Shown here one piece after another: positions 1-64,000 of a stretch of DNA of 64,000 nucleotides. The stretch is from contig NZ_JAPKNM010000001.1 in the NCBI RefSeq assembly GCF_026460985.1, forward strand, positions 1 to 64,000. The letters run 5' to 3'. The translations under genes and the position numbers were made by a program. Each line of letters starts with the position of its first letter. The first letter of the stretch is position 1. This DNA is from Sphingomonas sp. (lineage in GTDB: Bacteria > Pseudomonadota > Alphaproteobacteria > Sphingomonadales > Sphingomonadaceae). The notes below the pieces were generated by a model, which saw only the letters and a list, made by a program, of their open reading frames with translations, did not search any database and had not been told where the DNA came from.

Positions 1-179
1 CAAACCCTGGCAATGTAGGATTTGTTCTGCTTCCGTTCGAATATGCCCGACCAGCAAGCCCACCCGAACCCCGCCTCCGCCCTGCCGCCCACCCCGCGCG
101 CGCGTAGGACGGGTAAACTTCGTCCACCGCCGGATCGCCGGAGATGCCCGGAAACCGCGCAAATCCGCGCTTTCCCGAT

Positions 180-225
180 CCAACCAGAAGGTTGGCGTCG
201 CCGGATTGCCAACCCTTTGGTTGGC
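180..225. promoter_or_regulatory. Two tandem palindromes in the nadB leader
   Basis: Two perfect inverted repeats stand side by side: CCAACC-AGAA-GGTTGG at 180-195 and GCCAACC-CTTT-GGTTGGC at 208-225. Their centres are 29 bp apart, and the second ends 95 bp before the nadB start. The right arm of the first (190-196) is also perfectly complementary to the left arm of the second (208-214), so the RNA could fold in two mutually exclusive ways. They could be paired operator sites for a dimeric regulator or an attenuator-like leader. No U-tract follows. The remainder of 1-320 shows no supportable gene. Confidence 0.55.
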
Positions 226-320
226 TCCCCCCAAACCCGGGCTTTGGCGGCGCATATCGCTCCGTCGTTGCCAGCGGCCCCGCCCAGCGCCTAGGCGGTA
301 GGCGAAATAGCGGAAGAGAC

Positions 321-1910
321 ATGGCCGACGATCCTCATATCAGCGACATCCTCGTCATCGGCTCGGGTGCGGCGGGGCTCACCGCGGCGCTCAACCTGGC
401 CGCGCGCTTCCGGGTCACCGTGCTCGCCAAGGGCGCGCTCAACGAAGGGTCGACCGCCTGGGCGCAGGGCGGGATCGCCGCGGTGCTCGAGCCCGGCGAC
501 AGCTTCGAGAACCATATCGAGGATACGATGGTCGCCGGCGCCGGGCTCAACGACCGCGCGACCGTCGAGATGGTGGTCGAGAACGCCCCCGCGGCGATCG
601 AGCGGCTGGCCGAGCTGGGGGTGCCGTTCAACACCGACGGCAATTCGCTCCACCTCACCCGCGAGGGCGGGCACAGCCATCGCCGCATCGTCCATGTCGA
701 CGACGCGACCGGCTGGGCGGTGCAGGAAGCCCTGCTCAAGGCCGCGCGCGCCAATCCGAACATCACCCTCGTCCCCGACATGGTGGTGATCGACCTCGCC
801 ACCAGCCGGCACGAGGAACGCTATTCGGGCGCCGGCAACGTCTGGGGCGTCTATGCCTTCAACCGCGCGACCAACCGGGTGGAGCTGTTCACCGCCAACG
901 CCACCGTGCTCGCCACCGGCGGCGCGGGCCGCACCTATCTCTTCTCGACCGCGCCCAGGGGCGCGACCGGCGACGGGATCGCGATGGCGTGGCGCGCCGG
1001 GTGCCGCATCTCCAACATGGAGTTCATGCAGTTCCACCCGACCTGCCTCTACAATCTCGACGTCAAGAACTTCCTGATCACCGAGGCGGTGCGCGGCGAA
1101 GGCGGGCAGTTGATCAACCCGCTCACGGCCAAGCGCTTCATGCCCTATTACGATCCCCGGCTCGAGCTGGCGCCGCGCGACATCGTCGCCCGGGCGATCG
1201 ACGCGGAGATCAAGCGCTTCGGCCTCGATTGCGTCCATCTCGACATCAGCCATATGGGCCCGGATTTCGTGAAGCAGCACTTCCCGACCATCTATGCCCG
1301 GCTGATCGACCTCGACATCGACATGACGACGGGCCCGATCCCGGTGGTGCCCGCCCAGCACTACACCTGCGGCGGCGTGGTGATCGACCGCGACGGGCGG
1401 ACCGACCTGCCCAACCTCTATGCCGCGGGCGAGGTCAGCCAGTCGGGGCTGCACGGCGCCAATCGCCTCGCCTCCAATTCGCTGCTCGAATGCTTCGTCT
1501 TCGGCGAGGCGGTGGCGAACCACATCGCCGCCAATTGGGGCGATCTCGCGCCGCCGCCGGCGATCCGGCCCTGGGACGAGAGCCGCGTCACCGATTCCGA
1601 CGAGGAAGTGGTGATCAAGCAGAACTGGACCGAGATCCGCCGCTTCATGTGGAACTATGTCGGCATCGTCCGCTCGACCAAGCGGCTCGAGCGCGCCCAG
1701 CACCGCATCCAGATGCTGCGCGGCGAAGTGAACGACTATTACGGCCATTTCCGCGTCACCGCCGACCTGATCGAGCTGCGCAACCTGCTCGAAAGCGCAG
1801 ACCTGATCGTCCGCTCGGCGCTCCACCGCAAGGAGAGCCGGGGGCTGCACTATACGCTCGACTATCCCGAGACGCTCGACCTGGCGGTGGATACGGTGCT
1901 GGTACCTTAA
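321..1910 (+). CDS. nadB: L-aspartate oxidase
   Basis: FAD enzyme that oxidises L-aspartate to iminoaspartate, the first step of de novo NAD synthesis, in the cytoplasm. The 529 residues match the usual length (about 540 in E. coli). The N-terminus carries a Rossmann FAD motif (IGSGAAGLTAALNLA). The succinate dehydrogenase/fumarate reductase-type active-site region follows (REGGHSHRRIVH), then the QFHPT segment and a C-terminal helical domain with the conserved RNLLESA region. The frame extends upstream, but ATG 321 follows a purine-rich GGAAGAG and begins just before the FAD motif. nadA and nadC are not adjacent. Two palindromes 95-140 bp upstream may control it. Confidence 0.95.
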   Translation: MADDPHISDILVIGSGAAGLTAALNLAARFRVTVLAKGALNEGSTAWAQGGIAAVLEPGDSFENHIEDTMVAGAGLNDRATVEMVVENAPAAIERLAELGVPFNTDGNSLHLTREGGHSHRRIVHVDDATGWAVQEALLKAARANPNITLVPDMVVIDLATSRHEERYSGAGNVWGVYAFNRATNRVELFTANATVLATGGAGRTYLFSTAPRGATGDGIAMAWRAGCRISNMEFMQFHPTCLYNLDVKNFLITEAVRGEGGQLINPLTAKRFMPYYDPRLELAPRDIVARAIDAEIKRFGLDCVHLDISHMGPDFVKQHFPTIYARLIDLDIDMTTGPIPVVPAQHYTCGGVVIDRDGRTDLPNLYAAGEVSQSGLHGANRLASNSLLECFVFGEAVANHIAANWGDLAPPPAIRPWDESRVTDSDEEVVIKQNWTEIRRFMWNYVGIVRSTKRLERAQHRIQMLRGEVNDYYGHFRVTADLIELRNLLESADLIVRSALHRKESRGLHYTLDYPETLDLAVDTVLVP

Positions 1911-2090
1911 GGGGTTTACCCGCATGGCAAAGCATTCGTTTTGCTGCGAACTTAGGGTTAACGGCCTGCGGGTTTCCGCTCCGTTCACGTTTCGTCGCTA
2001 TCGCTGCCGGATTCGTCGCATCGCCGGGCGCCCGGACTTTGAAGCGAGTGACGTTCGCCGCATGTTGGATGTGGGCAAGGGGCTGCATTT

Positions 2091-3248
2091 GTGAAGAAAA
2101 TTAAGGGTTTCTCGAAACTGGAGCGGGCGTTGACCGTCGCGGGGCTGGGCCCGGCGATGCTGCTCGGCTGCGCGGTGCACGAGGATACCCAGCTCGCCGC
2201 CTATCTGCCGGCGCCCAGCTACAGCGTGCTGATGCCCTTCCCGGCCGCGACTGCCCGGCCCGCCCAGCCGCGTCCGCCCGCGCCGATCGACCTGGTGGCG
2301 TCGATCGACGGCATCACCCGCAACTTCAGCGGGCTGGTCGGCGTCGCGGTGACGAGCGTCGACGATGGCTGGATCGCCAGCAACACCGCCGCCGCCCGTC
2401 CGCTTCCGCAGCAGAGCGTGAGCAAGCTGTGGGTGGCGATGACCGTGCTCGACGCGGTCGATCGCGGCGTGGTGCGGCTCGAGGATCCGCTGACGATCAC
2501 CCGCTCGGACTTCACCTTGTTCCACCAGCCCGTCGCCTATCTGGTGAAGGGCGACACCGGCTATGCCAGCAACGTCGCCGAGATCATGCGCCGCGCGATG
2601 CAGATGAGCGACAACACCTGCAACGACAAGCTGCTGCGCCTGGTCGGCGGCCCGCGGGCGGTGCGCGACTTCATCGCGCGGAAACAGCTCGGCGCGATCC
2701 GCTTCGGCCCCGGCGAGAAACTGCTCCAGGCGGGCACCGCCGGGCTCGAATGGCGGCCCGAATATTCGATGGGCAACGCCTTCGCGGTGGCCCGCTCGCG
2801 GCTCTCGCCCGCGGTGCGGCGCGCCGCCTTCGAATCCTACGTCAAGGATCCGCCCGACGGCGCGGCGGCGGCGTCGATCGCCGATGCGCTCGCCCGGCTG
2901 AAGCGCGGCGAACTGCTCTCGGCGAGCTCGACCGACTGGCTGCTCGCCACCATGGGCGGCGCCAAGACCGGCAAGGCGCGGGTGCGCGGCGCGGTCCCGC
3001 CGGGCTGGGCCTATGGCCACAAGACCGGCACCGGCCAGGACCTCGGCGGGCGCACCGCCGGCTTCAACGATGTCGGCATCCTCACCGCTCCCGACGGGCG
3101 CTCCTACGCCGTCGCGGTGATGATCGGCGACACGACGCGGCCGATCCGCGAGCGCCAGCTGCTGATGCAGGCGGTGGCGAGCGCGATCGTCGCGCATCAT
3201 CGCCCGTCAGACGGCGCGATCATGGCGGACGACGTGGCCGCGCATTGA
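2091..3248 (+). CDS. Class A serine beta-lactamase, probably secreted or lipid-anchored
   Basis: Predicted penicillin-hydrolysing enzyme of the periplasm. All main class A motifs are visible: S109-V-S-K112 (nucleophile Ser and Lys), the SDN loop at 173-175, a Glu-containing omega loop around 205-225 and H-K311-T-G313. The protein has 385 residues, longer than the usual 290 or so. The extra length is N-terminal: a hydrophobic signal segment ending in LLGC (Cys27, an imperfect lipobox) followed by a Pro/Ala-rich linker to about residue 65, as in membrane-tethered enzymes. The start is GTG 2091. No ampR-like regulator is adjacent. The substrate range cannot be read from sequence, and a related DD-peptidase role is less likely given the complete motif set. 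Confidence 0.88.
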   Translation: MKKIKGFSKLERALTVAGLGPAMLLGCAVHEDTQLAAYLPAPSYSVLMPFPAATARPAQPRPPAPIDLVASIDGITRNFSGLVGVAVTSVDDGWIASNTAAARPLPQQSVSKLWVAMTVLDAVDRGVVRLEDPLTITRSDFTLFHQPVAYLVKGDTGYASNVAEIMRRAMQMSDNTCNDKLLRLVGGPRAVRDFIARKQLGAIRFGPGEKLLQAGTAGLEWRPEYSMGNAFAVARSRLSPAVRRAAFESYVKDPPDGAAAASIADALARLKRGELLSASSTDWLLATMGGAKTGKARVRGAVPPGWAYGHKTGTGQDLGGRTAGFNDVGILTAPDGRSYAVAVMIGDTTRPIRERQLLMQAVASAIVAHHRPSDGAIMADDVAAH

Positions 3249-3312
3249 CGTTCCTTGGTTAGAGCGCAAGCAACGGAAGGCATGGCCTGATCGATCGGAC
3301 TAGGTCCGCATC

Positions 3313-4005
3313 ATGCACCACGACATCGACTGGACTTCCGCCGCCGACGCCCTCGACACCCAGGGCTGGGCAGTGCTTCCCGGGCTGCTCGACCCCGCCG
3401 CCTGCGGCGAAGTCGCGGCGCTGTACGACGATCCCCGGCGCTTCCGCAGCCAGGTGATCATGGCGCGGCACGGCTTCGGCCGGGGCGAGTATCGCTACTT
3501 CGCCTATCCCCTGCCCGGTCCCGTGCAGGCGCTGCGCACCCGGCTCTATCCACCCCTCGCCGCCATCGCGAATCGCTGGCACGCGCGCATGGGTATCGAG
3601 CGGCGCTTCCCCGCCGCCCATGCCGACTGGCTCGCCCAGTGCCACGCCGCCGGCCAGGTGCGCCCGACGCCGCTGCTGCTCCGTTACGGGCCGGGCGACT
3701 ATAATTGCCTGCACCAGGACCTGTACGGCGCGCACGTCTTCCCGCTCCAGGTCGCGGTGCTGCTCTCGGCGCCGGGGCGCGACTTTACGGGCGGCGAGTT
3801 CGTCCTCACCGAGCAGCGCCCACGCATGCAGTCGCGCGCCGCGGTGGTGCCGCTCGCGCAGGGCGATGCGGTGGCGTTCGCGGTCAGCCAGCGCCCGGTG
3901 AAGGGCAGCCGCGGCGACTATCGCGTGACGATGCGCCACGGGGTGAGCGCGATCCGCAGCGGATCGCGCCACACGCTCGGCATCATCTTCCATGACGCGA
4001 CGTAA
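3313..4005 (+). CDS. 2-oxoglutarate/Fe(II)-dependent oxygenase (prolyl hydroxylase-like fold)
   Basis: 230-residue cytoplasmic oxygenase of the 2OG-Fe(II) superfamily. The iron triad is readable as H134-Q-D136 and H209. Arg219, ten residues after the second His in an SGSRHTLG segment, is the likely 2-oxoglutarate ligand. The double-stranded beta-helix core spans about 115-228. The length and the C-terminal HTLGIIFHDA ending fit the uncharacterised COG3826 group rather than AlkB. The substrate is unknown. It lies 69 bp upstream of an unrecognised Asn-rich protein gene on the same strand, which may be co-transcribed. Confidence 0.85.
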   Translation: MHHDIDWTSAADALDTQGWAVLPGLLDPAACGEVAALYDDPRRFRSQVIMARHGFGRGEYRYFAYPLPGPVQALRTRLYPPLAAIANRWHARMGIERRFPAAHADWLAQCHAAGQVRPTPLLLRYGPGDYNCLHQDLYGAHVFPLQVAVLLSAPGRDFTGGEFVLTEQRPRMQSRAAVVPLAQGDAVAFAVSQRPVKGSRGDYRVTMRHGVSAIRSGSRHTLGIIFHDAT

Positions 4006-4074
4006 ACCAACGCTCGTATCGCCATCGTCACAATTCGGGCGTCAGATGAGAGCGCACGAACAGGGAGCGGATCG

Positions 4075-4800
4075 ATGGGCGACACCCCGAATCTCAACGA
4101 ATCGAATAACAGCAATATGTCCGAAGCCGTGATCGTCGAGAGCGAGGCCGCGTCGCTTCTCGCATCGGCCGGTGACGCATCGCAGGGCGTCAAACTCAAC
4201 TTCATCAACCTGTCGAACGACGCCAACAACAGCGAGATCGTCATCTTCGGGAAGAATGTGGCGACCAGCTATGACGAGCTCGCGATCGCCTGGACGGTGA
4301 TCAAATATTGCGGCCAGGGCGACAATCACCCCTTCACCTATCCGATGGCCCAGACGATCGGCGCGAGCGACAGCTGGGGCAATTATACGCCGCAGCAGAA
4401 TGCGCCGCGCGGACAGCGATTCGCGATGGCGCTCACCACCTCGGGCGACCAGCTGGTCGCTCGGGGCCCGGCGACGTCGCCGACGGAAATCCAGCTGCTC
4501 AACGAGCTCCCGCGGGGCGCGGTGAACGCGAATATCTACAAGGACGGCAGGCTGTTCGCGATCAAGACCAGCATCGCGCCCCAGCAGATGGCGGTCTTCG
4601 ACTTCACGCCGACGATCTGGATCGGCGTCGCCTCGCAGGTCCAGCAAGGCCAGGTGATGAACTCGGCGATCATCTCCAACATCAACACCGAGATCTCGCT
4701 GCTCGGCCTCGTCAGCGCGGACATCGTGATGACCGGCGGCGGCTCCGGGCCCAACGCGACCGCGTTCGTCTTCACGCTCGAGAATGTCGTGATGGCCTGA
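4075..4800 (+). CDS. Unrecognised Asn-rich protein
   Basis: 241-residue protein that I do not assign to a named family. It has no obvious signal peptide or membrane segment. The first 40 residues are polar, Asn/Ser/Glu-rich and probably disordered (LNESNNSNMSE). The rest alternates hydrophobic and polar residues as in a beta-rich fold, with aromatic motifs such as CGQGDNHPFTYPM and SDSWGNYTP and a glycine-rich VMTGGGSGP near the end. ATG 4075 has GGGAG 9-10 bases upstream. It follows a 2OG oxygenase gene and precedes polA. An inverted repeat follows its stop. Confidence 0.7.
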   Translation: MGDTPNLNESNNSNMSEAVIVESEAASLLASAGDASQGVKLNFINLSNDANNSEIVIFGKNVATSYDELAIAWTVIKYCGQGDNHPFTYPMAQTIGASDSWGNYTPQQNAPRGQRFAMALTTSGDQLVARGPATSPTEIQLLNELPRGAVNANIYKDGRLFAIKTSIAPQQMAVFDFTPTIWIGVASQVQQGQVMNSAIISNINTEISLLGLVSADIVMTGGGSGPNATAFVFTLENVVMA

Positions 4801-4807
4801 ACGCGCG

Positions 4808-4845
4808 GCGGGCGGAACGGCCGCTTGGGGCTTTGTTCCGCCCGC
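4808..4845 (+). terminator. Strong inverted repeat between the Asn-rich gene and polA
   Basis: Perfect 11-bp arms (GCGGGCGGAAC at 4808-4818, GTTCCGCCCGC at 4835-4845) enclose a 16-base loop just after the stop at 4800 and 22 bp before polA. There is no T-run after the stem, so intrinsic termination is unproven. It could equally stabilise the upstream mRNA or pause transcription. Confidence 0.4.
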
Positions 4846-4867
4846 CCGCTCGGCTATCCCGGCGCCG

Positions 4868-7624
4868 ATGCCCCATCTCTATCTCGTCGACGGCTCCGGC
4901 TACATCTTCCGCGCCTATCACCGGCTGCCGCCGCTCACCAACAAGCATGGCGAGCCGGTCGGCGCGGTCTATGGCTATACGACGATGCTGTGGAAACTCG
5001 TCGACGAGCTCAACAAGGCCGACGGGCCGACGCACATGGCGGTGATCCTCGACAAGAGCGAGCACACCTTCCGCAACGAGATGTACGACCAGTACAAGGC
5101 GCACCGCCCGCCCGCGCCCGAGGATCTCGTCCCCCAGTTCCCGATGATCCGCGATGCCACCCGCGCCTTCTCGCTACCGTGCATCGAGGAAGCCGGCTGG
5201 GAAGCCGACGACCTGATCGCGAGCTACACCAAGGCGGCGTTGGCGCAGGGCTGGTCGGTCACCATCGTCAGCTCCGACAAGGACCTGATGCAGCTGATGA
5301 CCGATCCGTCGGTCGACATGCTCGACACGATGAACAATCGCCGGCTGGGTCCCGCCGACACCGAGGCGAAGTTCGGCGTGGGCCCCGAGAAGCTCGGCGA
5401 AGTGCTCGCATTGATGGGCGACAGCGTCGACAATGTCCCCGGAGTCCCCGGCGTCGGCCCCAAGACCGCAGCCAAGCTGATCCTCGAGCATGGCGATGTC
5501 GAGGCGGTGCTCGCCGCGGCGCCGGCGATGAAGCCGGGTAAATTGCGCGACAATCTGATCGAGCATGCCGAGATGGCGCGGCTCTCCCGCAAGCTGGTCG
5601 AACTGAGCTGCGACGTGCCGCTGCCCGATCCGCTCGACGAGCTCGAATTGAAGGGCATTCCCGACGCGCCGCTGCGCGCCTTTCTCGAGCATCACGGCTT
5701 CCGGACCCTGCTCAACCGGCTCGCCGCGGTGGCCGACGCGCCGGTCGAGACGCACGAGACGCCAGGCCTGCCCGAGGATCCACCCTGCGACCACGACGCC
5801 TATGAAACGGTGACCGATCCGGCCGCGCTCGACCAGTGGATCGAGGCGGCGCGGCACCAGGGCTTCGTCGCGATCGACACCGAGACCACCGGCGTCGACG
5901 CGACGCGCGCCGAGCTGGTCGGGGTGAGCATGGCGCTAACGCCCAACAAGGCGTGCTACGTGCCCCTCGGCCATGGCGGCAGCGACATGTTCGCCGAGAA
6001 GCCGGTGCAGATCGATCGCGACGCCGCCCTCTCGCGGCTGAAGGCGCTGCTCGAGGACCCCGCCGTGCTCAAGATCGGGCACAATCTGAAGTACGACATG
6101 ATCGTGCTCGATCGCTGCGGGATCCAGGTCGCGCCCTATGACGACACGATCGTGATGAGCTTCGATCTCGACGCGGGGCTGCACGGCCACGGCATGGACG
6201 AGCTCGCCGCGACGCATCTGTCGCACAGCTGCATCGCCTACAAGGACGTGGTCGGCACGGGGAAGAACCAGCTCGGCTTCCACGAAGTCGATCTCAAGGC
6301 CGCGACGCGCTACGCCGCCGAGGATGCCGACGTGACGCTCAGGCTGTGGCGGCGGTTCAAGCCGCGGCTCGCTTATGAGAGCGCGACGCGCGTCTACGAG
6401 ATGGTCGATCGCCCGCTCGTCGCGGTGATCGCCGGCATGGAGCGCGCAGGCGTCAAGGTCGATGCGGGCGTGCTGGCGAAGCTCTCCGAGGATTTCTCGA
6501 AGCAGATCGCGAGCCTCGAGGAAGAGATCCACGCCATCGCCGGGTTCAAGTTCACCATCGGCAGCCCCAAGCAATTGGGCGACGTGCTGTTCGACAAGAT
6601 GGGGATCAAGGGCGGCCGCAAGGGCAAGTCGGGAGTCTATTCGACCGACGTCAACGAGCTCGAGCGCATCGCCGCGGACAAGGATTCGCCCGGGCGCGAG
6701 ATGGTGGTCAAGGTGCTCGACTGGCGCCAGCTGACCAAGCTCAAATCGACCTATACCGACGCGCTCCAGGCGCAGATCAACCCCGAGACGGGGCGCGTCC
6801 ACACCAGCTACAGCCTCACCGGCGCGCAGACCGGGCGGCTTTCGTCGACCGACCCCAACCTCCAGAACATCCCGATCCGCACCGAAGTGGGCCGGCAGAT
6901 CCGCGACGCGTTCGTCGCCGAGCCGGGCAACGTGATCCTGTCCGCCGACTATTCGCAGATCGAACTGCGCCTCGCCGCGCACATCGCCGACGTGCCCGCG
7001 CTGCGCACCGCGTTCGAGAATGGCGACGACATCCACAACATGACCGCGATGGAACTGTTCGGCGAGGTGAACCGCGACACCCGCGGGCGCGCCAAGACGA
7101 TCAACTTCGCGATCCTCTACGGCATCTCGCGCTGGGGCCTTGCCGGCCGGCTCGATGTCACGCCCGACGAGGCGCAGGCGATGATCAACCGCTATTTCGA
7201 GCGCTTCCCCGGCATCAACCGCTATATCGCCGACACGCTCAACGAGGCCAAGGCACGCGGCTACACCACCACCTTGTTCGGCCGGAAGACGCATTTCCCG
7301 CGGATCAAGGCGTCCAATCCCAATGAGCGCGCGGGCAGCGAGCGCGCGGCGATCAACGCGCCGATCCAGGGCACCTGCGCCGACATCATCAAGCGCGCGA
7401 TGGCACGGATGGGCCCGGCGCTCGTCGAGGCCGGGCTGCCCAACGTCCGCATGCTGATGCAGGTGCACGACGAACTCGTCTTCGAGCTGCCCGAGGGCGA
7501 CGTCGAGAAGGCGAAACCGGTGATCGAGCGCGTGATGGCGACCGCCGCCGAGCCGGCGATCAAGCTCACCGTGCCGCTCGGCGTCGAGATCGGGGTGGGC
7601 CCGAGTTGGGGCGCGGCGCATTGA
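4868..7624 (+). CDS. polA: DNA polymerase I
   Basis: Repair and Okazaki-fragment-processing polymerase, 918 residues and full length. There are three domains in order. The 5'-3' flap nuclease spans about 1-290 (YLVDGSGYIFRAYH start, GVPGVGPKTA helix-hairpin-helix). The proofreading 3'-5' exonuclease spans about 300-500. The polymerase core spans about 530-918. The exonuclease keeps its metal ligands D337-T-E339, with GHNLKYD and the YAAEDADVTL motif, so proofreading should be active. Polymerase motif A (SADYSQIELR, D694), motif B (RGRAKTINFAILYG) and motif C (QVHDE, D868) are intact. Its stop overlaps the likely TTG start of the next gene. Confidence 0.97.
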   Translation: MPHLYLVDGSGYIFRAYHRLPPLTNKHGEPVGAVYGYTTMLWKLVDELNKADGPTHMAVILDKSEHTFRNEMYDQYKAHRPPAPEDLVPQFPMIRDATRAFSLPCIEEAGWEADDLIASYTKAALAQGWSVTIVSSDKDLMQLMTDPSVDMLDTMNNRRLGPADTEAKFGVGPEKLGEVLALMGDSVDNVPGVPGVGPKTAAKLILEHGDVEAVLAAAPAMKPGKLRDNLIEHAEMARLSRKLVELSCDVPLPDPLDELELKGIPDAPLRAFLEHHGFRTLLNRLAAVADAPVETHETPGLPEDPPCDHDAYETVTDPAALDQWIEAARHQGFVAIDTETTGVDATRAELVGVSMALTPNKACYVPLGHGGSDMFAEKPVQIDRDAALSRLKALLEDPAVLKIGHNLKYDMIVLDRCGIQVAPYDDTIVMSFDLDAGLHGHGMDELAATHLSHSCIAYKDVVGTGKNQLGFHEVDLKAATRYAAEDADVTLRLWRRFKPRLAYESATRVYEMVDRPLVAVIAGMERAGVKVDAGVLAKLSEDFSKQIASLEEEIHAIAGFKFTIGSPKQLGDVLFDKMGIKGGRKGKSGVYSTDVNELERIAADKDSPGREMVVKVLDWRQLTKLKSTYTDALQAQINPETGRVHTSYSLTGAQTGRLSSTDPNLQNIPIRTEVGRQIRDAFVAEPGNVILSADYSQIELRLAAHIADVPALRTAFENGDDIHNMTAMELFGEVNRDTRGRAKTINFAILYGISRWGLAGRLDVTPDEAQAMINRYFERFPGINRYIADTLNEAKARGYTTTLFGRKTHFPRIKASNPNERAGSERAAINAPIQGTCADIIKRAMARMGPALVEAGLPNVRMLMQVHDELVFELPEGDVEKAKPVIERVMATAAEPAIKLTVPLGVEIGVGPSWGAAH

Positions 7625-9129
7625 CCCAATCCACGTCCACCGAGGACATCAACGCCCTCGCCAAGGGCGGGCGGACCAATATCCTCGGCTTCATCCTCCG
7701 CCTCGCGGCGCGGCTGCCCTTCCTGTTCATCGCGGGTCGCGCTTATGGTCCGGACATCGTCGGGCGCTATGCGATCGCGGTGCTGGTGATCGAAGTCGCC
7801 GCGCTGATCGCCACGCTCGGGCTCAAGCGCGGGCTGGCCCAGGCGCTTGCCTCGACCGAGCGGCCGCACGCGCATGTCGTGTGGGACGCGGTGACGGTCG
7901 CGGCGATCGCGTCGCTGATCGCCAGCGCGGTGCTGATCGCCTTCCCGCAGGCGATGTACCCCAACAGCCAGGTCATCGGCTTCGAGCGGCTGCTGCCCCT
8001 GGTCGTCCTCGCCGTGGCGGTGTCGGACGTGACGCTCGCGGCGCTCGCCTATCGCCACAATATCGCCGCCTCGGTGACCGCGCGCGCGATCGTCGAGCCC
8101 TGGACGATCAGCATCGCCGCCTGGGGCTTCTCCTTCGTCTCGGCGCGCGACGGGCTGATGTACGCCTATGTCCTGTCGATGCTAGCGGCACTCGCGGCAT
8201 CCGTCGTGCCCTTCGTGCGCGAATATGGCCTGCCGCGCGGCTGGCGGCCCCGCCTGTCCGACATCGCCGCGCTCGCGCGCCGCAACGCGCCGCTCGCCGG
8301 TGCCGATGCGATCGAATGGGGGACGCGCAACGTCGACCGGTTCATCCTCGCGCTGCTGTTCGCGCCCTCGGTGGTCGGCATCTACTACATGGCGCAGCAG
8401 GTCGCCTCGATCCCGCAGCGGCTGAAGTCGAGCTTCGACCCGATCCTCGCCCCCGTCGTCACCAAGAGCCTCGCCGACAACGACCGCAAGTCCGTCGCCA
8501 AGCAGGTCCGCCAGGTCGGCTTCTGGATCGTCAGCGCGCAGGCCGCGTGCCTCGTCGTCTTCGCGATTCCCGCCGAGGGCGTGATGGGGCTGATCGGCCC
8601 CGAATTCGTCGTCGGTGCGGGCGCGATGTGCATCCTGCTGGTGGCCGAGGTCCTCGCCTCCACCGGCGCGGTATGCGAGACGGCGCTCATCTACATCGTC
8701 CGCCACCGCAATCTGATGATCTCGGTCGCGGTGCTGCTGCTCCAGATCACCCTGAGCTTCGTCTTCGTGTTCGTCGCGCGCGCCGAGGGCTGGTCCGAGC
8801 CGGTGCAGGCCGCCGGGCCCGCGCTCGCGCTCGCGGTCTCGCTGACGATCGGATCGGCGGTGAAGGCGATCCTGCTCCGCCGGACGCTCGCCGCGCCGGT
8901 GGTGAGCATCCGGCCGAGCTTCTTCGTCGCGATCGGCGCGGCGGGGCTGGTCGGCTCGGCCTTCATGTCGCTTCCCCGACATTATGAGTGGGCCGAGCTG
9001 AGCATCGGCATGCCGGCGATCCTGGTCACCTTCCTCTACGTCATCATCAAGTTCGGCTTCGGCCCGGAGGACAAGGCGTTGTTCCGCAAGATGCCTGCGG
9101 GCGGGGCGGCGCTGCCTAACGGGGAGTAG
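7621..9129 (+). CDS. Polysaccharide flippase (Wzx/MOP superfamily)
   Basis: Integral membrane protein of 502 residues with about 12-14 hydrophobic segments. It belongs to the oligosaccharide-lipid flippase group that moves lipid-linked glycans across the inner membrane. The N-terminal KGGRTNILGFILRL and GPDIVGRYAIA segments are typical of the family. The start is not certain. TTG 7621 overlaps the polA stop as TTGA and fits coupling, while an in-frame TTG at 7606 would add five residues. No glycosyltransferases are nearby, so the glycan is unknown. The end overlaps the convergent sterol-desaturase gene by 14 bp. Confidence 0.82.
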   Translation: MTQSTSTEDINALAKGGRTNILGFILRLAARLPFLFIAGRAYGPDIVGRYAIAVLVIEVAALIATLGLKRGLAQALASTERPHAHVVWDAVTVAAIASLIASAVLIAFPQAMYPNSQVIGFERLLPLVVLAVAVSDVTLAALAYRHNIAASVTARAIVEPWTISIAAWGFSFVSARDGLMYAYVLSMLAALAASVVPFVREYGLPRGWRPRLSDIAALARRNAPLAGADAIEWGTRNVDRFILALLFAPSVVGIYYMAQQVASIPQRLKSSFDPILAPVVTKSLADNDRKSVAKQVRQVGFWIVSAQAACLVVFAIPAEGVMGLIGPEFVVGAGAMCILLVAEVLASTGAVCETALIYIVRHRNLMISVAVLLLQITLSFVFVFVARAEGWSEPVQAAGPALALAVSLTIGSAVKAILLRRTLAAPVVSIRPSFFVAIGAAGLVGSAFMSLPRHYEWAELSIGMPAILVTFLYVIIKFGFGPEDKALFRKMPAGGAALPNGE

Positions 9130-9847
9130 TTCCGGCGAAGTCGCCGAGCCCCTTGTCGGTCCCGCAGAGCCGGTCCCAGAAGCGGAAATAGAGGCCGTAA
9201 TTGCAGCCGTAATATTGGTGGTGCCTTTGGTGGTGGCGCGCGGTGATCAGCCATGCGCCCAGCGGGCCGCCATGGACGAAGCGGGGGAAGATCTCCCAGC
9301 CCATATGGTTGGTCACGCCCATGATCGTCATTACGGCAAGCACCAGCCCCAACGCGCCGGCATGGATGGGCACGAGGAAGACCAGCAGGGGAATGACCAC
9401 CGCGCCGGTCGCGGCCTCGACGGGATGGAAGCTCATCGCCGCCCAGGCGGTGGGCGGGCGGCTGGCATGGTGGACGGCATGCGCGAGGCGGAACCAGCGC
9501 GGGCGGTGCATCAGCCGGTGCGTCCAGTAGAACCAGGCATCGTGCGCGATCAGGTAGAGCAGCACCGAGACGGGGAGGTACCAGAGCGGATAATCGGCCA
9601 GGTCGGTGTAGATCCGCGTCCAGCCCCGGTTCTGCCAGCCCCAGGCGACCACGCCCGCCAGCACGCCGTAGATCGCGGCGGAGGCGAGGCTCCAGCCGAT
9701 CTCGCGGCGGATCTGGCGCTCGAGCCCGGCATAGAGCGCCGGTTGCCGGAGCCGCGTGGCGAGAGCGAAGGCGCCCGATACCGCGAGATAGCGCAGCCCG
9801 ACGATCAACGTCATCGCGAATGCGGAGAGGAGGATGGCGAGAGCCAT
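9116..9847 (-). CDS. Sterol desaturase / fatty acid hydroxylase superfamily protein
   Basis: 243-residue membrane di-iron enzyme. The histidine clusters of the superfamily are present in order: HDAWFYWTHRLMH, HAVHHAS and HHQRHH. Several hydrophobic segments flank them. Such enzymes hydroxylate or desaturate lipid substrates. The substrate here is unknown. It lies 1.5 kb from the carotenoid genes, but the motif spacing and length resemble C-5 sterol desaturase-like proteins rather than CrtZ (about 170 residues). Convergent with the flippase gene and separated from tetR by 63 bp. Confidence 0.85.
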   Translation of the reverse strand: MALAILLSAFAMTLIVGLRYLAVSGAFALATRLRQPALYAGLERQIRREIGWSLASAAIYGVLAGVVAWGWQNRGWTRIYTDLADYPLWYLPVSVLLYLIAHDAWFYWTHRLMHRPRWFRLAHAVHHASRPPTAWAAMSFHPVEAATGAVVIPLLVFLVPIHAGALGLVLAVMTIMGVTNHMGWEIFPRFVHGGPLGAWLITARHHQRHHQYYGCNYGLYFRFWDRLCGTDKGLGDFAGTTPR

Positions 9848-9910
9848 ACCCCGGCCTACACCCGCGGGGCGCCCGGCGTCACCCCATCCGCGACGGGGCC
9901 CTCGCGACGC

Positions 9911-10501
9911 TCAGCGCCCGGCTCCCGCGATCAGCGCGATACAATCGTTCGCCACCTGCACGAGCTCCTCGCGCGGCGCGCCGCCGCGGGCGCGGACGCT
10001 CAGCGAATGGAGCATCGAGGCGACGAGCCGGCCCTGCGCTTCAGGCGCGGGGCTGCCCGCCGCGGCGAGCAGTTCGGCGATGCGATCGTCCTCGACCGCG
10101 AGGAACGCGGCGACCTTCTCGCGGACCTGCGGGTCGGAGGCGGCCTGAGTCGCCGCGGTGTTGATGATCAGGCACCCCTCGGGGCCGTCGCTGCCGGTGA
10201 GGTACAGGTCGATGCTCCCGATCAGGATCCGCTCTACCAGGTCGCGCAAGGGGAGCTTCGCCTCGCCCAGGCGGAGCAGCTGGCGCTCGACGCGCGCGGT
10301 GAGCCGCTCGATCGCGGCTATGTACAGAGCGCGCTTGTCGCCGAACGCCGCGGCCAGGCTCGGCCGGGCCAGCCCGGTGGCCTCGGACAGCTCGTCGAGC
10401 GACGTGCCCGCGAAGCCATAGGTGCGGAAGCGCTCGGTCGCGCGGCCGAGTGCCTGGTCGGGGTCGAAGCTGCGCGGCCGGCCGCGCGTCCTGGTCGACA
10501 T
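9911..10501 (-). CDS. TetR/AcrR-family transcriptional regulator
   Basis: 196-residue one-component repressor. The N-terminus RGRPRSFDPDQAL leads into a TetR helix-turn-helix at about residues 28-55 (GTSLDELSEATGLARPSLAAAFGDK pattern). A variable C-terminal ligand domain follows, with GCLIINTA as in several TetR_C groups. It is transcribed divergently from a glutathione transferase gene across 77 bp that hold a palindrome. It therefore probably controls itself and that gene in response to an electrophile or aromatic compound. The ligand is not predictable. Confidence 0.9.
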   Translation of the reverse strand: MSTRTRGRPRSFDPDQALGRATERFRTYGFAGTSLDELSEATGLARPSLAAAFGDKRALYIAAIERLTARVERQLLRLGEAKLPLRDLVERILIGSIDLYLTGSDGPEGCLIINTAATQAASDPQVREKVAAFLAVEDDRIAELLAAAGSPAPEAQGRLVASMLHSLSVRARGGAPREELVQVANDCIALIAGAGR

Positions 10502-10526
10502 TTTATGCGAACCCGCAAAATAATCC

Positions 10527-10561
10527 TTGACCCAAACATTTCTATGCGGGATCGTATAGAA
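10527..10561 (+). promoter_or_regulatory. Divergent tetR/gst promoter region with palindromic operator
   Basis: A -35-like TTGACC lies at 10527-10532. Downstream is a dyad with arms TTCTATGCG (10540-10548) and CGTATAGAA (10553-10561), matching at eight of nine paired positions around a 4-base centre. This is a typical TetR-family operator shape. A related TTTTATGCGAAC occurs at 10501, overlapping the tetR start codon, possibly a second half site. The operator would cover the -10 region of the GST gene. Confidence 0.6.
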
Positions 10562-10578
10562 ATCAAGGGAGAATGGTC

Positions 10579-11193
10579 ATGAAGCTCTATTTTCGCCCCT
10601 TCGCCTGCTCGCTCGCGGCGCGGATCGCGCTGGAGGAAGCCGAGCTCGACGCCGAATTCGTCCAGGTTCCCGCGGACGGGCGCCTCGCCGACGGCCGCCA
10701 TTTCAGCCAGCTCAGCCCGATGGGCTATGTCCCCGCGATCGAGACGCGCGGCGGCTTCGTACTCACCGAGGGGCCGGCGGTGCTCACCTATATCGCCGAG
10801 CTCGCGCCCGAGGGGTCGCTGAGCTTCACCGGCTTCTCGGACGCGCATTACCGGATGCTCGCCTGGCTCAACTTCACCGGCACCGAGCTGCACAAGGCGG
10901 TGTTCACGCCCCTGCTCGGCAAGACCGCGGGTCCCGAGGAGCGCGCGGCGGCGCTGGCGCGTGTCGCCAAGCCCTTCGGCGTGCTGTCGCGGCATCTGGA
11001 GGGACGCGAGTTCCTCGAGGACAGGTTCACCGTCGCCGACGCCTATCTGCTCAGCGTGCTCAACTGGTGCGAGCATTCGGGCGTGGGGATCGCCGACTGG
11101 CCGGTGCTGTCCGACTATCGCACGCGCCTGCGCACCCGCCCCTCGGTCGCCCGCGCGATGGCCGAGGAATGGCCCCTGCTCAAGGCCGCCTGA
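10579..11193 (+). CDS. Glutathione S-transferase family protein (beta-class-like)
   Basis: 204 residues with the N-terminal thioredoxin-fold domain (MKLYFRPFAC, about 1-80) and the C-terminal all-helical domain (90-204). Cys10 sits where beta-class enzymes carry their catalytic cysteine. LSPMGYVPAI and LTEGPAVLTYIAE are the expected glutathione-binding segments. ATG 10579 is chosen over ATG 10573 because AAGGGA at 10565-10570 is 8 bases from the former and only 2 from the latter. Likely under control of the divergent TetR regulator. Followed by a strong terminator. Confidence 0.88.
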   Translation: MKLYFRPFACSLAARIALEEAELDAEFVQVPADGRLADGRHFSQLSPMGYVPAIETRGGFVLTEGPAVLTYIAELAPEGSLSFTGFSDAHYRMLAWLNFTGTELHKAVFTPLLGKTAGPEERAAALARVAKPFGVLSRHLEGREFLEDRFTVADAYLLSVLNWCEHSGVGIADWPVLSDYRTRLRTRPSVARAMAEEWPLLKAA

Positions 11194-11241
11194 GGCAAAG
11201 CTCCGGGAGCGGGCCGCATCGCTCCGCTCCCACCACTCCTG

Positions 11242-11270
11242 CCCTCCCCGGTCCACCGGGGAGGGTTTTT
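11242..11270 (+). terminator. Rho-independent terminator of the GST gene
   Basis: Perfect 10-bp stem (CCCTCCCCGG / CCGGGGAGGG) with a TCCA loop followed immediately by TTTTT. It ends 37 bp before crtY and separates the two transcription units. Confidence 0.9.
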
Positions 11271-11307
11271 GTTGGTACGCTCTTCGCCCTTCAGCTAGGC
11301 CGAGGCG

Positions 11308-12468
11308 ATGTCGGCCACGATCAGCTGCGACCTCGCCATCGTCGGCGGCGGTCTTGCCGGGGGGCTGATCGCGCTCGCGGTCCAGAAGCAGCACCCCGAG
11401 GCCGAACTGCGGCTGATCGAAGCCTCGTCGCATCTCGGCGGCAATCATTTCTGGTCGTTCTTCGCGAGCGACGTGGCGCCCGCCCATCGCTGGATGGTGT
11501 CGCCGCTCATCACTTATGGCTGGACGCGCTACGACGTCGCCTTTCCGGGCCATGCGCGAACGCTCAGGTCGCCTTATTACACGATCGATTCCCGCCATTT
11601 CGAACGCATGGTGACGAGCGCGCTGCCCGCAGAGGCAGTGCTGCTCGGCCGCAAGGTGCTCGCCGCGAGCAGCACCGCGGTGGTGCTCGCCGACGGCGAC
11701 CGCGTGCAGGCGAAGGGCGTGATCGATTGCCGCGGCGCGGGCGACCTCGCGACGCTCGATCTCGGCTGGCAGAAATTCCTCGGCCGCGAGCTCGTCCTCG
11801 CCGCGCCGCACGGGCGCGAGCGCCCGATGGTGATGGACGCGACGGTCGCGCAGCTGGACGGCTATCGCTTCGCCTATTGCCTGCCCTTCGCCCCCGACCG
11901 GATCTTCGTCGAGGACACCTATTACAGCGACGGCCCGGAAGTGGACGCGGCGACGCTGGGCGACCGAATCGATTCCTACGCCGCCGCGCAAGGCTGGCAG
12001 GTCGAGAAGATCGCGCGCGAGGAATCGGGGGCGCTTCCCGTCGCGATGGGCGGGGATTTCGAGGCATATTGGCGTTCGGGCGGGCACAATGTCGCCAAGG
12101 CGGGCGTGCGCGCCGGGCTGTTCCACCCGCTCACCGGCTATTCGCTGCCCGACGCGGTGCGCACCGCCGCCTTGGTCGCGGATACCGGCGATTTCGAGGG
12201 GCAGGCGCTGCACGATCTGCTCCACGCGCATGCGCGGCGCACCTGGCGCGGGCGCCGTTTCTACCGGATGCTGGCGGCGATGCTGTTCAAGGCGGCCGAG
12301 CCCGAGGAACGCTATCGGATACTCGAGCGCTTCTATCGACTGGACGAAGAGCTGATCCGCCGCTTCTATGCGGCCAGATCGAACCTGGGCGACAAGATCC
12401 GGGTGATGACGGGCAAGCCGCCGGTGCCGATCGGCCGGGCGGTGCGCGCGATAACGGGGGTCGAATGA
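11308..12468 (+). CDS. crtY: Lycopene beta-cyclase
   Basis: 386-residue flavoprotein that closes the ends of lycopene to give beta-carotene, acting at the membrane. The N-terminus has the dinucleotide-binding motif (LAIVGGGLAGGL). Family motifs follow: GGNHFWSF, VIDCRGAG, YCLPFAPDRIFVEDTYYSDG and FHPLTGYSLPDAV. It is the first gene after the GST terminator. Its stop overlaps the crtI start as ATGA, so the two are translationally coupled. Confidence 0.94.
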   Translation: MSATISCDLAIVGGGLAGGLIALAVQKQHPEAELRLIEASSHLGGNHFWSFFASDVAPAHRWMVSPLITYGWTRYDVAFPGHARTLRSPYYTIDSRHFERMVTSALPAEAVLLGRKVLAASSTAVVLADGDRVQAKGVIDCRGAGDLATLDLGWQKFLGRELVLAAPHGRERPMVMDATVAQLDGYRFAYCLPFAPDRIFVEDTYYSDGPEVDAATLGDRIDSYAAAQGWQVEKIAREESGALPVAMGGDFEAYWRSGGHNVAKAGVRAGLFHPLTGYSLPDAVRTAALVADTGDFEGQALHDLLHAHARRTWRGRRFYRMLAAMLFKAAEPEERYRILERFYRLDEELIRRFYAARSNLGDKIRVMTGKPPVPIGRAVRAITGVE

Positions 12469-13943
12469 AGAAAGCGGCAGTGATCGGTGCAGGGATAGGC
12501 GGGCTCGCGCTCGCGATCCGCCTGCAATCGGCGGGGGTGGACACGACCATCCTCGAGGCGCGCGACAAGCCCGGCGGGCGCGCCTATTTCTGGGAGCGCG
12601 AGGGCTTCACCTTCGATGCCGGGCCCACGGTGATCACCGCGCCCGAGGCGCTGCAGGAATTGTGGCGGCTCTCCGGGCACGATATTTCCGAGGACGTGAA
12701 GCTGGTGCCGGTCGCGCCCTTCTACCGCCTCTCCTGGCCCGACGGCACCGCCTTCGACTATTCGAACGACGACGCGCAACTGGGCGCCGAGATCGCCCGG
12801 CTCAGCCCCGAGGACGTGGCGGGCTATCGGCGCTTCCTCAAATATTCGGAAGGCGTGTACCGCGAAGGCTATCAGAAGCTCGGCCATGTCGCGTTCCTCG
12901 ATTTCGGTTCGATGGTCCGCGCCGCGCCGGCGCTGGTGAAATACCAGGCCTGGCGCTCGGTCTATTCGATGGTGTCGAGCTATGTGAAGGACGAGAAGCT
13001 GCGCCAGGCGCTGAGCTTCCACACCTTGCTGGTCGGCGGCAATCCGATGGCGACGAGCGCGATCTACGCGCTGATCCACAAGCTCGAGCGCGCCGGCGGG
13101 GTCTGGTACGCCCAGGGCGGCACCAACCGGCTGGTCGCGGGGATGGTCCGCCATTTCGAGCGCCTGGGCGGCGTGGTGCGGCTCGGCGACGCCGTCTCGG
13201 CGATCCACACGCTCGGCGATCGCGCGACGGGGCTCAGCACCGAAAGCGGCTTCGAGCTGGCGGTCGACGCCGTCGCCAGCAATGCCGACATCGTCCACAG
13301 CTATCGTACCCTGCTCAAGGATTCGCGCAGCGCCCAGCGCACGGCATCGAAGCTGGAGCACAAGCGCTTCTCGCCCTCGCTCTTCCTCGTCCATTTCGGC
13401 GTGCGCGGTACCTTTCCCGAGATCCCGCACCATTCGGTCCTGTTCGGACCGCGCTACCAGGGCTTGCTCGAGGACATCTACGATCACGGTGTGCTGAGCG
13501 AGGATTTCTCGCTCTATCTCCATCATCCGAGCGCGACCGATCCGAACGTGGCGCCCGAAGGCCATTCGACCTTTTACGCGCTTGCGCCGGTGCCGCATCT
13601 GGGCAAGTTCCCTGCCGACTGGCGCGAGGTGGGGCCGGTGCTCGAGGAGCGCATCCTTGCCGAGGTTGCCCGCCGGCTGATCCCCGACCTCAAGGACAGG
13701 ATCGTCACCAGATTCTCCTATGCGCCGCCCGATTTCGCGGCCGATCTCCATGCGCATCTCGGCTCGGCGTTCAGCCTCGAGCCGATCCTGACGCAGAGCG
13801 CCTATTTCCGGGTGCATAATCGCGACGATTCGATCTCGAACCTCTATTTCGTCGGTGCGGGCACGCATCCGGGCGCGGGCATCCCCGGCGTGGTCGGAAG
13901 CGCCAAGGCGACCGCGGCGCTGATGCTGGGAGGCGGCCGGTGA
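12465..13943 (+). CDS. crtI: Phytoene desaturase
   Basis: 492-residue CrtI-type FAD desaturase that converts phytoene stepwise to lycopene. The N-terminal KKAAVIGAGIGGLALAIRL FAD motif begins at residue 2. Typical PGGRAYFWEREGFTFDAGPT and QGGTNRLV segments follow, with the C-terminal NLYFVGAGTHPGAGIPGV signature near 455-475. ATG 12465 overlaps the crtY stop. The 71 bp after it lead to the LOG-family gene. Confidence 0.95.
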   Translation: MKKAAVIGAGIGGLALAIRLQSAGVDTTILEARDKPGGRAYFWEREGFTFDAGPTVITAPEALQELWRLSGHDISEDVKLVPVAPFYRLSWPDGTAFDYSNDDAQLGAEIARLSPEDVAGYRRFLKYSEGVYREGYQKLGHVAFLDFGSMVRAAPALVKYQAWRSVYSMVSSYVKDEKLRQALSFHTLLVGGNPMATSAIYALIHKLERAGGVWYAQGGTNRLVAGMVRHFERLGGVVRLGDAVSAIHTLGDRATGLSTESGFELAVDAVASNADIVHSYRTLLKDSRSAQRTASKLEHKRFSPSLFLVHFGVRGTFPEIPHHSVLFGPRYQGLLEDIYDHGVLSEDFSLYLHHPSATDPNVAPEGHSTFYALAPVPHLGKFPADWREVGPVLEERILAEVARRLIPDLKDRIVTRFSYAPPDFAADLHAHLGSAFSLEPILTQSAYFRVHNRDDSISNLYFVGAGTHPGAGIPGVVGSAKATAALMLGGGR

Positions 13944-14014
13944 CGGAAGCGGATTACGCGCCGGCCATTTTCTGGCATGCGCCGCCGATCGATTGAAACG
14001 GACGGATTGAAATA

Positions 14015-14596
14015 ATGAAGCGCGTCGCTGTCTATTGCGGGTCGGCCACTCCGGCCGATCCGGTCTATATCGAATCCGCCCGCAACGTGGGCCGCAGCCT
14101 TGCCGAGCGCGGCATCGGCGTCGTCTATGGCGGCGGCAAGCTCGGGCTGATGGGCGCGGTCGCCGATTCGGCGCTGGCGGCCGGCGGCGAAGTGATCGGC
14201 GTCATCCCCCAGGCCCTGGTCAGCGCCGAAGTCGCGCATCGCGGCCTTACCGAGCTCCACGTCGTCGAGACGATGCACGAGCGCAAGAAGCTGTTCACCG
14301 ACCTTGCCGACGGCTTCGTCAACCTGCCCGGCGGCACCGGCACGATGGACGAATTGTGGGAGGCGCTGAGCTGGGCGCAGCTCGGCTACCATGCCGATCC
14401 GATCGGGCTGCTCAACATCGCGGGCTATTACGACAAGCTCGTCGATTTCTGGGGGCATATGGGCCAGGTCGGCTTCCTGCGGCCGCAGCACCAGGGGCTG
14501 CTGCTGGTCGAAAGCGACCTCGATGCCCTGCTCGCCAAGATGGCCAGCTTCGAGCCGACCGTGCCGATCATCCGCATGGCGCGCGAGGAGCTGTGA
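14015..14596 (+). CDS. LOG-family cytokinin riboside 5'-monophosphate phosphoribohydrolase-like protein
   Basis: 193-residue Rossmann-fold protein (TIGR00730 type). The family signature is complete: R90-K91 in the MHERK segment and P105-G-G-T-G-T110 with E113. Members cleave the N-glycosidic bond of nucleoside monophosphates (AMP or cytokinin nucleotides). The bacterial physiological substrate is often unclear. It is embedded between crtI and crtB, and its stop overlaps the crtB GTG start, so it is translated with the carotenoid genes. No role in carotenoid chemistry is known to me. Confidence 0.9.
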   Translation: MKRVAVYCGSATPADPVYIESARNVGRSLAERGIGVVYGGGKLGLMGAVADSALAAGGEVIGVIPQALVSAEVAHRGLTELHVVETMHERKKLFTDLADGFVNLPGGTGTMDELWEALSWAQLGYHADPIGLLNIAGYYDKLVDFWGHMGQVGFLRPQHQGLLLVESDLDALLAKMASFEPTVPIIRMAREEL

Positions 14597-15549
14597 CTCC
14601 AGCCCGCGACGCGATCGTCGCGACCGCGGGCGAATCGATTGCGCGAGGCTCGCGGAGCTTCGCGGCGGCAAGCCGGCTGTTCGATCGCGCCACGCGCGAG
14701 CGGGCCTGGCTGCTCTATGCCTGGTGCCGCGCCTGCGACGACCTGGTCGACGGGCAGGACCATGGACATGGCAGAATGGAGGTCGGTGACGCCGCCGCGC
14801 GGCTCGATGCGATCCGCTTGCGCACCGCGGCGGCGCTCGAAGGCCGGTGGGTCGGCGATCCAGCCTTCGATGCGCTGCGCATCGTCGCCGAGGAGACCGC
14901 CATGCCGCACGGATATGTGTGGGACGTGGTGGAAGGCTTCGCGCTCGACACCGCGGGCTGGCAACCGGCAACCGAGGGCGACCTGCTCCGCTATTGCTAC
15001 CATGTAGCGGGCGCGGTGGGCTGCATGATGGCGGTGGTGCTCGGCGTGCCGCCCGCTGAGGACGAATTGCTCGACCGCGCCTGCGATCTCGGGCTCGCCT
15101 TCCAGCTCGCCAACATCGCCCGCGATGTCGGCGAGGATGCCGCGGCAGGGCGCTGCTATCTGCCCACCGACTGGCTGCGCGAGGCGGGGATCGCACGCAA
15201 CGACGTGATGGCCGACCGAGCCGCGCTCGCGGGCATCGCACGGCGGCTGACGCGGCACGCGGGCGAATATGAGGCGCGCGCGCGAATCGGCGCGGCGGCC
15301 TTGCCCTTCCGCTCCGCCTGGGCCGTGCTCGCGGCGGCCGGCATCTATGGCGACATCGCCCGGCGCGTCGAGCGGCACGGCGCGGCGGCTTGGGATAGGC
15401 GTGTCACGGTTTCCGCGGCGGAGAAGGCATTGTGGATCGCGCGCGCCGCGGTGCAGGCTTTCAACCGCAAGCGGCTCCACGCCGACGCGAAGTTCGCGAC
15501 CCCCGATTGGTCAAGGCCGCGTCAACCAGGTCGCGAAAGCGCTTCCTAA
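14593..15549 (+). CDS. crtB: Phytoene synthase
   Basis: 318-residue prenyl synthase that joins two geranylgeranyl diphosphates into phytoene. The two aspartate-rich metal-binding motifs are visible: D49-D-L-V-D53 and NIARDVGED near residue 175. The YCYHVAGAVG segment around residue 135 and the LPTDWLREAGI motif also fit squalene/phytoene synthases. The start is GTG 14593, overlapping the LOG stop as GTGA. There is no crtE, crtZ or crtG in the window, so precursor supply and later hydroxylation must come from elsewhere. Confidence 0.94.
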   Translation: MTPARDAIVATAGESIARGSRSFAAASRLFDRATRERAWLLYAWCRACDDLVDGQDHGHGRMEVGDAAARLDAIRLRTAAALEGRWVGDPAFDALRIVAEETAMPHGYVWDVVEGFALDTAGWQPATEGDLLRYCYHVAGAVGCMMAVVLGVPPAEDELLDRACDLGLAFQLANIARDVGEDAAAGRCYLPTDWLREAGIARNDVMADRAALAGIARRLTRHAGEYEARARIGAAALPFRSAWAVLAAAGIYGDIARRVERHGAAAWDRRVTVSAAEKALWIARAAVQAFNRKRLHADAKFATPDWSRPRQPGRESAS

Positions 15550-15564
15550 GCCGCAAGCCGTCAA

Positions 15565-15771
15565 GTGACGCGGATGACGATGCTTTCGCTCAAGCTCTCA
15601 CGCGCCGTGGCCCAGGGGCGCGCCGCTCCCGACCGCCCCGAGAACCGTGCCGCTTTGCTCGTGACGCTGCTGCGCAAGCGCGCCGCCGCCTACAATGCCG
15701 GCGCGCACGATCTCGAGGCGCTGCTCCGCGACCAGATCCGCTGGGCGCTGCCGATCGAACGCGAGGGTTAA
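15565..15771 (+). CDS. Small basic protein of unknown function
   Basis: 68 residues, rich in Arg, Ala and Leu with no transmembrane segment and two probable amphipathic helices. It begins 15 bp after crtB with GTG 15565 (in-frame ATGs at 15574 and 15580 are alternatives), so it could be the last gene of the crt unit. No motif is recognised. Shortness and the lack of a clear ribosome-binding site keep the call tentative. Confidence 0.45.
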   Translation: MTRMTMLSLKLSRAVAQGRAAPDRPENRAALLVTLLRKRAAAYNAGAHDLEALLRDQIRWALPIEREG

Positions 15772-15777
15772 ACCATC

Positions 15778-15882
15778 CGTTCGTCCCCGGACTTGATCCG
15801 GGGTTGTCGAAGCACCGTTCTTCTTCTTCTTCGTCTTGGGGGGCAGAATAAGGACGGCCCTTCGACAAGCTCAGGGCGAACG
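15778..15882. repeat. Composite REP-like palindromic element
   Basis: The right part (15858-15882) is the dispersed CCCTTCGACAAGCTCAGGG type followed by CGAACG. Its partner on the left has CGTTCG (15778-15783) and TTGTCGAAG (15804-15812) but carries a second palindrome between them, CCCCGGA-CTTGA-TCCGGGG (15785-15803). The middle is a TTC-rich spacer. Both units look like intergenic repeats common in sphingomonads and other alphaproteobacteria. It separates the crt unit from the next gene and may stop or protect transcripts. Confidence 0.7.
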
Positions 15883-15990
15883 CATTTGATGCACTTAACC
15901 GTCTCGGTCGTCCCTAGCGCGGCTTTCATCGCAGCCTCGCGGACATTGCCACGAGTATCCTTCTAGCGTCGGGCTTCCGGGAGAGCCTCG

Positions 15991-16545
15991 ATGCGTATTC
16001 TTGCCGCCTTGTTCGCCGCCATTTTGCTTTCGGTCATGCCCACGAAGGCACGCGCCGACGACGCTTCCGAGCTGGTCGGCCATTGGGGCGTGGTCTTCAC
16101 CAGCAAGGAACTGGTGCGCGTGCCGGTGCTGCGCGATCGGCCGACCGTATCGCTCGCCGGGCCGGGCATGGTCACCAGGCGAGGACCGCTGTTCAGCACC
16201 GTGCTGCGGGACGAGGAAGTGCCGATGGAGGTGGAGCATTCGATCAGCCTGCAGATCCATGCCGATGGTCGCTTCAAGCTGATGACGCATGACGCGCGCG
16301 CCGCCTCGCCCACCAATGATTGCCGGGTCCGCGCGGGCTTCAAGCGCGAGGGAATGGTCGGCCGCGCCAATGGCGGGCTGGTGCTGAGGAGCAGCAGCGG
16401 TCTTTTCCGCAAAGCCGATTGTGATGCCGCCCCCGAGGACAGGCGCGAGGGAGAGAGCGTCCATATGGTCCGCCGGGAAGGTGCGCTGCTGGTGGTGACC
16501 GGTGACGACGGCACGGTCTGGCAGCTCCGGAAAGTGACCGGATAG
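15991..16545 (+). CDS. Exported protein of unknown function
   Basis: 184 residues. The N-terminus is a clear Sec signal peptide (hydrophobic core 5-16, cleavage probably after ARA near residue 22). The mature part is beta-rich and has two cysteines (in NDCRV and KADCD) that could form a disulfide in the periplasm. It starts with ELVGHWGVVF, reminiscent of lipocalin-like or DUF1579-type starts, but no family is assigned. Flanked by a REP-like element upstream and 137 bp without features before the ABC exporter. Confidence 0.7.
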   Translation: MRILAALFAAILLSVMPTKARADDASELVGHWGVVFTSKELVRVPVLRDRPTVSLAGPGMVTRRGPLFSTVLRDEEVPMEVEHSISLQIHADGRFKLMTHDARAASPTNDCRVRAGFKREGMVGRANGGLVLRSSSGLFRKADCDAAPEDRREGESVHMVRREGALLVVTGDDGTVWQLRKVTG

Positions 16546-16682
16546 CGGCTCAGCCGCACGCTCCACGGCGTGGTCCGCGGCGCATCGACCGCCCTTTCCT
16601 TCGGGGACAAAACGAAGCGTGATCCGGCCCGTTCCGGCGGGAACGTTGCATCGCGGCGCGATAGGCACCAAATCGCGGTTCG

Positions 16683-18503
16683 ATGTCGCCGCAAACGCCA
16701 GTCTCCGCGCCCGAGCGCCCGCTGCTCGGGACGATGAAGCGCTTCCTGCCCTATTTGTGGCCCAAGGATTCGCCGGGGCTGCGCGCGCGGATCGTGATCG
16801 CCTTGGTGCTGGTGGTCTTCTCCAAGCTCGTCCAGGTCTATGGCGCGCCCTTCGCGCTGCAGGGCGCGATCGACCGGATGGCGGGTGGATCGCGCGACGC
16901 GGTGTGGCTCGTGATCGCCTTGGTGGTGGGCTATGCCGCCGCGCGGCTGGGCACCGTATTGTTCGACAATCTGCGCAACGCGGTGTTCGAGAAGGTCGGG
17001 CAGGACGCGACGCGCCGGCTGGCGTCGGACGTGTTCGCGCATCTGCACAACCTGTCGCTCCGCTTCCATCTCGAGCGGCGCACCGGCGCGATCACCAAGG
17101 TGGTCGAGCGCGGCACCAAGAGCATCGACACGATGCTCTATTTCCTCCTCTTCAACATCGCCCCGACGATCCTTGAGCTCGCCATGGTGATCGGCATCTT
17201 CTGGACGCGCTTCGGCTTGTGGCTGGTCGTGGGCACTTTGGTGATGGTGGTCGCCTATATCGCCTTCACCCGCTGGGTGACCGACTGGCGATCGAAGCTG
17301 CGCGAGCAGATGAACGACCTCGACACCGGCGCGGTGGCGCATGCGGTCGATTCGCTGCTCAACTTCGAGACGGTGAAGTATTTCAACGCCGAGGCCCGCG
17401 AGAGCGCCCGCTACGACAAGGCGATGGCCGCGTATATGAAGGCCGCGGTCACTTCGGAGAACTCGCTCGCCTGGCTCAATATCGGCCAGGCGGTGATCAC
17501 CAACGTGATGCTCGGCGCGGGCATGGCGCTGGTCGTGTTCGGCTGGAGTTCGGGCAGGTTCACCGCGGGCGACGTGGTACTCGTCTCCACCCTGCTCAGC
17601 CAGCTCTTCCGACCGCTCGACATGCTCGGCTGGGTCTATCGCACGATCCGCCAGGGCGTGATCGACATGGGCAGCATGTTCGATCTGATCGACACCAATG
17701 CCGAGATCGTCGACGCCCCCGGCGCCGCGTCGCTCGACGTCCGCCAGGGCCATGTCCGGTTCGAGAACGTCGCCTTCGGCTACGATGCCGACCGCCAGAT
17801 ATTGAAGGGCATCGATCTCGACATCCCCGCCGGCGCCACGGTGGCGGTGGTCGGTCCCTCGGGCGCGGGCAAGTCGACGCTCGCGCGGCTGATGTACCGC
17901 TTCTACGACGTGACCGGCGGGCGGATCACGATCGATGGCCAGGATATCCGCGACGTGACGCAGACCACGCTGCGCGCCGCGATCGGGATCGTGCCGCAGG
18001 ACACGGTGCTGTTCAACGACACGATCGGCTACAACATCGCCTATGGCCGCGAGGGCGCGACCCCCGACGAGATAGCCGCCGCCGCGCGCGGCGCCGCGAT
18101 CGCCGGTTTCATCCAGGCGCTGCCCGAGGGGTTCGACACGCGCGTCGGCGAGCGCGGCCTCAAGCTCTCCGGCGGCGAGAAGCAGCGCGTCGCGATCGCG
18201 CGCACCCTGGTCAAGAACCCGCCGATCCTGATCCTCGACGAAGCGACCAGCGCGCTCGACAGCCGCACCGAGGCCGACATCCAGGCGACGCTCGAGGCGA
18301 TCGAGCATGGCCGCACCACGATCGTCATCGCGCATCGCCTCTCCACCGTGGTCCATGCCGACCGGATCGTCGTCCTCGAAGCCGGCCGTGTCGCCGAGCA
18401 GGGCACGCATGCCGAACTGCTGCGACTGGACGGGCTCTATGCAGAGATGTGGGCCCGCCAGGCGCAGGAGCGCGAGAAGGGCGAGGAGATCGCCGCGGAG
18501 TAG
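16683..18503 (+). CDS. Atm1/HMT1-type ABC exporter (fused membrane and ATPase domains)
   Basis: 606-residue half-transporter that would work as a homodimer in the inner membrane. Six transmembrane helices lie in residues 35-310. The ATPase domain has Walker A at 391-399 (GPSGAGKST), the signature LSGGE at 495-499 and Walker B ending D519-E520. The subgroup is suggested by VKYFNAEARESARYDKAMAAY and the LDMLGWVYRTIRQGVIDM segment, typical of Atm1 (glutathione-linked sulfur/Fe-S precursor or metal-conjugate export). The start ATG lacks a strong ribosome-binding site, and Met at 16734 is an alternative. Confidence 0.9.
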   Translation: MSPQTPVSAPERPLLGTMKRFLPYLWPKDSPGLRARIVIALVLVVFSKLVQVYGAPFALQGAIDRMAGGSRDAVWLVIALVVGYAAARLGTVLFDNLRNAVFEKVGQDATRRLASDVFAHLHNLSLRFHLERRTGAITKVVERGTKSIDTMLYFLLFNIAPTILELAMVIGIFWTRFGLWLVVGTLVMVVAYIAFTRWVTDWRSKLREQMNDLDTGAVAHAVDSLLNFETVKYFNAEARESARYDKAMAAYMKAAVTSENSLAWLNIGQAVITNVMLGAGMALVVFGWSSGRFTAGDVVLVSTLLSQLFRPLDMLGWVYRTIRQGVIDMGSMFDLIDTNAEIVDAPGAASLDVRQGHVRFENVAFGYDADRQILKGIDLDIPAGATVAVVGPSGAGKSTLARLMYRFYDVTGGRITIDGQDIRDVTQTTLRAAIGIVPQDTVLFNDTIGYNIAYGREGATPDEIAAAARGAAIAGFIQALPEGFDTRVGERGLKLSGGEKQRVAIARTLVKNPPILILDEATSALDSRTEADIQATLEAIEHGRTTIVIAHRLSTVVHADRIVVLEAGRVAEQGTHAELLRLDGLYAEMWARQAQEREKGEEIAAE

Positions 18504-18564
18504 TGGAAGTCTCGAACGACTTCAGATGGCGATCGGGTCGCGGGTGCACTGAACGCGTCCCTTT

Positions 18565-18676
18565 TCGTCACCCCCGCGAAAGCGGGGGCCCATCTCCGAC
18601 GTACGCGCCGGGCATCACAGCTGTTGTATGAATGGCGCAGGCAGGAGATGGGCCCCCGCCTTCGCGGGGGTGACGA
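18565..18676. repeat. Inverted pair of REP-like elements
   Basis: Two 33-bp arms (18565-18597 and 18644-18676) are reverse complements with a single mismatch. Each arm is itself a hairpin built on CACCCCCGCG-CGCGGGGGTG. The pair has a 46-bp spacer and stands between the convergent ABC exporter and GNAT genes, where it may act as a two-way transcription barrier. Confidence 0.85.
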
Positions 18677-18689
18677 TTGATGCGTCAGG

Positions 18690-18962
18690 TCAGACCCGCA
18701 AATCCTGCCACTCCGGATGCTTGGCGATATAGGCCGCGACGAAGGGGCATTGCGGGCGGACCTTGAGCCCGCGGCTGCGCGCATCGGTCAACGCCCCCAG
18801 GATCAGCCGGCTGCCAACGCCCATGCCCTGCAGCGACGAGGGCACGATCGTGTGGGTGAAGGTGATCACGTCGCCGTGGATCTCATAGGCGGCAAAGGCG
18901 AGATGCCCCTGCTCGACCAGTTCGTAGCGGCTGCGTTCTTCGTTGTTGCGCACGTCGGACAT
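18690..18962 (-). CDS. Small GNAT-family N-acetyltransferase (COG2388 type)
   Basis: 90-residue protein of the short YidJ/COG2388 group, which keeps only the acetyl-CoA-binding half of the GNAT fold. The acetyl-CoA loop is readable as SSLQGMGVGSRLI, followed by ARSRGLKVRPQCPFVAAYI and HPEW, the usual C-terminal signature. The substrate is unknown. Divergent from the alpha/beta hydrolase across 38 bp, so the promoters overlap. Confidence 0.85.
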   Translation of the reverse strand: MSDVRNNEERSRYELVEQGHLAFAAYEIHGDVITFTHTIVPSSLQGMGVGSRLILGALTDARSRGLKVRPQCPFVAAYIAKHPEWQDLRV

Positions 18963-19000
18963 GCCTAGGCTCTAGCTCGGCGGAGCAGGAGAGGGAAGCG

Positions 19001-19936
19001 ATGCTGATTCCATTGGGACTTCTGGGGGTGCTCGTCCTCGGGCTCGCCGGCTGGTCGGCCTATGTCGGACGCAAGGCCGAGGAGATGGTGCCCGCCGAGG
19101 GCGCCTTCGCCGCGGTGCCGGGTGCGCGGCTCCATTATGTCGATCTGAACCCCGAGGCCGAGGGCCCGGCGATCGTGATGGTCCATGGGCTGATGGGCCA
19201 GCTGCGCAACTTCTCGCATTCGTTCGCTGGACGGCTCGCCGCCGATCACCGCGTGATCCTGGTCGACCGGCCGGGCTGGGGGCATTCGCTGCTCGACGGG
19301 CCGCGCCCGGGCATCGCCGCGCAGGCCGGGATGATCGCGGCGCTGATCGAGCAACTGGGGCTCGAAAAGCCCCTGCTCGTCGGCCATTCGATGGGCGGCG
19401 CGGTGAGCCTCGCGCTGGGGCTCGACCGGCCCGAACTGGTCCGTGGGCTCGCGCTGATCGCGCCGCTGACCCAGGTCGTCGAGACCGTCCCGCCGCCGTT
19501 CAAGGGCCTGCTCGCGCCGCCTGCGCTGCGCCCGCTGCTCGCCTGGACGGTCGCGGTGCCGGTGGGCCTGCGCAAGGGCCCAGAGACCGCTGCGGCGATC
19601 TTCGCGCCCGATCCCGTGCCCGCCGATTTCGCGCTGGCCGGGGGCGGCGCGCTCGCGCTGCGACCGAAGAGCTACATGGCGGGATCGTTCGAGATCCAGG
19701 CCGCGCCCGCGGAGATGGCGGCCCTGGTCCCGCGCTACGGCGAAATGCGCGTGCCGGTGGCGATCCTCTACGGCCGCGCGGACGCGGTGCTCGATCCCGC
19801 CCTCAACGGCGAGAAGACCGCCGCCGAGATCCCCGGCGCGACGCTCGAGCTGATCGAGGGCGGCCACATGCTGCCGGTCACCCATGCGGAAGCGACCGAA
19901 GCCTGGCTCCGGGGCGTGCTAGCCCGCCTCGGCTGA
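19001..19936 (+). CDS. Alpha/beta-fold hydrolase, membrane-anchored
   Basis: 311 residues. A single N-terminal hydrophobic helix (about 1-20) is a signal anchor, so the enzyme probably faces the periplasm. The nucleophile elbow is GHSMGG with Ser130. A likely acid is the Asp in YGRADAVLD, and the catalytic base is His289 in EGGHMLPVTH. VMVHGLMGQLRNFSHSF supplies the oxyanion-hole HG. The substrate (ester, epoxide or haloalkane) is not evident. The end overlaps the convergent membrane-protein gene by 18 bp. Confidence 0.88.
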   Translation: MLIPLGLLGVLVLGLAGWSAYVGRKAEEMVPAEGAFAAVPGARLHYVDLNPEAEGPAIVMVHGLMGQLRNFSHSFAGRLAADHRVILVDRPGWGHSLLDGPRPGIAAQAGMIAALIEQLGLEKPLLVGHSMGGAVSLALGLDRPELVRGLALIAPLTQVVETVPPPFKGLLAPPALRPLLAWTVAVPVGLRKGPETAAAIFAPDPVPADFALAGGGALALRPKSYMAGSFEIQAAPAEMAALVPRYGEMRVPVAILYGRADAVLDPALNGEKTAAEIPGATLELIEGGHMLPVTHAEATEAWLRGVLARLG

Positions 19937-20500
19937 CCCGGCCGACACCTGCTTCTGCACGAACGAGCCGATGAACGCGCCGAGCGTCAGCTTCGCCAGG
20001 TCCATGAAATTGGGGTAGCTGATCGCGAGGATCGAGAAGAACAGAGTCAGCGCGATCGTCGCGAGGGGCAGGCCGGTCAGCCCCAATTTGGTGAAGGTGC
20101 CGGTGAAGCCGCCGAGGCTGGTCAGCCGGATATATTGCGTGACCGCCTCCTCGCGCCCGCCCTTCACCTGGTCCGAGATCGCTGCCCATTCCTCGCTGTT
20201 GATCACGCGGTTGGGCTGCTGTGCGCCCGCGACGCCCACCGAGCGCAGCAAGGTCGTGCCGAGCAGCGCGCCGAACAGCCCGATCGCGCTGAGGATCAGC
20301 TCTGGAATGAAGTCCGCGAGCGTCGCGGCCCTTTCATGGTCGACCTTGTCGTCCTGCAGCAGCATGTAGCAAACCGCGGCGAAGATCAGCACCGCGCCAT
20401 AGATGAAGCCGATCCCGGCAAAGGTGAGCCAGCGTTTGCCCGAACGGATCCGATCGGCAACCGATCCATCGTCTTCGAGCGCTGCAGGATCTTCCAACAT
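19919..20500 (-). CDS. Unrecognised multi-span membrane protein
   Basis: 193 residues with about four hydrophobic helices (roughly 25-47, 67-89, 138-158 and 163-185). They flank a soluble segment containing SEEWAAISDQVKGGREEAVTQYIR. No known transporter motif is seen. ATG 20500 is preceded by GGGGAGGG at good spacing, which fixes the start. A much longer open frame continues upstream but is antisense noise. It lies 65 bp downstream of the HerA-like ATPase gene and may share its transcript. Confidence 0.65.
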   Translation of the reverse strand: MLEDPAALEDDGSVADRIRSGKRWLTFAGIGFIYGAVLIFAAVCYMLLQDDKVDHERAATLADFIPELILSAIGLFGALLGTTLLRSVGVAGAQQPNRVINSEEWAAISDQVKGGREEAVTQYIRLTSLGGFTGTFTKLGLTGLPLATIALTLFFSILAISYPNFMDLAKLTLGAFIGSFVQKQVSAGSAEAG

Positions 20501-20565
20501 TCTGCCCTCCCCTGTTCTTGCCGCTTCTATCAGGCGGCCGCGGGGTCGGGAAGCGCTGCGGTTGG

Positions 20566-22020
20566 TTAAGCGATCTCGGCCGGCTGCGTGGTCCAGCCGA
20601 GACGGGGGATGGTGATCGAGCGCTTGCCGGCCAGGTCGACGCGCGTGACGAACAGCTCCTTGCTCTCGATATAGGTGAGCAGCCGGCGCACGCGGCCGAG
20701 CGAGCTGGTGCCATAGGTCGCTGCGAGCTCGGTGTCGCTCGGACAGGGCAGGCCTTCGCGCGCGGCGCGGGCGACGAGCAGGAAGGGTCCCAGCATGTCG
20801 TCGGGGAGCGCACGCGCGGCGTCGAGCGCCTGCGCCCAGTCCGCGTCGGGATCGCCGTGGATCCCCGCGCGCGCGGCCGAGAGACGGCGGACGAAGCCCG
20901 AAAGGTCGAGCGGAGGCCGCGCCAGCCCGACCATGCGGCAGCGGACCAGGAAGTCCTGATAGAGCACCGAAGGCGAGCGATAGGTGGACTCGGCGTCCTC
21001 GACGATGTCGCGAAGTACGTCGGCGATGCGTCCGGCCGCTTCCTCCGGATCCACGTCGGGCACTTCCTCCATCGGCGCGGGGGCCGAGCGCGCGAGCGCC
21101 TCGATCAGCCGCTCCGACGGCATCTGCGTGGGTACCGGCGACGGGGCGGGCGGCGTCCATTCGGGCTCGACGGGGGCGAGCAGCAGGTCGCGGAAATCCT
21201 CGGCGGGCGCCTGGGGAAGCGGCGTCAGCTTCGGGGAGGAGCTCCGCGCGCTGGTCTCGACCGCGCCGATCTGGATCGCCACTGGGCGCCGCGCCACCGC
21301 GGGCCCCAAAGCGAGGAAATGCCCGCGCGCCAAGTCGCGGATCGCCTCGGCCTGGCGGCGCTCCATGCCGAGCAAATCGGCGGCGCGCGCCATGTCGATG
21401 TCGAGGAAGGTACGCCCCATCAGGAAGTTCGACGCCTCGGCCGCGACGTTCTTGGCGAGCTTGGCGAGCCGCTGCGTCGCGATCACCCCCGCGAGCCCGC
21501 GCTTGCGGCCGCGGCACATGAGGTTGGTCATCGCCGAGAGCGAGGCGCGGCGGACCTCCTCGGCAACCTCGCCGCCGCCCGAGGGCGCGAAGAGCTGCGC
21601 CTCGTCGACGACGACCAAAGCCGGATACCAATGGTCACGCGGCGCATCGAACAGCCCGTTCAGGAACGCCGCGGCGCATTTCATCTGCCCCTCGGCCTCG
21701 AGCCCCTCGAGGCTCAGCACCACCGAAGCGCGATGCTCGCGGATCCGCGCGGCGAAGCGCGCCACGTCGCGCTCGCTATGCTCCGACGCTTCGATCGCGA
21801 TATGGCCGTAGCGGTCGCCCAGGGTGACGAAATCGCCTTCGGGATCGATCACCACCTGCTGGACCTGGCCCGCCGACTGTTCGAGCAGCCGGCGCAGCAA
21901 ATGCGACTTTCCCGACCCCGAATTGCCCTGGACGAGCAGACGCGTGGCCAGGAGCTCCTCGAGATCCATCGACACGGGTGCCCCGCCCGTATCCTTCCCC
22001 ATTTCCACGCGAACCGTCAT
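20566..22020 (-). CDS. HerA-like ATPase (DUF87 group)
   Basis: 484-residue P-loop NTPase of the FtsK-HerA superfamily. Walker A is GNSGSGKSH near residues 32-40, and Walker B is ALVVVDEAQLF near 130. A conserved GRKRGLAGVIATQR sensor region follows. The C-terminal half (about 250-484) has a Pro-rich linker and helical segments. The start ATG 22020 is preferred over an in-frame TTG 39 bases upstream because the latter lacks a ribosome-binding site. HerA proteins usually pair with a NurA nuclease, but none is present here. The cellular job is therefore open (DNA translocation or remodelling). Confidence 0.82.
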   Translation of the reverse strand: MTVRVEMGKDTGGAPVSMDLEELLATRLLVQGNSGSGKSHLLRRLLEQSAGQVQQVVIDPEGDFVTLGDRYGHIAIEASEHSERDVARFAARIREHRASVVLSLEGLEAEGQMKCAAAFLNGLFDAPRDHWYPALVVVDEAQLFAPSGGGEVAEEVRRASLSAMTNLMCRGRKRGLAGVIATQRLAKLAKNVAAEASNFLMGRTFLDIDMARAADLLGMERRQAEAIRDLARGHFLALGPAVARRPVAIQIGAVETSARSSSPKLTPLPQAPAEDFRDLLLAPVEPEWTPPAPSPVPTQMPSERLIEALARSAPAPMEEVPDVDPEEAAGRIADVLRDIVEDAESTYRSPSVLYQDFLVRCRMVGLARPPLDLSGFVRRLSAARAGIHGDPDADWAQALDAARALPDDMLGPFLLVARAAREGLPCPSDTELAATYGTSSLGRVRRLLTYIESKELFVTRVDLAGKRSITIPRLGWTTQPAEIA

Positions 22021-22112
22021 TCGCTCGCCGCTTTGCCGGATGCGGGCGGGCGCAGGCAAGCGCTGCGTGACGCGCGCCGTCGCAATGCTGTGGATGGCGC
22101 CCCTTGCGCGCT

Positions 22113-23162
22113 TCAGTCTGTCGGGCGCGGCGCCTCACGGCGCGCCATCCGCGCCTCGAGATCAGAGACCGAAATGCTGCCGCTCACGATCCACTGGCTG
22201 GTACGTTCGATCTTCGAATCCTGATCGAATACCCATTTCGCACCCATCAGCCCCGGTTCGAACGAGCTGGTGATCCCGATCGCCTGGCTTGGCCGCCCCT
22301 GGTCGATGATCACGAAGTCGTTCGTCAGGTGCTCGTTGAATGCCGGGTTGCCGTTCTCATCGGCAAAGAAGATCCGCGTGCGGATGAAGCCGTGGCCGGC
22401 ATGCTCCTGGATGACGCGCAGATAATCGCCGGTGACCTGATCGATGCTGGAGAACACGAACACGCGAACGACCGTGGTGCCGCGAGCCTCGAAGGCGGCG
22501 CGATGCGCCCGGATCACCTGCCCGGCCCGTTCCCGACTGGCCCAAAAGTCCATATATCCTTCGTTCGAAGTGGCGAACACGCTGTGCAAGGCGTTGCCGT
22601 AGAAGTCACGAAGGATGCGCTCATAGTCGCCGGCATCGGTGACCAATATACCGTCGGCCCATCGCGCTGAGCTGCGCCGAAAATCGTCGAGCTTGTAAAC
22701 GACTTCCGCGTGGAAGCTGCGATTGTCGAAATTCAGCGCATCGCGCACATCCTTGATCACCGCGGCGAGGCATTTGCGGGCCGGTTCATTGCCAATATTG
22801 ATGTCGCTGCGGTCCGCCGAGTCCATGGCTTCCTGGAGCTCGTCGATCCGCTTCTCGTCCTCGGCGGCGCGCTTGCGCAGATCGACGATTTCGCTGCGCC
22901 GCGCTTTCTGTCCTTCGAGCAGGACGACAATCACCGCTACCATGAATGTCTCGAACAGCAAGCCGAACAGGCTATAGGTACGTAGGTTGGCGGCCTCCTT
23001 GTCAGCGACCATGACGAGCGTGGCGGTGCAGTATAAATAGGTGAACAATATCACCCCGAAGACGAGCAGATAGGCGGGCGTTTGTCTGAGCGAATCGGCA
23101 ATCGCGCCGAAAAGCTTGATTTCGCCGCCTTTGTCGATCTTTTGCCCCGGTTGACGAGCCAT
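22113..23162 (-). CDS. Unrecognised membrane protein with coiled coil and soluble C-terminal domain
   Basis: 349 residues. Two transmembrane helices lie at about 32-52 and 65-87. A charged coiled coil follows at about 88-120 (RRSEIVDLRKRAAEDEKRI). The C-terminal cytoplasmic domain of about 220 residues contains short motifs such as ARWADGILVTDAGDYER, GQVIRAHRAAFEARG and FVFSSIDQVTGDYL. I cannot name this domain. ATG 23162 follows GGGAGGG at ideal spacing. The sequence is visibly less G/C-biased than its neighbours, a possible sign of transfer. Divergent from recQ. Confidence 0.7.
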   Translation of the reverse strand: MARQPGQKIDKGGEIKLFGAIADSLRQTPAYLLVFGVILFTYLYCTATLVMVADKEAANLRTYSLFGLLFETFMVAVIVVLLEGQKARRSEIVDLRKRAAEDEKRIDELQEAMDSADRSDINIGNEPARKCLAAVIKDVRDALNFDNRSFHAEVVYKLDDFRRSSARWADGILVTDAGDYERILRDFYGNALHSVFATSNEGYMDFWASRERAGQVIRAHRAAFEARGTTVVRVFVFSSIDQVTGDYLRVIQEHAGHGFIRTRIFFADENGNPAFNEHLTNDFVIIDQGRPSQAIGITSSFEPGLMGAKWVFDQDSKIERTSQWIVSGSISVSDLEARMARREAPRPTD

Positions 23163-23291
23163 TTGCACGCCCTCCCTTGATGTCCACCCTATCCATGATC
23201 GCAATTTTCTTCAACTACATACCAAGTGAGATTGGTCTCCCGACAGAGCCTTGGGGTTGCGACGAACCACCGATCCGCGGATAGCGAGCCG

Positions 23292-25067
23292 ATGCCAGCC
23301 GACCCACTCGACATCCTCCACAAGACTTTCGGATTCGCCGATTTCCGCGGCGTCCAGCGCCAGGTGGTCGATCGCGTGCTCGGCGGGGCGAACACGCTCG
23401 CGGTGATGCCCACCGGCGCGGGCAAGTCGCTCTGCTACCAGGTGCCGAGCCTCACGCTCGACGGGACCTGCATCGTCGTCAGCCCGTTGATCGCCTTGAT
23501 GCACGACCAGCTCCGCGCCGCCGAGGCCGTCGGCATCCGCGCCGCGACCCTGACTTCGGTCGACGAGAATCGCGAGGAGACGATCGCGCGCTTCCGCGCC
23601 GGCGATCTCGACTTGCTCTACGTCGCGCCCGAGCGCGCCTCGGGCGAGGGGTTCCGCAACCTGCTCGCGCAGACCAAGCTCAGCCTCTTCGCGATCGACG
23701 AGGCGCATTGCGTGTCCGAATGGGGGCACGACTTCCGCCCCGATTATCGCCTGCTCCGCCCGCTGCTCGATCGCTTTCCGCAGGTCCCGCGGCTGGCGCT
23801 CACCGCCACCGCCGACGCGCATACCCGCGCCGACATCCTCGAGCAGCTCGGCATCCCGCAGGACGGGCTGATCGTCGCCGGGTTCGACCGGCCCAATATC
23901 CGCTATACGATCGCCCCGCGCGAGAACACGACGCGCCAGATCGTCGACCTGATCGCCGAGCAGCCGGGGCCGGGGATCGTCTATGCCCAGACCCGCGCGG
24001 GCGTCGAGAAGCTGGCCGACAAGCTCGCCGAGACCGGGCGCAGCGTGCTGCCTTATCATGCCGGGCTCGATCCTGCGGTCCGTCGCCGCAACCAGGCGGC
24101 GTTCGTGGCGAGCGAGGACATGGTCGTCGTCGCCACGGTCGCGTTCGGCATGGGGATCGACAAGCCCGACGTCCGCTTCGTCGCGCATGCCGGGCTGCCC
24201 AAGTCGATCGAGGCCTATTATCAGGAAACCGGCCGCGCCGGCCGCGACGGCGATCCCGCGGTCGCGCATCTCTTCTGGGGCGCCGATGATTTCGCCAAGG
24301 CGCGCCAGCGGATCGGCGAGGTCGAGGCCGGGCGCCAGGCGGGCGAGCGCACGCGGCTGACCGCGCTCGGCGCATTGGTCGAGACCGCCGGGTGCCGCCG
24401 CCGCATCCTGCTCAGGCATTTCGGCGAGGACGCGCCCGAGCATTGCGGCAATTGCGACAATTGCCTCGCCCCACCCGCCGCGATCGACGCCACGGTGACC
24501 GCGCAGAAATTCCTCTCGGCGGTGTTCCGCACCGGCATGATGTTCGGGGTCGGCTATATCGAGAGCATATTGCTCGGCCAGTCGAGCGAGCGCAGCCTGA
24601 TGAACGGGCACGAGCAGCTCTCGGTGTTCGGCATCGTCGACGGCGAGGAGGCGGCGTTGCTCAAGCCGGTGGCGCGCGCGCTGCTGCTGCGCGACGCACT
24701 GCGCACCAATGCGCATGGCGGGCTCGAGTTCGGGCCGGCCGCGCGGCCGATCCTGAAGGGCGAAGCCGATCTCAGGCTGGTGCTGCCGCCCAAGCGCGAG
24801 CGGCGTTCGAAGCGCGGGCGCGCGGGCGATGGCGGCGTCAATCCGATCGGCAATCCGCTGTTCGAGGCATTGCGCGCCAAGCGCCGCGAGATCGCGATGG
24901 AGGCGGGGCTGCCGCCTTATGTGATCTTCCACGATTCGGTGCTGCGCGACATGGCGACGGTCCGGCCCGGGACGCTCGACGAGCTCGGCCAGCTCTCGGG
25001 CGTTGGCGCGCGCAAGCTCGAGGCCTATGGTTCGGCGTTCCTGCAAATAATTCGCGAGGCGGCATGA
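23292..25067 (+). CDS. recQ: ATP-dependent DNA helicase RecQ
   Basis: 591-residue 3'-5' helicase of recombination and fork repair. Motif I is MPTGAGKSLCYQVP, motif II is DEAH inside AIDEAHCVSEWGHDFRPDY, and motif VI is QETGRAGRDG. The RecQ-C-terminal zinc site has four cysteines (one in AGCRRR and three in HCGNCDNC). A winged-helix region and a single C-terminal HRDC domain (about 525-590) complete the canonical bacterial layout. ATG 23292 is chosen because the conserved N-terminus starts there; an in-frame GTG lies at 23226. Its stop overlaps the next start as ATGA. Confidence 0.95.
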   Translation: MPADPLDILHKTFGFADFRGVQRQVVDRVLGGANTLAVMPTGAGKSLCYQVPSLTLDGTCIVVSPLIALMHDQLRAAEAVGIRAATLTSVDENREETIARFRAGDLDLLYVAPERASGEGFRNLLAQTKLSLFAIDEAHCVSEWGHDFRPDYRLLRPLLDRFPQVPRLALTATADAHTRADILEQLGIPQDGLIVAGFDRPNIRYTIAPRENTTRQIVDLIAEQPGPGIVYAQTRAGVEKLADKLAETGRSVLPYHAGLDPAVRRRNQAAFVASEDMVVVATVAFGMGIDKPDVRFVAHAGLPKSIEAYYQETGRAGRDGDPAVAHLFWGADDFAKARQRIGEVEAGRQAGERTRLTALGALVETAGCRRRILLRHFGEDAPEHCGNCDNCLAPPAAIDATVTAQKFLSAVFRTGMMFGVGYIESILLGQSSERSLMNGHEQLSVFGIVDGEEAALLKPVARALLLRDALRTNAHGGLEFGPAARPILKGEADLRLVLPPKRERRSKRGRAGDGGVNPIGNPLFEALRAKRREIAMEAGLPPYVIFHDSVLRDMATVRPGTLDELGQLSGVGARKLEAYGSAFLQIIREAA

Positions 25068-25585
25068 AGACGATCCTGCTCATCGCCTCGCCGGCGCTAC
25101 TCGCGCTGGGCTCGATTGCTGCCGATTCCGAAGGCGGTACGATCACCATACGGTATGGCGCAGGGGTCGGGCCGGTCACCGTCACAATCGACCCTAATGG
25201 CGAGATGGTGATCCAGAACCCGACGACGACGGCGGCCGACAAGATGGAGCGCATCACCTACCACGCCTCCTTCACCGAATATCGGCGCATCCGCGCGTTG
25301 CTAAAGCCGCTGCGCCGCTTTGCCGGCAAGACGCTTCCGTGCGACCCCGTTCACACGTCGGTGCTCAGTCCGGGTGGACCGGTATCCGTGACTGCGCTCG
25401 TCCGTTGGGAGCCCGAGGGCATAGAGGTGAAAGCACCGCTGGGATGCATGGCAGGGCCGGCGCAGGACGAGATCGAACTGATCCGCGCGGCAATCGACGC
25501 GACGCGCGGATGGATGATCGAGGAGGCCGCCGCGCCGCTCGACGCAGCCGCCAACGCGACGGCCAACGAAGTCCCCGCGGATTGA
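25064..25585 (+). CDS. Exported protein of unknown function, coupled to recQ
   Basis: 173 residues. Residues 1-20 form a Sec signal peptide (KTILLIASPALLALGSIAA). The mature part is short and beta-rich with two cysteines (TLPCD and PLGCM) likely bridged, and an Ala-rich tail. No family is recognised. Translation is coupled to recQ by a 4-bp overlap, although a periplasmic protein has no obvious link with DNA repair. Confidence 0.7.
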   Translation: MKTILLIASPALLALGSIAADSEGGTITIRYGAGVGPVTVTIDPNGEMVIQNPTTTAADKMERITYHASFTEYRRIRALLKPLRRFAGKTLPCDPVHTSVLSPGGPVSVTALVRWEPEGIEVKAPLGCMAGPAQDEIELIRAAIDATRGWMIEEAAAPLDAAANATANEVPAD

Positions 25586-25623
25586 ACGCGAAGTTTTGGA
25601 GAGACAGGAATGAGGCAGACCCA

Positions 25624-26055
25624 ATGACGCTCCGGCGCATCGACGATACGATCAGCGTGGCGCCCCAGATCGCGCCCGAGCAAGTGGCGGATCTGGCCGC
25701 GGCGGGATTCCGGGGAATCGTCAACAACCGCCCCGAAGGCGAGGAGCTCGGCCAGCCGACCGGCGACGCAGTGCGCGCGGCTGCTGAGGCGGCGGGGCTC
25801 TCCTACGCGGCCATTCCCGTGACGCATGCCGGCTTCTCGGCGACGCAGGTCGAGGCGATGGCCAAGGCCCTCGAGGCCGCCGACGGCCCGGTGCTCGCTT
25901 ATTGCCGCTCGGGGACGCGCTCGTGCAACCTCTGGGCGCTCGCCGAGGCGAGCCGCGGCGGCGATCCGGACGCGCTCACCGCCAAGGCGGCAGGCGCGGG
26001 CTATGACATTTCGGGCATCCGCCCGCTGCTCGACGCGCTTTCCGGCCGCGCATGA
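25624..26055 (+). CDS. DUF442/TIGR01244-type phosphatase-like protein
   Basis: 143 residues, the usual size for the beta-lactamase-hydrolase-like phosphatase domain. The fold resembles dual-specificity phosphatases. The active-site loop reads AYCRSGTRSCNLW, a C-x4-R variant typical of this family rather than the canonical C-x5-R. The N-terminal ISVAPQIAPEQV and IVNNRPEGEE segments also fit. In other bacteria relatives act in sulfide or redox metabolism, which cannot be concluded here. The stop overlaps the next gene as ATGA. Confidence 0.88.
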   Translation: MTLRRIDDTISVAPQIAPEQVADLAAAGFRGIVNNRPEGEELGQPTGDAVRAAAEAAGLSYAAIPVTHAGFSATQVEAMAKALEAADGPVLAYCRSGTRSCNLWALAEASRGGDPDALTAKAAGAGYDISGIRPLLDALSGRA

Positions 26056-26441
26056 ACTGGACGCAGCTCGGGGGTTCGCTGGCCGCGGTCCTTTTGCTGG
26101 CCTGGATCGCGCGGCTGCTCAAGCTCGGCGAGAGCCGCATCGCCGATGCCGAGACCGCCAGGCGGATGGCCGAGGAGGCGCTGAGCGGCTTCGTCGCGCG
26201 TGCCGCCCTGGTCGGCACCAACGGCGCGGCGGCATTGGTGCTCGGCAATGACGGGATCGCCCTGCTCAAGCGCCACGGCGCCAAGGTCGCGGTGCGCCGG
26301 CTCGGCCGCCCGCTCTGGCGCCGCCCCTCGCCCGAGGGCGTGACGATCGAGACCGGCGAGAAGATGTTCGGCGCCGTGCTGCTCTACGGCGTGCTGCCCG
26401 AAGATGTCGACAGGCTGGAAGCGCAACTGACATTGATGTAA
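26052..26441 (+). CDS. Small membrane-anchored protein of unknown function
   Basis: 129 residues with one N-terminal transmembrane helix (about 7-24). A basic, helical and then beta-rich soluble domain follows (GFVARAALVGTNGAAALVLGNDG, then RRLGRPLWRR). No catalytic motif is recognised. It begins by ATGA coupling to the DUF442 gene and ends 11 bp before the sterol-desaturase start, so it sits mid-operon. Confidence 0.7.
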   Translation: MNWTQLGGSLAAVLLLAWIARLLKLGESRIADAETARRMAEEALSGFVARAALVGTNGAAALVLGNDGIALLKRHGAKVAVRRLGRPLWRRPSPEGVTIETGEKMFGAVLLYGVLPEDVDRLEAQLTLM

Positions 26442-26452
26442 GTCCATCGGCC

Positions 26453-27415
26453 ATGAAGCTTGCCGATCCCGTGACGCTGGCTATCCCCGCCTTTGTGCTG
26501 CTGGTGCTGGCGGAGATGATCGTCGCGCGGATCAAGGACCGCAGCCGCTACGAGCCGCGCGATACGCTGACTTCGCTGGGCCTCGGGCTCGGCAGCACCA
26601 TCGCGGGCGTGCTCTCGGGCGGGCTCGTCTTCGCCATGGCTCTATGGGTCTGGCAGTTCCGGCTCTTCGATATCTCCTGGGCCTGGTACTGGTTCGCTCT
26701 CGCTTTCGTGCTCGACGATCTCGCTTACTACGTCTTCCATCGCTCGGCGCACCGCGTGCGCTGGTTCTGGGCGAGCCATGTCATCCACCATTCGAGCCAG
26801 CATTATAACCTGTCGACCGCGCTGCGGCAGACCTGGACCGGCTTCTTCTGCCTGGCCTTCGCGTTCCGGCTGCCGCTCTGCCTGATCGGCTTCCCGCCGG
26901 CGATGGTCTTCTTCGTCGCGGGGCTCAACCTGATCTACCAGTTCTGGATCCACACCGAAGTGATCGGGCGGATGCCGCGCTGGTTCGAGGCGGTGATGAA
27001 CACGCCGTCGCACCACCGCGTCCATCACGCGACCAATCCGCGCTATCTCGACCGCAACTATGCCGGAGCGTTCATCGTCTGGGATCGCATGTTCGGCACC
27101 TTCGAGCCCGAGCGCGACGATGACAGGCCGCGCTACGGCATCGTCAAGGATCTCGGCAGCTTCAACATCCTCTGGGCCGCCACGCACGAATGGGTGGGGA
27201 TCGCCAAGGACGTCTGGCGCGCGCCGACATGGGCCGCGCGGCTCAATTACATGGTCCGGCCGCCCGGGTGGAGCCACGACGGCAGCCGCGATACTTCGGA
27301 AATCATAAAGGCGCGCTGGGAAGCAGCCCGCCAGGAGCGGGGGCAGGCGTGGAAGAAGCCGATATCGTCGTCATCGGGTGCGGATCGGGCGGGAGCGCCG
27401 TCGCAGGCCGCCTGA
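26453..27415 (+). CDS. Sterol desaturase / fatty acid hydroxylase superfamily protein
   Basis: 320-residue membrane di-iron oxygenase. Three membrane segments lie before residue 100. The histidine boxes follow in order: FHRSAHR (about 100), HVIHHSSQH (about 112-120) and, near 185, HHRVHH. It resembles the alkylglycerol-monooxygenase/C-5 desaturase branch rather than CrtZ. The substrate is unknown. The last 22 codons (GADRAGAPSQAA end) overlap the start of the downstream oxidoreductase gene in another frame and look unlike a folded tail. Confidence 0.88.
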   Translation: MKLADPVTLAIPAFVLLVLAEMIVARIKDRSRYEPRDTLTSLGLGLGSTIAGVLSGGLVFAMALWVWQFRLFDISWAWYWFALAFVLDDLAYYVFHRSAHRVRWFWASHVIHHSSQHYNLSTALRQTWTGFFCLAFAFRLPLCLIGFPPAMVFFVAGLNLIYQFWIHTEVIGRMPRWFEAVMNTPSHHRVHHATNPRYLDRNYAGAFIVWDRMFGTFEPERDDDRPRYGIVKDLGSFNILWAATHEWVGIAKDVWRAPTWAARLNYMVRPPGWSHDGSRDTSEIIKARWEAARQERGQAWKKPISSSSGADRAGAPSQAA

Positions 27416-28929
27416 GCGAGGGCGGCCGGTACAAGGTCGCGGTGCTCGAGGCGGGCGGGCGCAACACCAGCCTCAAGACGATCATGCCCGGCATGATGCC
27501 GTTCCAGACCGACAGAACCAACTGGCGCTTCGAGACGGTGCCGCAGCCGGGGCTGAACGGCCGCCGCGGCTACCAGCCCCGCGGCAAGGGCCTGGGCGGA
27601 TCGAGCGCGATCAACGCGATGCTCTACATACGCGGCCACCCCGAGGATTACGACGAGTGGCGCGACCTCGGCTGCCCGGGCTGGGGCTGGGACGACGTGC
27701 TGCCCTGGTTCCGGACAAGCGAGCACAATGTCCGCGGCGCCGACGCCTTCCATGGCGAGAACGGCCCGCTCTGGGTGAGCAACCAGGACCATGCCCATCC
27801 CGGCAGCCACGCCTTTGTCGAGGCGGCGTCGCAGCTGCAGATCCCGGTGAACCACGACTTCAACGGCGCGCGGCAGGACGGCGTCGGCCTCTATCAGGTG
27901 ACCCAGAAGCACGGCGAGCGCTGGACCGCCGCGCGCGCCTATCTGCCGGCCAAGCGCGACAATCTCGAGATCGTCTGCGACGCGCTGGTCGAGCGTATCC
28001 TCTTCGCCGACGGCCGCGCCTGCGGAGTCGCCTATCGCCAGGGCGGACAGTCGCGCGAGATCCGGGCACGGCGCGCGGTCGTGCTGGCGGCGGGGGCGTT
28101 CCAGACGCCGCAGCTGCTGATGCTCTCGGGGATCGGGCCGGGCGCGCATCTCGCCGATATGGGGCTGGCGGTGCAGGTCGACCGCCCCGCGGTGGGCGCG
28201 GACCTGCAGGACCATATCGACTATGTCGCCGCCTTCGAGACCGAGGGGAGCTTCTTCCTTGGCCGCTCGGCCGCGGGCACGCTCAAGTCGCTGGGCGCGA
28301 TGGTCCAGTGGCTGTTCACGCGCCGCGGGAGCATGACCTCGCCTTTTGCCGAGGCGGGCGCCTTCCTGCGCACCGAGCTCGCGGGCGCACGGCCCGACGT
28401 CCAGCTCCATTTCCTGATCGCGATCGTCGAGGATCACGGCCGCACCAAGGTGAAGGGGCACGGCTATAGCTGCCACGCCTGCGTGCTGCGGCCCGAGAGC
28501 CGCGGCACCGTCCGGCTCCAGTCGCCCGAGGCGAGCGCGGCTCCGCTGATCGACCCCGCCTTCCTGTCGGACCAGCGCGACATGGAAGTGCTCAAGGCCG
28601 GCGTCCGCGCGATGTACCGCATCCTCGGAACCCCGCCGCTCGCCGGTTACAAGGGCCGCGACCGCTATCCGGTCGACCTCGCCGACGACGCCGCGCTCGA
28701 GGCGCTGATCCGCGCGCGGGCGGACACGGTCTATCATCCCGTCGGCACCGCGCGGATGGGAATCGACGCGCAGGCGGTGGTCGATCCGCGGCTCAAGGTG
28801 CACGGCGTCGAGGGGCTCTACGTCGCCGACGCCTCGGTGATGCCGCGGCTGATCGGCGGCAACACCAACGCGCCGAGCATCATGATCGGCGAACGCTGCG
28901 CAGCCTTCGTCGCCGAGGACCTGCACTAA
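27349..28929 (+). CDS. GMC-family FAD oxidoreductase (choline/alcohol dehydrogenase-like)
   Basis: 526-residue flavoenzyme. The FAD motif (ADIVVIGCGSGGSAVAGRL) starts at residue 4. GMC signature 1 is KGLGGSSAINAMLYIRGH, and the second signature is GAFQTPQLLMLSGIGP. The catalytic His and Asn lie in YHPVGTARMG and IGGNTNAPSIMIGER near the C-terminus. The substrate could be choline, an aliphatic alcohol or a sterol-type alcohol. The GTG start (AGGAGCGGGGGCAGGC before it) overlaps the sterol-desaturase gene by 67 bp. Coupling suggests that they act on the same substrate, but this is inference. Confidence 0.92.
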   Translation: MEEADIVVIGCGSGGSAVAGRLSEGGRYKVAVLEAGGRNTSLKTIMPGMMPFQTDRTNWRFETVPQPGLNGRRGYQPRGKGLGGSSAINAMLYIRGHPEDYDEWRDLGCPGWGWDDVLPWFRTSEHNVRGADAFHGENGPLWVSNQDHAHPGSHAFVEAASQLQIPVNHDFNGARQDGVGLYQVTQKHGERWTAARAYLPAKRDNLEIVCDALVERILFADGRACGVAYRQGGQSREIRARRAVVLAAGAFQTPQLLMLSGIGPGAHLADMGLAVQVDRPAVGADLQDHIDYVAAFETEGSFFLGRSAAGTLKSLGAMVQWLFTRRGSMTSPFAEAGAFLRTELAGARPDVQLHFLIAIVEDHGRTKVKGHGYSCHACVLRPESRGTVRLQSPEASAAPLIDPAFLSDQRDMEVLKAGVRAMYRILGTPPLAGYKGRDRYPVDLADDAALEALIRARADTVYHPVGTARMGIDAQAVVDPRLKVHGVEGLYVADASVMPRLIGGNTNAPSIMIGERCAAFVAEDLH

Positions 28930-28935
28930 AAAAGA

Positions 28936-28963
28936 GGGCCGGCGGTTTCGAAACCACCGGCCC
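28936..28963 (-). terminator. Terminator of the glnK-amtB transcript
   Basis: Near-perfect hairpin (GGGCCGG-N-GGTTT, loop CG, then the complementary arm with one mismatch). On the minus strand it is followed by TCTTTTTTAG, a good U-tract, so it ends the amt transcript coming from 29021. It also begins only 6 bp after the convergent GMC gene stop and may work both ways. Confidence 0.85.
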
Positions 28964-29020
28964 AGTCGTCCGCAGGAGGAACATGGTTGGGGCGCCGCCC
29001 GCGAGCGGCGCCCGATTTCG

Positions 29021-30442
29021 TCAATAGTTGTAGGCGCGTTCGCCATGCTCGTTGATGTCGAGGCCTTCGACCTCGACCTCGGCGCTCGGGCGCAGGCCGA
29101 TCGTGTACTTGAGCGCGAGGAACAGCGCCGCGGACACGAGACCCGACCAGAAGAGCGTCACAGCGACCGCGATGATCTGCGTGACGAGCTGCGCACCCAG
29201 GTCATAGGCGCCGGCGACCGCGGGCATCACGGTATAGTTGATCCAGCCCTGGCCGCCGAGCGCCGGGTCCGCGACGATCGCGGTGCCGATCGCACCGACG
29301 ATGCCGCCGATGCAGTGCACGCCGAACACGTCGAGCGAGTCGTCGTACTTCAGCTTGTTCTTCACCGTGGTGACGAAGAAGAAGCACACGCCCGAAGCGA
29401 CCGCGCCGAGCACGATCGAGGTCATCGGATGCGCGAAGCCGGCGGCCGGAGTGATCGCCACCAGGCCGGCGACGACGCCGGATGCCGCGCCGAGCAGCGA
29501 CGGCTTCTTGTGGATGATCTGCTCGATCAGCGCCCAGGCCGCGCCCGCCGCGGCGGTGGCGACCAGGGTGTTGATGAAGGCGAGGCCCGCGAGGCCGTTC
29601 GCCTCGAGGTTCGAGCCGGCGTTGAAGCCGAACCAGCCCACCCACAGCAGCGAGGCGCCGATCATCGTCATGACGAGGCTGTGCGGCGCCATCGGCTCGC
29701 TCTTGTAGCCGATGCGCTTGCCGATCACGAGGCAGCCGACCAGGCCGGCGATGCCCGCGTTGATGTGCACCACGGTGCCGCCCGCGAAGTCGAGCGCGCC
29801 CTTGCCCCACAGATAGCCCGCGTCGGTCGGGTTGGCCGGCAGGAAGTCCGGGCCCGCCCAATACCAGACCATGTGCGCGATCGGGAAATAGACGATCGTC
29901 AGCCAGGCGACGACGAAGAGGATCAGCGGAGTGAACTTCACGCGCTCGGCGAAGGCGCCGACGATCAGCGCCGGGGTGATCGCCGCGAAGGTCAGCTGGA
30001 ACACCACGAAGACCAGTTCGGGCAGATAGACGCCGTTCGAGAAGGTCGCCGCGAAGGTGGAGACGTTGACGCCGCTCAGCAGCACCTTGGAGAAGCCGCC
30101 GACGAACGGCGCGGTCGCGCCCGAGCCCGCGGTGAAGGCCATCGAATAGCCCCAGCAGACCCAGACCAGCGATGCGACGCACACGATGGTGAGCACCTGC
30201 ATCAGCACCGAGAGCATGTTCTTGGTGCGCACCAGGCCGCCATAGAAGAGCGCGAGCCCGGGCACCGACATCATCAGCACCAGGGCCGACGAGACGAGCA
30301 TCCAGGCGACATCGCCCTTGTTCACCATCGACGCGTCGGGCGTCACCGTCGCGGCGGGCGCCGCGGCATCCTGCGCCCAGGCGGGCAGCGCCGCGAACAG
30401 AGCGAGACCCGCCCCTGCGGCCAATTTGGTAGCTAGCTTCAT
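29021..30442 (-). CDS. amtB: Ammonium transporter
   Basis: 473-residue inner-membrane Amt channel. A cleavable signal peptide (about 1-24, ending AWAQ) precedes eleven transmembrane helices. The twin pore histidines are recognised in DFAGGTVVHINAG and DVFGVHCIGG. The GAFAERVKF and WVGWFGFNAGSNL signatures are present. ATG 30442 has AAGGGGG upstream, and the frame opening further upstream is not used. It follows glnK by 14 bp, the classical glnK-amtB pair, under a sigma-54 promoter, so expression rises in nitrogen limitation. Confidence 0.96.
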   Translation of the reverse strand: MKLATKLAAGAGLALFAALPAWAQDAAAPAATVTPDASMVNKGDVAWMLVSSALVLMMSVPGLALFYGGLVRTKNMLSVLMQVLTIVCVASLVWVCWGYSMAFTAGSGATAPFVGGFSKVLLSGVNVSTFAATFSNGVYLPELVFVVFQLTFAAITPALIVGAFAERVKFTPLILFVVAWLTIVYFPIAHMVWYWAGPDFLPANPTDAGYLWGKGALDFAGGTVVHINAGIAGLVGCLVIGKRIGYKSEPMAPHSLVMTMIGASLLWVGWFGFNAGSNLEANGLAGLAFINTLVATAAAGAAWALIEQIIHKKPSLLGAASGVVAGLVAITPAAGFAHPMTSIVLGAVASGVCFFFVTTVKNKLKYDDSLDVFGVHCIGGIVGAIGTAIVADPALGGQGWINYTVMPAVAGAYDLGAQLVTQIIAVAVTLFWSGLVSAALFLALKYTIGLRPSAEVEVEGLDINEHGERAYNY

Positions 30443-30456
30443 TGGGACCCCCTTCA

Positions 30457-30795
30457 TCACAGCGCCGTCTCGTCGGTCTCGCCGGTGCGGATACGCACCG
30501 CCTGGCCGAGGTCGAGGACGAAAATCTTGCCGTCGCCGATCGCGCCGGTGCTGGCCGCGGCCTGGATCGCCTCGACGGCGCGGTCGACGATGTCGGCGCC
30601 GCAGGCGATCTCGAGCTTGATCTTGGGCACCATGTTGGTGCTGTACTCGGCGCCGCGATAGATCTCGGTCTGGCCCTTTTGCCGGCCGAACCCCTTTACC
30701 TCGGTGACGGTCATGCCGGTGACACCCACCTGGGTGAGCGCCTCGCGCACTTCGTCGAGCTTGAACGGTTTTATGATGGCGATGATGAGCTTCAT
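30457..30795 (-). CDS. glnK: Nitrogen regulatory protein PII
   Basis: 112-residue PII signalling protein, exactly the family length. Tyr51, the uridylylation site at the tip of the T-loop, is in RGAEYSTNMVPK, and the C-terminal VRIRTGETDETAL ending is canonical. As the partner of AmtB it senses 2-oxoglutarate/ATP and blocks the ammonium channel when nitrogen is plentiful. First gene of the pair, with the sigma-54 promoter just upstream. Confidence 0.97.
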   Translation of the reverse strand: MKLIIAIIKPFKLDEVREALTQVGVTGMTVTEVKGFGRQKGQTEIYRGAEYSTNMVPKIKLEIACGADIVDRAVEAIQAAASTGAIGDGKIFVLDLGQAVRIRTGETDETAL

Positions 30796-30833
30796 GTCGC
30801 CCCCTCTTGGCAGTTAACCCGGAGGACATATCA

Positions 30834-30868
30834 GCAAAGGCCGTGCCAGACGGACAAGGGCCGTGCCA
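30834..30868 (-). promoter_or_regulatory. Sigma-54 promoter of glnK-amtB, with a degenerate second copy
   Basis: Read on the minus strand, 30848-30834 is TGGCAC-N5-TTGC, a perfect RpoN -24/-12 element with the invariant GG and GC at correct spacing. The start point would be near 30823, about 28 bases before glnK. A second copy, TGGCAC-N5-TTGT (30868-30854), lies exactly 20 bp upstream and lacks the essential GC. Activation by NtrC is expected from the family, but I did not find clear NtrC sites in the remaining 90 bp of the gap. Confidence 0.85.
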
Positions 30869-30961
30869 GCATGCCGAATCGCGCGATTCCGCGCGCCGGC
30901 CGGGCAATCAAATTTTACGAAGCGGTAACTTTTTGAGCAAAGACGAAAGCGTGCTTAAAAA

Positions 30962-31165
30962 TCAGGCAGTCTCGTCAAGCAGGCTCCGCGCCGCGGCGAG
31001 ATCCTCGTCGTCGACCATCACGCGCACCGGGATCAGCAGGTAGCTGCCGTCGGCGATGCTGGTGCCGGCATCGAAGACGAAGCTCATGATGCCTTCGCTC
31101 TCCAGCCGCGACTGGACGATGAAGGCCTCCTGCCGGTCGAAGCGGCCGAGTTCGACAAGTGCCAT
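30962..31165 (-). CDS. DUF2007-family small protein
   Basis: 67 residues, soluble, resembling the DUF2007 putative signal-transducing fold. ALVELGRFDRQEAFIVQSRLESEGI, then PVRVMVDDEDLAAARSLL, is the typical pattern. The function is unknown. The chosen ATG (31165) overlaps the DUF5996 stop by one base (TGATG), so it is coupled to that gene. A longer reading from 31225 would run back into the neighbour and is rejected. Confidence 0.8.
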   Translation of the reverse strand: MALVELGRFDRQEAFIVQSRLESEGIMSFVFDAGTSIADGSYLLIPVRVMVDDEDLAAARSLLDETA

Positions 31166-32103
31166 CAGACCTTCCTCGGCTTGCGCGTCTCGCCCAGCCC
31201 GCATTCGAGCGCGGCGCGGTCCCAATGGCCGAGCGTCGCGGCCGCGCCATAGGTCGACTGGAGGAAATCGAGCAAGATCGCCTCGGGATCGGTCGCGGCG
31301 CGGACGATCTCATAGTCGAGCACGAACTCGCCGAGCTCAGGCGTGTAATAGGCCGCCTCGGGGCGGATCGATGCCGCGGCGAAGCCCTCGGGCGCGGGAT
31401 AGGCGTAGGAATAGAAGGCCGCGCGCGGCCAGGCGTCGCTGCCCGGCCAGAAGCCCGCGCTCGACACTTCGTGGCTATAGGCCTCGCGCGTCACGGCATC
31501 GGGAAGCCCGGGGACGCCGCCCGGATGCGGCGGCGCCGCGCGGCCCGAGAAGCGAGTCACCGCGAGGTCGAAGCTTCCCCAGAAGAAATGGACCGGGCTC
31601 GCCTTGCCGAGGAAGGCGGTGCGGAAATGCTTGAACACGCGATCCACGGCGAGCAGCGCCTGGTGGAAGCGCGTGACCGCCTCCCCGTCATAGGGCCGTT
31701 CGGCATGATCCTCGGGGAAGCGCACGGGATCGGGCATCTCGTTGGGCAGGGTCGCGATCGTCACCTCGATCCCGAGCGCCGCGAGCATCGCCATCAGGTC
31801 GCCGTAGAAGGCTGCGATCGTGCCGGCCTCGAGCGGCCGCGTGCGCGCGCCGCCCGCCGCGCAGGTCACGCGCAAGACATGGGCCTGGAGGTCCAGCTCG
31901 ATCTCGAACGCCCCCGCCTCCGACGGGATCGACGAGGTGCCGAGCCCGCGCGGCGTGACGTAGAGCGGTACGTGCCAGCCATGGTTGAGCCAGGGCGTCA
32001 ACGCCAGGCGGATCTTTCCGACGACCTGCGTCATCAGCTGGAGATGCACAGCGGTTTCGCGCCATTGCTGCCAGTCGAGGGCGGGCCATTCGCTTCGGGT
32101 CAA
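31165..32103 (-). CDS. DUF5996-family protein
   Basis: 312 residues, soluble. The N-terminus WPALDWQQW leads to QVVGKIRLALTPWLNHGWHVPLYV and RGLGTSSIP, which characterise DUF5996. Later come KHFRTAFLGKASPVHFFWGSFDLAVTRFSGR and the tail EFVLDYEIVR. The function of the family is not known. The start is a TTG at 32103 with GGGAG nine bases upstream, and no in-frame ATG lies near the conserved N-terminus. It lies 79 bp downstream of the LysR gene on the same strand. Confidence 0.85.
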   Translation of the reverse strand: MTRSEWPALDWQQWRETAVHLQLMTQVVGKIRLALTPWLNHGWHVPLYVTPRGLGTSSIPSEAGAFEIELDLQAHVLRVTCAAGGARTRPLEAGTIAAFYGDLMAMLAALGIEVTIATLPNEMPDPVRFPEDHAERPYDGEAVTRFHQALLAVDRVFKHFRTAFLGKASPVHFFWGSFDLAVTRFSGRAAPPHPGGVPGLPDAVTREAYSHEVSSAGFWPGSDAWPRAAFYSYAYPAPEGFAAASIRPEAAYYTPELGEFVLDYEIVRAATDPEAILLDFLQSTYGAAATLGHWDRAALECGLGETRKPRKV

Positions 32104-32182
32104 GGCATCGACTCCCGCATCTGCCCCCGCTCCCTTGTCGCACAGATGCCGCGTCCGGCACAGGCCGGAACCGCGCGGCCGC

Positions 32183-33094
32183 TCAGCAGAAGTACTTCGC
32201 CGCCTCGCGCGCGGCGGCGGCCTCGGCGCACAGCCAGTCGCGGAACAGGGCGATCTTGCGGCTGTGCTGGCGCGACACCGGATAGGTCAGCCAGAAGGAC
32301 CGGCCGGCGGGCACCACCTTGTCGTGCGCGGGCACGAGCCGGCCCGCGAGGATCTCGGCGCGGAACAGGATCGGCGAGGCGATGACCACGCCGTGCCCGG
32401 CGAGCGCGGCGGCGACGTCGAGATGCTCGGCGGAAAAGCTGGTGCCGAAGCGCGCGGGCGGCGGGCCCTGTTCCCAGCCCAGCGCCCGGTACCAGAGCGT
32501 CCACCAGTCCGGGCGGCCGAGCAATGGGACGGCGAGTGGCGCGCGCGGATCGGCGATCCCCGCCGCCGCTTCCTTGAGCGCAGGAACACAGAGCGGCATG
32601 AAGACGCTCGGGAAGAGCTCGATCGTGCGCAGTCCGGGCCAGCGCCCGTCGCCATTGCGGATCGCGACGTCGAACCGGCCCGCGGTCAGGTCCTCCGCCG
32701 CCTCCGAGACGTCGAGCTCGACCTGGATATCGGGATGCGCCGCGCGGAACAGCCCGAGCCGCGGCGTCAGCCAGCTCGTCCCGAAGGTGGGCAGGGTCGT
32801 CAACGACAGCCGCGTCTCGTCCACCTCCGCCGCACGCGCGAAGCTGGCGCGCAGCCCGGCAAAGGCCTTGCCCGCCTCCTCGGCGATCAGCGCGCCCGCC
32901 TCGGTGAGCGTCACGCGGTGCGGATGGCGCAGGAACAGGGTGACGCCGATCTGCGCCTCGAGCTGGCGGACATGATAGCTCACCGATGCCGAGGAAGTGC
33001 CGAGCTCGCTTCCGGCGCGCGTGAAGCTCCCCAGCCGCGCCGCCGCCTCGAAGGCGCGGATCGCGGCGAGCGAAGGGAGCGGCCGATCGAGCAT
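32183..33094 (-). CDS. LysR-family transcriptional regulator (GcvA-like)
   Basis: 303 residues. The N-terminal winged helix-turn-helix (LPSLAAIRAFEAAARLGSFT, HVRQLEAQIG, residues 7-65) is followed by a periplasmic-binding-like effector domain (about 90-300). The pattern FEAAARLGSFTRAGSELGTS and the terminal FRDWL segment suggest the GcvA/AmpR branch. It is divergent from the exported duplicated-domain protein over 93 bp, so that gene is its most obvious target. The effector is unknown. Confidence 0.92.
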   Translation of the reverse strand: MLDRPLPSLAAIRAFEAAARLGSFTRAGSELGTSSASVSYHVRQLEAQIGVTLFLRHPHRVTLTEAGALIAEEAGKAFAGLRASFARAAEVDETRLSLTTLPTFGTSWLTPRLGLFRAAHPDIQVELDVSEAAEDLTAGRFDVAIRNGDGRWPGLRTIELFPSVFMPLCVPALKEAAAGIADPRAPLAVPLLGRPDWWTLWYRALGWEQGPPPARFGTSFSAEHLDVAAALAGHGVVIASPILFRAEILAGRLVPAHDKVVPAGRSFWLTYPVSRQHSRKIALFRDWLCAEAAAAREAAKYFC

Positions 33095-33187
33095 AAATAT
33101 GACTTAGCCTCTCCCCGCAATCTTCGCATAGCCGGAATCGCGGCGGCATTGTCTTCTGCGGCGGCGAAACGGGCGGAGAGGAAGCCT

Positions 33188-34255
33188 ATGCTAGCGGTGC
33201 ACGGCGTCTTGCGGCGCAGGGAATTGCTCTTCGGTGCCGCGGCGGCTGGCGGCGCGCTGGCGATGCCCGCGCCGCTGCTCGCCAGCGAGATGCCGCACGC
33301 GCATGACTGGGACTGGCTGGTCGGCAATTGGGACGTCTGGCATCGCCGGCTCAAGGAGCGGCTGGCGGGCAGCAACGACTGGCAGGAGTTCACCGGCAAG
33401 AGCGCCTTGTGGCTCGCGCTGGGCGGTCTCGGCACGATCGACGACAATATCGTCGACATCCCCAGCGGCACCTATCGCGGCCTCACTGTCCGGGCGTTCG
33501 ACCCCGCGCAGCGGAAATGGGCGATCTGGTGGGTCGACGGACGCAACCCCACGGTGATCGACGCGCCGGTGCGCGGCGGCTTTTCGGGCGACAAGGGCGT
33601 GTTCGAGGGGCCGGACCTGTTCAAGGGCCGGCCGGTCACCGCGCGCTTCCGCTGGCTCGATATCCACAGCGCCCGCCCGCATTGGGAGCAGGCGCTGTCG
33701 ACCGACGGCGGCCGGAGCTGGGAGATCAACTGGGAGAATTTCTTCACCCGCACCGCGCCCGTGGCGACGCCGTTGTCGGCGGTGGCGGATCGCCGGCGCG
33801 ATTTCGACTTCCTCCATGGCAGCTGGATGGTCCGGCATCGCCGGCTGAAGCAGCGGCTGGCCGGAAGCGACCAATGGGAGGAATTCGCAGGCACGCTGGT
33901 CAACCGGCCGGTGCTCGGCGGCCAGGGCAATATCGGCGACAATCTCTTCGCGCGCGCCGGCGGGGCGCATCGCGGGATCGGCCTGCGCACCTTCGATCCC
34001 GCGAGCGGCGAATGGCTGAGCTGGTGGCTCGACGGCCGCAGCCCCGCCGCCTTCGCGCCGCCGGTGCGCGGGCGCTTCGTGGACGGGATCGGGATCTTCC
34101 AAGGCGACGACACGCTCGACGGGCGTCCGGCCAAGACGCGGGTGCGCTGGTCCGGGATCACGGCGGACAGCGCACGCTGGGAGCAGGCCATGTCGGGCGA
34201 TGGCGGCGCGACCTGGGAGACCAACTGGGTCAGCGATTTCCGGCGCAAGGCATGA
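33188..34255 (+). CDS. Exported protein with two tandem DUF1579-like domains
   Basis: 355 residues. A twin-arginine-like leader (RRRELLFGAAAAGG, residues 9-22) precedes an alanine-rich core, so export by Tat is likely. The mature part is a tandem duplication. Repeat 1 (about 38-185) and repeat 2 (about 208-352) both run from a DWLVGNW/DFLHGSW start through HRRLK-RLAGS, FDPA...W-WW-DGR and HWEQ/RWEQ-ALS-GG to W-INW/TNW. The function is unknown. It is coupled to the PD40 gene by ATGA overlap and divergent from a LysR regulator. Confidence 0.75.
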   Translation: MLAVHGVLRRRELLFGAAAAGGALAMPAPLLASEMPHAHDWDWLVGNWDVWHRRLKERLAGSNDWQEFTGKSALWLALGGLGTIDDNIVDIPSGTYRGLTVRAFDPAQRKWAIWWVDGRNPTVIDAPVRGGFSGDKGVFEGPDLFKGRPVTARFRWLDIHSARPHWEQALSTDGGRSWEINWENFFTRTAPVATPLSAVADRRRDFDFLHGSWMVRHRRLKQRLAGSDQWEEFAGTLVNRPVLGGQGNIGDNLFARAGGAHRGIGLRTFDPASGEWLSWWLDGRSPAAFAPPVRGRFVDGIGIFQGDDTLDGRPAKTRVRWSGITADSARWEQAMSGDGGATWETNWVSDFRRKA

Positions 34256-35139
34256 CCGTCACGCGCTTGCTGCTGGCGGCGTGCCTGTTGCCCGGGACTT
34301 CGGCGCCGGGGCAGCGCGTGGAGATCGCAGGCGACGCGGAATTGTTCGCGCCGGGCGTGGCCTCGACCGGCCATTCCGAGATCCGCCTCACGCTGAGCCC
34401 CGACGGCAGGACCGCCCTGTGGTTCAGCCGCGACCGGCCGGGCGGCGTGGGCGGCTACGACATCTGGATGTCGCGCCGTTCCGCCACCGGATGGCAGCCC
34501 GCCGCGCCGGTCGCCTTCAACAGCACGGGGCGCGACTTCGATCCCGCCTTCTCGGCGGACGGCCGGTTCGTCTATTTCTGCTCGGACCGGCCGGGCGGAT
34601 CGGGCGGCGACGATATCTGGCGCGTGGCGGTGCGAGGCCAGGGCTTCGGCGCGCCGGTCAATCTCGGGCCGGCGGTCAACAGCGCCGGCAAGGAGTTCGC
34701 GCCGATGCTCTCGCCCGATGGAAGGACCTTGCTCTTCTCGAGCGACCGCCCGGGCGGCGCCGGCGGCCACGACCTGTTCACCGCGCACCGGTCCCGCGCC
34801 TCGTTCGCCGCCGCGCGGCGCCTGCCCGGCGCGCTCAACACCGCCGCCAACGAATTCGACGCGACCTTCCTCCGCGACGGCGCGACGATCGTCTTCGCCC
34901 ACGCGATGGATTTCCGCCGCGACCGCGTCGACCTGTTCTTCGCCGCGCGCAGGGCAAAGGGTTATGACGTCGGCACCCTGCTCCCGCCCGCGGTCAACAA
35001 CGCGCACGACAGCTACGGCGCGATGCTCGACTGGTCCGATCGCGACCGTCTGACCTTCGCTGGACAGCGCGACCCGCAAGGCGGCATGAACCTCTACCGC
35101 GTCCGCTATCGCATCACGACGGACCGGCATGGAGGGTGA
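34252..35139 (+). CDS. Secreted PD40/TolB-like beta-propeller protein
   Basis: 295 residues with an N-terminal signal peptide (about 1-20). Repeated blades of the PD40 type are obvious: LSPDGRTALWFSRDRPGG, FSADGRFVYFCSDRPGG and LSPDGRTLLFSSDRPGG, about 50 residues apart. Each is followed by YDIW/DDIW/HDLF and an intervening NS-AGKEF or NTAANEF segment. Such propellers bind cell-wall or protein partners. No catalytic domain is attached. Coupled to the duplicated-domain gene upstream, so the two may act together in the periplasm. Confidence 0.82.
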   Translation: MTVTRLLLAACLLPGTSAPGQRVEIAGDAELFAPGVASTGHSEIRLTLSPDGRTALWFSRDRPGGVGGYDIWMSRRSATGWQPAAPVAFNSTGRDFDPAFSADGRFVYFCSDRPGGSGGDDIWRVAVRGQGFGAPVNLGPAVNSAGKEFAPMLSPDGRTLLFSSDRPGGAGGHDLFTAHRSRASFAAARRLPGALNTAANEFDATFLRDGATIVFAHAMDFRRDRVDLFFAARRAKGYDVGTLLPPAVNNAHDSYGAMLDWSDRDRLTFAGQRDPQGGMNLYRVRYRITTDRHGG

Positions 35140-35140
35140 G

Positions 35141-35605
35141 ATGACGCTCCTTGTACCTGTGCTTTTATGGTTCTCCGCGATCGGCTGCGGGCTGATCGCC
35201 GGGCTCTATTTCGCCTTCTCGACCTTCATCCTGCAGGCATTCGACCGCCTCGGGCCCGAGCGCGCCGCCGAGGCGATGAACGCGATCAACGTCCGGATCC
35301 AGCGCTCGCTGTTCATGCCGCTCTTCCTCGGCACGACGCTGAGCGGCCTCGCGCTGGCGGTGATCGGGCTCGTGCACCTGCGCGACCCCGGCGGCGGCGC
35401 GATGCTGGCAGGCGGCGCGATCCATGTGCTCGGCATGTTCGTGGTGACGATGGTCTTCAACGTGCCCCTCAACAACGCGCTCGTGGCGAGGGGCACGGAA
35501 GCGTGGCCGCTTTATCTCCGGCGCTGGCTGCTGTGGAACCACATCCGCACGCTCGCCTCGACGATCGCGAGCGCGCTCTTCATCGTGGCGATCGCTGCCG
35601 GCTAG
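35141..35605 (+). CDS. DUF1772-family membrane protein
   Basis: 154 residues with four hydrophobic helices. The pattern GLYFAFSTFILQAFDRL, MNAINVRIQRSLFM and FNVPLNNAL, together with the NHIRTLAS ending, is characteristic of DUF1772 (anthrone oxygenase-like fold). The function is unknown. ATG 35141 is preferred over ATG 35129 because GGAGG (35131-35135) sits 5 bases before it and it follows the preceding stop by one base. The end overlaps the convergent gene by 26 bp. Confidence 0.85.
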   Translation: MTLLVPVLLWFSAIGCGLIAGLYFAFSTFILQAFDRLGPERAAEAMNAINVRIQRSLFMPLFLGTTLSGLALAVIGLVHLRDPGGGAMLAGGAIHVLGMFVVTMVFNVPLNNALVARGTEAWPLYLRRWLLWNHIRTLASTIASALFIVAIAAG

Positions 35606-36038
35606 CGGCGATCCAGGCGATCGGGATGCCGACGAGCAGGACATGGATCGCGAGCGGCAGCAGCACCGACACGATTCCGCCGCCGGCGCCGCCCGCGCTC
35701 GGCCAGCGCAAGGGCAGCACCACCCAGTACATGACCAGATAGAGCAGAGCGCCATATGCCGCGCCGTAGAGCAGGCGCAGCGCGTGCAGCCGGGGCAGAA
35801 GCGGCGCCGCGATCACGAAAGCGGCCGCCATCGCCGCCATGATCGCGAAATGCACCGCGAGCCCCACGGCCGCGCCCAGCCAGCCCGCGGCCAGCGGCCA
35901 CTCGCCGAACGGGCCCGAAGCGACTCCCTGCAGCATGCGCATCACCGACTTGCCGCGCACCAATGTGGTCACGATCGCCGATGCGATGTCGAGCGTCCCC
36001 GCAACCAAGGTCGCGGCCGCGATCAGCCTTGCGCGCAT
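35580..36038 (-). CDS. YagU/DUF1440-like inner-membrane protein
   Basis: 152 residues with four probable transmembrane helices. The start LDIASAIVTTL, the RMLQGVASGPFG motif, HFAIMAAMAAAFV and YGALLYLVMYWVVLPLR resemble YagU-type proteins of unknown function. ATG 36038 has an excellent GGAGGAAGGA upstream, so the longer upstream frame is not used. It is convergent with the DUF1772 gene. The GH2 gene, on the same strand upstream, ends 81 bp before its start. Confidence 0.72.
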   Translation of the reverse strand: MRARLIAAATLVAGTLDIASAIVTTLVRGKSVMRMLQGVASGPFGEWPLAAGWLGAAVGLAVHFAIMAAMAAAFVIAAPLLPRLHALRLLYGAAYGALLYLVMYWVVLPLRWPSAGGAGGGIVSVLLPLAIHVLLVGIPIAWIAASRQRSPR

Positions 36039-36119
36039 GTCCTTCCTCCCGCCGGTCGCGGCGAGTGTATCGGATGCATCGGATTCCGCCAGCCGCATGC
36101 GGCCGAGCGGAGCCAGGAC

Positions 36120-39341
<3,222 letters not shown>

Positions 39342-39386
39342 TCACTTGCTTCGTCGCGCCGCTCGAACGGCTTCTGTGCACTCAGG

Positions 39387-42203
39387 TCAATAGGTCGCCC
39401 GCAACGATAGCCCGAAGCGGCGATCGTTGAGCTGATATTGCAGCGGCGCCGCCGGCGTGCCGATGTAGAGCACGTTCATCCGGTTGTTGATGTTCACCGC
39501 GTCGATCGACACCGCGAGATGCTTGTTGAGGTCGAAGCTCAGCGATGCGTCGAGCGAGGCATAGGGCTTGGCATATTGCGGAATGCCGTTCGCGCCGCTG
39601 CCGGTCGTCTGGTCGAGATAGCTCGAGCGCCAGCTCCACGCGACGCGCGCGGTGACCGGTCCCTTCTCGTACAGGCCGACGATATTGTAGCTGTGCTTCG
39701 ACAGTTTCTCGAGCGGCACTTGCTGCGGGATGTTGGATCCCGGGGTCGAGAAGGGGTTGGAGACGCTGCTGTCGACATAGGTGTAGTTGGCTTGGACGCC
39801 GAGGCCGCTCAGAAGGCCTGGCAGGAAGTCGAAGAATTGCTGGTAGCCGATCTCAGCGCCCTTCACTTCGCCGTCGCCCGAGTTGACCACGGTGCTCACG
39901 TCATAGTCGATGCCGTTGAAGCTCCCGACCACCGTGCCGCCGGCAAGGAAACCCTTCACCTTCTTGTAGAAAAGGCCGGCCGTCAGCGATCCGGCGGGTG
40001 CGAAATACCATTCGGCGGTCAGATCGAAATTGTCCGATTCGATCGGGCGGAGGCGCGGATTGCCCGAGCTCGCGCTCGGCCGCCCGGTGACCGGATTGAC
40101 CTGGTTGGGGTTGTTGAGCGTCAGATTGGTCGAGAGCTGGTCGAAATTGGGCCGCGCCAGGCCCTTCGAATAAGCGAAGCGCATCTGGAACTCGTCGCCG
40201 AAGCGGGCGCGGAGATTGAAGCTCGGGAGCGCCCGCGTGTAGCTGTTGTCGATCGCGATCGGGCTCGAGGTGCCGTCCGAGTTGAACTGGGTGCCGCGCG
40301 AGGTCGCCTTGGTCCGCACCAGGCGGACGCCCGCGCCGCCATCGACCCGGACGCTGCCGAGCTCGAAGGCATAATCGGCGATCCCCCAGGCGGTGAAGGT
40401 CTTCTCGGTCTGGGTGTTGAGATCGCCGGGGGTGAAGTCGTCCTTGGTCTGCGCGCCGAGCAGGGCATAGAGCGCCTTGGTCTGCGCCCAGACGCCGTCT
40501 CCGGCCGGGAAGGCGGGATAGAGCAGGCCGCCGACCACCGTGTTGCCGTCGAACCAGTTCTTCGACGGGCCCGGCATCGCGAGCTCGGGATTCTGCGACA
40601 GCGGGACGAGCGGCGTCCCCGAGGGCGCCGAGCAGTTCGGATCGGCACCGAGCGACGTCACGCAGACGCCGTGCCAGGTCCCGCGCAGATAGATGCTGCT
40701 GTCGGCATAGCGCAGGCCGCCGCGCAGCTTGGAGAGGAACGCCGAGTCGGTCTCATATTCGAGATTGTAGGCCAGGGCGTAGGTGTCGGCGTCGTTCCGC
40801 TGGAGCGAGTCCGCGATGTACGGCGTGGTGTAGTTGGCCGGATTGTTGAGCAAATTGGGATCACGCACGTCCCAGCGCGGATATTTGCCCGTCAGGTCGA
40901 AATCGACGATCGTGCTGTGCGGCGTGGTGAGCGCGTTCTGCCCCGACTGGGTGTAGAGCGACAGGACGTGGCCGTTGCGATCGGCATTGTAATAGGACGT
41001 CAGATACTGGGCGTCGAAATTCATCTTGATGCGATCGCTCGCCTGCCAGTCCAGGTTGAGCGTGAAATTGTTGCTCGCGCTCCACAGCTCCTGGTCGAAG
41101 CGGCCGGTCTCGAACGTCTGGTTGCGCAGCGAGCCCTTGGTCGCATAGCCCTCGTCGTTGAACTCGAAGGTCGCGCCCGGCAGCGGATCGGTGCCGTAGC
41201 TCGTCACGTTGCCGTTGGCGTCGCGGACGTTCGAGCGGTTGTTATAGTCGTAATAATAAGCGCCGGTGCGGTTGAACCAATATTTGGTGCCCTGATATTG
41301 CGCCGTCAGCAGCACGTCCTCGCTGGGCTTCCATTGCAGCGCGGCGGCGACGCCCAGGCGCTTGCGATCGCCGGTATCGTCGTAGATCTCGAAGCCGTAG
41401 GGCACCTGCGCGTTCGCAGGCGCCCCGGCGATCGAGCCGGCCGCGACCGTGTCGAACGGCCCCGCGAGCAGGCCGTCCTGGCGATACTGGCTCTTGCTGT
41501 AGACGGCGTTGAGCAGGAAGCCGATCTCGCCGATCCCGGTATCGAACCGGTTGCTGTAGAGCGCCGATACCGCGCCGCCGAACTTGTCTACCCGGTCGTA
41601 ATAACTGCCGCGCACGGTGGCGCTGATCACCTGGCCCGGCGCATCGAACGGCCTGCGCGTGCGCAGGTTCACCGCGCCGCCGACGCCGCCCTCGATGATA
41701 TTGGCGGGGGCGTTCTTGTAGACGTCGATGCCCGCGAGCAGCTCGGGCGGGACGCCTTCGAGATCGAAGGCACGGCCGCCCGACGCGGAATAGACCGCCC
41801 GGCCGTCGAGGAAGTTCTGCACCTGGGTGAGGCCGCGGACGGTGACCGCGGGCTGGGTGCGATGGTCGAAGTCGGTCGCGCCTTCGCCGTAGCGGCGCTG
41901 GATCTGCACGCCGGGGATGCGCTGCAGCGCCTCGGTGGTGTTGGCGTCAGGCAGCTTGCCGATATCCTGCGCCTGGACCGAATCGACGACCTGGTCGGAA
42001 TCGCGCTTGATCGCCTGCGCCGAACGGATGCTCTCGCGCACGCCGGTGACGAGGATCTCGCCCTGGCTTTCGGCATCCTCCGTCTGCCCCGCGCCTTGCG
42101 TGGCGGCCGGCTGCGCGGCTTCCTGCGCCGCCGCCGTCGCGCCGAGTCCCATCGTCGCCACCGCGACGATCGAGCTGCCCACCAGGAACTTGAATGCCCG
42201 CAT
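39387..42203 (-). CDS. TonB-dependent receptor for a carbohydrate (TIGR01782 type)
   Basis: 938-residue outer-membrane barrel. The signal peptide (about 1-27) is followed by a plug domain with EILVTGVRESIRSAQAIKRD, then IGKLPDANTTEALQRIPGVQI, characteristic of the large Caulobacter/Xanthomonas/sphingomonad receptors. ATG 42203 has GGAGGAAGG upstream, and the much longer open frame beyond is not real. The C-terminus NDRRFGLSLRATY ends with aromatic Tyr, as usual. Its companions are GH2, GH27 and GH30 enzymes, so it likely imports galacto- or arabinogalacto-oligosaccharides. Confidence 0.93.
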   Translation of the reverse strand: MRAFKFLVGSSIVAVATMGLGATAAAQEAAQPAATQGAGQTEDAESQGEILVTGVRESIRSAQAIKRDSDQVVDSVQAQDIGKLPDANTTEALQRIPGVQIQRRYGEGATDFDHRTQPAVTVRGLTQVQNFLDGRAVYSASGGRAFDLEGVPPELLAGIDVYKNAPANIIEGGVGGAVNLRTRRPFDAPGQVISATVRGSYYDRVDKFGGAVSALYSNRFDTGIGEIGFLLNAVYSKSQYRQDGLLAGPFDTVAAGSIAGAPANAQVPYGFEIYDDTGDRKRLGVAAALQWKPSEDVLLTAQYQGTKYWFNRTGAYYYDYNNRSNVRDANGNVTSYGTDPLPGATFEFNDEGYATKGSLRNQTFETGRFDQELWSASNNFTLNLDWQASDRIKMNFDAQYLTSYYNADRNGHVLSLYTQSGQNALTTPHSTIVDFDLTGKYPRWDVRDPNLLNNPANYTTPYIADSLQRNDADTYALAYNLEYETDSAFLSKLRGGLRYADSSIYLRGTWHGVCVTSLGADPNCSAPSGTPLVPLSQNPELAMPGPSKNWFDGNTVVGGLLYPAFPAGDGVWAQTKALYALLGAQTKDDFTPGDLNTQTEKTFTAWGIADYAFELGSVRVDGGAGVRLVRTKATSRGTQFNSDGTSSPIAIDNSYTRALPSFNLRARFGDEFQMRFAYSKGLARPNFDQLSTNLTLNNPNQVNPVTGRPSASSGNPRLRPIESDNFDLTAEWYFAPAGSLTAGLFYKKVKGFLAGGTVVGSFNGIDYDVSTVVNSGDGEVKGAEIGYQQFFDFLPGLLSGLGVQANYTYVDSSVSNPFSTPGSNIPQQVPLEKLSKHSYNIVGLYEKGPVTARVAWSWRSSYLDQTTGSGANGIPQYAKPYASLDASLSFDLNKHLAVSIDAVNINNRMNVLYIGTPAAPLQYQLNDRRFGLSLRATY

Positions 42204-42250
42204 GCCCTTCCTCCTCCTCACGTCCGGCTTTATACCCGGATCGAAATAAA

Positions 42251-42284
42251 TCTGATTATTATTACCGCGAATTCTGATTAATAT
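42251..42284. promoter_or_regulatory. Direct repeat in the divergent promoter of the glycan locus
   Basis: TCTGATTATTAT (42251-42262) and TCTGATTAATAT (42273-42284) are 22 bp apart, two helical turns, inside an unusually A/T-rich stretch of the 156-bp gap between the receptor and the GH27 gene. They could bind a regulator acting on both sides. No regulator gene lies in the locus. Confidence 0.5.
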
Positions 42285-42359
42285 GACAAGTGAGAAAACC
42301 ACTAGTCGTTCCGGCAGTGCGACGAACCGAGTGCGGGAACGGGAGCGAGGAGAGCGAGA

Positions 42360-43721
42360 GTGACGGCACCGAAGGATCAGAGGGCGGCGGTCAGCCGGCG
42401 CGGGCTGCTGCAGGGCGGTGCGATGCTGGGGGCGCTTTCGGCCATGCCTGGAGCGGCCGAAGCCGCCGCCCCGGCCCCGCTGGCGCCCCGGCCGCCGATG
42501 GGCTGGAACAGCTGGAACAGCTTCGCCACCACCATCACCGAGGCGCAGGTGCGCGAGACCGCGCGGATCATGGCCGAAAAGCTGCTCCCGTCCGGCTACG
42601 ACATCTTCACCGTCGACATCCAATGGTACGAGCCCGACGCGAAGAGCTACACCTACAATCCCAAGCCGGTGCCGGTGATGGACGGCCATGGCCGGCTGCT
42701 CCCCGCGCCCAACCGCTTCCCGTCGAGCGCCGGCGGCAAGGGCTTCGCCCCGCTCGCGGCCGAATTGCGCGCGATGGGTCTCAAGTTCGGCGTGCACCTG
42801 ATGCGCGGCATCCCGCGCCTCGCGGTCGAGCGCGACTTGCCGGTGCTCGGCACCCGGACGACCGCGCGCCGGATCGCCGATACGAGCAGCATCTGCTCGT
42901 GGAACCCCGACATGTACGGCGTCGACATGCGCAAGCCCGGCGCCCAGGCATATTATGACAGCGTCTTCCGGCTCTTCGCCGAATGGGGCGTCGATTTCGT
43001 CAAGATGGACGATATGAGCCGCCCCTATGACGCGCATGCGGCCGAGATCGAGGCAGCTCACCTGGCGATCGCGCGCTGCGGACGGCCGATCCTGCTCAGC
43101 CTCTCCCCCGGCGAGACGCCGGTGGTACGCGCCGACCATGTCCGGCGCCACGCGCAGATGTGGCGGATCTCCGACGACTTCTGGGACGACTGGACGATGC
43201 TCGAGGCGCAGTTCACGCGGCTCGAGAATTGGAGCCCGCATATCGGCCGCGGCGGCTGGCCCGACGCCGACATGCTGCCGCTCGGCAAGCTGGCGCTGGG
43301 CGAGCGCGACACCAAATTCACCCCCGACGAGCAGCGCACGCTGATGACGCTCTGGTCGATCGCGCGCTCCCCGCTGATCATGGGCGGCGATTTGCGCCAT
43401 CTCGACGCGGCGACGCTCGCCTTGCTGACCAACCGCGAAGTGCTCGCCGTCAACCAGGCGAGCAGCGCCAACCGGCCCTATTTCGTCGAGGACGGGTCGC
43501 GCATCTGGTCCGCGCGCGCACCCGACGGGGCGCACTATCTCGCTCTGTTCAACACCGGCAAGGACGCGCGGCGCGTCGGCATCGATATGGCGCAGCTGGG
43601 GATCGCGGCGGCTTCGAACGTCCGCGACCTCTGGGCCGGGCGCGACGAGGGGCCGGCGCGCGGGCGCATCGAGCGGATGCTGCCTGCCCATGGCGCGGGG
43701 CTGTACAAGGTGACCGCATGA
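42360..43721 (+). CDS. Glycoside hydrolase family 27 (alpha-galactosidase or beta-L-arabinopyranosidase)
   Basis: 453 residues. A twin-arginine signal (SRRGLLQGG, residues 12-20) precedes the catalytic barrel, which starts PPMGWNSWNSF as in GH27. Asp217 in FVKMDDM is the nucleophile, and the acid/base Asp is in the DDFWDDW region. A C-terminal beta-sandwich ends the protein. The start is GTG 42360 after GAGGAGAG. GH27 contains both alpha-galactosidases and beta-L-arabinopyranosidases. Next to a GH30 galactanase the second is possible. Coupled to the GH30 gene by ATGA. Confidence 0.9.
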   Translation: MTAPKDQRAAVSRRGLLQGGAMLGALSAMPGAAEAAAPAPLAPRPPMGWNSWNSFATTITEAQVRETARIMAEKLLPSGYDIFTVDIQWYEPDAKSYTYNPKPVPVMDGHGRLLPAPNRFPSSAGGKGFAPLAAELRAMGLKFGVHLMRGIPRLAVERDLPVLGTRTTARRIADTSSICSWNPDMYGVDMRKPGAQAYYDSVFRLFAEWGVDFVKMDDMSRPYDAHAAEIEAAHLAIARCGRPILLSLSPGETPVVRADHVRRHAQMWRISDDFWDDWTMLEAQFTRLENWSPHIGRGGWPDADMLPLGKLALGERDTKFTPDEQRTLMTLWSIARSPLIMGGDLRHLDAATLALLTNREVLAVNQASSANRPYFVEDGSRIWSARAPDGAHYLALFNTGKDARRVGIDMAQLGIAAASNVRDLWAGRDEGPARGRIERMLPAHGAGLYKVTA

Positions 43722-45184
43722 TCCGGCTGGCCTGCGCGCTGGCGCTGCTCGTTGCGGCGCCCGTGCAGGCGCAGCAGGCCCCGCCGGCCGCCGAGCGCCC
43801 GGTCTCGCTCACCCTGCGCCCGGCGATCGACCGGCCGGGCACCGAATTCGAGGGCTGGGGCACCGCGCTCGCCTGGTTCGCCAACGTCACCGGCGGCTGG
43901 CCCGAACCGGACCGCGCGCGGCTTGCCGACCTGTTCTACGGACCCGAGGGTCTCGGCTGGACGATCGCGCGCTACAATATCGGCGGCGGGAATGCCGCGG
44001 ATACGCCACCCTATCTGCGCGCGGGCGGAGCCGTACCCGGCTTCTGGCGCCGACCGCCGGGCGCGCGCGGCACGGACTGGTGGCGCGCCGAGGACCCCGC
44101 GATGTGGGACTGGTCCGCCGACGCCAACCAGCGCTGGTGGCTCGACGCGATCCGCACGCGGGTGGAGCAGCCGATCTTCGAGGCGTTCTCCAATTCGCCG
44201 CCCTGGTTCATGACCGTGAGCGGCCGCGTATCGGGCGCGGCGAAGGGAACCGACGACAATCTGCGTCCCGGCCAGGAAGCCGCCTTCGCGACCTATCTGG
44301 CGCGGGTGGTGGAGGAACTCGAGCGGCGCCACCGCATCCGCTTCCGCACGCTCTCGCCCTTCAACGAGCCCAACACCGATTACTGGCATGCCGCGAACCG
44401 GCAGGAAGGCGCGCATTGGAGCCCGAAGCGCCAGGCGGCGATGATCGCGGCGACGGCACAGGCGCTGAAGGCACGCGGCCTGGCGACGATCATCGCCGCG
44501 CCCGACGAGACCAATTCGCATTTGTTCGTCGAGGATTGGGCCGCCTACCCGCCCGCGGCGCGCGCGCTGGTCGGCCAGCTCAACGTCCACAGCTACGACG
44601 TGGTCCACCAGACCGCGGTGCGCGACATCGCCCGCGCGGCGGGGATCCGCCTGTGGATGAGCGAGAACGACACGCCGCTCGCCAAGGACCCCGAGGATTT
44701 CGAGGGCATGGCCTCGGCGCTCGCCTTTGCAGAGCATGTCGTGCTCGATCTCAAGCGGCTCGAGCCCGCCGCCTGGATATTCTGGCAGGCCGTCGAGGAA
44801 CTGAGCGCACGTGGGGGCAGGCCGGGATCGAACTGGGGCCTGGTGAAGGCCGATCTCGCCGCACCCGACAAGGGACCGCACCGGCTGCACGTCACGGCCA
44901 AGTACTGGGTGATGGCGCAGTTCAGCCGCTACATCCGCCCCGGCTACCGGCTGGTCCCGGTCGACGACATGGATACCGCCGGAGCGCTCTCGCCCGACGG
45001 CCGCACGCTCGTGCTGGTGCATGTGAATCCCGGCCTCCATCCGCGCCGATTGTCGGTCGAGCCGGGCAACGGATGGTCAGTGGAGGCGATCGTGACCGAC
45101 GCCACCCGACGTACCCAGCGTCAGTCAGGACAGGTCGCGCCGCCGCGCTCGGTCACGACGCTGGTCCTTCGCCGTCTGGGGTGA
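43718..45184 (+). CDS. Glycoside hydrolase family 30, probable endo-beta-1,6-galactanase
   Basis: 488 residues. Signal peptide 1-19 (VQAQ) is followed by a (beta/alpha)8 barrel with N-terminal FEGWGTALAWFANVTGGW. Glu217 in FNEPNTDYW is the acid/base and Glu316 in WMSENDTP the nucleophile. A beta-sandwich side domain forms the C-terminus. The N-terminal GWGTALAWFA segment and the FSNSPPWFMT motif resemble the GH30 branch of fungal and bacterial endo-beta-1,6-galactanases, which cut side chains of type II arabinogalactan. The exact bond specificity is inferred. Last gene of the plus-strand arm. Confidence 0.88.
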   Translation: MIRLACALALLVAAPVQAQQAPPAAERPVSLTLRPAIDRPGTEFEGWGTALAWFANVTGGWPEPDRARLADLFYGPEGLGWTIARYNIGGGNAADTPPYLRAGGAVPGFWRRPPGARGTDWWRAEDPAMWDWSADANQRWWLDAIRTRVEQPIFEAFSNSPPWFMTVSGRVSGAAKGTDDNLRPGQEAAFATYLARVVEELERRHRIRFRTLSPFNEPNTDYWHAANRQEGAHWSPKRQAAMIAATAQALKARGLATIIAAPDETNSHLFVEDWAAYPPAARALVGQLNVHSYDVVHQTAVRDIARAAGIRLWMSENDTPLAKDPEDFEGMASALAFAEHVVLDLKRLEPAAWIFWQAVEELSARGGRPGSNWGLVKADLAAPDKGPHRLHVTAKYWVMAQFSRYIRPGYRLVPVDDMDTAGALSPDGRTLVLVHVNPGLHPRRLSVEPGNGWSVEAIVTDATRRTQRQSGQVAPPRSVTTLVLRRLG

Positions 45185-45201
45185 CCCGATAGCGGAATGG
45201 A

Positions 45202-45885
45202 TCAGAGGATCAGCCGGTACCCCACGCCCGGCTCGTTGCGGATCGCCGAGGACGTCACGCCCTCGTCCTCGAGCTTCTTGCGCACCCCACGCGCCGCGAC
45301 GCGCAGATATTCCACGTCGCTCTCGTGCCCTGGACCCCAGACGCTGCGCAGCAGCTGGACGTGCGTCACGACGCGGCCCGGATGCCGGGCCAGCTCCGCG
45401 AGGAAGCCATATTCCTTCGGCGTCAGATGGACTTCCACGCCGCTCTTGCTCACCAGCCGCGCCGCGAGGTCGATCTCGACATCGCCCATGCGCACGACCG
45501 GCGATTCGGCGCCGATCGAGAGCCGGTGGCGCAGCGCGGTGCGGATGCGCGCCAGCACTTCCTCGGTGTCGAAGGGCTTGGTCACGTAATCGTCGGCACC
45601 CAGGTCGAGCGCCGTCACCTTCTGATCGGTGGCGTCGCGCGCCGAGACGACGATCACCGCGGCTCCCGCGGCCTTGACGAGCGATATCAGCTCCAGCCCG
45701 TCGCGATCGGGCAGGCCGAGATCGAGGAGCACCGCCTCGGGCTTGTCGATCTGGACGGCGGTCAGCGCGTCGCGCGCGCTGCCCGCCTCGACCACGCGAT
45801 AGCCGGCGCGCGCGAGGCCGGTGCCGAGCAGGCGCCGGATCGCAGGCTCGTCGTCGACGACCAGGATCTTGGGTTGCTGGCTCAT
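45202..45885 (-). CDS. kdpE: KdpE response regulator
   Basis: 227-residue OmpR/PhoB-type regulator of the potassium-ATPase operon. The receiver domain (KILVVDDEPAIRR, phospho-acceptor Asp in LLDLGLPD, Lys in TKPF) occupies about 5-120. The winged-helix DNA-binding domain (LTPKEYGFLAELARHPG to RNEPGVGYRL) occupies about 130-227. ATG 45885 overlaps the kdpD stop as ATGA. It is the last gene of the kdp unit and converges on the GH30 gene 17 bp away. Confidence 0.95.
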   Translation of the reverse strand: MSQQPKILVVDDEPAIRRLLGTGLARAGYRVVEAGSARDALTAVQIDKPEAVLLDLGLPDRDGLELISLVKAAGAAVIVVSARDATDQKVTALDLGADDYVTKPFDTEEVLARIRTALRHRLSIGAESPVVRMGDVEIDLAARLVSKSGVEVHLTPKEYGFLAELARHPGRVVTHVQLLRSVWGPGHESDVEYLRVAARGVRKKLEDEGVTSSAIRNEPGVGYRLIL

Positions 45886-48545
45886 TCGCTCGCCGCTCCC
45901 TTCCTCAATTGCGCTTCGGGAACATGGATCGTGAAGCAGGCGCCGGGCCGATCGCTCCGGTTGGAGGCGCTGACCCGCAACCCCATCGCCTCGGCGAAAC
46001 CCTTGACGATGGCGAGGCCGAGCCCGGTGCCGCCCTTGCGGTCCGATCCCTCGATCCGGGCGAAGGTCTCGAAGATGCGCGTCTCCTCTCCCGGCGGGAG
46101 GCCCCGCCCCTCGTCCAATATGCTGAGCGTCAACCCCTCGCGCCGGCGCTGCGCGGCGATCGTGATCGGGCTCGCCGGATCGCCATATTTGGCGGCGTTC
46201 TCGAGCAGGTTGATCAGGCAATGGTGGAAGAGCTGCGGATCGACCGCCACGAAGGGCAGCTCGGGCGAGATGTCGAGCCGGATGGCGCGGTCGTCGAGCG
46301 TGCGGCGCAGATCGTGCACCGCGGCGGTGACCGCGTCGGCGAGGTCGACCGGCTCGATCGACTGGAGGAGCGAGCCCGTCTCGATCCGCACCATGTCGAG
46401 CAGATTGGCGACGAAACGATGGAGCCGCTCGGCCTCGGCGCGCGCCGCCGAGATCTGACCCGCCTGCTCGTCCGACGCGGGCCGCATCTCGGCGAGCATC
46501 CCGAGCACCGTCGTCAGCGGGGTGCGCAGATCATGGCTTATCGAGGAGAGCAAGGCTGCGCGCAGCCGGTCGCGCTCCTTGAGCTGCGTCACCGTCGCCA
46601 TCTCGGCCTCGAGCGCGATCCGTTCGAAGGCGAGCGATGCCTGGTCGAGCAGGCTGAGCAGGAGCGGCAATTGATCCGATCGCAGCGGCGCGCCCGCGTC
46701 GGGCCGCGCCAGGCCCAGCACGCCGAGCGCGCGGCCTCCCGCGGCGAGCGGGTGGAACAGCCATTCGGACGCAGTCAGCGTGTCGGAGCCGCGCCCCGCC
46801 GGCTGATTGTGATCGAACGCCCATCGCGAGGCCGCCTGCTCGATCGCCTCGAGCCGGTCCTCGGGCGGGAACGCGGCGGCGAGCTCGAGCTGCCCGGCGA
46901 CCGGCAGCAGCAGTACGGTGTTGACGTCGAGCAGGCGCGCGACCTCGGCGCAGAGCAATTGGCCGAGTTCGTCGCGCTTGCTCACGCCGGTGAGCAGGCG
47001 CGCGAAACCGGCGAGCGAGCTGTTCTGCGCGGCGCTGCGCTGCGCGAGCACCGCCTGGTCGCGCACGCGCGCGGCGAGCTGGCTGCTGACGACCGCCACG
47101 CCCAGCAGCACCAGTACGGTGATGATGTTCTGCGGGTCCTGGATCGTGAAGGTCTGGGTCGGCGGGATGAAGAAGAAATTATAGGCGAGCGAGGAGACGA
47201 GCCCGGTGACGATCCCCGTGCGCACGCCGTAGCGCGTGGCGGCGACCATCACCGGCAACAGGTAGAGCAGCCCGATATTGGTGATGTTGCCGGCGGCGAA
47301 GATGCTCGCGCCGAGCAGGCTGACGAGCAGGACGAGCCCGAACGAGACGAGATAGGCCGCCGGATTGCCCCAGCCGTTGCCCGATACGCGCGGCGCCGGG
47401 CCGCGCCGCATCGGTTCCGCCTCGGCGATCGGCAGCACGTGCACCGCGATCCCCGGCGTCTCGCGCACCAGCCGATCGACCACCGATCCGTGGCGCATCT
47501 CGAACCAGCGCGAACGCACCGACTTGCCCACGACCAGCTGCGTCGCGCGCGCTTCTCGCGTGAAGCGCTTGAGACCCTCGAGGACCGATTCGGCGGGCAC
47601 CGAGGCGACCTGCGCGCCGAGCTGGCTGGCGAGGTGCAGCGACGCCGCGAGGCGGCTGTTCTCGCTGTCGGTGAAGCGCTTCGCGCGCGGGGTCTCGATA
47701 TGGACCGCGGTCCAGGGCGCGCGCAGCGCGTCGGCGATGCGCTTGGTCGCGCGGACCAGCTCGCCGGCGCCGGGAAGCTCGCTCACCGCCACCACCAGCC
47801 GCTCCCCCGCCGCCCAGGTCCCGGCCAGCGCATGCGCGCGCAGATAATCGAGCATCTGCGCGTCCACCGCCTGCGCGGCGCGGCGAAGCGCCAGTTCGCG
47901 CAAGGCGGACAGGTTGGACTTGGAGAAGAAATGCCCGAGCGCGCGCGTCGCTTCCTCGGGCACATAGACCTTGCCCTCCTTGAGCCGCTCGATCAGCTCG
48001 TCGGGCGGGATGTCGATCACTTCGATCTCGGCATTCTCGAGCACGCGATCGGGCAGGGTCTCGCGCACGCGGACCTTGGTGAACGAGGCGACGACGTCGT
48101 TCAGGCTCTCGAGATGCTGGATGTTGACCGTCGAATAGACGTGGATCCCCGCCGCCAGCAGTTCCTCGACGTCCTGATAGCGCTTGTCGTGCCGGCTCCC
48201 GGGGGCGTTGGTGTGCGCCAGCTCGTCGACCAGCACCAGTTTCGGCCGGCGCGCGAGGATGGCGTCGACGTCGAGCTCGCCGATGGTGCGGCCCTGATAG
48301 TCGATCTGCCGGCGCGGCACGATCTCATATCCGTGGGTCAGCGCCTCGGTCTCGGCGCGGCCATGGGTCTCGACGACACCGATGACGACGTCCGTGCCGG
48401 CGCGAAGGCGGGCGGCGCCTTCGCTGAGCATCTCATAGGTCTTGCCCACCCCCGGCGCGGCGCCGAGGAAGACCTTGAGACGGCCGCGCGCCTCCTGCGC
48501 GGCGGCGCGCAGAAGGGCCTCGGGGTCGGGACGGTCGTCGCTCAC
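45882..48545 (-). CDS. kdpD: KdpD osmosensitive potassium sensor histidine kinase
   Basis: 887 residues. The N-terminal KdpD domain has a Walker A at 28-36 (GAAPGVGKT) and an ELAHTNAPG segment. A universal-stress-protein-like domain follows (about 230-370), then four transmembrane helices (DUF4118, about 395-500), a GAF-like domain, and the kinase with His671 in SISHDLRTP and [11 protein letters not shown]. Phosphorylates KdpE at low potassium. The start is a GTG overlapping the kdpC stop (GTGA). It is encoded within the structural operon, so the sensor may rise with the pump. Confidence 0.96.
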
Positions 48546-49138
48546 TCGGCCGCTCTTGCGCCTTTCCCTGGCAGGCTGTCGAGCGCCCGATTGAGCGCGA
48601 GGACGTTGACGCGGGGCTCGCCGAGGAAGCCGAGCAGCCGGTTTTCCACATGCTGGCGCACCAGCGCGCGGACGCTTTCGACCGGAAGCCCGCGCGCCGC
48701 GGCGACGCGCGCCGCCTGCGAAAGAGCCGCCTCGGGGCTGATATGGGGGTCGAGCCCCGAGGCGGAGGCAGTCACCAGATCGGCGGGGACCGACTCGCCT
48801 GGTGCATTGCGGTTGGCCGCGACATCGGCCTTCACGCGCTCGGCGAGCGCCCGGCTCGCCGGCCCGAGATTCGAGCCCGCCGACGCCGCGGCGTCATAGC
48901 CGCTGCCCGCGGCCGAGGGGCGGCCGTGGAAATAGCGTGGGGAGGCGAAGGCCTGGCCGAGCAGCGCCGATCCGACCACGCGGCCATCGGCGCGGACCAG
49001 GCTGCCGTTCGCCTGTGCCGGGAAGAGCGCCTGGCCGATCCCGGTGAGCAGCGCCGGATATGCCAACCCGAGCAGCGCCGCGAACAGGATCGCGAGCACG
49101 AATGCCGGGCGAAGCGCAGTGGTGAAGTCCTTGAGCAT
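48542..49138 (-). CDS. kdpC: KdpC subunit of the potassium-transporting ATPase
   Basis: 198-residue single-span subunit that stabilises ATP binding in the KdpFABC pump. One N-terminal transmembrane helix (about 12-32), then the conserved [10 protein letters not shown] and SNLGP segments and DPHISPEAA, with [18 protein letters not shown] at the end. It is separated from kdpB by 127 bp that hold a pair of palindromes, unlike the tight spacing of the other kdp genes. Confidence 0.95.
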
Positions 49139-49156
49139 TTTCTTCTTCCTTCAAAG

Positions 49157-49256
49157 CCCCTCCCCTTCAGGGGAGGGGTTGGGGTGGGGCCTGTCCGCAG
49201 GCGACGGTCTCGGTGAGACATCCCCCACCCCCTTCCCCTCCCCTGAAGGGGAGGGG
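49157..49256. repeat. REP-like palindrome pair between kdpB and kdpC
   Basis: Two hairpins with perfect 9-bp stems, CCCCTCCCC-TTCA-GGGGAGGGG (49157-49178) and CCCCTCCCC-TGAA-GGGGAGGGG (49235-49256). They stand in inverted orientation and are flanked by matching GGGGTGGGG / CCCCCACCC blocks. The whole fills most of the only sizeable gap in the kdp operon. Such elements can shield upstream mRNA or attenuate downstream expression. There is no T-run. Confidence 0.85.
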
Positions 49257-49265
49257 CGAAATTGG

Positions 49266-51281
49266 TTATGCGAGGCCCAGCCCGGCGACGACCAGGTCGA
49301 TCGCCTTGATGCCGATGAAGGGGGCGATCAGGCCGCCGAGGCCGTAGATCGCGAGGTTGCGCGCGAGCAGCGGCCCGGCGCCCATCGGCCGGTAGGTCAC
49401 GCCGCGCAGCGCGAGCGGGACCAGGCAGGGGATGATCAGCGCGTTGAAGATGATCGCCGACAGGATCGCCGATTGCGGCGACGCCAGCCCCATCACGTTG
49501 AGCACGCCGAGCCCGGGATAGAGCGCGACGAACATCGCCGGGATGATCGCGAAATATTTGGCGACGTCGTTCGCCACCGAAAAGGTGGTGAGCGCCCCGC
49601 GCGTCATCAGCAATTGCTTGCCCAGCCCGACGACCTCGATCAGCTTGGTCGGGTCGCTGTCGAGATCGACCATGTTGCCCGCCTCGCGCGCGGCCTGCGT
49701 CCCCGTGTTCATCGCCACGCCGACATCGGCCTGGGCGAGCGCGGGGGCGTCGTTGGTGCCGTCGCCGCACATCGCCACCAGCTTGCCGCCCTGCTGCTCC
49801 TTGCGGATCAGCGCGAGCTTGTCCTCGGGCGTCGCCTCGGCGAGGAAATCGTCGACGCCCGCCTCGGCGGCAATGGCGGCGGCGGTGAGCGGATTGTCGC
49901 CGGTGATCATCACCGTGCGGATGCCCATGCGGCGCAGCTCGGCGAAACGCTCGCGCACGCCCGCCTTGATCACGTCCTTGAGAGCGACGACGCCGAGCAG
50001 CCGGCCGTCCCGGGCCACCGCGAGCGGCGTCTGGCCCGAGCGCGCGATCTCGTCGGTGATGCGGCGCAGCTCGGTGGCCGCCGCGGTCTCGCCGGCGCCG
50101 GGATTGGCGCGGAGCACGGCATCCACCGCGCCCTTCTGGATCAGCTCGCCCGCGATCCGCACGCCCGAGATGCGGGTCTGCGCAGTGAAGGGGATCACTT
50201 CCGCGCCCTCGGACAGCACGCGCGCCGCGACGCCATGTTCGCTTTGGCCGAGCGCGACGATCGAGCGGCCCTCGGGCGTCTCGTCGGCAAGGCTCGCGAG
50301 CAGGGCGGCATGGGCCAGCGCGTCGACGGTGACGCCGTGGAGCGGGCGGAATTCGCTCGCCGCGCGGTCGCCGATCGTGATCGTGCCGGTCTTGTCGAGC
50401 AGCAGCACGTCGACATCGCCCGCGGCCTCGACCGCGCGGCCCGACTTGGCGAGCACGTTGAAGCGCACCAGCCGGTCCATCCCCGCGATCCCGATCGCCG
50501 AGAGCAGGGCCGCGATCGTGGTCGGGATCAGCGTGATCAGCAGGGCGGCGAGGATCGCCACGGGGATGCTCCCGCCGGCATAAGCGGCGAAGCCAGGGAT
50601 CGTGGCGACTGCGATCAGGAAGATGATCGTCAGGCCCACGAGCAGGATCGTCAGCGCGATCTCGTTGGGGGTCTTCTGCCGCTCGGCGCCTTCGACCAAC
50701 GCGATCATCCGGTCGAGAAAGCCCTGCCCCGGCTCCTGCGTCACGCGCACCTTGATCCGGTCCGAGATGACGCGCGTGCCGGCGGTCACCGCCGAGCGGT
50801 CGCCGCCCGCCTCGCGGATCACCGGCGCGCTCTCGCCGGTGATCGCGGCTTCGTTGACGCTGGCGACGCCTTCGACGACCTCGCCGTCGGCGGGGATCAG
50901 GTCGCCGGTCTCGACGAGCACCAGCTGCCCCTTGCGCAGCTGCGAGGCGGGGATGACCTTCCCGTCGGGCAGCCTTGCGGTCAGTTCGGACTTGGCCGCG
51001 CGCAGCGACGCCGCCTGCGCCCGCCCGCGCCCCTCCGCCAGTGCCTCGGCAAAGGTGCCGAACAGCACGGTCAGCCAGAGCCAGACGATCAGCTGGAGCT
51101 GGAACGCCACCGGCAGCGCCTCGCCGCCCAGGCCCAGCAGCAGCGTCAGCAGCAGCGCCACCACGGCGGTAGTGAAGAGCACCGGGTTCTTCACCAGTTC
51201 GGCCGGGTTGAGCTTCCGGAAGGCATCGCCGATCGCGGGAACGACCAGCTTTGCCGAGAACATCGAGGATGCAATTGTCAT
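49266..51281 (-). CDS. kdpB: KdpB, P-type ATPase subunit
   Basis: 671-residue energy-coupling subunit. The phosphorylated Asp296 is in DKTGT. TGES (actuator), the nucleotide domain and [22 protein letters not shown] (hinge) are all present. Seven membrane segments are distributed as in KdpB. ATG 51281 lies 11 bp after the kdpA stop. A longer frame running back into kdpA is an artefact of composition. Confidence 0.97.
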
Positions 51282-51292
51282 GTCGGGCGCCT

Positions 51293-52996
51293 TCAGAAGA
51301 GCTGGCCGTTGATCGTCGCGAGATGATCGGCGACGGGTCCGAGCGCGAGGCCGGGGAGGAAGGTCAGGCCGCCGACGATGAGGATGATGCCGACGAGCAG
51401 CCCCACCCACAGCGCGCCGGTGGTCGGGAAGGAGCCGGCGGTCTCGGGCGTGTATTTCTTGCCGGCCAGCGATCCGGCGATGGCGAGCACCGGCACGATC
51501 ATGAAGAACCGCCCGATCCACATCGCGACGCCGAGCAGCCCGTTGTAGAAGGGCGTGCCCGCGCTCAGCCCGGCAAAGGCGGAGCCGTTGTTCCCGGTCG
51601 CCGAGCTATAGGCGTAGAGGATCTCGGAGAAGCCGTGCGGCCCCTTGTTGAGCGGCCCCGCCAGCCCCTGCGGCAACACCGCAGAAAGCGCAGTGAAGCC
51701 GAGGATGCAGAGCGGCAGCACCGCGATCGCCAGCACCGCCAGCTTGACCTCGCGGCTCTCGATCTTCTTGCCGACATATTCGGGCGTGCGGCCTACCATC
51801 AGCCCCGCGACGAAGACGCCGAGCAATGCGAACAGCAGGAAGCCGTATATGCCCGCGCCGACTCCGCCGACGACGATCTCGCCGAGCTGGATGTTGAACA
51901 GGGGGATCATGCCGCCGAGCGCGGTGAAGCTGTCGTGCATCGCGTTCACCGCGCCGCAGGAGGCCGCGGTGGTGACCACCGCGAACAGCGCGCTGGCGGC
52001 GATGCCGAAGCGGACCTCCTTGCCCTCCATGTTGCCGCCGGGCACGCCGAGCTGATGGAGCACGGGGTTGCCCGCCGCTTCCTGCCAATAGGTCACGCCG
52101 ACGCCCGCGAGGAACAGCACCAGCATCGCCGCGAGGATCGCCCAGCCCTGGCGCGGATTGCCCACCGCCTTGCCGAAGCACCAGGTGAGCCCGACGCCGA
52201 TCGCGAAGATCGAGAGCATCTGCACCAGATTGGTGAGTGCGGTCGGGTTCTCGAAGGGGTGCGCCGAATTGGCGTTGAAGAAGCCGCCGCCATTGGTGCC
52301 CAGCATCTTGATCGCTTCCTGCGAAGCGACGGGGCCGAGCACGATCGCCTGCTTCGCGCCCTCCAGCGTGGTCGCGTCCACGCTGCTGAGGAAGGTCTGC
52401 GGCACCCCGCTTGCGATCAGATAGACGGCATAGACAAGGCAGATCGGCAGCAGCAAATAGAGCGTGACGCGCGTGACGTCCGCCCAGAAATTGCCCAGCG
52501 CCGCCGTCTCGCGCCGCGCGAAGCCGCGGAACAACGCGAAGGCGATCGCGATGCCGGTCGCCGCGCTCAGGAAATTGTGGATCGTCAGGCCCAGCATCTG
52601 GCTGAGGTTCGAAAGCGCGACCTCGCCCGAATACCATTGCCAGTTGGTGTTGGTGGTGAAGCTGATCGCCGTGTTCATCGCGCCGTCGGCGCCGAGGCCG
52701 GCGAGCCCGCGCGGGTTCATCGGCAGCGCGCCCTGGAGGCGGAGCACGGCATAGGTGAACAACAGCAGCACGAGCTGGAACAGCAGCATGTGCACCGCGT
52801 AGCGGCGCCAGCCCATCTCCGCGGCGGGATCGATACCGGCCAGGCGGTAGAAGCCGCGCTCGACGGGGCCGAGCACCGTATGCAGCGGCGTGCGGCGGCC
52901 TTCGTAGAGCGCGAAGAGCCACAGGCCCATCGGCTTGGCGAGCGCGACGAGGAGGAAGGTGAAGACGAGGATCAGCGTCCAGCCCTGGATGGTCAT
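51293..52996 (-). CDS. kdpA: KdpA, potassium-translocating subunit
   Basis: 567-residue channel-like subunit, usual length, with about ten transmembrane helices. The selectivity-filter-like loops of this superfamily are seen, for example [30 protein letters not shown] and the C-terminal [13 protein letters not shown]. The start ATG is 10 bp after the tiny kdpF. It binds and passes K+ while KdpB provides energy. Confidence 0.97.
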
Positions 52997-53006
52997 GGCG
53001 CGGCTT

Positions 53007-53096
53007 TCAGAAGCGTTCGGGCCGCACGAGCACGGCCACGAGATAGAGGAGCAGGCCCAGTGCGGTGAGCCCGGCGAGTGCGAGATGGAGCGTCAC
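53007..53096 (-). CDS. kdpF: KdpF small subunit
   Basis: A 29-residue, single-helix membrane peptide, the size and place (directly before kdpA) of KdpF, which stabilises the KdpABC complex. The helix ([20 protein letters not shown]) is followed by the conserved short basic end RPERF. The start is GTG (complement of 53094-53096) with GAGGTG upstream. It is easy to miss because of its length. Confidence 0.88.
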
Positions 53097-53105
53097 GAGC
53101 GCACC

Positions 53106-53189
53106 TCACGCGTTGTCGCAGAGACGGACATAAGCGAGCGTCAGCAGGAAGAGTCCCGCCAGCACCGCCAGCCAGAGGAAGTCGTTCAC
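53106..53189 (-). CDS. Tiny membrane peptide upstream of kdpF
   Basis: 27 residues from a GTG with AGGAG at ideal spacing. One transmembrane helix (LWLAVLAGLFLLTLAYV) is followed by RLCDNA. It ends 9 bp before kdpF and has a hydrophobic body and a C-terminal (V)RLCD-type motif. I recall similar peptides at the head of kdp operons in other bacteria, so it may be an accessory subunit. This is from memory and not verified. Confidence 0.7.
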   Translation of the reverse strand: MNDFLWLAVLAGLFLLTLAYVRLCDNA

Positions 53190-53203
53190 GGTCGTTTCTC
53201 CTG

Positions 53204-53488
53204 CTAGAGCGTGAATTGGCCATGGCGGCCGGGCACCGGGATCAGCCGGAACAGCCCGGGGCCCTCGAAGAGGAAGGCGAGCCCCAGGGCGAGGCTCGCG
53301 ACGATGAGCACGGCCAGGGCGAACTCGAGGAGCGTGGCCGCATGCGCCGGCGGCTGGGCCACCGAGCGGCGCAGCCACCAGGATGCCGCCGCGCACATAC
53401 CGAGCAGGGCCGCGCCGAATGCGCGCAGCGCGATCTCGGCGGCCCACCAGCGGTCGCCCTTTCCCAGACGAAGCAGAATCGCGTGCAC
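53204..53488 (-). CDS. Small two-helix membrane protein at the head of the kdp operon
   Basis: About 94 residues from a GTG at 53488 (start uncertain; the frame stays open further upstream). Two transmembrane helices lie near residues 22-42 and 50-72, with FEGPGLFRLIPVPGRHGQFTL at the end. No motif is recognised. It precedes the 27-residue peptide by 14 bp, so it is probably the first gene of the kdp transcript. Divergent from kup. Confidence 0.55.
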   Translation of the reverse strand: MHAILLRLGKGDRWWAAEIALRAFGAALLGMCAAASWWLRRSVAQPPAHAATLLEFALAVLIVASLALGLAFLFEGPGLFRLIPVPGRHGQFTL

Positions 53489-53625
53489 CTCACTTATCCC
53501 TGCAGTGATCGTCGGACGCGATGTGGTGCGGATCGGGATTAAGCTTCCACGGGGAAGTTGGCCGATCGCATAAAGAAGCCGTAAAGTTTGTGGCGGCCGC
53601 CCATGCGCGCGCTTAGGTCCGCGCA

Positions 53626-55521
53626 ATGCAGGACGATGCGCCGCAATCCGAACAGCCTCATGGCCATAACGAACCCCTTTCCACGCTCGCCATCGGCGCG
53701 ATCGGCGTGGTGTTCGGGGATATCGGCACTTCGCCGCTATACGCCCTCAAGGAAAGCTTCGTCGGCCATCATCCGCTGGCGGTCGACTCCGCGCACATCT
53801 TCGGCGTGCTCTCGCTGATCTTCTGGACGATGATGCTGATCGTCACGGTCAAGTACGTCTTCATCATCCTGCGCGCCGACAACAAGGGCGAAGGCGGCAG
53901 CCTCGCGCTGCTCGCGTTGATCAGCCGCAAGCTCTCGATCGGGCGATGGAGCGCCGGCATCACCATGCTCGGGGTGATCGCCACCGCGCTCTTCTACGGC
54001 GATGCGATCATCACGCCCGCCATCTCGGTGCTGTCGGCGGTCGAGGGGCTGACGGTGGTCCAGAGCGGCCTGACCCCGCTCGTCCTGCCGATCGCGATCC
54101 TGATCCTGATCGCCCTGTTCGCGATCCAGTCGCACGGCACCGCGACGGTGGGGAAATTGTTCGGGCCGGTCATGCTGGTCTATTTCGCCGTGCTGGCGCT
54201 ACTCGGGATCATGGGCATCGCCCGCGCCCCCGAAGTGTTGTGGGCGCTCAACCCCGCTTATGCCTTCGCCTTCTTCACGATCGATCCGGTGCTGGCCTTC
54301 CTCGCCTTGGGCTCGGTGGTGCTGGCGGTGACCGGCGCCGAGGCGCTCTATGCCGATATGGGGCATTTCGGGCGCAAGGCGATCGCGATTTCCTGGCTTT
54401 ACATCGCCTTTCCCTGCCTGATGCTGAACTATCTGGGCCAGTCGGCGCTGCTGCTGACCGATCCCGGCGCGGCGGAGAATCCCTTCTTCCTGATGGCGCC
54501 GGACTGGGCGCGGCTGCCGCTGGTCATCCTGGCGACGATGGCGACGGTGATCGCCAGCCAGGCGGTGATCTCGGGCGCCTATTCGGTCTCGCAGCAGGCC
54601 GTCCAGCTCGGCTTCCTGCCGCGCCTGCGCATCCTCCACACCAGCGCGAAGGCTGCGGGGCAGATCTACGTCCCGATCGTCAACTGGGCCTTGCTGATCT
54701 TCGTCATCCTGCTCGTGCTCGGCTTCCGCAGCTCGAGCAACCTCGCCGCGGCCTACGGCATCGCGGTCACCGGCACGATGTTCATCACCGCCTGCATGCT
54801 CGGCGTCCTCGCCTTCGCGGTATGGAAATGGCCGCCCGTACTGGCGGCGCTGGTGACCGGCACCTTCCTGCTGATCGACGGTCTCTATTTCGCGTCGAAC
54901 GTCACCAAGGTCCCCGACGGCGGCTGGTTCCCGCTGCTCGTCGCGGCGGTCACCTTCACCGTGCTGACGACCTGGGCGACGGGACGCAGGCTGGTCCGCG
55001 AACGGCTCGACGAGAGCGCGATGCCGATCGAACTGTTCGTCCGCTCCGCCGGTGCCGCCGCGCAGCGCGTACCGGGCACGGCGGTGTTCCTCGCCTCGTC
55101 GGCGGAGGGCATTCCGCCGTCGCTCCTCCACAATCTGAAGCACAACCGCGTCCTTCACGAACGCGTCGTCCTGCTGACGATCGCTATCGAGCAGGTGCCC
55201 CATGTCCATCCTGGAGAGCGCACCAAGGTCGCCAAGCTCGGCGGGGGCTTCTATCGCATCCTTCTCCATTATGGCTTCATGGACGAGATCGACGTGCCGG
55301 CCGCGCTCGCCGAGATCTCCGACGCGGGCGCGCCGTTCAAGCTGATGGACACCAGCTATTTCCTCGCCCGCCAGACGCTGATCGCCTCCTCCAAGCCCGG
55401 CATGGCGATCTGGCGGGAGAAGCTCTTCGCGCTCATGGTCCGCAATGCGGAGAGCGCGATGGAGTTCTTCAAGCTGCCGACGAACCGCGTGGTGGAACTG
55501 GGCAGCCAGGTCGAGATATAG
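53626..55521 (+). CDS. kup: Low-affinity potassium transporter Kup
   Basis: 631 residues, full length. Twelve transmembrane helices in the first 440 residues and a C-terminal cytoplasmic domain. The N-terminal [18 protein letters not shown] is the Kup signature, and [12 protein letters not shown] follows. It mediates proton-coupled K+ uptake. It is transcribed divergently from the kdp genes across 137 bp, giving a cell both constitutive and inducible potassium uptake side by side. Confidence 0.97.
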
Positions 55522-55558
55522 GCCGGGCCTCGCCTTCGCGATCGTCATCCCTTGCGCA

Positions 55559-55577
55559 ATGTGACATTACAACATAT
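55559..55577. promoter_or_regulatory. Putative Zur box upstream of the zinc-uptake genes
   Basis: Imperfect dyad ATGT-N9-ACAT with A/T-rich centre (55559-55575, then AT). It lies 117 bp before the likely start of the DUF2946-like gene in otherwise G/C-rich sequence. The A/T content and length fit zinc-uptake-regulator operators in alphaproteobacteria, which I know only in outline. The assignment rests on context (Fur-family regulator and zinc receptor downstream). Confidence 0.5.
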
Positions 55578-55693
55578 CAGCTATGCCGCATCGCAGCGAT
55601 GACTCAGTGAACGGTGGTGTGTTGAGCGCAGATACGCAGCCAGGCGGTCGAAAGGGCCTCGCGGTACCGGCAGGCTCCGGCCGCCGTGCGGCC

Positions 55694-56065
55694 ATGCGAT
55701 CCCCGGCGCGCACCAAAGGACCCGGACCGGCCCTGCTCTGCGCGATGCTCCTGGCGCTCCTGTGGCAGGCCCTGGCCGCGCAGGTGCATCGCCACCTCGA
55801 TCTTCCCCTCGCCGCCGCGCAGGTCTCGGTCTCCGCCCATGGCGTCGGGGATTCGCAGCCCGGCGCGCCGCTCGATTCGGCCGCGGGCTGCTCCTTCTGC
55901 CGCGAGCTCGCGCATGCAGGCCCGCTGCTGCTGCCCGCCGCGATATCGATCGAGGTCCCGATCGAGGCCGCCTTCCGGATCACTCCGACGCGCCTGCACG
56001 CACTCGATCTGCTTGCGCGCGCGCCCCTCTGGCGCAGCCGGGCGCCGCCGCCGCTCCAGGCCTGA
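55694..56065 (+). CDS. DUF2946-like exported/membrane protein
   Basis: About 123 residues from ATG 55694. A hydrophobic segment near 13-31 is followed by a histidine pair (VHRHLD) and a C-x2-C pair (GCSFCRE), the arrangement of DUF2946 proteins found beside metal-uptake receptors. The start is uncertain: an in-frame ATG at 55583 would begin only 6 bp after the putative Zur box and lacks a ribosome-binding site. Followed after 87 bp by the TonB receptor gene. Confidence 0.65.
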   Translation: MRSPARTKGPGPALLCAMLLALLWQALAAQVHRHLDLPLAAAQVSVSAHGVGDSQPGAPLDSAAGCSFCRELAHAGPLLLPAAISIEVPIEAAFRITPTRLHALDLLARAPLWRSRAPPPLQA

Positions 56066-56152
56066 GGGCCGCGATCCCGCGAGCGCGTCGTCCGCGCCCG
56101 GAAAGATCGCGCCCCGAACCCCGAAACGACAAGGTTCCTGGAGTGATTTTCC

Positions 56153-58327
56153 ATGCGTAACGCATTGCTTCTCGGCGCGGCCTCGCTCGCGCTCGCTTTT
56201 CCCGCCGCCGCTTTCGCCGCGGGCCCCGACGATACCAACCCGGCCGCGCCCAACGCGCCCGCCACGCCCGCGCCGCAGGATCAGGCCGCACCCGTGAAGC
56301 AGGGCGACGAGATCGTCATCACCGGCCTGCTCCAGCAGAGCGAGAAGGACGTGCTCTCGGGCACCTCGATTGTCTCGGGCGAGGAATTGACCCGCGACCT
56401 GCGGCCGAGCATCGGCGAGACGCTCGCCAGGCAGCCCGGCGTATCGGCGACCTCGTTCGGGCCCAGCGCCTCGCGCCCGATCCTGCGCGGCTTCCAGGGC
56501 GAGCGCATTCGCGTGCTGACCGACGGGATCGGATCGATCGACGTGTCGAACACCTCGGTCGACCATGCCGTGATCATCGATCCCCTGCTCGCCGAGCGCG
56601 TCGAGATCGTGCGCGGTCCCTCGGCATTGCTCTACGGCTCGTCGGCGATCGGCGGCGTGGTCAACGTGATCGACAGCCGCATCCCGCGTTCGATCCCCGA
56701 GAACGGCTACCGGGTGAACGCGATCGGCAGCTACGGTTCGGCGGCGAACGAGCGGTCGATCGGCGCGGCCGGCGATGTCGGGCTCGGCAAGATCGTACTC
56801 CACGCCGACGGCTCCTACCTCAAGAGCGACGACCTCGACATCGGCGGCTATGTGCTGTCGCCCCGCGCGCGCGCCGCGGCGCTGGCGGCGGCCGCCGGGC
56901 CGACGACGCCCGACGATCCCGATTTCGCCGCGTCCGCCGCGCTGAAGGGCACGCTGCCCAACACCGCCGCGCGCACCTGGACCGCGGGCGTCGGTGCCTC
57001 GCTGATCACCGACACCGGCAGCCTCGGCATTTCGTACAGCCACTATGACAGCCTCTACGGCGTGCCGATCCGCTACGCGACCGAGTCCGGGCAGGAGCAG
57101 GAAGCCCCGCGGCTGAGCGTGGTCCAGAACCGCGTCGACCTGCGCGGCGAAGTCGATACCGGCGGCGGCTTCCTCGACAAGATCCGCGTCCGCGCGGGCT
57201 ATGCCAATTATCGCCACTACGAGCTCGAGGAGGACGGCGAAATCGGCACGGCCTTCTACAACAAGGGCATAGAAAGCCGGCTCGAGCTGATCCAGGCGCA
57301 GCGCGGCGGCTGGAGCGGGGCCTCGGGCGTCCAATATTTCAACCGCGACTTCAACGTGGTGGGGGACGAAGCCTTCCTGCCCAAGAACCGTACCAGCCAG
57401 CTCGGCCTGTTCACGCTCCAGCAGTTCGATCTGGGCCCGATCCGCGCCGAGGGCGGCCTGCGCTACGAGTCGAGCAACCTCGAGGCGACGCCCCTTTCCG
57501 GCGACACGCGCTTCTTCGCGGGCAAGCGACATTTCGATGCCTTCTCCGGATCCGCCGGCCTTTCCTACGCGCTGTCCGACGGCGTGCGGATCGGCTTCAA
57601 CGTCTCGCGTACCGAGCGCGCGCCTTCGGCCGAGGAGCTGTTCGCGCGCGGCGGCCATGCCGGAACCCAGTCCTGGGAGCTCGGCAATCCGGACTTCGCG
57701 CTCGAAAAGTCCTGGGGCATCGAGGGTACGCTGCACGTCCACCAGGACCGCTTCAGCCTCGACGCCTCGGCTTATTACAACTGGTTCTCCAACTACATCT
57801 CGGAGAACCAGGTCGATCCGTCGGTCTGCGCGACGGCCGCCGCGCCGAGCGGGCGCGAAGTCGATCTGCCCTGCTTCCAGTTCCAGCAGGCCGATGCGCG
57901 CTATTACGGCTTCGAGGCCGACGCCTCGTTCCGCCTGGCCCAGCTCGGCGCCTATGCGATCAATGTCGACGCATTGGGCGACTATGTGCGCGCCACCATC
58001 GTCGACCAGAGCCCCGCGCCGCGCATCCCGCCGGCGCGCGTGCTGGGCGGGATCGAGGCCCAGTCCGACCGGCTGACCGCGCGCGCCGAGGTCGAGCACG
58101 TCTTCGAGCAGGACCGCATCGCCCCGTTCGAGACGCCGACCGACGCCTATACGCTGGTGAACGCCTCGATCGGCTTCAAGCCGATTGCGGGCAACGACAG
58201 GATCTCGCTGCTGCTGAGCGCCAACAACATCTTCGATGTCGACGCGCGGCGCCATTCGAGCTTCCTGAAGGACTTCGCGCCGCTCGCGGGCCGCGACCTG
58301 CGCGCGACGGTGCGCGTCGGCTTCTAG
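56153..58327 (+). CDS. TonB-dependent receptor, probable zinc uptake (ZnuD-like)
   Basis: 724-residue outer-membrane receptor. Signal peptide about 1-22 (AFAA) is followed by a TonB-box-like DEIVITG and a plug with RQPGVSATSFGPSASRPILRGFQGERIRVL. SRTERAPSAEELFARGGHAGTQSWELGNP is typical of the ZnuD/CopC-like group. The barrel ends in Phe. Several His-containing outer loops are consistent with metal binding (HYELEED). Neighbours (DUF2946-like, MerC-domain and Fur-family genes) support zinc, although copper is not excluded. Confidence 0.88.
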   Translation: MRNALLLGAASLALAFPAAAFAAGPDDTNPAAPNAPATPAPQDQAAPVKQGDEIVITGLLQQSEKDVLSGTSIVSGEELTRDLRPSIGETLARQPGVSATSFGPSASRPILRGFQGERIRVLTDGIGSIDVSNTSVDHAVIIDPLLAERVEIVRGPSALLYGSSAIGGVVNVIDSRIPRSIPENGYRVNAIGSYGSAANERSIGAAGDVGLGKIVLHADGSYLKSDDLDIGGYVLSPRARAAALAAAAGPTTPDDPDFAASAALKGTLPNTAARTWTAGVGASLITDTGSLGISYSHYDSLYGVPIRYATESGQEQEAPRLSVVQNRVDLRGEVDTGGGFLDKIRVRAGYANYRHYELEEDGEIGTAFYNKGIESRLELIQAQRGGWSGASGVQYFNRDFNVVGDEAFLPKNRTSQLGLFTLQQFDLGPIRAEGGLRYESSNLEATPLSGDTRFFAGKRHFDAFSGSAGLSYALSDGVRIGFNVSRTERAPSAEELFARGGHAGTQSWELGNPDFALEKSWGIEGTLHVHQDRFSLDASAYYNWFSNYISENQVDPSVCATAAAPSGREVDLPCFQFQQADARYYGFEADASFRLAQLGAYAINVDALGDYVRATIVDQSPAPRIPPARVLGGIEAQSDRLTARAEVEHVFEQDRIAPFETPTDAYTLVNASIGFKPIAGNDRISLLLSANNIFDVDARRHSSFLKDFAPLAGRDLRATVRVGF

Positions 58328-58364
58328 CCCCCGGCAGCAGGGAAAGGCGGCGTCGACCCGCGTT

Positions 58365-58382
58365 CGCGTTCTCCGGAACGCG
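58365..58382 (+). other. Small stem-loop between the receptor and merC genes
   Basis: A perfect 7-bp stem (CGCGTTC-TCCG-GAACGCG) lies 37 bp after the receptor stop. There is no T-run. It may slow or attenuate read-through into the downstream MerC-domain and regulator genes. Confidence 0.35.
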
Positions 58383-58436
58383 GCGCGGCCGACGTCGCCG
58401 GTCCCCCGAACCGCACCACGATAATTGGAGAACGGC

Positions 58437-58841
58437 ATGCGCTGCGAACAGCAGGCGGCAGGCGCTCCCGTCACCGACTGGCTCGATCGCGCCGCGGTCG
58501 GCGCCTCGGTCCTGTGCCTGATTCATTGCGCCGGATTGCCGCTGCTGCTGGCGGTATTGCCTTCGCTGTCGCGCCTGATCGCGATTCCGGAGGACTTCCA
58601 TCTGTGGATGCTGGCCTTCGCGATCCCGACCTCCGCGGCAGCGCTCGCGGCGGGGCGGCGCAGCCATGGGGAGAACGAGCCCCTCGCCCTCGGCGGCCTC
58701 GGACTGGCGCTGATGGCCGCGGCGGCGCTGTGCTTCACGGGCGCCGCCGAGACCGCGACGACCATCGTCGGAAGCCTTTGCCTCGCGAGCGCTCACATCC
58801 GCAACTGGCGACGGCGGCGTCGCCCGCACCGCCATGGCTAG
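58437..58841 (+). CDS. MerC-domain membrane protein
   Basis: 134 residues with four hydrophobic helices. The first contains VLCLIHCAGLPLLLAVLP, the Cys/His pair placed as in MerC-domain proteins, and a basic His-rich tail ends it. In sphingomonads such proteins accompany Zur regulons. Mercury transport is not implied, as merA and merR are absent. ATG 58437 has GGAG 6 bases upstream and is preferred over a TTG at 58425. It overlaps the regulator start by 8 bp. Confidence 0.8.
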   Translation: MRCEQQAAGAPVTDWLDRAAVGASVLCLIHCAGLPLLLAVLPSLSRLIAIPEDFHLWMLAFAIPTSAAALAAGRRSHGENEPLALGGLGLALMAAAALCFTGAAETATTIVGSLCLASAHIRNWRRRRRPHRHG

Positions 58842-59229
58842 CCCGCGCCGGCCGCCGGGCGAGCTGGACCGCCGGATCCTCGCCCTGATCGAGCGCGAGG
58901 GGCGCCCCCTGTCCGGGCACATGTTGGCCGAGATGCTGCGCGCGGAAGGGAGGCACGTTGCCGTCAGCCTGGTATTCCGCTCGCTCCGCAAGCTCTGCGA
59001 CCAGGGCGCCCTGCACAAGCTGCTTTCGGCGCGCGGCTATGTCCGGGCGCCTTCCGATCACGGCGTCTATCTCTGCTGCACGGGCTGCGGCGCTGTCGGA
59101 GTGGTCGTCGACGAAAGGCCCTTCGGCGCGATCGGTCGCGGCGCCGGGGAAAAGAGCTTCCGCGTGCGGCGAGCGTTCGTCGAGGTCGCGGGGCTGTGCG
59201 CGCCCTGCTCGAGACGGGAACACCGATGA
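58834..59229 (+). CDS. zur: Fur/Zur-family transcriptional repressor
   Basis: 131 residues. The N-terminal winged helix (LDRRILALIEREGRPLSGHMLAEML, HVAVSLVFRSLRKLCDQG) and a C-terminal dimerisation domain are present. Two C-x2-C pairs (CTGCG near 83 and CAPC near 125) form the structural zinc site. The short length and lack of the usual Fur HHDH string, plus the zinc-receptor context, point to Zur. The name is inferred. It probably represses its own operon through the dyad near 55560. Confidence 0.8.
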   Translation: MASPRRPPGELDRRILALIEREGRPLSGHMLAEMLRAEGRHVAVSLVFRSLRKLCDQGALHKLLSARGYVRAPSDHGVYLCCTGCGAVGVVVDERPFGAIGRGAGEKSFRVRRAFVEVAGLCAPCSRREHR

Positions 59230-59276
59230 GCGCAGGCGTTCGATACGGCCGAACCCTGCCTTCACGCAAAAAACAA

Positions 59277-59306
59277 ACAAGGGCGGCCCTTCGGGACCGC
59301 CCTTGT
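59277..59306. terminator. Two-way terminator between zur and the S9 peptidase gene
   Basis: Inverted repeat ACAAGGGCGG-N-CC, TTCG loop, GG-N-CCGCCCTTGT (one mismatch). It is followed by T-rich sequence on both strands (TTCTTTGTTC on plus, TTGTTTTTTGCG on minus). It fits convergent termination of the Zur unit (stop 59229) and the peptidase gene (stop 59314). Confidence 0.85.
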
Positions 59307-59313
59307 TCTTTGT

Positions 59314-61296
59314 TCAGGGATTGGCTGGAAGGCCGAGCGAGCTGCGCAGGAATTGATCGATCCGATCAAGCATCGATGCGCGCACCGCACTGTCGTCGAG
59401 TTGGTGGTCGAGGCCCTTATACTCGACCAGTTCGACCTTGCGGCCGGCGCCGCGCAGCTTCGACGCCATGAGCTGCGACTGGCCGATCGCGACGTTCAGG
59501 TCCTGGTCGCCATGGAACAGCAGCACCGGCGCCTTGATCCGCCCCGCATTCTGCGCTGGCGAGGCCTCGCTCCACATCGAGACGTCGCCGATGATGTCCT
59601 TGACCTGCTGGTCGCTCGACGAATCCTTGAGCTCGTTGCGAAGCCGTTCGAGGTCGGTCACCGGAGCGATGGCCGTGATCGCCTTGAACAGGTCGGCATC
59701 GAGCATGCTCGACTGGAGCGCCGCATAGCCGCCATAGGACCAGCCGACGATGGCGAGCTTGTCGGCCGAAGTAATGCCCTGCGACACCAGCCAGCGGCCG
59801 GCATCGTTGACGTCGCCCATCGCCAGCTTCCACGAACGGAAGCCGTTGTCCTTGAACCAGCGCTCGCCATAACCGCTCGAGCCGCGATAATTGGGCTGGA
59901 GCACGGCATAGCCGCGGCTGGCGAAGAATTGCGACAGCCAGTCGAAGCCCCATTCGTCGCGTGCCGTCGGGCCGCCGTGCGGCATCACGATCGCGGGAAT
60001 GTTCTTGCCGTCGCTGCCCGGCGGCAGCGTGAGATAGGCCGGCACCATCGTGCCGTCTGCCGCCTTGTAGCTGATCGCCTTGACTCTCGCGAGCTTGGCC
60101 CCCGCCATGTCCGGCCGGACGGGCGCGATCTCCGCCATCTTCTTGGTGGGCTGATCGAGCAGATAATAGCTGCCCGGATTGAGGTCGCTCCCCGCGAACA
60201 CGATCAGTTTCTTCTCGTCGAGGCTGGCATCGGTCACCGCGATGCTCGGCGATCCCGACACGGCCTTGCCGAGCGACGTCACCAGCGCGCTGATCTTCGG
60301 ATCGAAATAGCTCACCTGGCGCCGATCGGTGGCATAGCTCACGCCCACCACGCGCCGCTGGCGTCCGATCCGCACGAGGCCGTCCACGTCGACATCGGGC
60401 CGGGCGAGCACCAGGTCGCGCTTCAGGCTGCCATCGAGCGCGACCCTGTAGAGCGCCTTGCGCCCGTCGGCATTGTCGAACCCGTAAGCGACGTTGAGGT
60501 CGCGATCGACGGCGACGGGCCAGAAGCCGCTGCTCAGATATCCCGTGAACTTGACGGTGCTGAGCGGCTCCCATTCCTCGCTGCCCGCGCGGCGATATTT
60601 ATAGACCATCTCGTCGCCGAAATAGCCGCTCGACAACCTAGGCTGGGTGGCCATCACGCGTGTGATCCCGTGGCCGTCGGTGATATAGTCGGCGCCGGTC
60701 GAGCGCGGAGTCTCGACGGTCGTCCGCTTCAGCGAGATGGTATCCACGCGCTCGACGCCCAGCCCCTCGCGCTTCTGCGCCACCAGCGTGCCGGTTCCCT
60801 GCTCGGGAACGAATTGCCGCAGCATCAGCACGTTGCTGCCGGCATCGTCGGGCAGCCAATCGAGGATTCCACCGCCATAATAGCGCTCGTACAGCTCGCC
60901 CAGCTTCTGCCGGGCGCTGAGCTCCTTGGCGTTCGAACCGTCGGCGTTGATCGCGATCATGCGCGTCATGCCGGCCGGGGTGCCGTTCCGGTCGACGATG
61001 CCGAAGAGCGTGCAGACCAGGCGAGTCGAAGTCGACCATGCGCAGCTGCTCAGCCGGATCGGCGGATCGCCCGCATAATTGAGGATCGATTTGAGCTGTC
61101 CGTCGGGGCTGGACACCACGAGGCCCGTGCCCCGCGTTCCGGTCGCCACCACCAAGGCGACGCGCTGCCCGTCGGGAGAGACGCTCACGTCGCGGATCAT
61201 TTCGCGCGCGCCGAACTGCTTGGCCTGAACGCTCTGGGCTGCCGCGGGCACGGCAAGGCACAGCGGCACGCTCAGCGCCGCAAGACTTCTGATCAC
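59314..61296 (-). CDS. S9-family prolyl oligopeptidase, secreted
   Basis: 660 residues. Signal peptide 1-21 (AVPAAAQ) is followed by a beta-propeller N-terminal half (about 30-390) and an alpha/beta-hydrolase C-terminus. The catalytic triad is readable: Ser520 in GWSYGG, Asp599 in FHGDQD and His631 in GLDHQL. VMPHGGPTARDEWGFDW and the YRGSSGYGERW segment are typical of the acylaminoacyl-peptidase/dipeptidyl-peptidase branch. The signal peptide implies periplasmic peptide breakdown. There is no evident operon partner; the 136 bp upstream hold nothing I recognise. Confidence 0.93.
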   Translation of the reverse strand: MIRSLAALSVPLCLAVPAAAQSVQAKQFGAREMIRDVSVSPDGQRVALVVATGTRGTGLVVSSPDGQLKSILNYAGDPPIRLSSCAWSTSTRLVCTLFGIVDRNGTPAGMTRMIAINADGSNAKELSARQKLGELYERYYGGGILDWLPDDAGSNVLMLRQFVPEQGTGTLVAQKREGLGVERVDTISLKRTTVETPRSTGADYITDGHGITRVMATQPRLSSGYFGDEMVYKYRRAGSEEWEPLSTVKFTGYLSSGFWPVAVDRDLNVAYGFDNADGRKALYRVALDGSLKRDLVLARPDVDVDGLVRIGRQRRVVGVSYATDRRQVSYFDPKISALVTSLGKAVSGSPSIAVTDASLDEKKLIVFAGSDLNPGSYYLLDQPTKKMAEIAPVRPDMAGAKLARVKAISYKAADGTMVPAYLTLPPGSDGKNIPAIVMPHGGPTARDEWGFDWLSQFFASRGYAVLQPNYRGSSGYGERWFKDNGFRSWKLAMGDVNDAGRWLVSQGITSADKLAIVGWSYGGYAALQSSMLDADLFKAITAIAPVTDLERLRNELKDSSSDQQVKDIIGDVSMWSEASPAQNAGRIKAPVLLFHGDQDLNVAIGQSQLMASKLRGAGRKVELVEYKGLDHQLDDSAVRASMLDRIDQFLRSSLGLPANP

Positions 61297-61432
61297 GAAT
61301 TTCCCCCCTCAAGAACTAGGACGCCGATCGTAGAGCGAAACGCTCGGCATTCAAACAGGCTTGCGAAGCCGGAATGGCATCGTCGCGCCGCGCACGGTTT
61401 CCGATCGCCTCGGGACCGCAGGCCGACCTGTC

Positions 61433-62923
61433 CTAGCCCAGTTGCGGACGCGCAGCGAAGTTGCGCCAGCGGCGCCATCCCGGGGCGTCGATCGCCAGGA
61501 TCAGCAGCCCGGTCGCGGCGAGCGCGGCGTTGATCGCCACCACGTCCGGCAACAGGCTGGGAGACGCCAGGACATGGCCCGCGGCGGTGAGCACGAGCAT
61601 CGCGCCGAGGACCCGCCGCAGCGCGCGCGGCTCGGCGCGCGACGGCCAGACGAGCGCAGCCAAGCCGGCCAGGCCGAGCCCCGCCCAGAAGGCGACCGCC
61701 AGCGGCATCTCGTGCCCGCCGACCGCGCGCAGCCAATAGGCCGCGACGAACAGGATCGGCACGCCCCAGACGGTGACGCTCCACAGCGCCTCGAGCCGCG
61801 GGCTCGCCGCGCCCCTGCGCCGGCGCTTCTGGAGCCAGATCGACATGCCCGTGGCGGTGACGACGGACATTGCGAGCCCTACCGCGATATAAGCGAGCTC
61901 GACCGCCAGCCCGCCGAAGCTGCCGAAATGCAGGCCGTAGGTGGAGGCGGCGACCTGCCGGCCGACGCTGCCCTGCGACAGGCCGGTGATGCCGGTGAAG
62001 GTGCCGGCGGCGTCGAACATATAGTTCTCGCCGTAGATCAGCCGGCGGGGGTGCGCGGCGATGATCTGGACGTGCTGGCTGCGGGTCAGCGGCTCGTGGA
62101 GCACGACATAGGTCGGGCGCACCTCGGGGAAGCGCGCTGCCATCGTCGCGAGCGCGGCGGCGACGTTCGGCGCGGCCGCGGGGCGCGGATCGGGTTTCGG
62201 CTCGGGCTGATCGCCGGTGAAGATCGGCGCATAGGTCCGCTCGATGTCGCCGCCGTGATAGGCCTTGGAGATCAGCGTGAAGCCGACCGAGCCGAGCCCG
62301 ACGAACGCGCCGGTGAGCGCGATGGCGAGCGCGAAGGGCAGGGTCCACACGCCGAGCCGGTTGTGCCAGTCGGCCTGGGCGAGCTGGCGCCCGCCGCGCG
62401 CACGGAGCCGGAAGGCATCGCGGAAGATCCGCGGATGCGCGACCACGCCGGTGACCGTCAGCGCGGCGAGCATGACGCCCAATATGCCGACCAGGATCAG
62501 CCCCAATGTCTGCGGCAGGTGCAGATAGATGTGGAGATTGGTGACGAACTCCGTCCAGGCATGCGCCTCGGGCGCCACGATCACGCCTTCGCCGTCGACA
62601 TAGGCCGCGCCGTTGTCGGTGGTGACGACCGTGCGCGGCAGCCCGTCGGTGGGCATGTGGACGTAGAGATGCGTGGTCCTGGGCTTGCCCTTCTCGCTCG
62701 CGAGCACCGCCTCGAGTCCGCGCTGGACCGCGGCGGGCGCGATCGCCGGGGTTTCCGCTACCTGCGGCTCCTCCCAGCGCTGCCAGCGCTCATGGACCAC
62801 GACCAGCATGCCCGAGACGCAGAGGATGTAGATCAGCGCGCCCGCGAGCAACCCGATCGAGGCGTGGCCGGAGAGCGCGCGCTGGACCAGGGTGGCGGGA
62901 GGCGCGGACGGGTCGGTCTTCAT
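61433..62923 (-). CDS. PepSY-associated transmembrane protein
   Basis: 496 residues with roughly 7-8 transmembrane helices. The N-terminus HASIGLLAGALIYILCVSGMLVVVHERWQRWEEP is the PepSY-TM signature. DWHNRLGVWTLPFALAIALTG and HFGSFGGLAVELAYIAVG are the usual later blocks, with a soluble periplasmic PepSY region between. Such proteins are commonly found with TonB-dependent iron receptors and may reduce ferric siderophores, though proof is lacking. ATG 62923 overlaps the stop of the upstream gene as ATGA. Confidence 0.88.
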   Translation of the reverse strand: MKTDPSAPPATLVQRALSGHASIGLLAGALIYILCVSGMLVVVHERWQRWEEPQVAETPAIAPAAVQRGLEAVLASEKGKPRTTHLYVHMPTDGLPRTVVTTDNGAAYVDGEGVIVAPEAHAWTEFVTNLHIYLHLPQTLGLILVGILGVMLAALTVTGVVAHPRIFRDAFRLRARGGRQLAQADWHNRLGVWTLPFALAIALTGAFVGLGSVGFTLISKAYHGGDIERTYAPIFTGDQPEPKPDPRPAAAPNVAAALATMAARFPEVRPTYVVLHEPLTRSQHVQIIAAHPRRLIYGENYMFDAAGTFTGITGLSQGSVGRQVAASTYGLHFGSFGGLAVELAYIAVGLAMSVVTATGMSIWLQKRRRRGAASPRLEALWSVTVWGVPILFVAAYWLRAVGGHEMPLAVAFWAGLGLAGLAALVWPSRAEPRALRRVLGAMLVLTAAGHVLASPSLLPDVVAINAALAATGLLILAIDAPGWRRWRNFAARPQLG

Positions 62924-63498
62924 AGCGGCCACCATAGGATCGTTCCGACGATCGCGCAGACCAGAGCGGGGGCGATCATCCGCAGCGGCCCGCGGCGCGA
63001 GATCTGGACCGAGGCGAGCACGGTCCAGGCGATCGGCTGGAGGATCAGCATGAGCACGATCGTGTCCGCCTCGGCCCAGCCCGCGCGGCGCGCGGCGGCC
63101 TGGGCACCGAAGGCGAGGAACTGCGCCGCCACGAAGCCGACCGGTACCACCAAAGCGAACACCGCGAGGCGGCGGCCGAGGTCGGACGCCTGGAAACGCC
63201 ACGTCTCGGTCGTGAGCGGATCGCGCGCATTGCCGGCGCGTCCGGCGGGCGCGGTGGCTGCGGCATGGGCGAGCAGAAATGCCGCGATCCCCGTGGCGAC
63301 GAGCCATGCCACGGCGATTCCCCAGGCACCCGCGACGGCCGCGGAGGCGATGGTACCGACGACGAGCGCGGCCCAGGCGAGCGCGGTCAGGCCGTGCCTG
63401 CGCCTGCCCCAGGTCGCGCGCAGCACGCCGACGCCGGCCGCGGAGAGGGCCAGGCCCAAAGCGAGCAACGGCTCCATCGGCAGCGGAATCGAGTGCAT
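62920..63498 (-). CDS. Membrane protein coupled to the PepSY gene
   Basis: 192 residues with about five to six hydrophobic helices and a cytoplasmic loop (TAPAGRAGNARDPLTTETWRF). No family is recognised with confidence. It could be the small membrane partner often found beside PepSY iron-uptake proteins. ATG 63498 has GGGAG upstream (AAAGGGAGTTCCA). A Fur-box-like dyad lies 42 bp before the start. Confidence 0.75.
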   Translation of the reverse strand: MHSIPLPMEPLLALGLALSAAGVGVLRATWGRRRHGLTALAWAALVVGTIASAAVAGAWGIAVAWLVATGIAAFLLAHAAATAPAGRAGNARDPLTTETWRFQASDLGRRLAVFALVVPVGFVAAQFLAFGAQAAARRAGWAEADTIVLMLILQPIAWTVLASVQISRRGPLRMIAPALVCAIVGTILWWPL

Positions 63499-63539
63499 TG
63501 GAACTCCCTTTACGCGGGCGCTTAAGCCCGGCGCATGCA

Positions 63540-63560
63540 TAATGCAATCAATTCGCATTA
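63540..63560. promoter_or_regulatory. Fur-box-like dyad upstream of the PepSY pair
   Basis: Perfect 6-bp arms TAATGC (63540-63545) and GCATTA (63555-63560) around AATCAATTC. The 21-bp A/T-rich element in a G/C-rich gap is similar in size and outline to alphaproteobacterial Fur/Irr-type operators. It stands between the minus-strand membrane-protein gene (start 63498) and the plus-strand lipoprotein gene (start 63661) and could serve either. Confidence 0.55.
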
Positions 63561-63660
63561 GCTCGATTGGGAAGATCATCCTCCGGGCTAGGGGAAAGGA
63601 CCGATTGCGGGTGCGGCTCGAAACGGATTGCTTTCGAAGCGACCGATGGAGGTCGAGCAA

Positions 63661-64000
63661 ATGCGCACTTCGCTTCTCCGCTGCACCGTGCTGACGGCCC
63701 TGGCCGCAACTGGGGTCCTGTCCACCTCCTGCAAGCAGCAACAGCCGCCTGGAAGCCAACCGACCAACCTGGCCGAGCCGACGCCGCCTGCCCCGGGCGA
63801 GTTCGGCCGCGCCGTCGCGGCGGGCCAACCCGAACTGCATATCGCGACCTTCGATACGCTGGATTTCGACGTCTTCTCCAACCAGCAATGGGACCGGCTG
63901 GGCGAGAGCCACGCCCAGGACATCATCGTCAGCTGGCCCGACGGCCATGACACGCGCGGCATCCAGCAGCACATCGAGGATCTGAAGAAGCTGTTCGTCC
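63661..64000 (+). CDS. Lipoprotein-like exported protein with probable SnoaL-like domain (truncated at window edge)
   Basis: The first 113 codons are present. The N-terminal hydrophobic leader ends LSTSC, an imperfect lipobox (Cys29), followed by a Pro/Gln-rich linker. The visible soluble part (ELHIATFDTLDFDVFSNQQW, DIIVSWPDGHDTRG, HIEDLKKLFV) resembles the SnoaL-like/ester-cyclase fold, which holds small molecules. ATG 63661 has GGAGG 8 bases upstream, so it is preferred over ATG 63646. It continues beyond 64000. Confidence 0.7.
   Translation, partial: MRTSLLRCTVLTALAATGVLSTSCKQQQPPGSQPTNLAEPTPPAPGEFGRAVAAGQPELHIATFDTLDFDVFSNQQWDRLGESHAQDIIVSWPDGHDTRGIQQHIEDLKKLFV

Follow-up and report, generated by a model that had tools for sequence, protein, structure and literature searches.

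A predicted Zur-controlled Sphingomonas operon with a MerC-family protein as candidate inner-membrane zinc importer

Introduction

How does zinc enter through the inner membrane of a bacterium in which no ZnuABC system is found? We met this question in a 64-kb stretch of Sphingomonas sp. DNA (assembly GCF_026460985.1, contig NZ_JAPKNM010000001.1, positions 1 to 64,000; hereafter, the window), where a ZnuD-like receptor gene is followed by a merC gene. Proteins of this name are known from mercury resistance: the title of a 1997 paper, as cited in PMC5253648, describes mer-operon MerC as a protein of the inner membrane that takes up mercuric ions. For a link between MerC and Zur, we found no paper in the open-licence literature. 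If MerC does carry zinc here, this would answer how the metal enters through the inner membrane in a large family nearly devoid of ZnuABC-type permeases, and many genes annotated as mercury resistance would be zinc-homeostasis genes. With a small candidate protein, bearing a Cys/His core and encoded behind a clear Zur box, the question of zinc entry becomes testable.

Results

Profile searches place four genes on the + strand between 55583 and 59229 (Table 1), bearing out the co-oriented gene set of an earlier, sequence-only reading; the four-gene unit is real. Its flanks hold potassium transporter genes (KdpA, K_trans) and an S9 peptidase gene, not mer genes. The frames of merC and the Fur/Zur-like gene overlap by 8 bases. 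Downstream, the terminator call is weak, with hairpins of a 15-pair stem found at two sites versus 1.5 expected from shuffles. The first protein stays below the PF11162 (DUF2946) cut-off of 23.7 bits, and relatives occupy the same place at three other loci (L003, L004 and L289). Its start at 55583 lies 5 bases 3′ of the Zur box; in our reading, an in-frame ATG at 55694, giving a signal-like N-terminus, is the likelier start. As to the receptor, NCBIfam ZnuD (NF038289) is the best model and ZnuD (4rdr, E 5e-56) the nearest solved structure by sequence, in agreement with the initial assignment, and since its score falls under the cut-off of 950 bits we call it ZnuD-like only. The same four-gene set, with a 28.1-bit box 5′ of the DUF2946 gene, is present in two Sphingomonas kyeonggiensis strains; a contig scan with the window MerC as query returned two loci only.

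Table 1. Features of the unit and its surroundings (positions in the window)
Feature	Position	Strand	Evidence
Predicted Zur box, imperfect dyad; putative operator of the unit	55557..55577	.	25.0 bits, trained motif
DUF2946-like protein, secreted or membrane-anchored, with HRH and CSFC	55583..56065	+	PF11162 20.8 bits
ZnuD-like TonB-dependent receptor	56153..58327	+	PF00593 143 bits, PF07715 72 bits, NF038289 393 bits
MerC-family membrane protein bearing C-x-x-H-C; candidate for zinc import through the inner membrane	58437..58841	+	PF03203 102.6 bits, residue pattern
Short Fur/Zur-like protein	58834..59229	+	PF01475 19.9 bits; alignments
Terminator-like hairpin, 15-pair stem, between the unit and a converging S9 peptidase gene	59275..59308	-	

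To score the Zur-box-like dyad, we used a motif built from 135 sites upstream of merC genes, leaving out the window, L003, L004 and L213-L221 as well as six of 141 family loci lacking an 8/13 site in the expected stretch. The dyad is the top match in the 64-kb window, followed by an unrelated site of 5.8 bits. The maxima of 300 first-order Markov windows averaged 9.3 bits, the highest being 23.0, so that none reached the 25.0 bits of the actual site; 100 symmetric column-permuted motifs gave at most 20.2 bits within the window. By these margins, the dyad exceeds chance. Among loci outside training, L003 and L004 score 28.1 bits, next to the 25.0 of the window. A predicted Zur box at the operon start is what a Zur-controlled operon would have, and on these sequence grounds Zur control of the unit is well supported; Zur would presumably bind at the box.

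Which protein would do so? The fourth gene had been read as a Fur/Zur-type repressor, and E. coli Zur (4mtd, E 4e-7) is indeed the nearest solved structure. The structural CxxC pairs are kept, as CTGC and CAPC. Of the regulatory zinc ligands of E. coli Zur, which we take to be H77, C88, H96 and E111, only H77 is retained in the alignment to 4mtd, and the HPxCxHDC block of seven full-length Zurs is absent. Because most zinc-sensing residues are gone and the scores lie under the cut-offs of both PF01475 (23.1 bits) and the NCBIfam Zur model NF008646 (34.4 versus 167 bits), we do not simply take this protein for the Zur repressor. The likelier regulator of the unit is a full-length Zur encoded on contig C19 of the same genome, adjoining a second merC; this Zur passes PF01475 at 45.3 bits and, with 63.5 bits, misses the NF008646 cut-off.

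Nor does the unit stand by itself. Besides the second merC and the full-length zur, the genome carries Zur-type sites 5′ of a TonB gene (24.2 bits), an ExbD gene (23.0 bits) and a second ZnuD-like receptor gene (20.8 bits), at odds with the 'self-contained' unit of the sequence-only reading. The merC-zur locus itself has a 19.2-bit site only and belongs to the training set. The motif also matches 5′ of genes that have no known part in zinc biology, namely those for a VWA protein (25.2 bits) and an RTX protein (21.6 bits). Since a column-permuted motif yields 5 sites of at least 19 bits per 1.2 Mb, single sites near 20 bits are insecure.

The box recurs before merC in other genomes. Of 153 merC loci, 135 reach 9/13 of the Zur consensus; among 3,060 random stretches from the same loci, which are mostly coding and thus lower in A+T than a promoter, 7.8% do. 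With the trained motif, 127/141 host-family merC upstreams, mostly training loci, score at least 19 bits, whereas symmetric column-permuted motifs give 0.5 on average. Outside the class, 20/24 merC loci have such a site (permuted motifs: mean 1.3, at most 8), and in 15 of these 24 loci a Zur-type site lies immediately 5′ of merC. Among nine loci of other Alphaproteobacteria, four carry a Zur-type site, which is not above chance (permuted mean 2.1, at most 5). A zur gene lies within 1.2 kb of merC at 50 of the 141 host-family loci.

The unit had been read as containing neither ZnuA nor an ABC transporter, and a search of the whole assembly agrees for the zinc-type families: it has no match to PF00950 (ABC-3 permease; positive in 13/14 control genomes) or PF01297 (ZnuA; positive in 11/14), hence no sign of a ZnuABC system from these profiles, and none to PF02535 (ZIP). 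In the host-family sample of 119 genomes, merC was found by profile search in 117, ABC-3 at E<=1e-20 in two and ZIP above cut-off in 12. Weak PF00950 matches in 55 family genomes (19–33 bits, versus 258–270 for the paired permeases of genomes G055 and G010) were not accepted as zinc permeases, judged by score alone. At those paired permeases, the 9 kb examined held no Zur-type site (best 0.5 and 1.9 bits). Outside the family, ABC-3 is absent from 8/8 class-sample genomes with a strong merC versus 65/277 without, 'strong' denoting a 56-bit line chosen after the scores were known; at the plain Pfam cut-off, only 8/14 lack ABC-3 (p 0.01). In the phylum sample, likewise taken outside the family, ABC-3 is missing from 36/45 strong-merC genomes versus 48/334 without and accompanies strong merC in the other nine, the two samples sharing genomes and counting related genomes that are not independent. 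Replacement of ABC-3 by MerC is a correlational conclusion.

The window MerC, of about 130 residues, is a member of its Pfam family, clearing the 27.6-bit cut-off of PF03203. C-x-x-H-C is found in 177/179 MerC sequences, a count biased toward the motif as the sequences were cut around an H-C pair. In the Zur-linked proteins this motif is joined by His/Glu/Asn positions that are absent from R100 mer-operon MerC. The latter (R100/Tn21; L273:1273-1692) belongs to the same Pfam family (90.8 bits), is of comparable length and aligns at C31 and H77; it differs in lacking the C27, H30, H55, E105, H120 and N123 that mark the Zur-linked proteins and in sitting among merR, merT, merP and merA. By residues and neighbours, then, the window MerC does not fit a mer-operon mercury transporter. 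A PDB sequence search with MerC gave no relative up to E 10, and an AlphaFold2 model built from three sequences only was poor (pLDDT 51.8).

Discussion

What might this unit do? We consider it somewhat more probable than its alternatives together that it is an operon for zinc scavenging under Zur control, in which MerC serves as the inner-membrane importer in place of ZnuABC. The gene content, the predicted Zur box, its recurrence before merC and the lack of ABC-3, ZnuA and ZIP family matches can be read from the genomes directly; the rest is a model of an accessory operon for zinc scarcity. Under zinc sufficiency, the full-length Zur of contig C19 would bind the box and repress the unit, which would open once zinc becomes scarce. 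The ZnuD-like receptor would then bring zinc, free or as a complex, through the outer membrane, powered by the TonB/ExbD genes with Zur-type sites of their own. Once in the periplasm, the metal may be held by the DUF2946-like protein. MerC, with its conserved Cys-x-x-His-Cys and His/Glu positions, would pass Zn(II) inward through the inner membrane instead of ZnuABC. That MerC might be the inner-membrane step had been suggested from the window, and it gains support from the Zur boxes before family merC genes together with the inverse occurrence of merC and ABC-3.

Related zinc systems resemble this arrangement in part. The Neisseria-type pathway likewise has a ZnuD-like receptor under Zur, but its inner-membrane step is ZnuABC (PMC6103462), whereas the present genome lacks a ZnuA or ABC-3 match. 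In the Zur regulon of Caulobacter crescentus (Mazzon 2014, PMC4176598), TonB receptors are Zur-repressed, DUF2946 genes are among the Zur-affected ones, and the palindrome is GTTA-N5-TAAC. C. vibrioides was also the sole one of the 14 control genomes without a reported ABC-3 match in the PF00950 search. The Caulobacter regulon differs, however, in its ABC-2 type znuGHI and six-helix ZrpW, and its table lists no MerC.

Alternatively, the operon may be Zur-controlled with MerC as an accessory that handles, senses or chaperones metal at the inner membrane, zinc arriving via a constitutive general transporter. This is possible, if rather unlikely. The importer families covered in this genome were ABC-3, ZnuA and ZIP, we infer transport by MerC itself, and the nine phylum-sample genomes in which strong ABC-3 coexists with merC would fit a helper. 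Yet the tendency of merC and ABC-3 toward mutual exclusion leads one to expect a replacement, not a helper, and among the matches listed MerC is the sole inner-membrane permease candidate at the Zur-type sites followed in this genome.

We give little credence to MerC exporting or detoxifying metal, with Zur activating or tuning it. In Caulobacter, Zur does activate the efflux genes czrCBA/zntA, but the efflux site lies upstream of the -35 element (PMC4176598). Here and at most family merC genes the box is instead near the start codon, a position typical of uptake genes under repression; the unit, moreover, also contains a ZnuD-like receptor. Least credible of all is a mercury or copper unit, in which MerC would import Hg(II), or copper would be the metal of the receptor and the DUF2946-like protein. 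It draws on the Pfam name MerC and on partial annotation by family alone, against which stand a Zur-type box, a residue pattern unlike that of R100 MerC and a neighbourhood of potassium transporter and S9 peptidase genes rather than mer genes; the mercury version was rejected on flanking genes and residues.

Does the zinc-import reading extend beyond this genome? More tentatively, and at slightly less than even chances, C-x-x-H-C MerC proteins may be widespread Zur-controlled zinc importers in Pseudomonadota that replace ZnuABC, mercury carriage by the mer-operon kind being an offshoot within a family of zinc transporters. If MerC is the importer here, a zinc reading would also suggest itself for the chromosomal merC homologue selected in Stenotrophomonas (PMC5253648). 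That report examined the gene for lung selection, and its main text does not use the words zinc or Zur; the Stenotrophomonas maltophilia homologue, like the merC of the window, is chromosomal and outside a mer operon, and it adjoins a P47K (COG0523) gene and lies near a Co-Zn-Cd gene. On plasmids, a search returned 4 records, each annotated as MerC domain-containing.

The MerC unit and its predicted Zur box

We confirmed the gene set and dyad where the sequence-only reading had placed them; the flanking genes encode KdpA, the potassium transporter K_trans and an S9 peptidase. MerC scores far over the Pfam cut-off (102.6 bits). The other products match below theirs: the DUF2946-like protein (20.8 bits, Pfam), the TonB-dependent receptor (393 bits to its best NCBIfam model, ZnuD, with a cut-off of 950) and the Fur/Zur-like protein (a weak match only, Pfam and NCBIfam), whose frame overlaps that of MerC by 8 bases. 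The order of all four genes is identical in two Sphingomonas kyeonggiensis strains. In G602, a genome of the same genus, the DUF2946 gene and merC are kept, no Zur-like gene was found within 12 kb, and the TonB receptor between the two differs (PF00593, 101.5 bits): it has no ZnuD match, its best NCBIfam model being a siderophore receptor below cut-off (57.9 bits). The receptor of the unit seems to have been exchanged, a warning that cargo may differ from unit to unit.

Features and Zur-type sites in the window, the rest of its genome and G602 (symmetric motif)
Location	Feature	Site (bits)	Motif training
Window 51293-55521	KdpA (-) and K_trans potassium transporter (+), head to head, directly upstream of the unit		
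Window 55559-59229 (+)	Unit		
Window 55557-55577	Zur box of the unit	25.0	left out
G602:C7 5798-9079 (L289)	DUF2946 gene and merC	23.5	
C19	Before second merC	19.2	training locus
C1:292844 (L274)	Before TonB gene (PF03544, 50.5 bits)	24.2	outside
C3:11332 (L277)	Before ExbD gene (PF02472, 62.8 bits)	23.0	outside
C26:26344	Before second ZnuD-like receptor (NF038289, 354 bits)	20.8	outside
C71:74094 (L279)	Near-perfect palindrome before YfbK-like VWA-domain protein, no known zinc role	25.2	
C96:21132 (L091)	~60 bases before small secreted protein	20.7	
	Adjoining RTX-repeat protein gene	21.6	
	One further site	20.2	

Across 153 merC loci (141 from Sphingomonadaceae, the window, the S. kyeonggiensis loci L003 and L004, and nine from other families), 135 had a match of at least 9/13 to TGTTATANNATAACA, against a background of 7.8% among 3,060 random, mostly coding stretches of the same loci. 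A symmetric motif, built on 135 of the 141 family upstream regions (the own-genome copy on contig C19 included), follows GTTA-N5-TAAC, the pattern described for Zur sites by Mazzon et al. (PMC4176598). Against 25.0 bits for the box, the second-best unrelated site of the 64 kb reached 5.8 bits, the highest over 300 Markov-simulated windows 23.0 bits, and the maximum in the window with 100 symmetric column-permuted motifs 20.2 bits; score, simulations and permutations thus bear out the dyad as a predicted Zur site. Both S. kyeonggiensis loci, outside the training set, carry a 28.1-bit box ahead of the DUF2946 gene. A site of at least 19 bits lies upstream of 127 of the 141 family merC genes, mostly training loci (permuted motifs: mean 0.5); zur lies within 1.2 kb of merC in 50 of the 141, and a window-like receptor within 0.7 kb in five.

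The box recurs outside the class, where 20 of 24 merC loci (L246-L271 without L253 and L261, which come from the same genus; the 24 were taken from the top of the scores rather than at random) have a site of at least 19 bits within ~1.5 kb (permuted motifs: mean 1.3, maximum 8), in 15 just before merC. A Zur-like gene adjoins merC in L247, L248, L252 and L260, and a receptor like that of the window lies there in L264, L266 and L269-L271; neither was found at merC in L262 and L267. For other Alphaproteobacteria (L213-L221), 4/9 loci with a site is not above chance (permuted motifs: mean 2.1, maximum 5); a Zur-like gene lies near merC in L214 and L218. The permuted-motif tests strengthen the case for the sites within the family and beyond the class, weaken it for these other Alphaproteobacteria, and leave the overall likelihood as it was. 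L213, L215 and L220 belong to two 1.4 Mb genomes of one family (G385, G166) that keep merC and have no strong ABC-3 permease; one of these merC genes adjoins a ZnuD-like receptor.

Importers and regulator in the same genome

The absence of znuABC noted for the window extends to the whole assembly, 4.38 Mb in 123 contigs with a completeness rating of 100%, which has no match to PF00950 (ABC-3 permease), PF01297 (ZnuA) or PF02535 (ZIP). The description of the unit as self-contained did not survive: contig C19 carries a second merC with a full-length Zur directly after it, and Zur-type sites precede TonB, ExbD and second receptor genes. This regulon is a lower bound, drawn from among the matches listed (100/132). 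Some of the remaining 20-25-bit sites (VWA, RTX, small secreted protein and the 20.2-bit site) may have arisen by chance: a column-permuted motif yields five sites of at least 19 bits per 1.2 Mb. Parts of contigs C87-C96, read separately, gave the 20.7-bit site again and nothing more. Outer-membrane receptors and Ton energy genes thus stand behind Zur-type sites, and the position of TonB and ExbD directly behind strong ones suggests a zinc-controlled Ton system. Among the sites followed from the matches listed, MerC is the sole predicted candidate for an inner-membrane permease. The small secreted protein has no Pfam match and by eye resembles lysozyme inhibitors; pliG is entered in the E. coli Zur regulon in a table of PMC6103462.

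The unit's own Fur/Zur-type protein, read earlier as its repressor, is a poor candidate, scoring below cut-off and missing the sensing block: HPxCxHDC is absent from it and from its relatives in L003, L004, L022 and L024 in an alignment with seven full-length Zurs. Aligned to E. coli Zur (4mtd), it keeps the four structural Cys and, of H77, C88, H96 and E111, which we take to be the sensing ligands, H77 alone. Because of this missing block, and because no Zur-like gene was found in the 12 kb of the G602 unit, we infer that the C19 Zur regulates the window unit.

MerC as a possible replacement for ABC-3 permeases

In the family, MerC is present in 117/119 genomes, the two others being 67% and 96% complete drafts. 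ABC-3 (E<=1e-20) occurs in two (G055, G010), both also merC-bearing and with no Zur-type site in 9 kb around the permease; ZIP passes its cut-off in 12/119 and E<=0.001 in 27/119. In the class sample (n=289, including four family members), 212 of the 285 genomes outside the family have ABC-3 and 14 MerC over cut-off. All eight with MerC of at least 56 bits lack ABC-3, versus 65 of 277 others (Fisher 1.4e-5), and all six with weaker MerC have it; for all MerC over cut-off, 8/14 lack it (p 0.01). In the phylum sample (n=398, including 19 family members), ABC-3 is absent, among the 379 genomes outside the family, from 36 of 45 with strong MerC versus 48 of 334 others (Fisher 5e-19). These p-values overstate the case, the 56-bit line having been set after the scores were seen and the samples being overlapping and phylogenetically structured. 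Of 20 taxonomic families with strong merC, 12 lack ABC-3 in every sampled merC-bearing genome, seven have it and one is mixed. Going by this correlation, merC would stand in for ABC-3.

A candidate zinc importer

The sequence itself gives co-oriented genes behind a Zur box, a box that recurs before merC and three importer families without a match. The unit would be a case of Zur-controlled zinc acquisition, known in kind, in which MerC may represent a new class of importer. The proposal that MerC is the inner-membrane zinc step holds as a hypothesis in which transport itself is inferred. Zn(II) would pass from the ZnuD-like receptor into the periplasm, perhaps be held by the DUF2946-like protein, and then cross through MerC along its Cys/His core. 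C-x-x-H-C occurs in 177 of 179 MerC sequences, all cut around an H-C pair; by alignment, in the numbering of the full-length window protein, C27 is kept in 178, H30 in 178, C31 in 179, H55 in 166, E105 in 166, H120 in 178 and N123 in 169. The AlphaFold2 model is a four-helix protein of confidence too low to use. R100 MerC matches the same Pfam model (90.8 bits). In the alignment it has counterparts of C31 and H77 and none of C27, H30, H55, E105, H120 and N123, pointing to two kinds under one Pfam name, with one mer-operon sequence compared.

Precedents for MerC concern group-12 metals, namely mercuric ion uptake, named in the title of a 1997 paper that PMC5253648 cites, and cadmium accumulation by MerC-expressing plants, named in a title cited by PMC6416403. 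Among open-licence PMC papers we found none linking MerC with Zur. Nearest is a study of S. maltophilia, whose main text is without the words zinc and Zur and in which a chromosomal merC homologue, next to a gene for a P47K (COG0523) protein, undergoes selection in the lung (PMC5253648); COG0523 proteins are Zur-regulated in some cases (discussion of PMC4176598).
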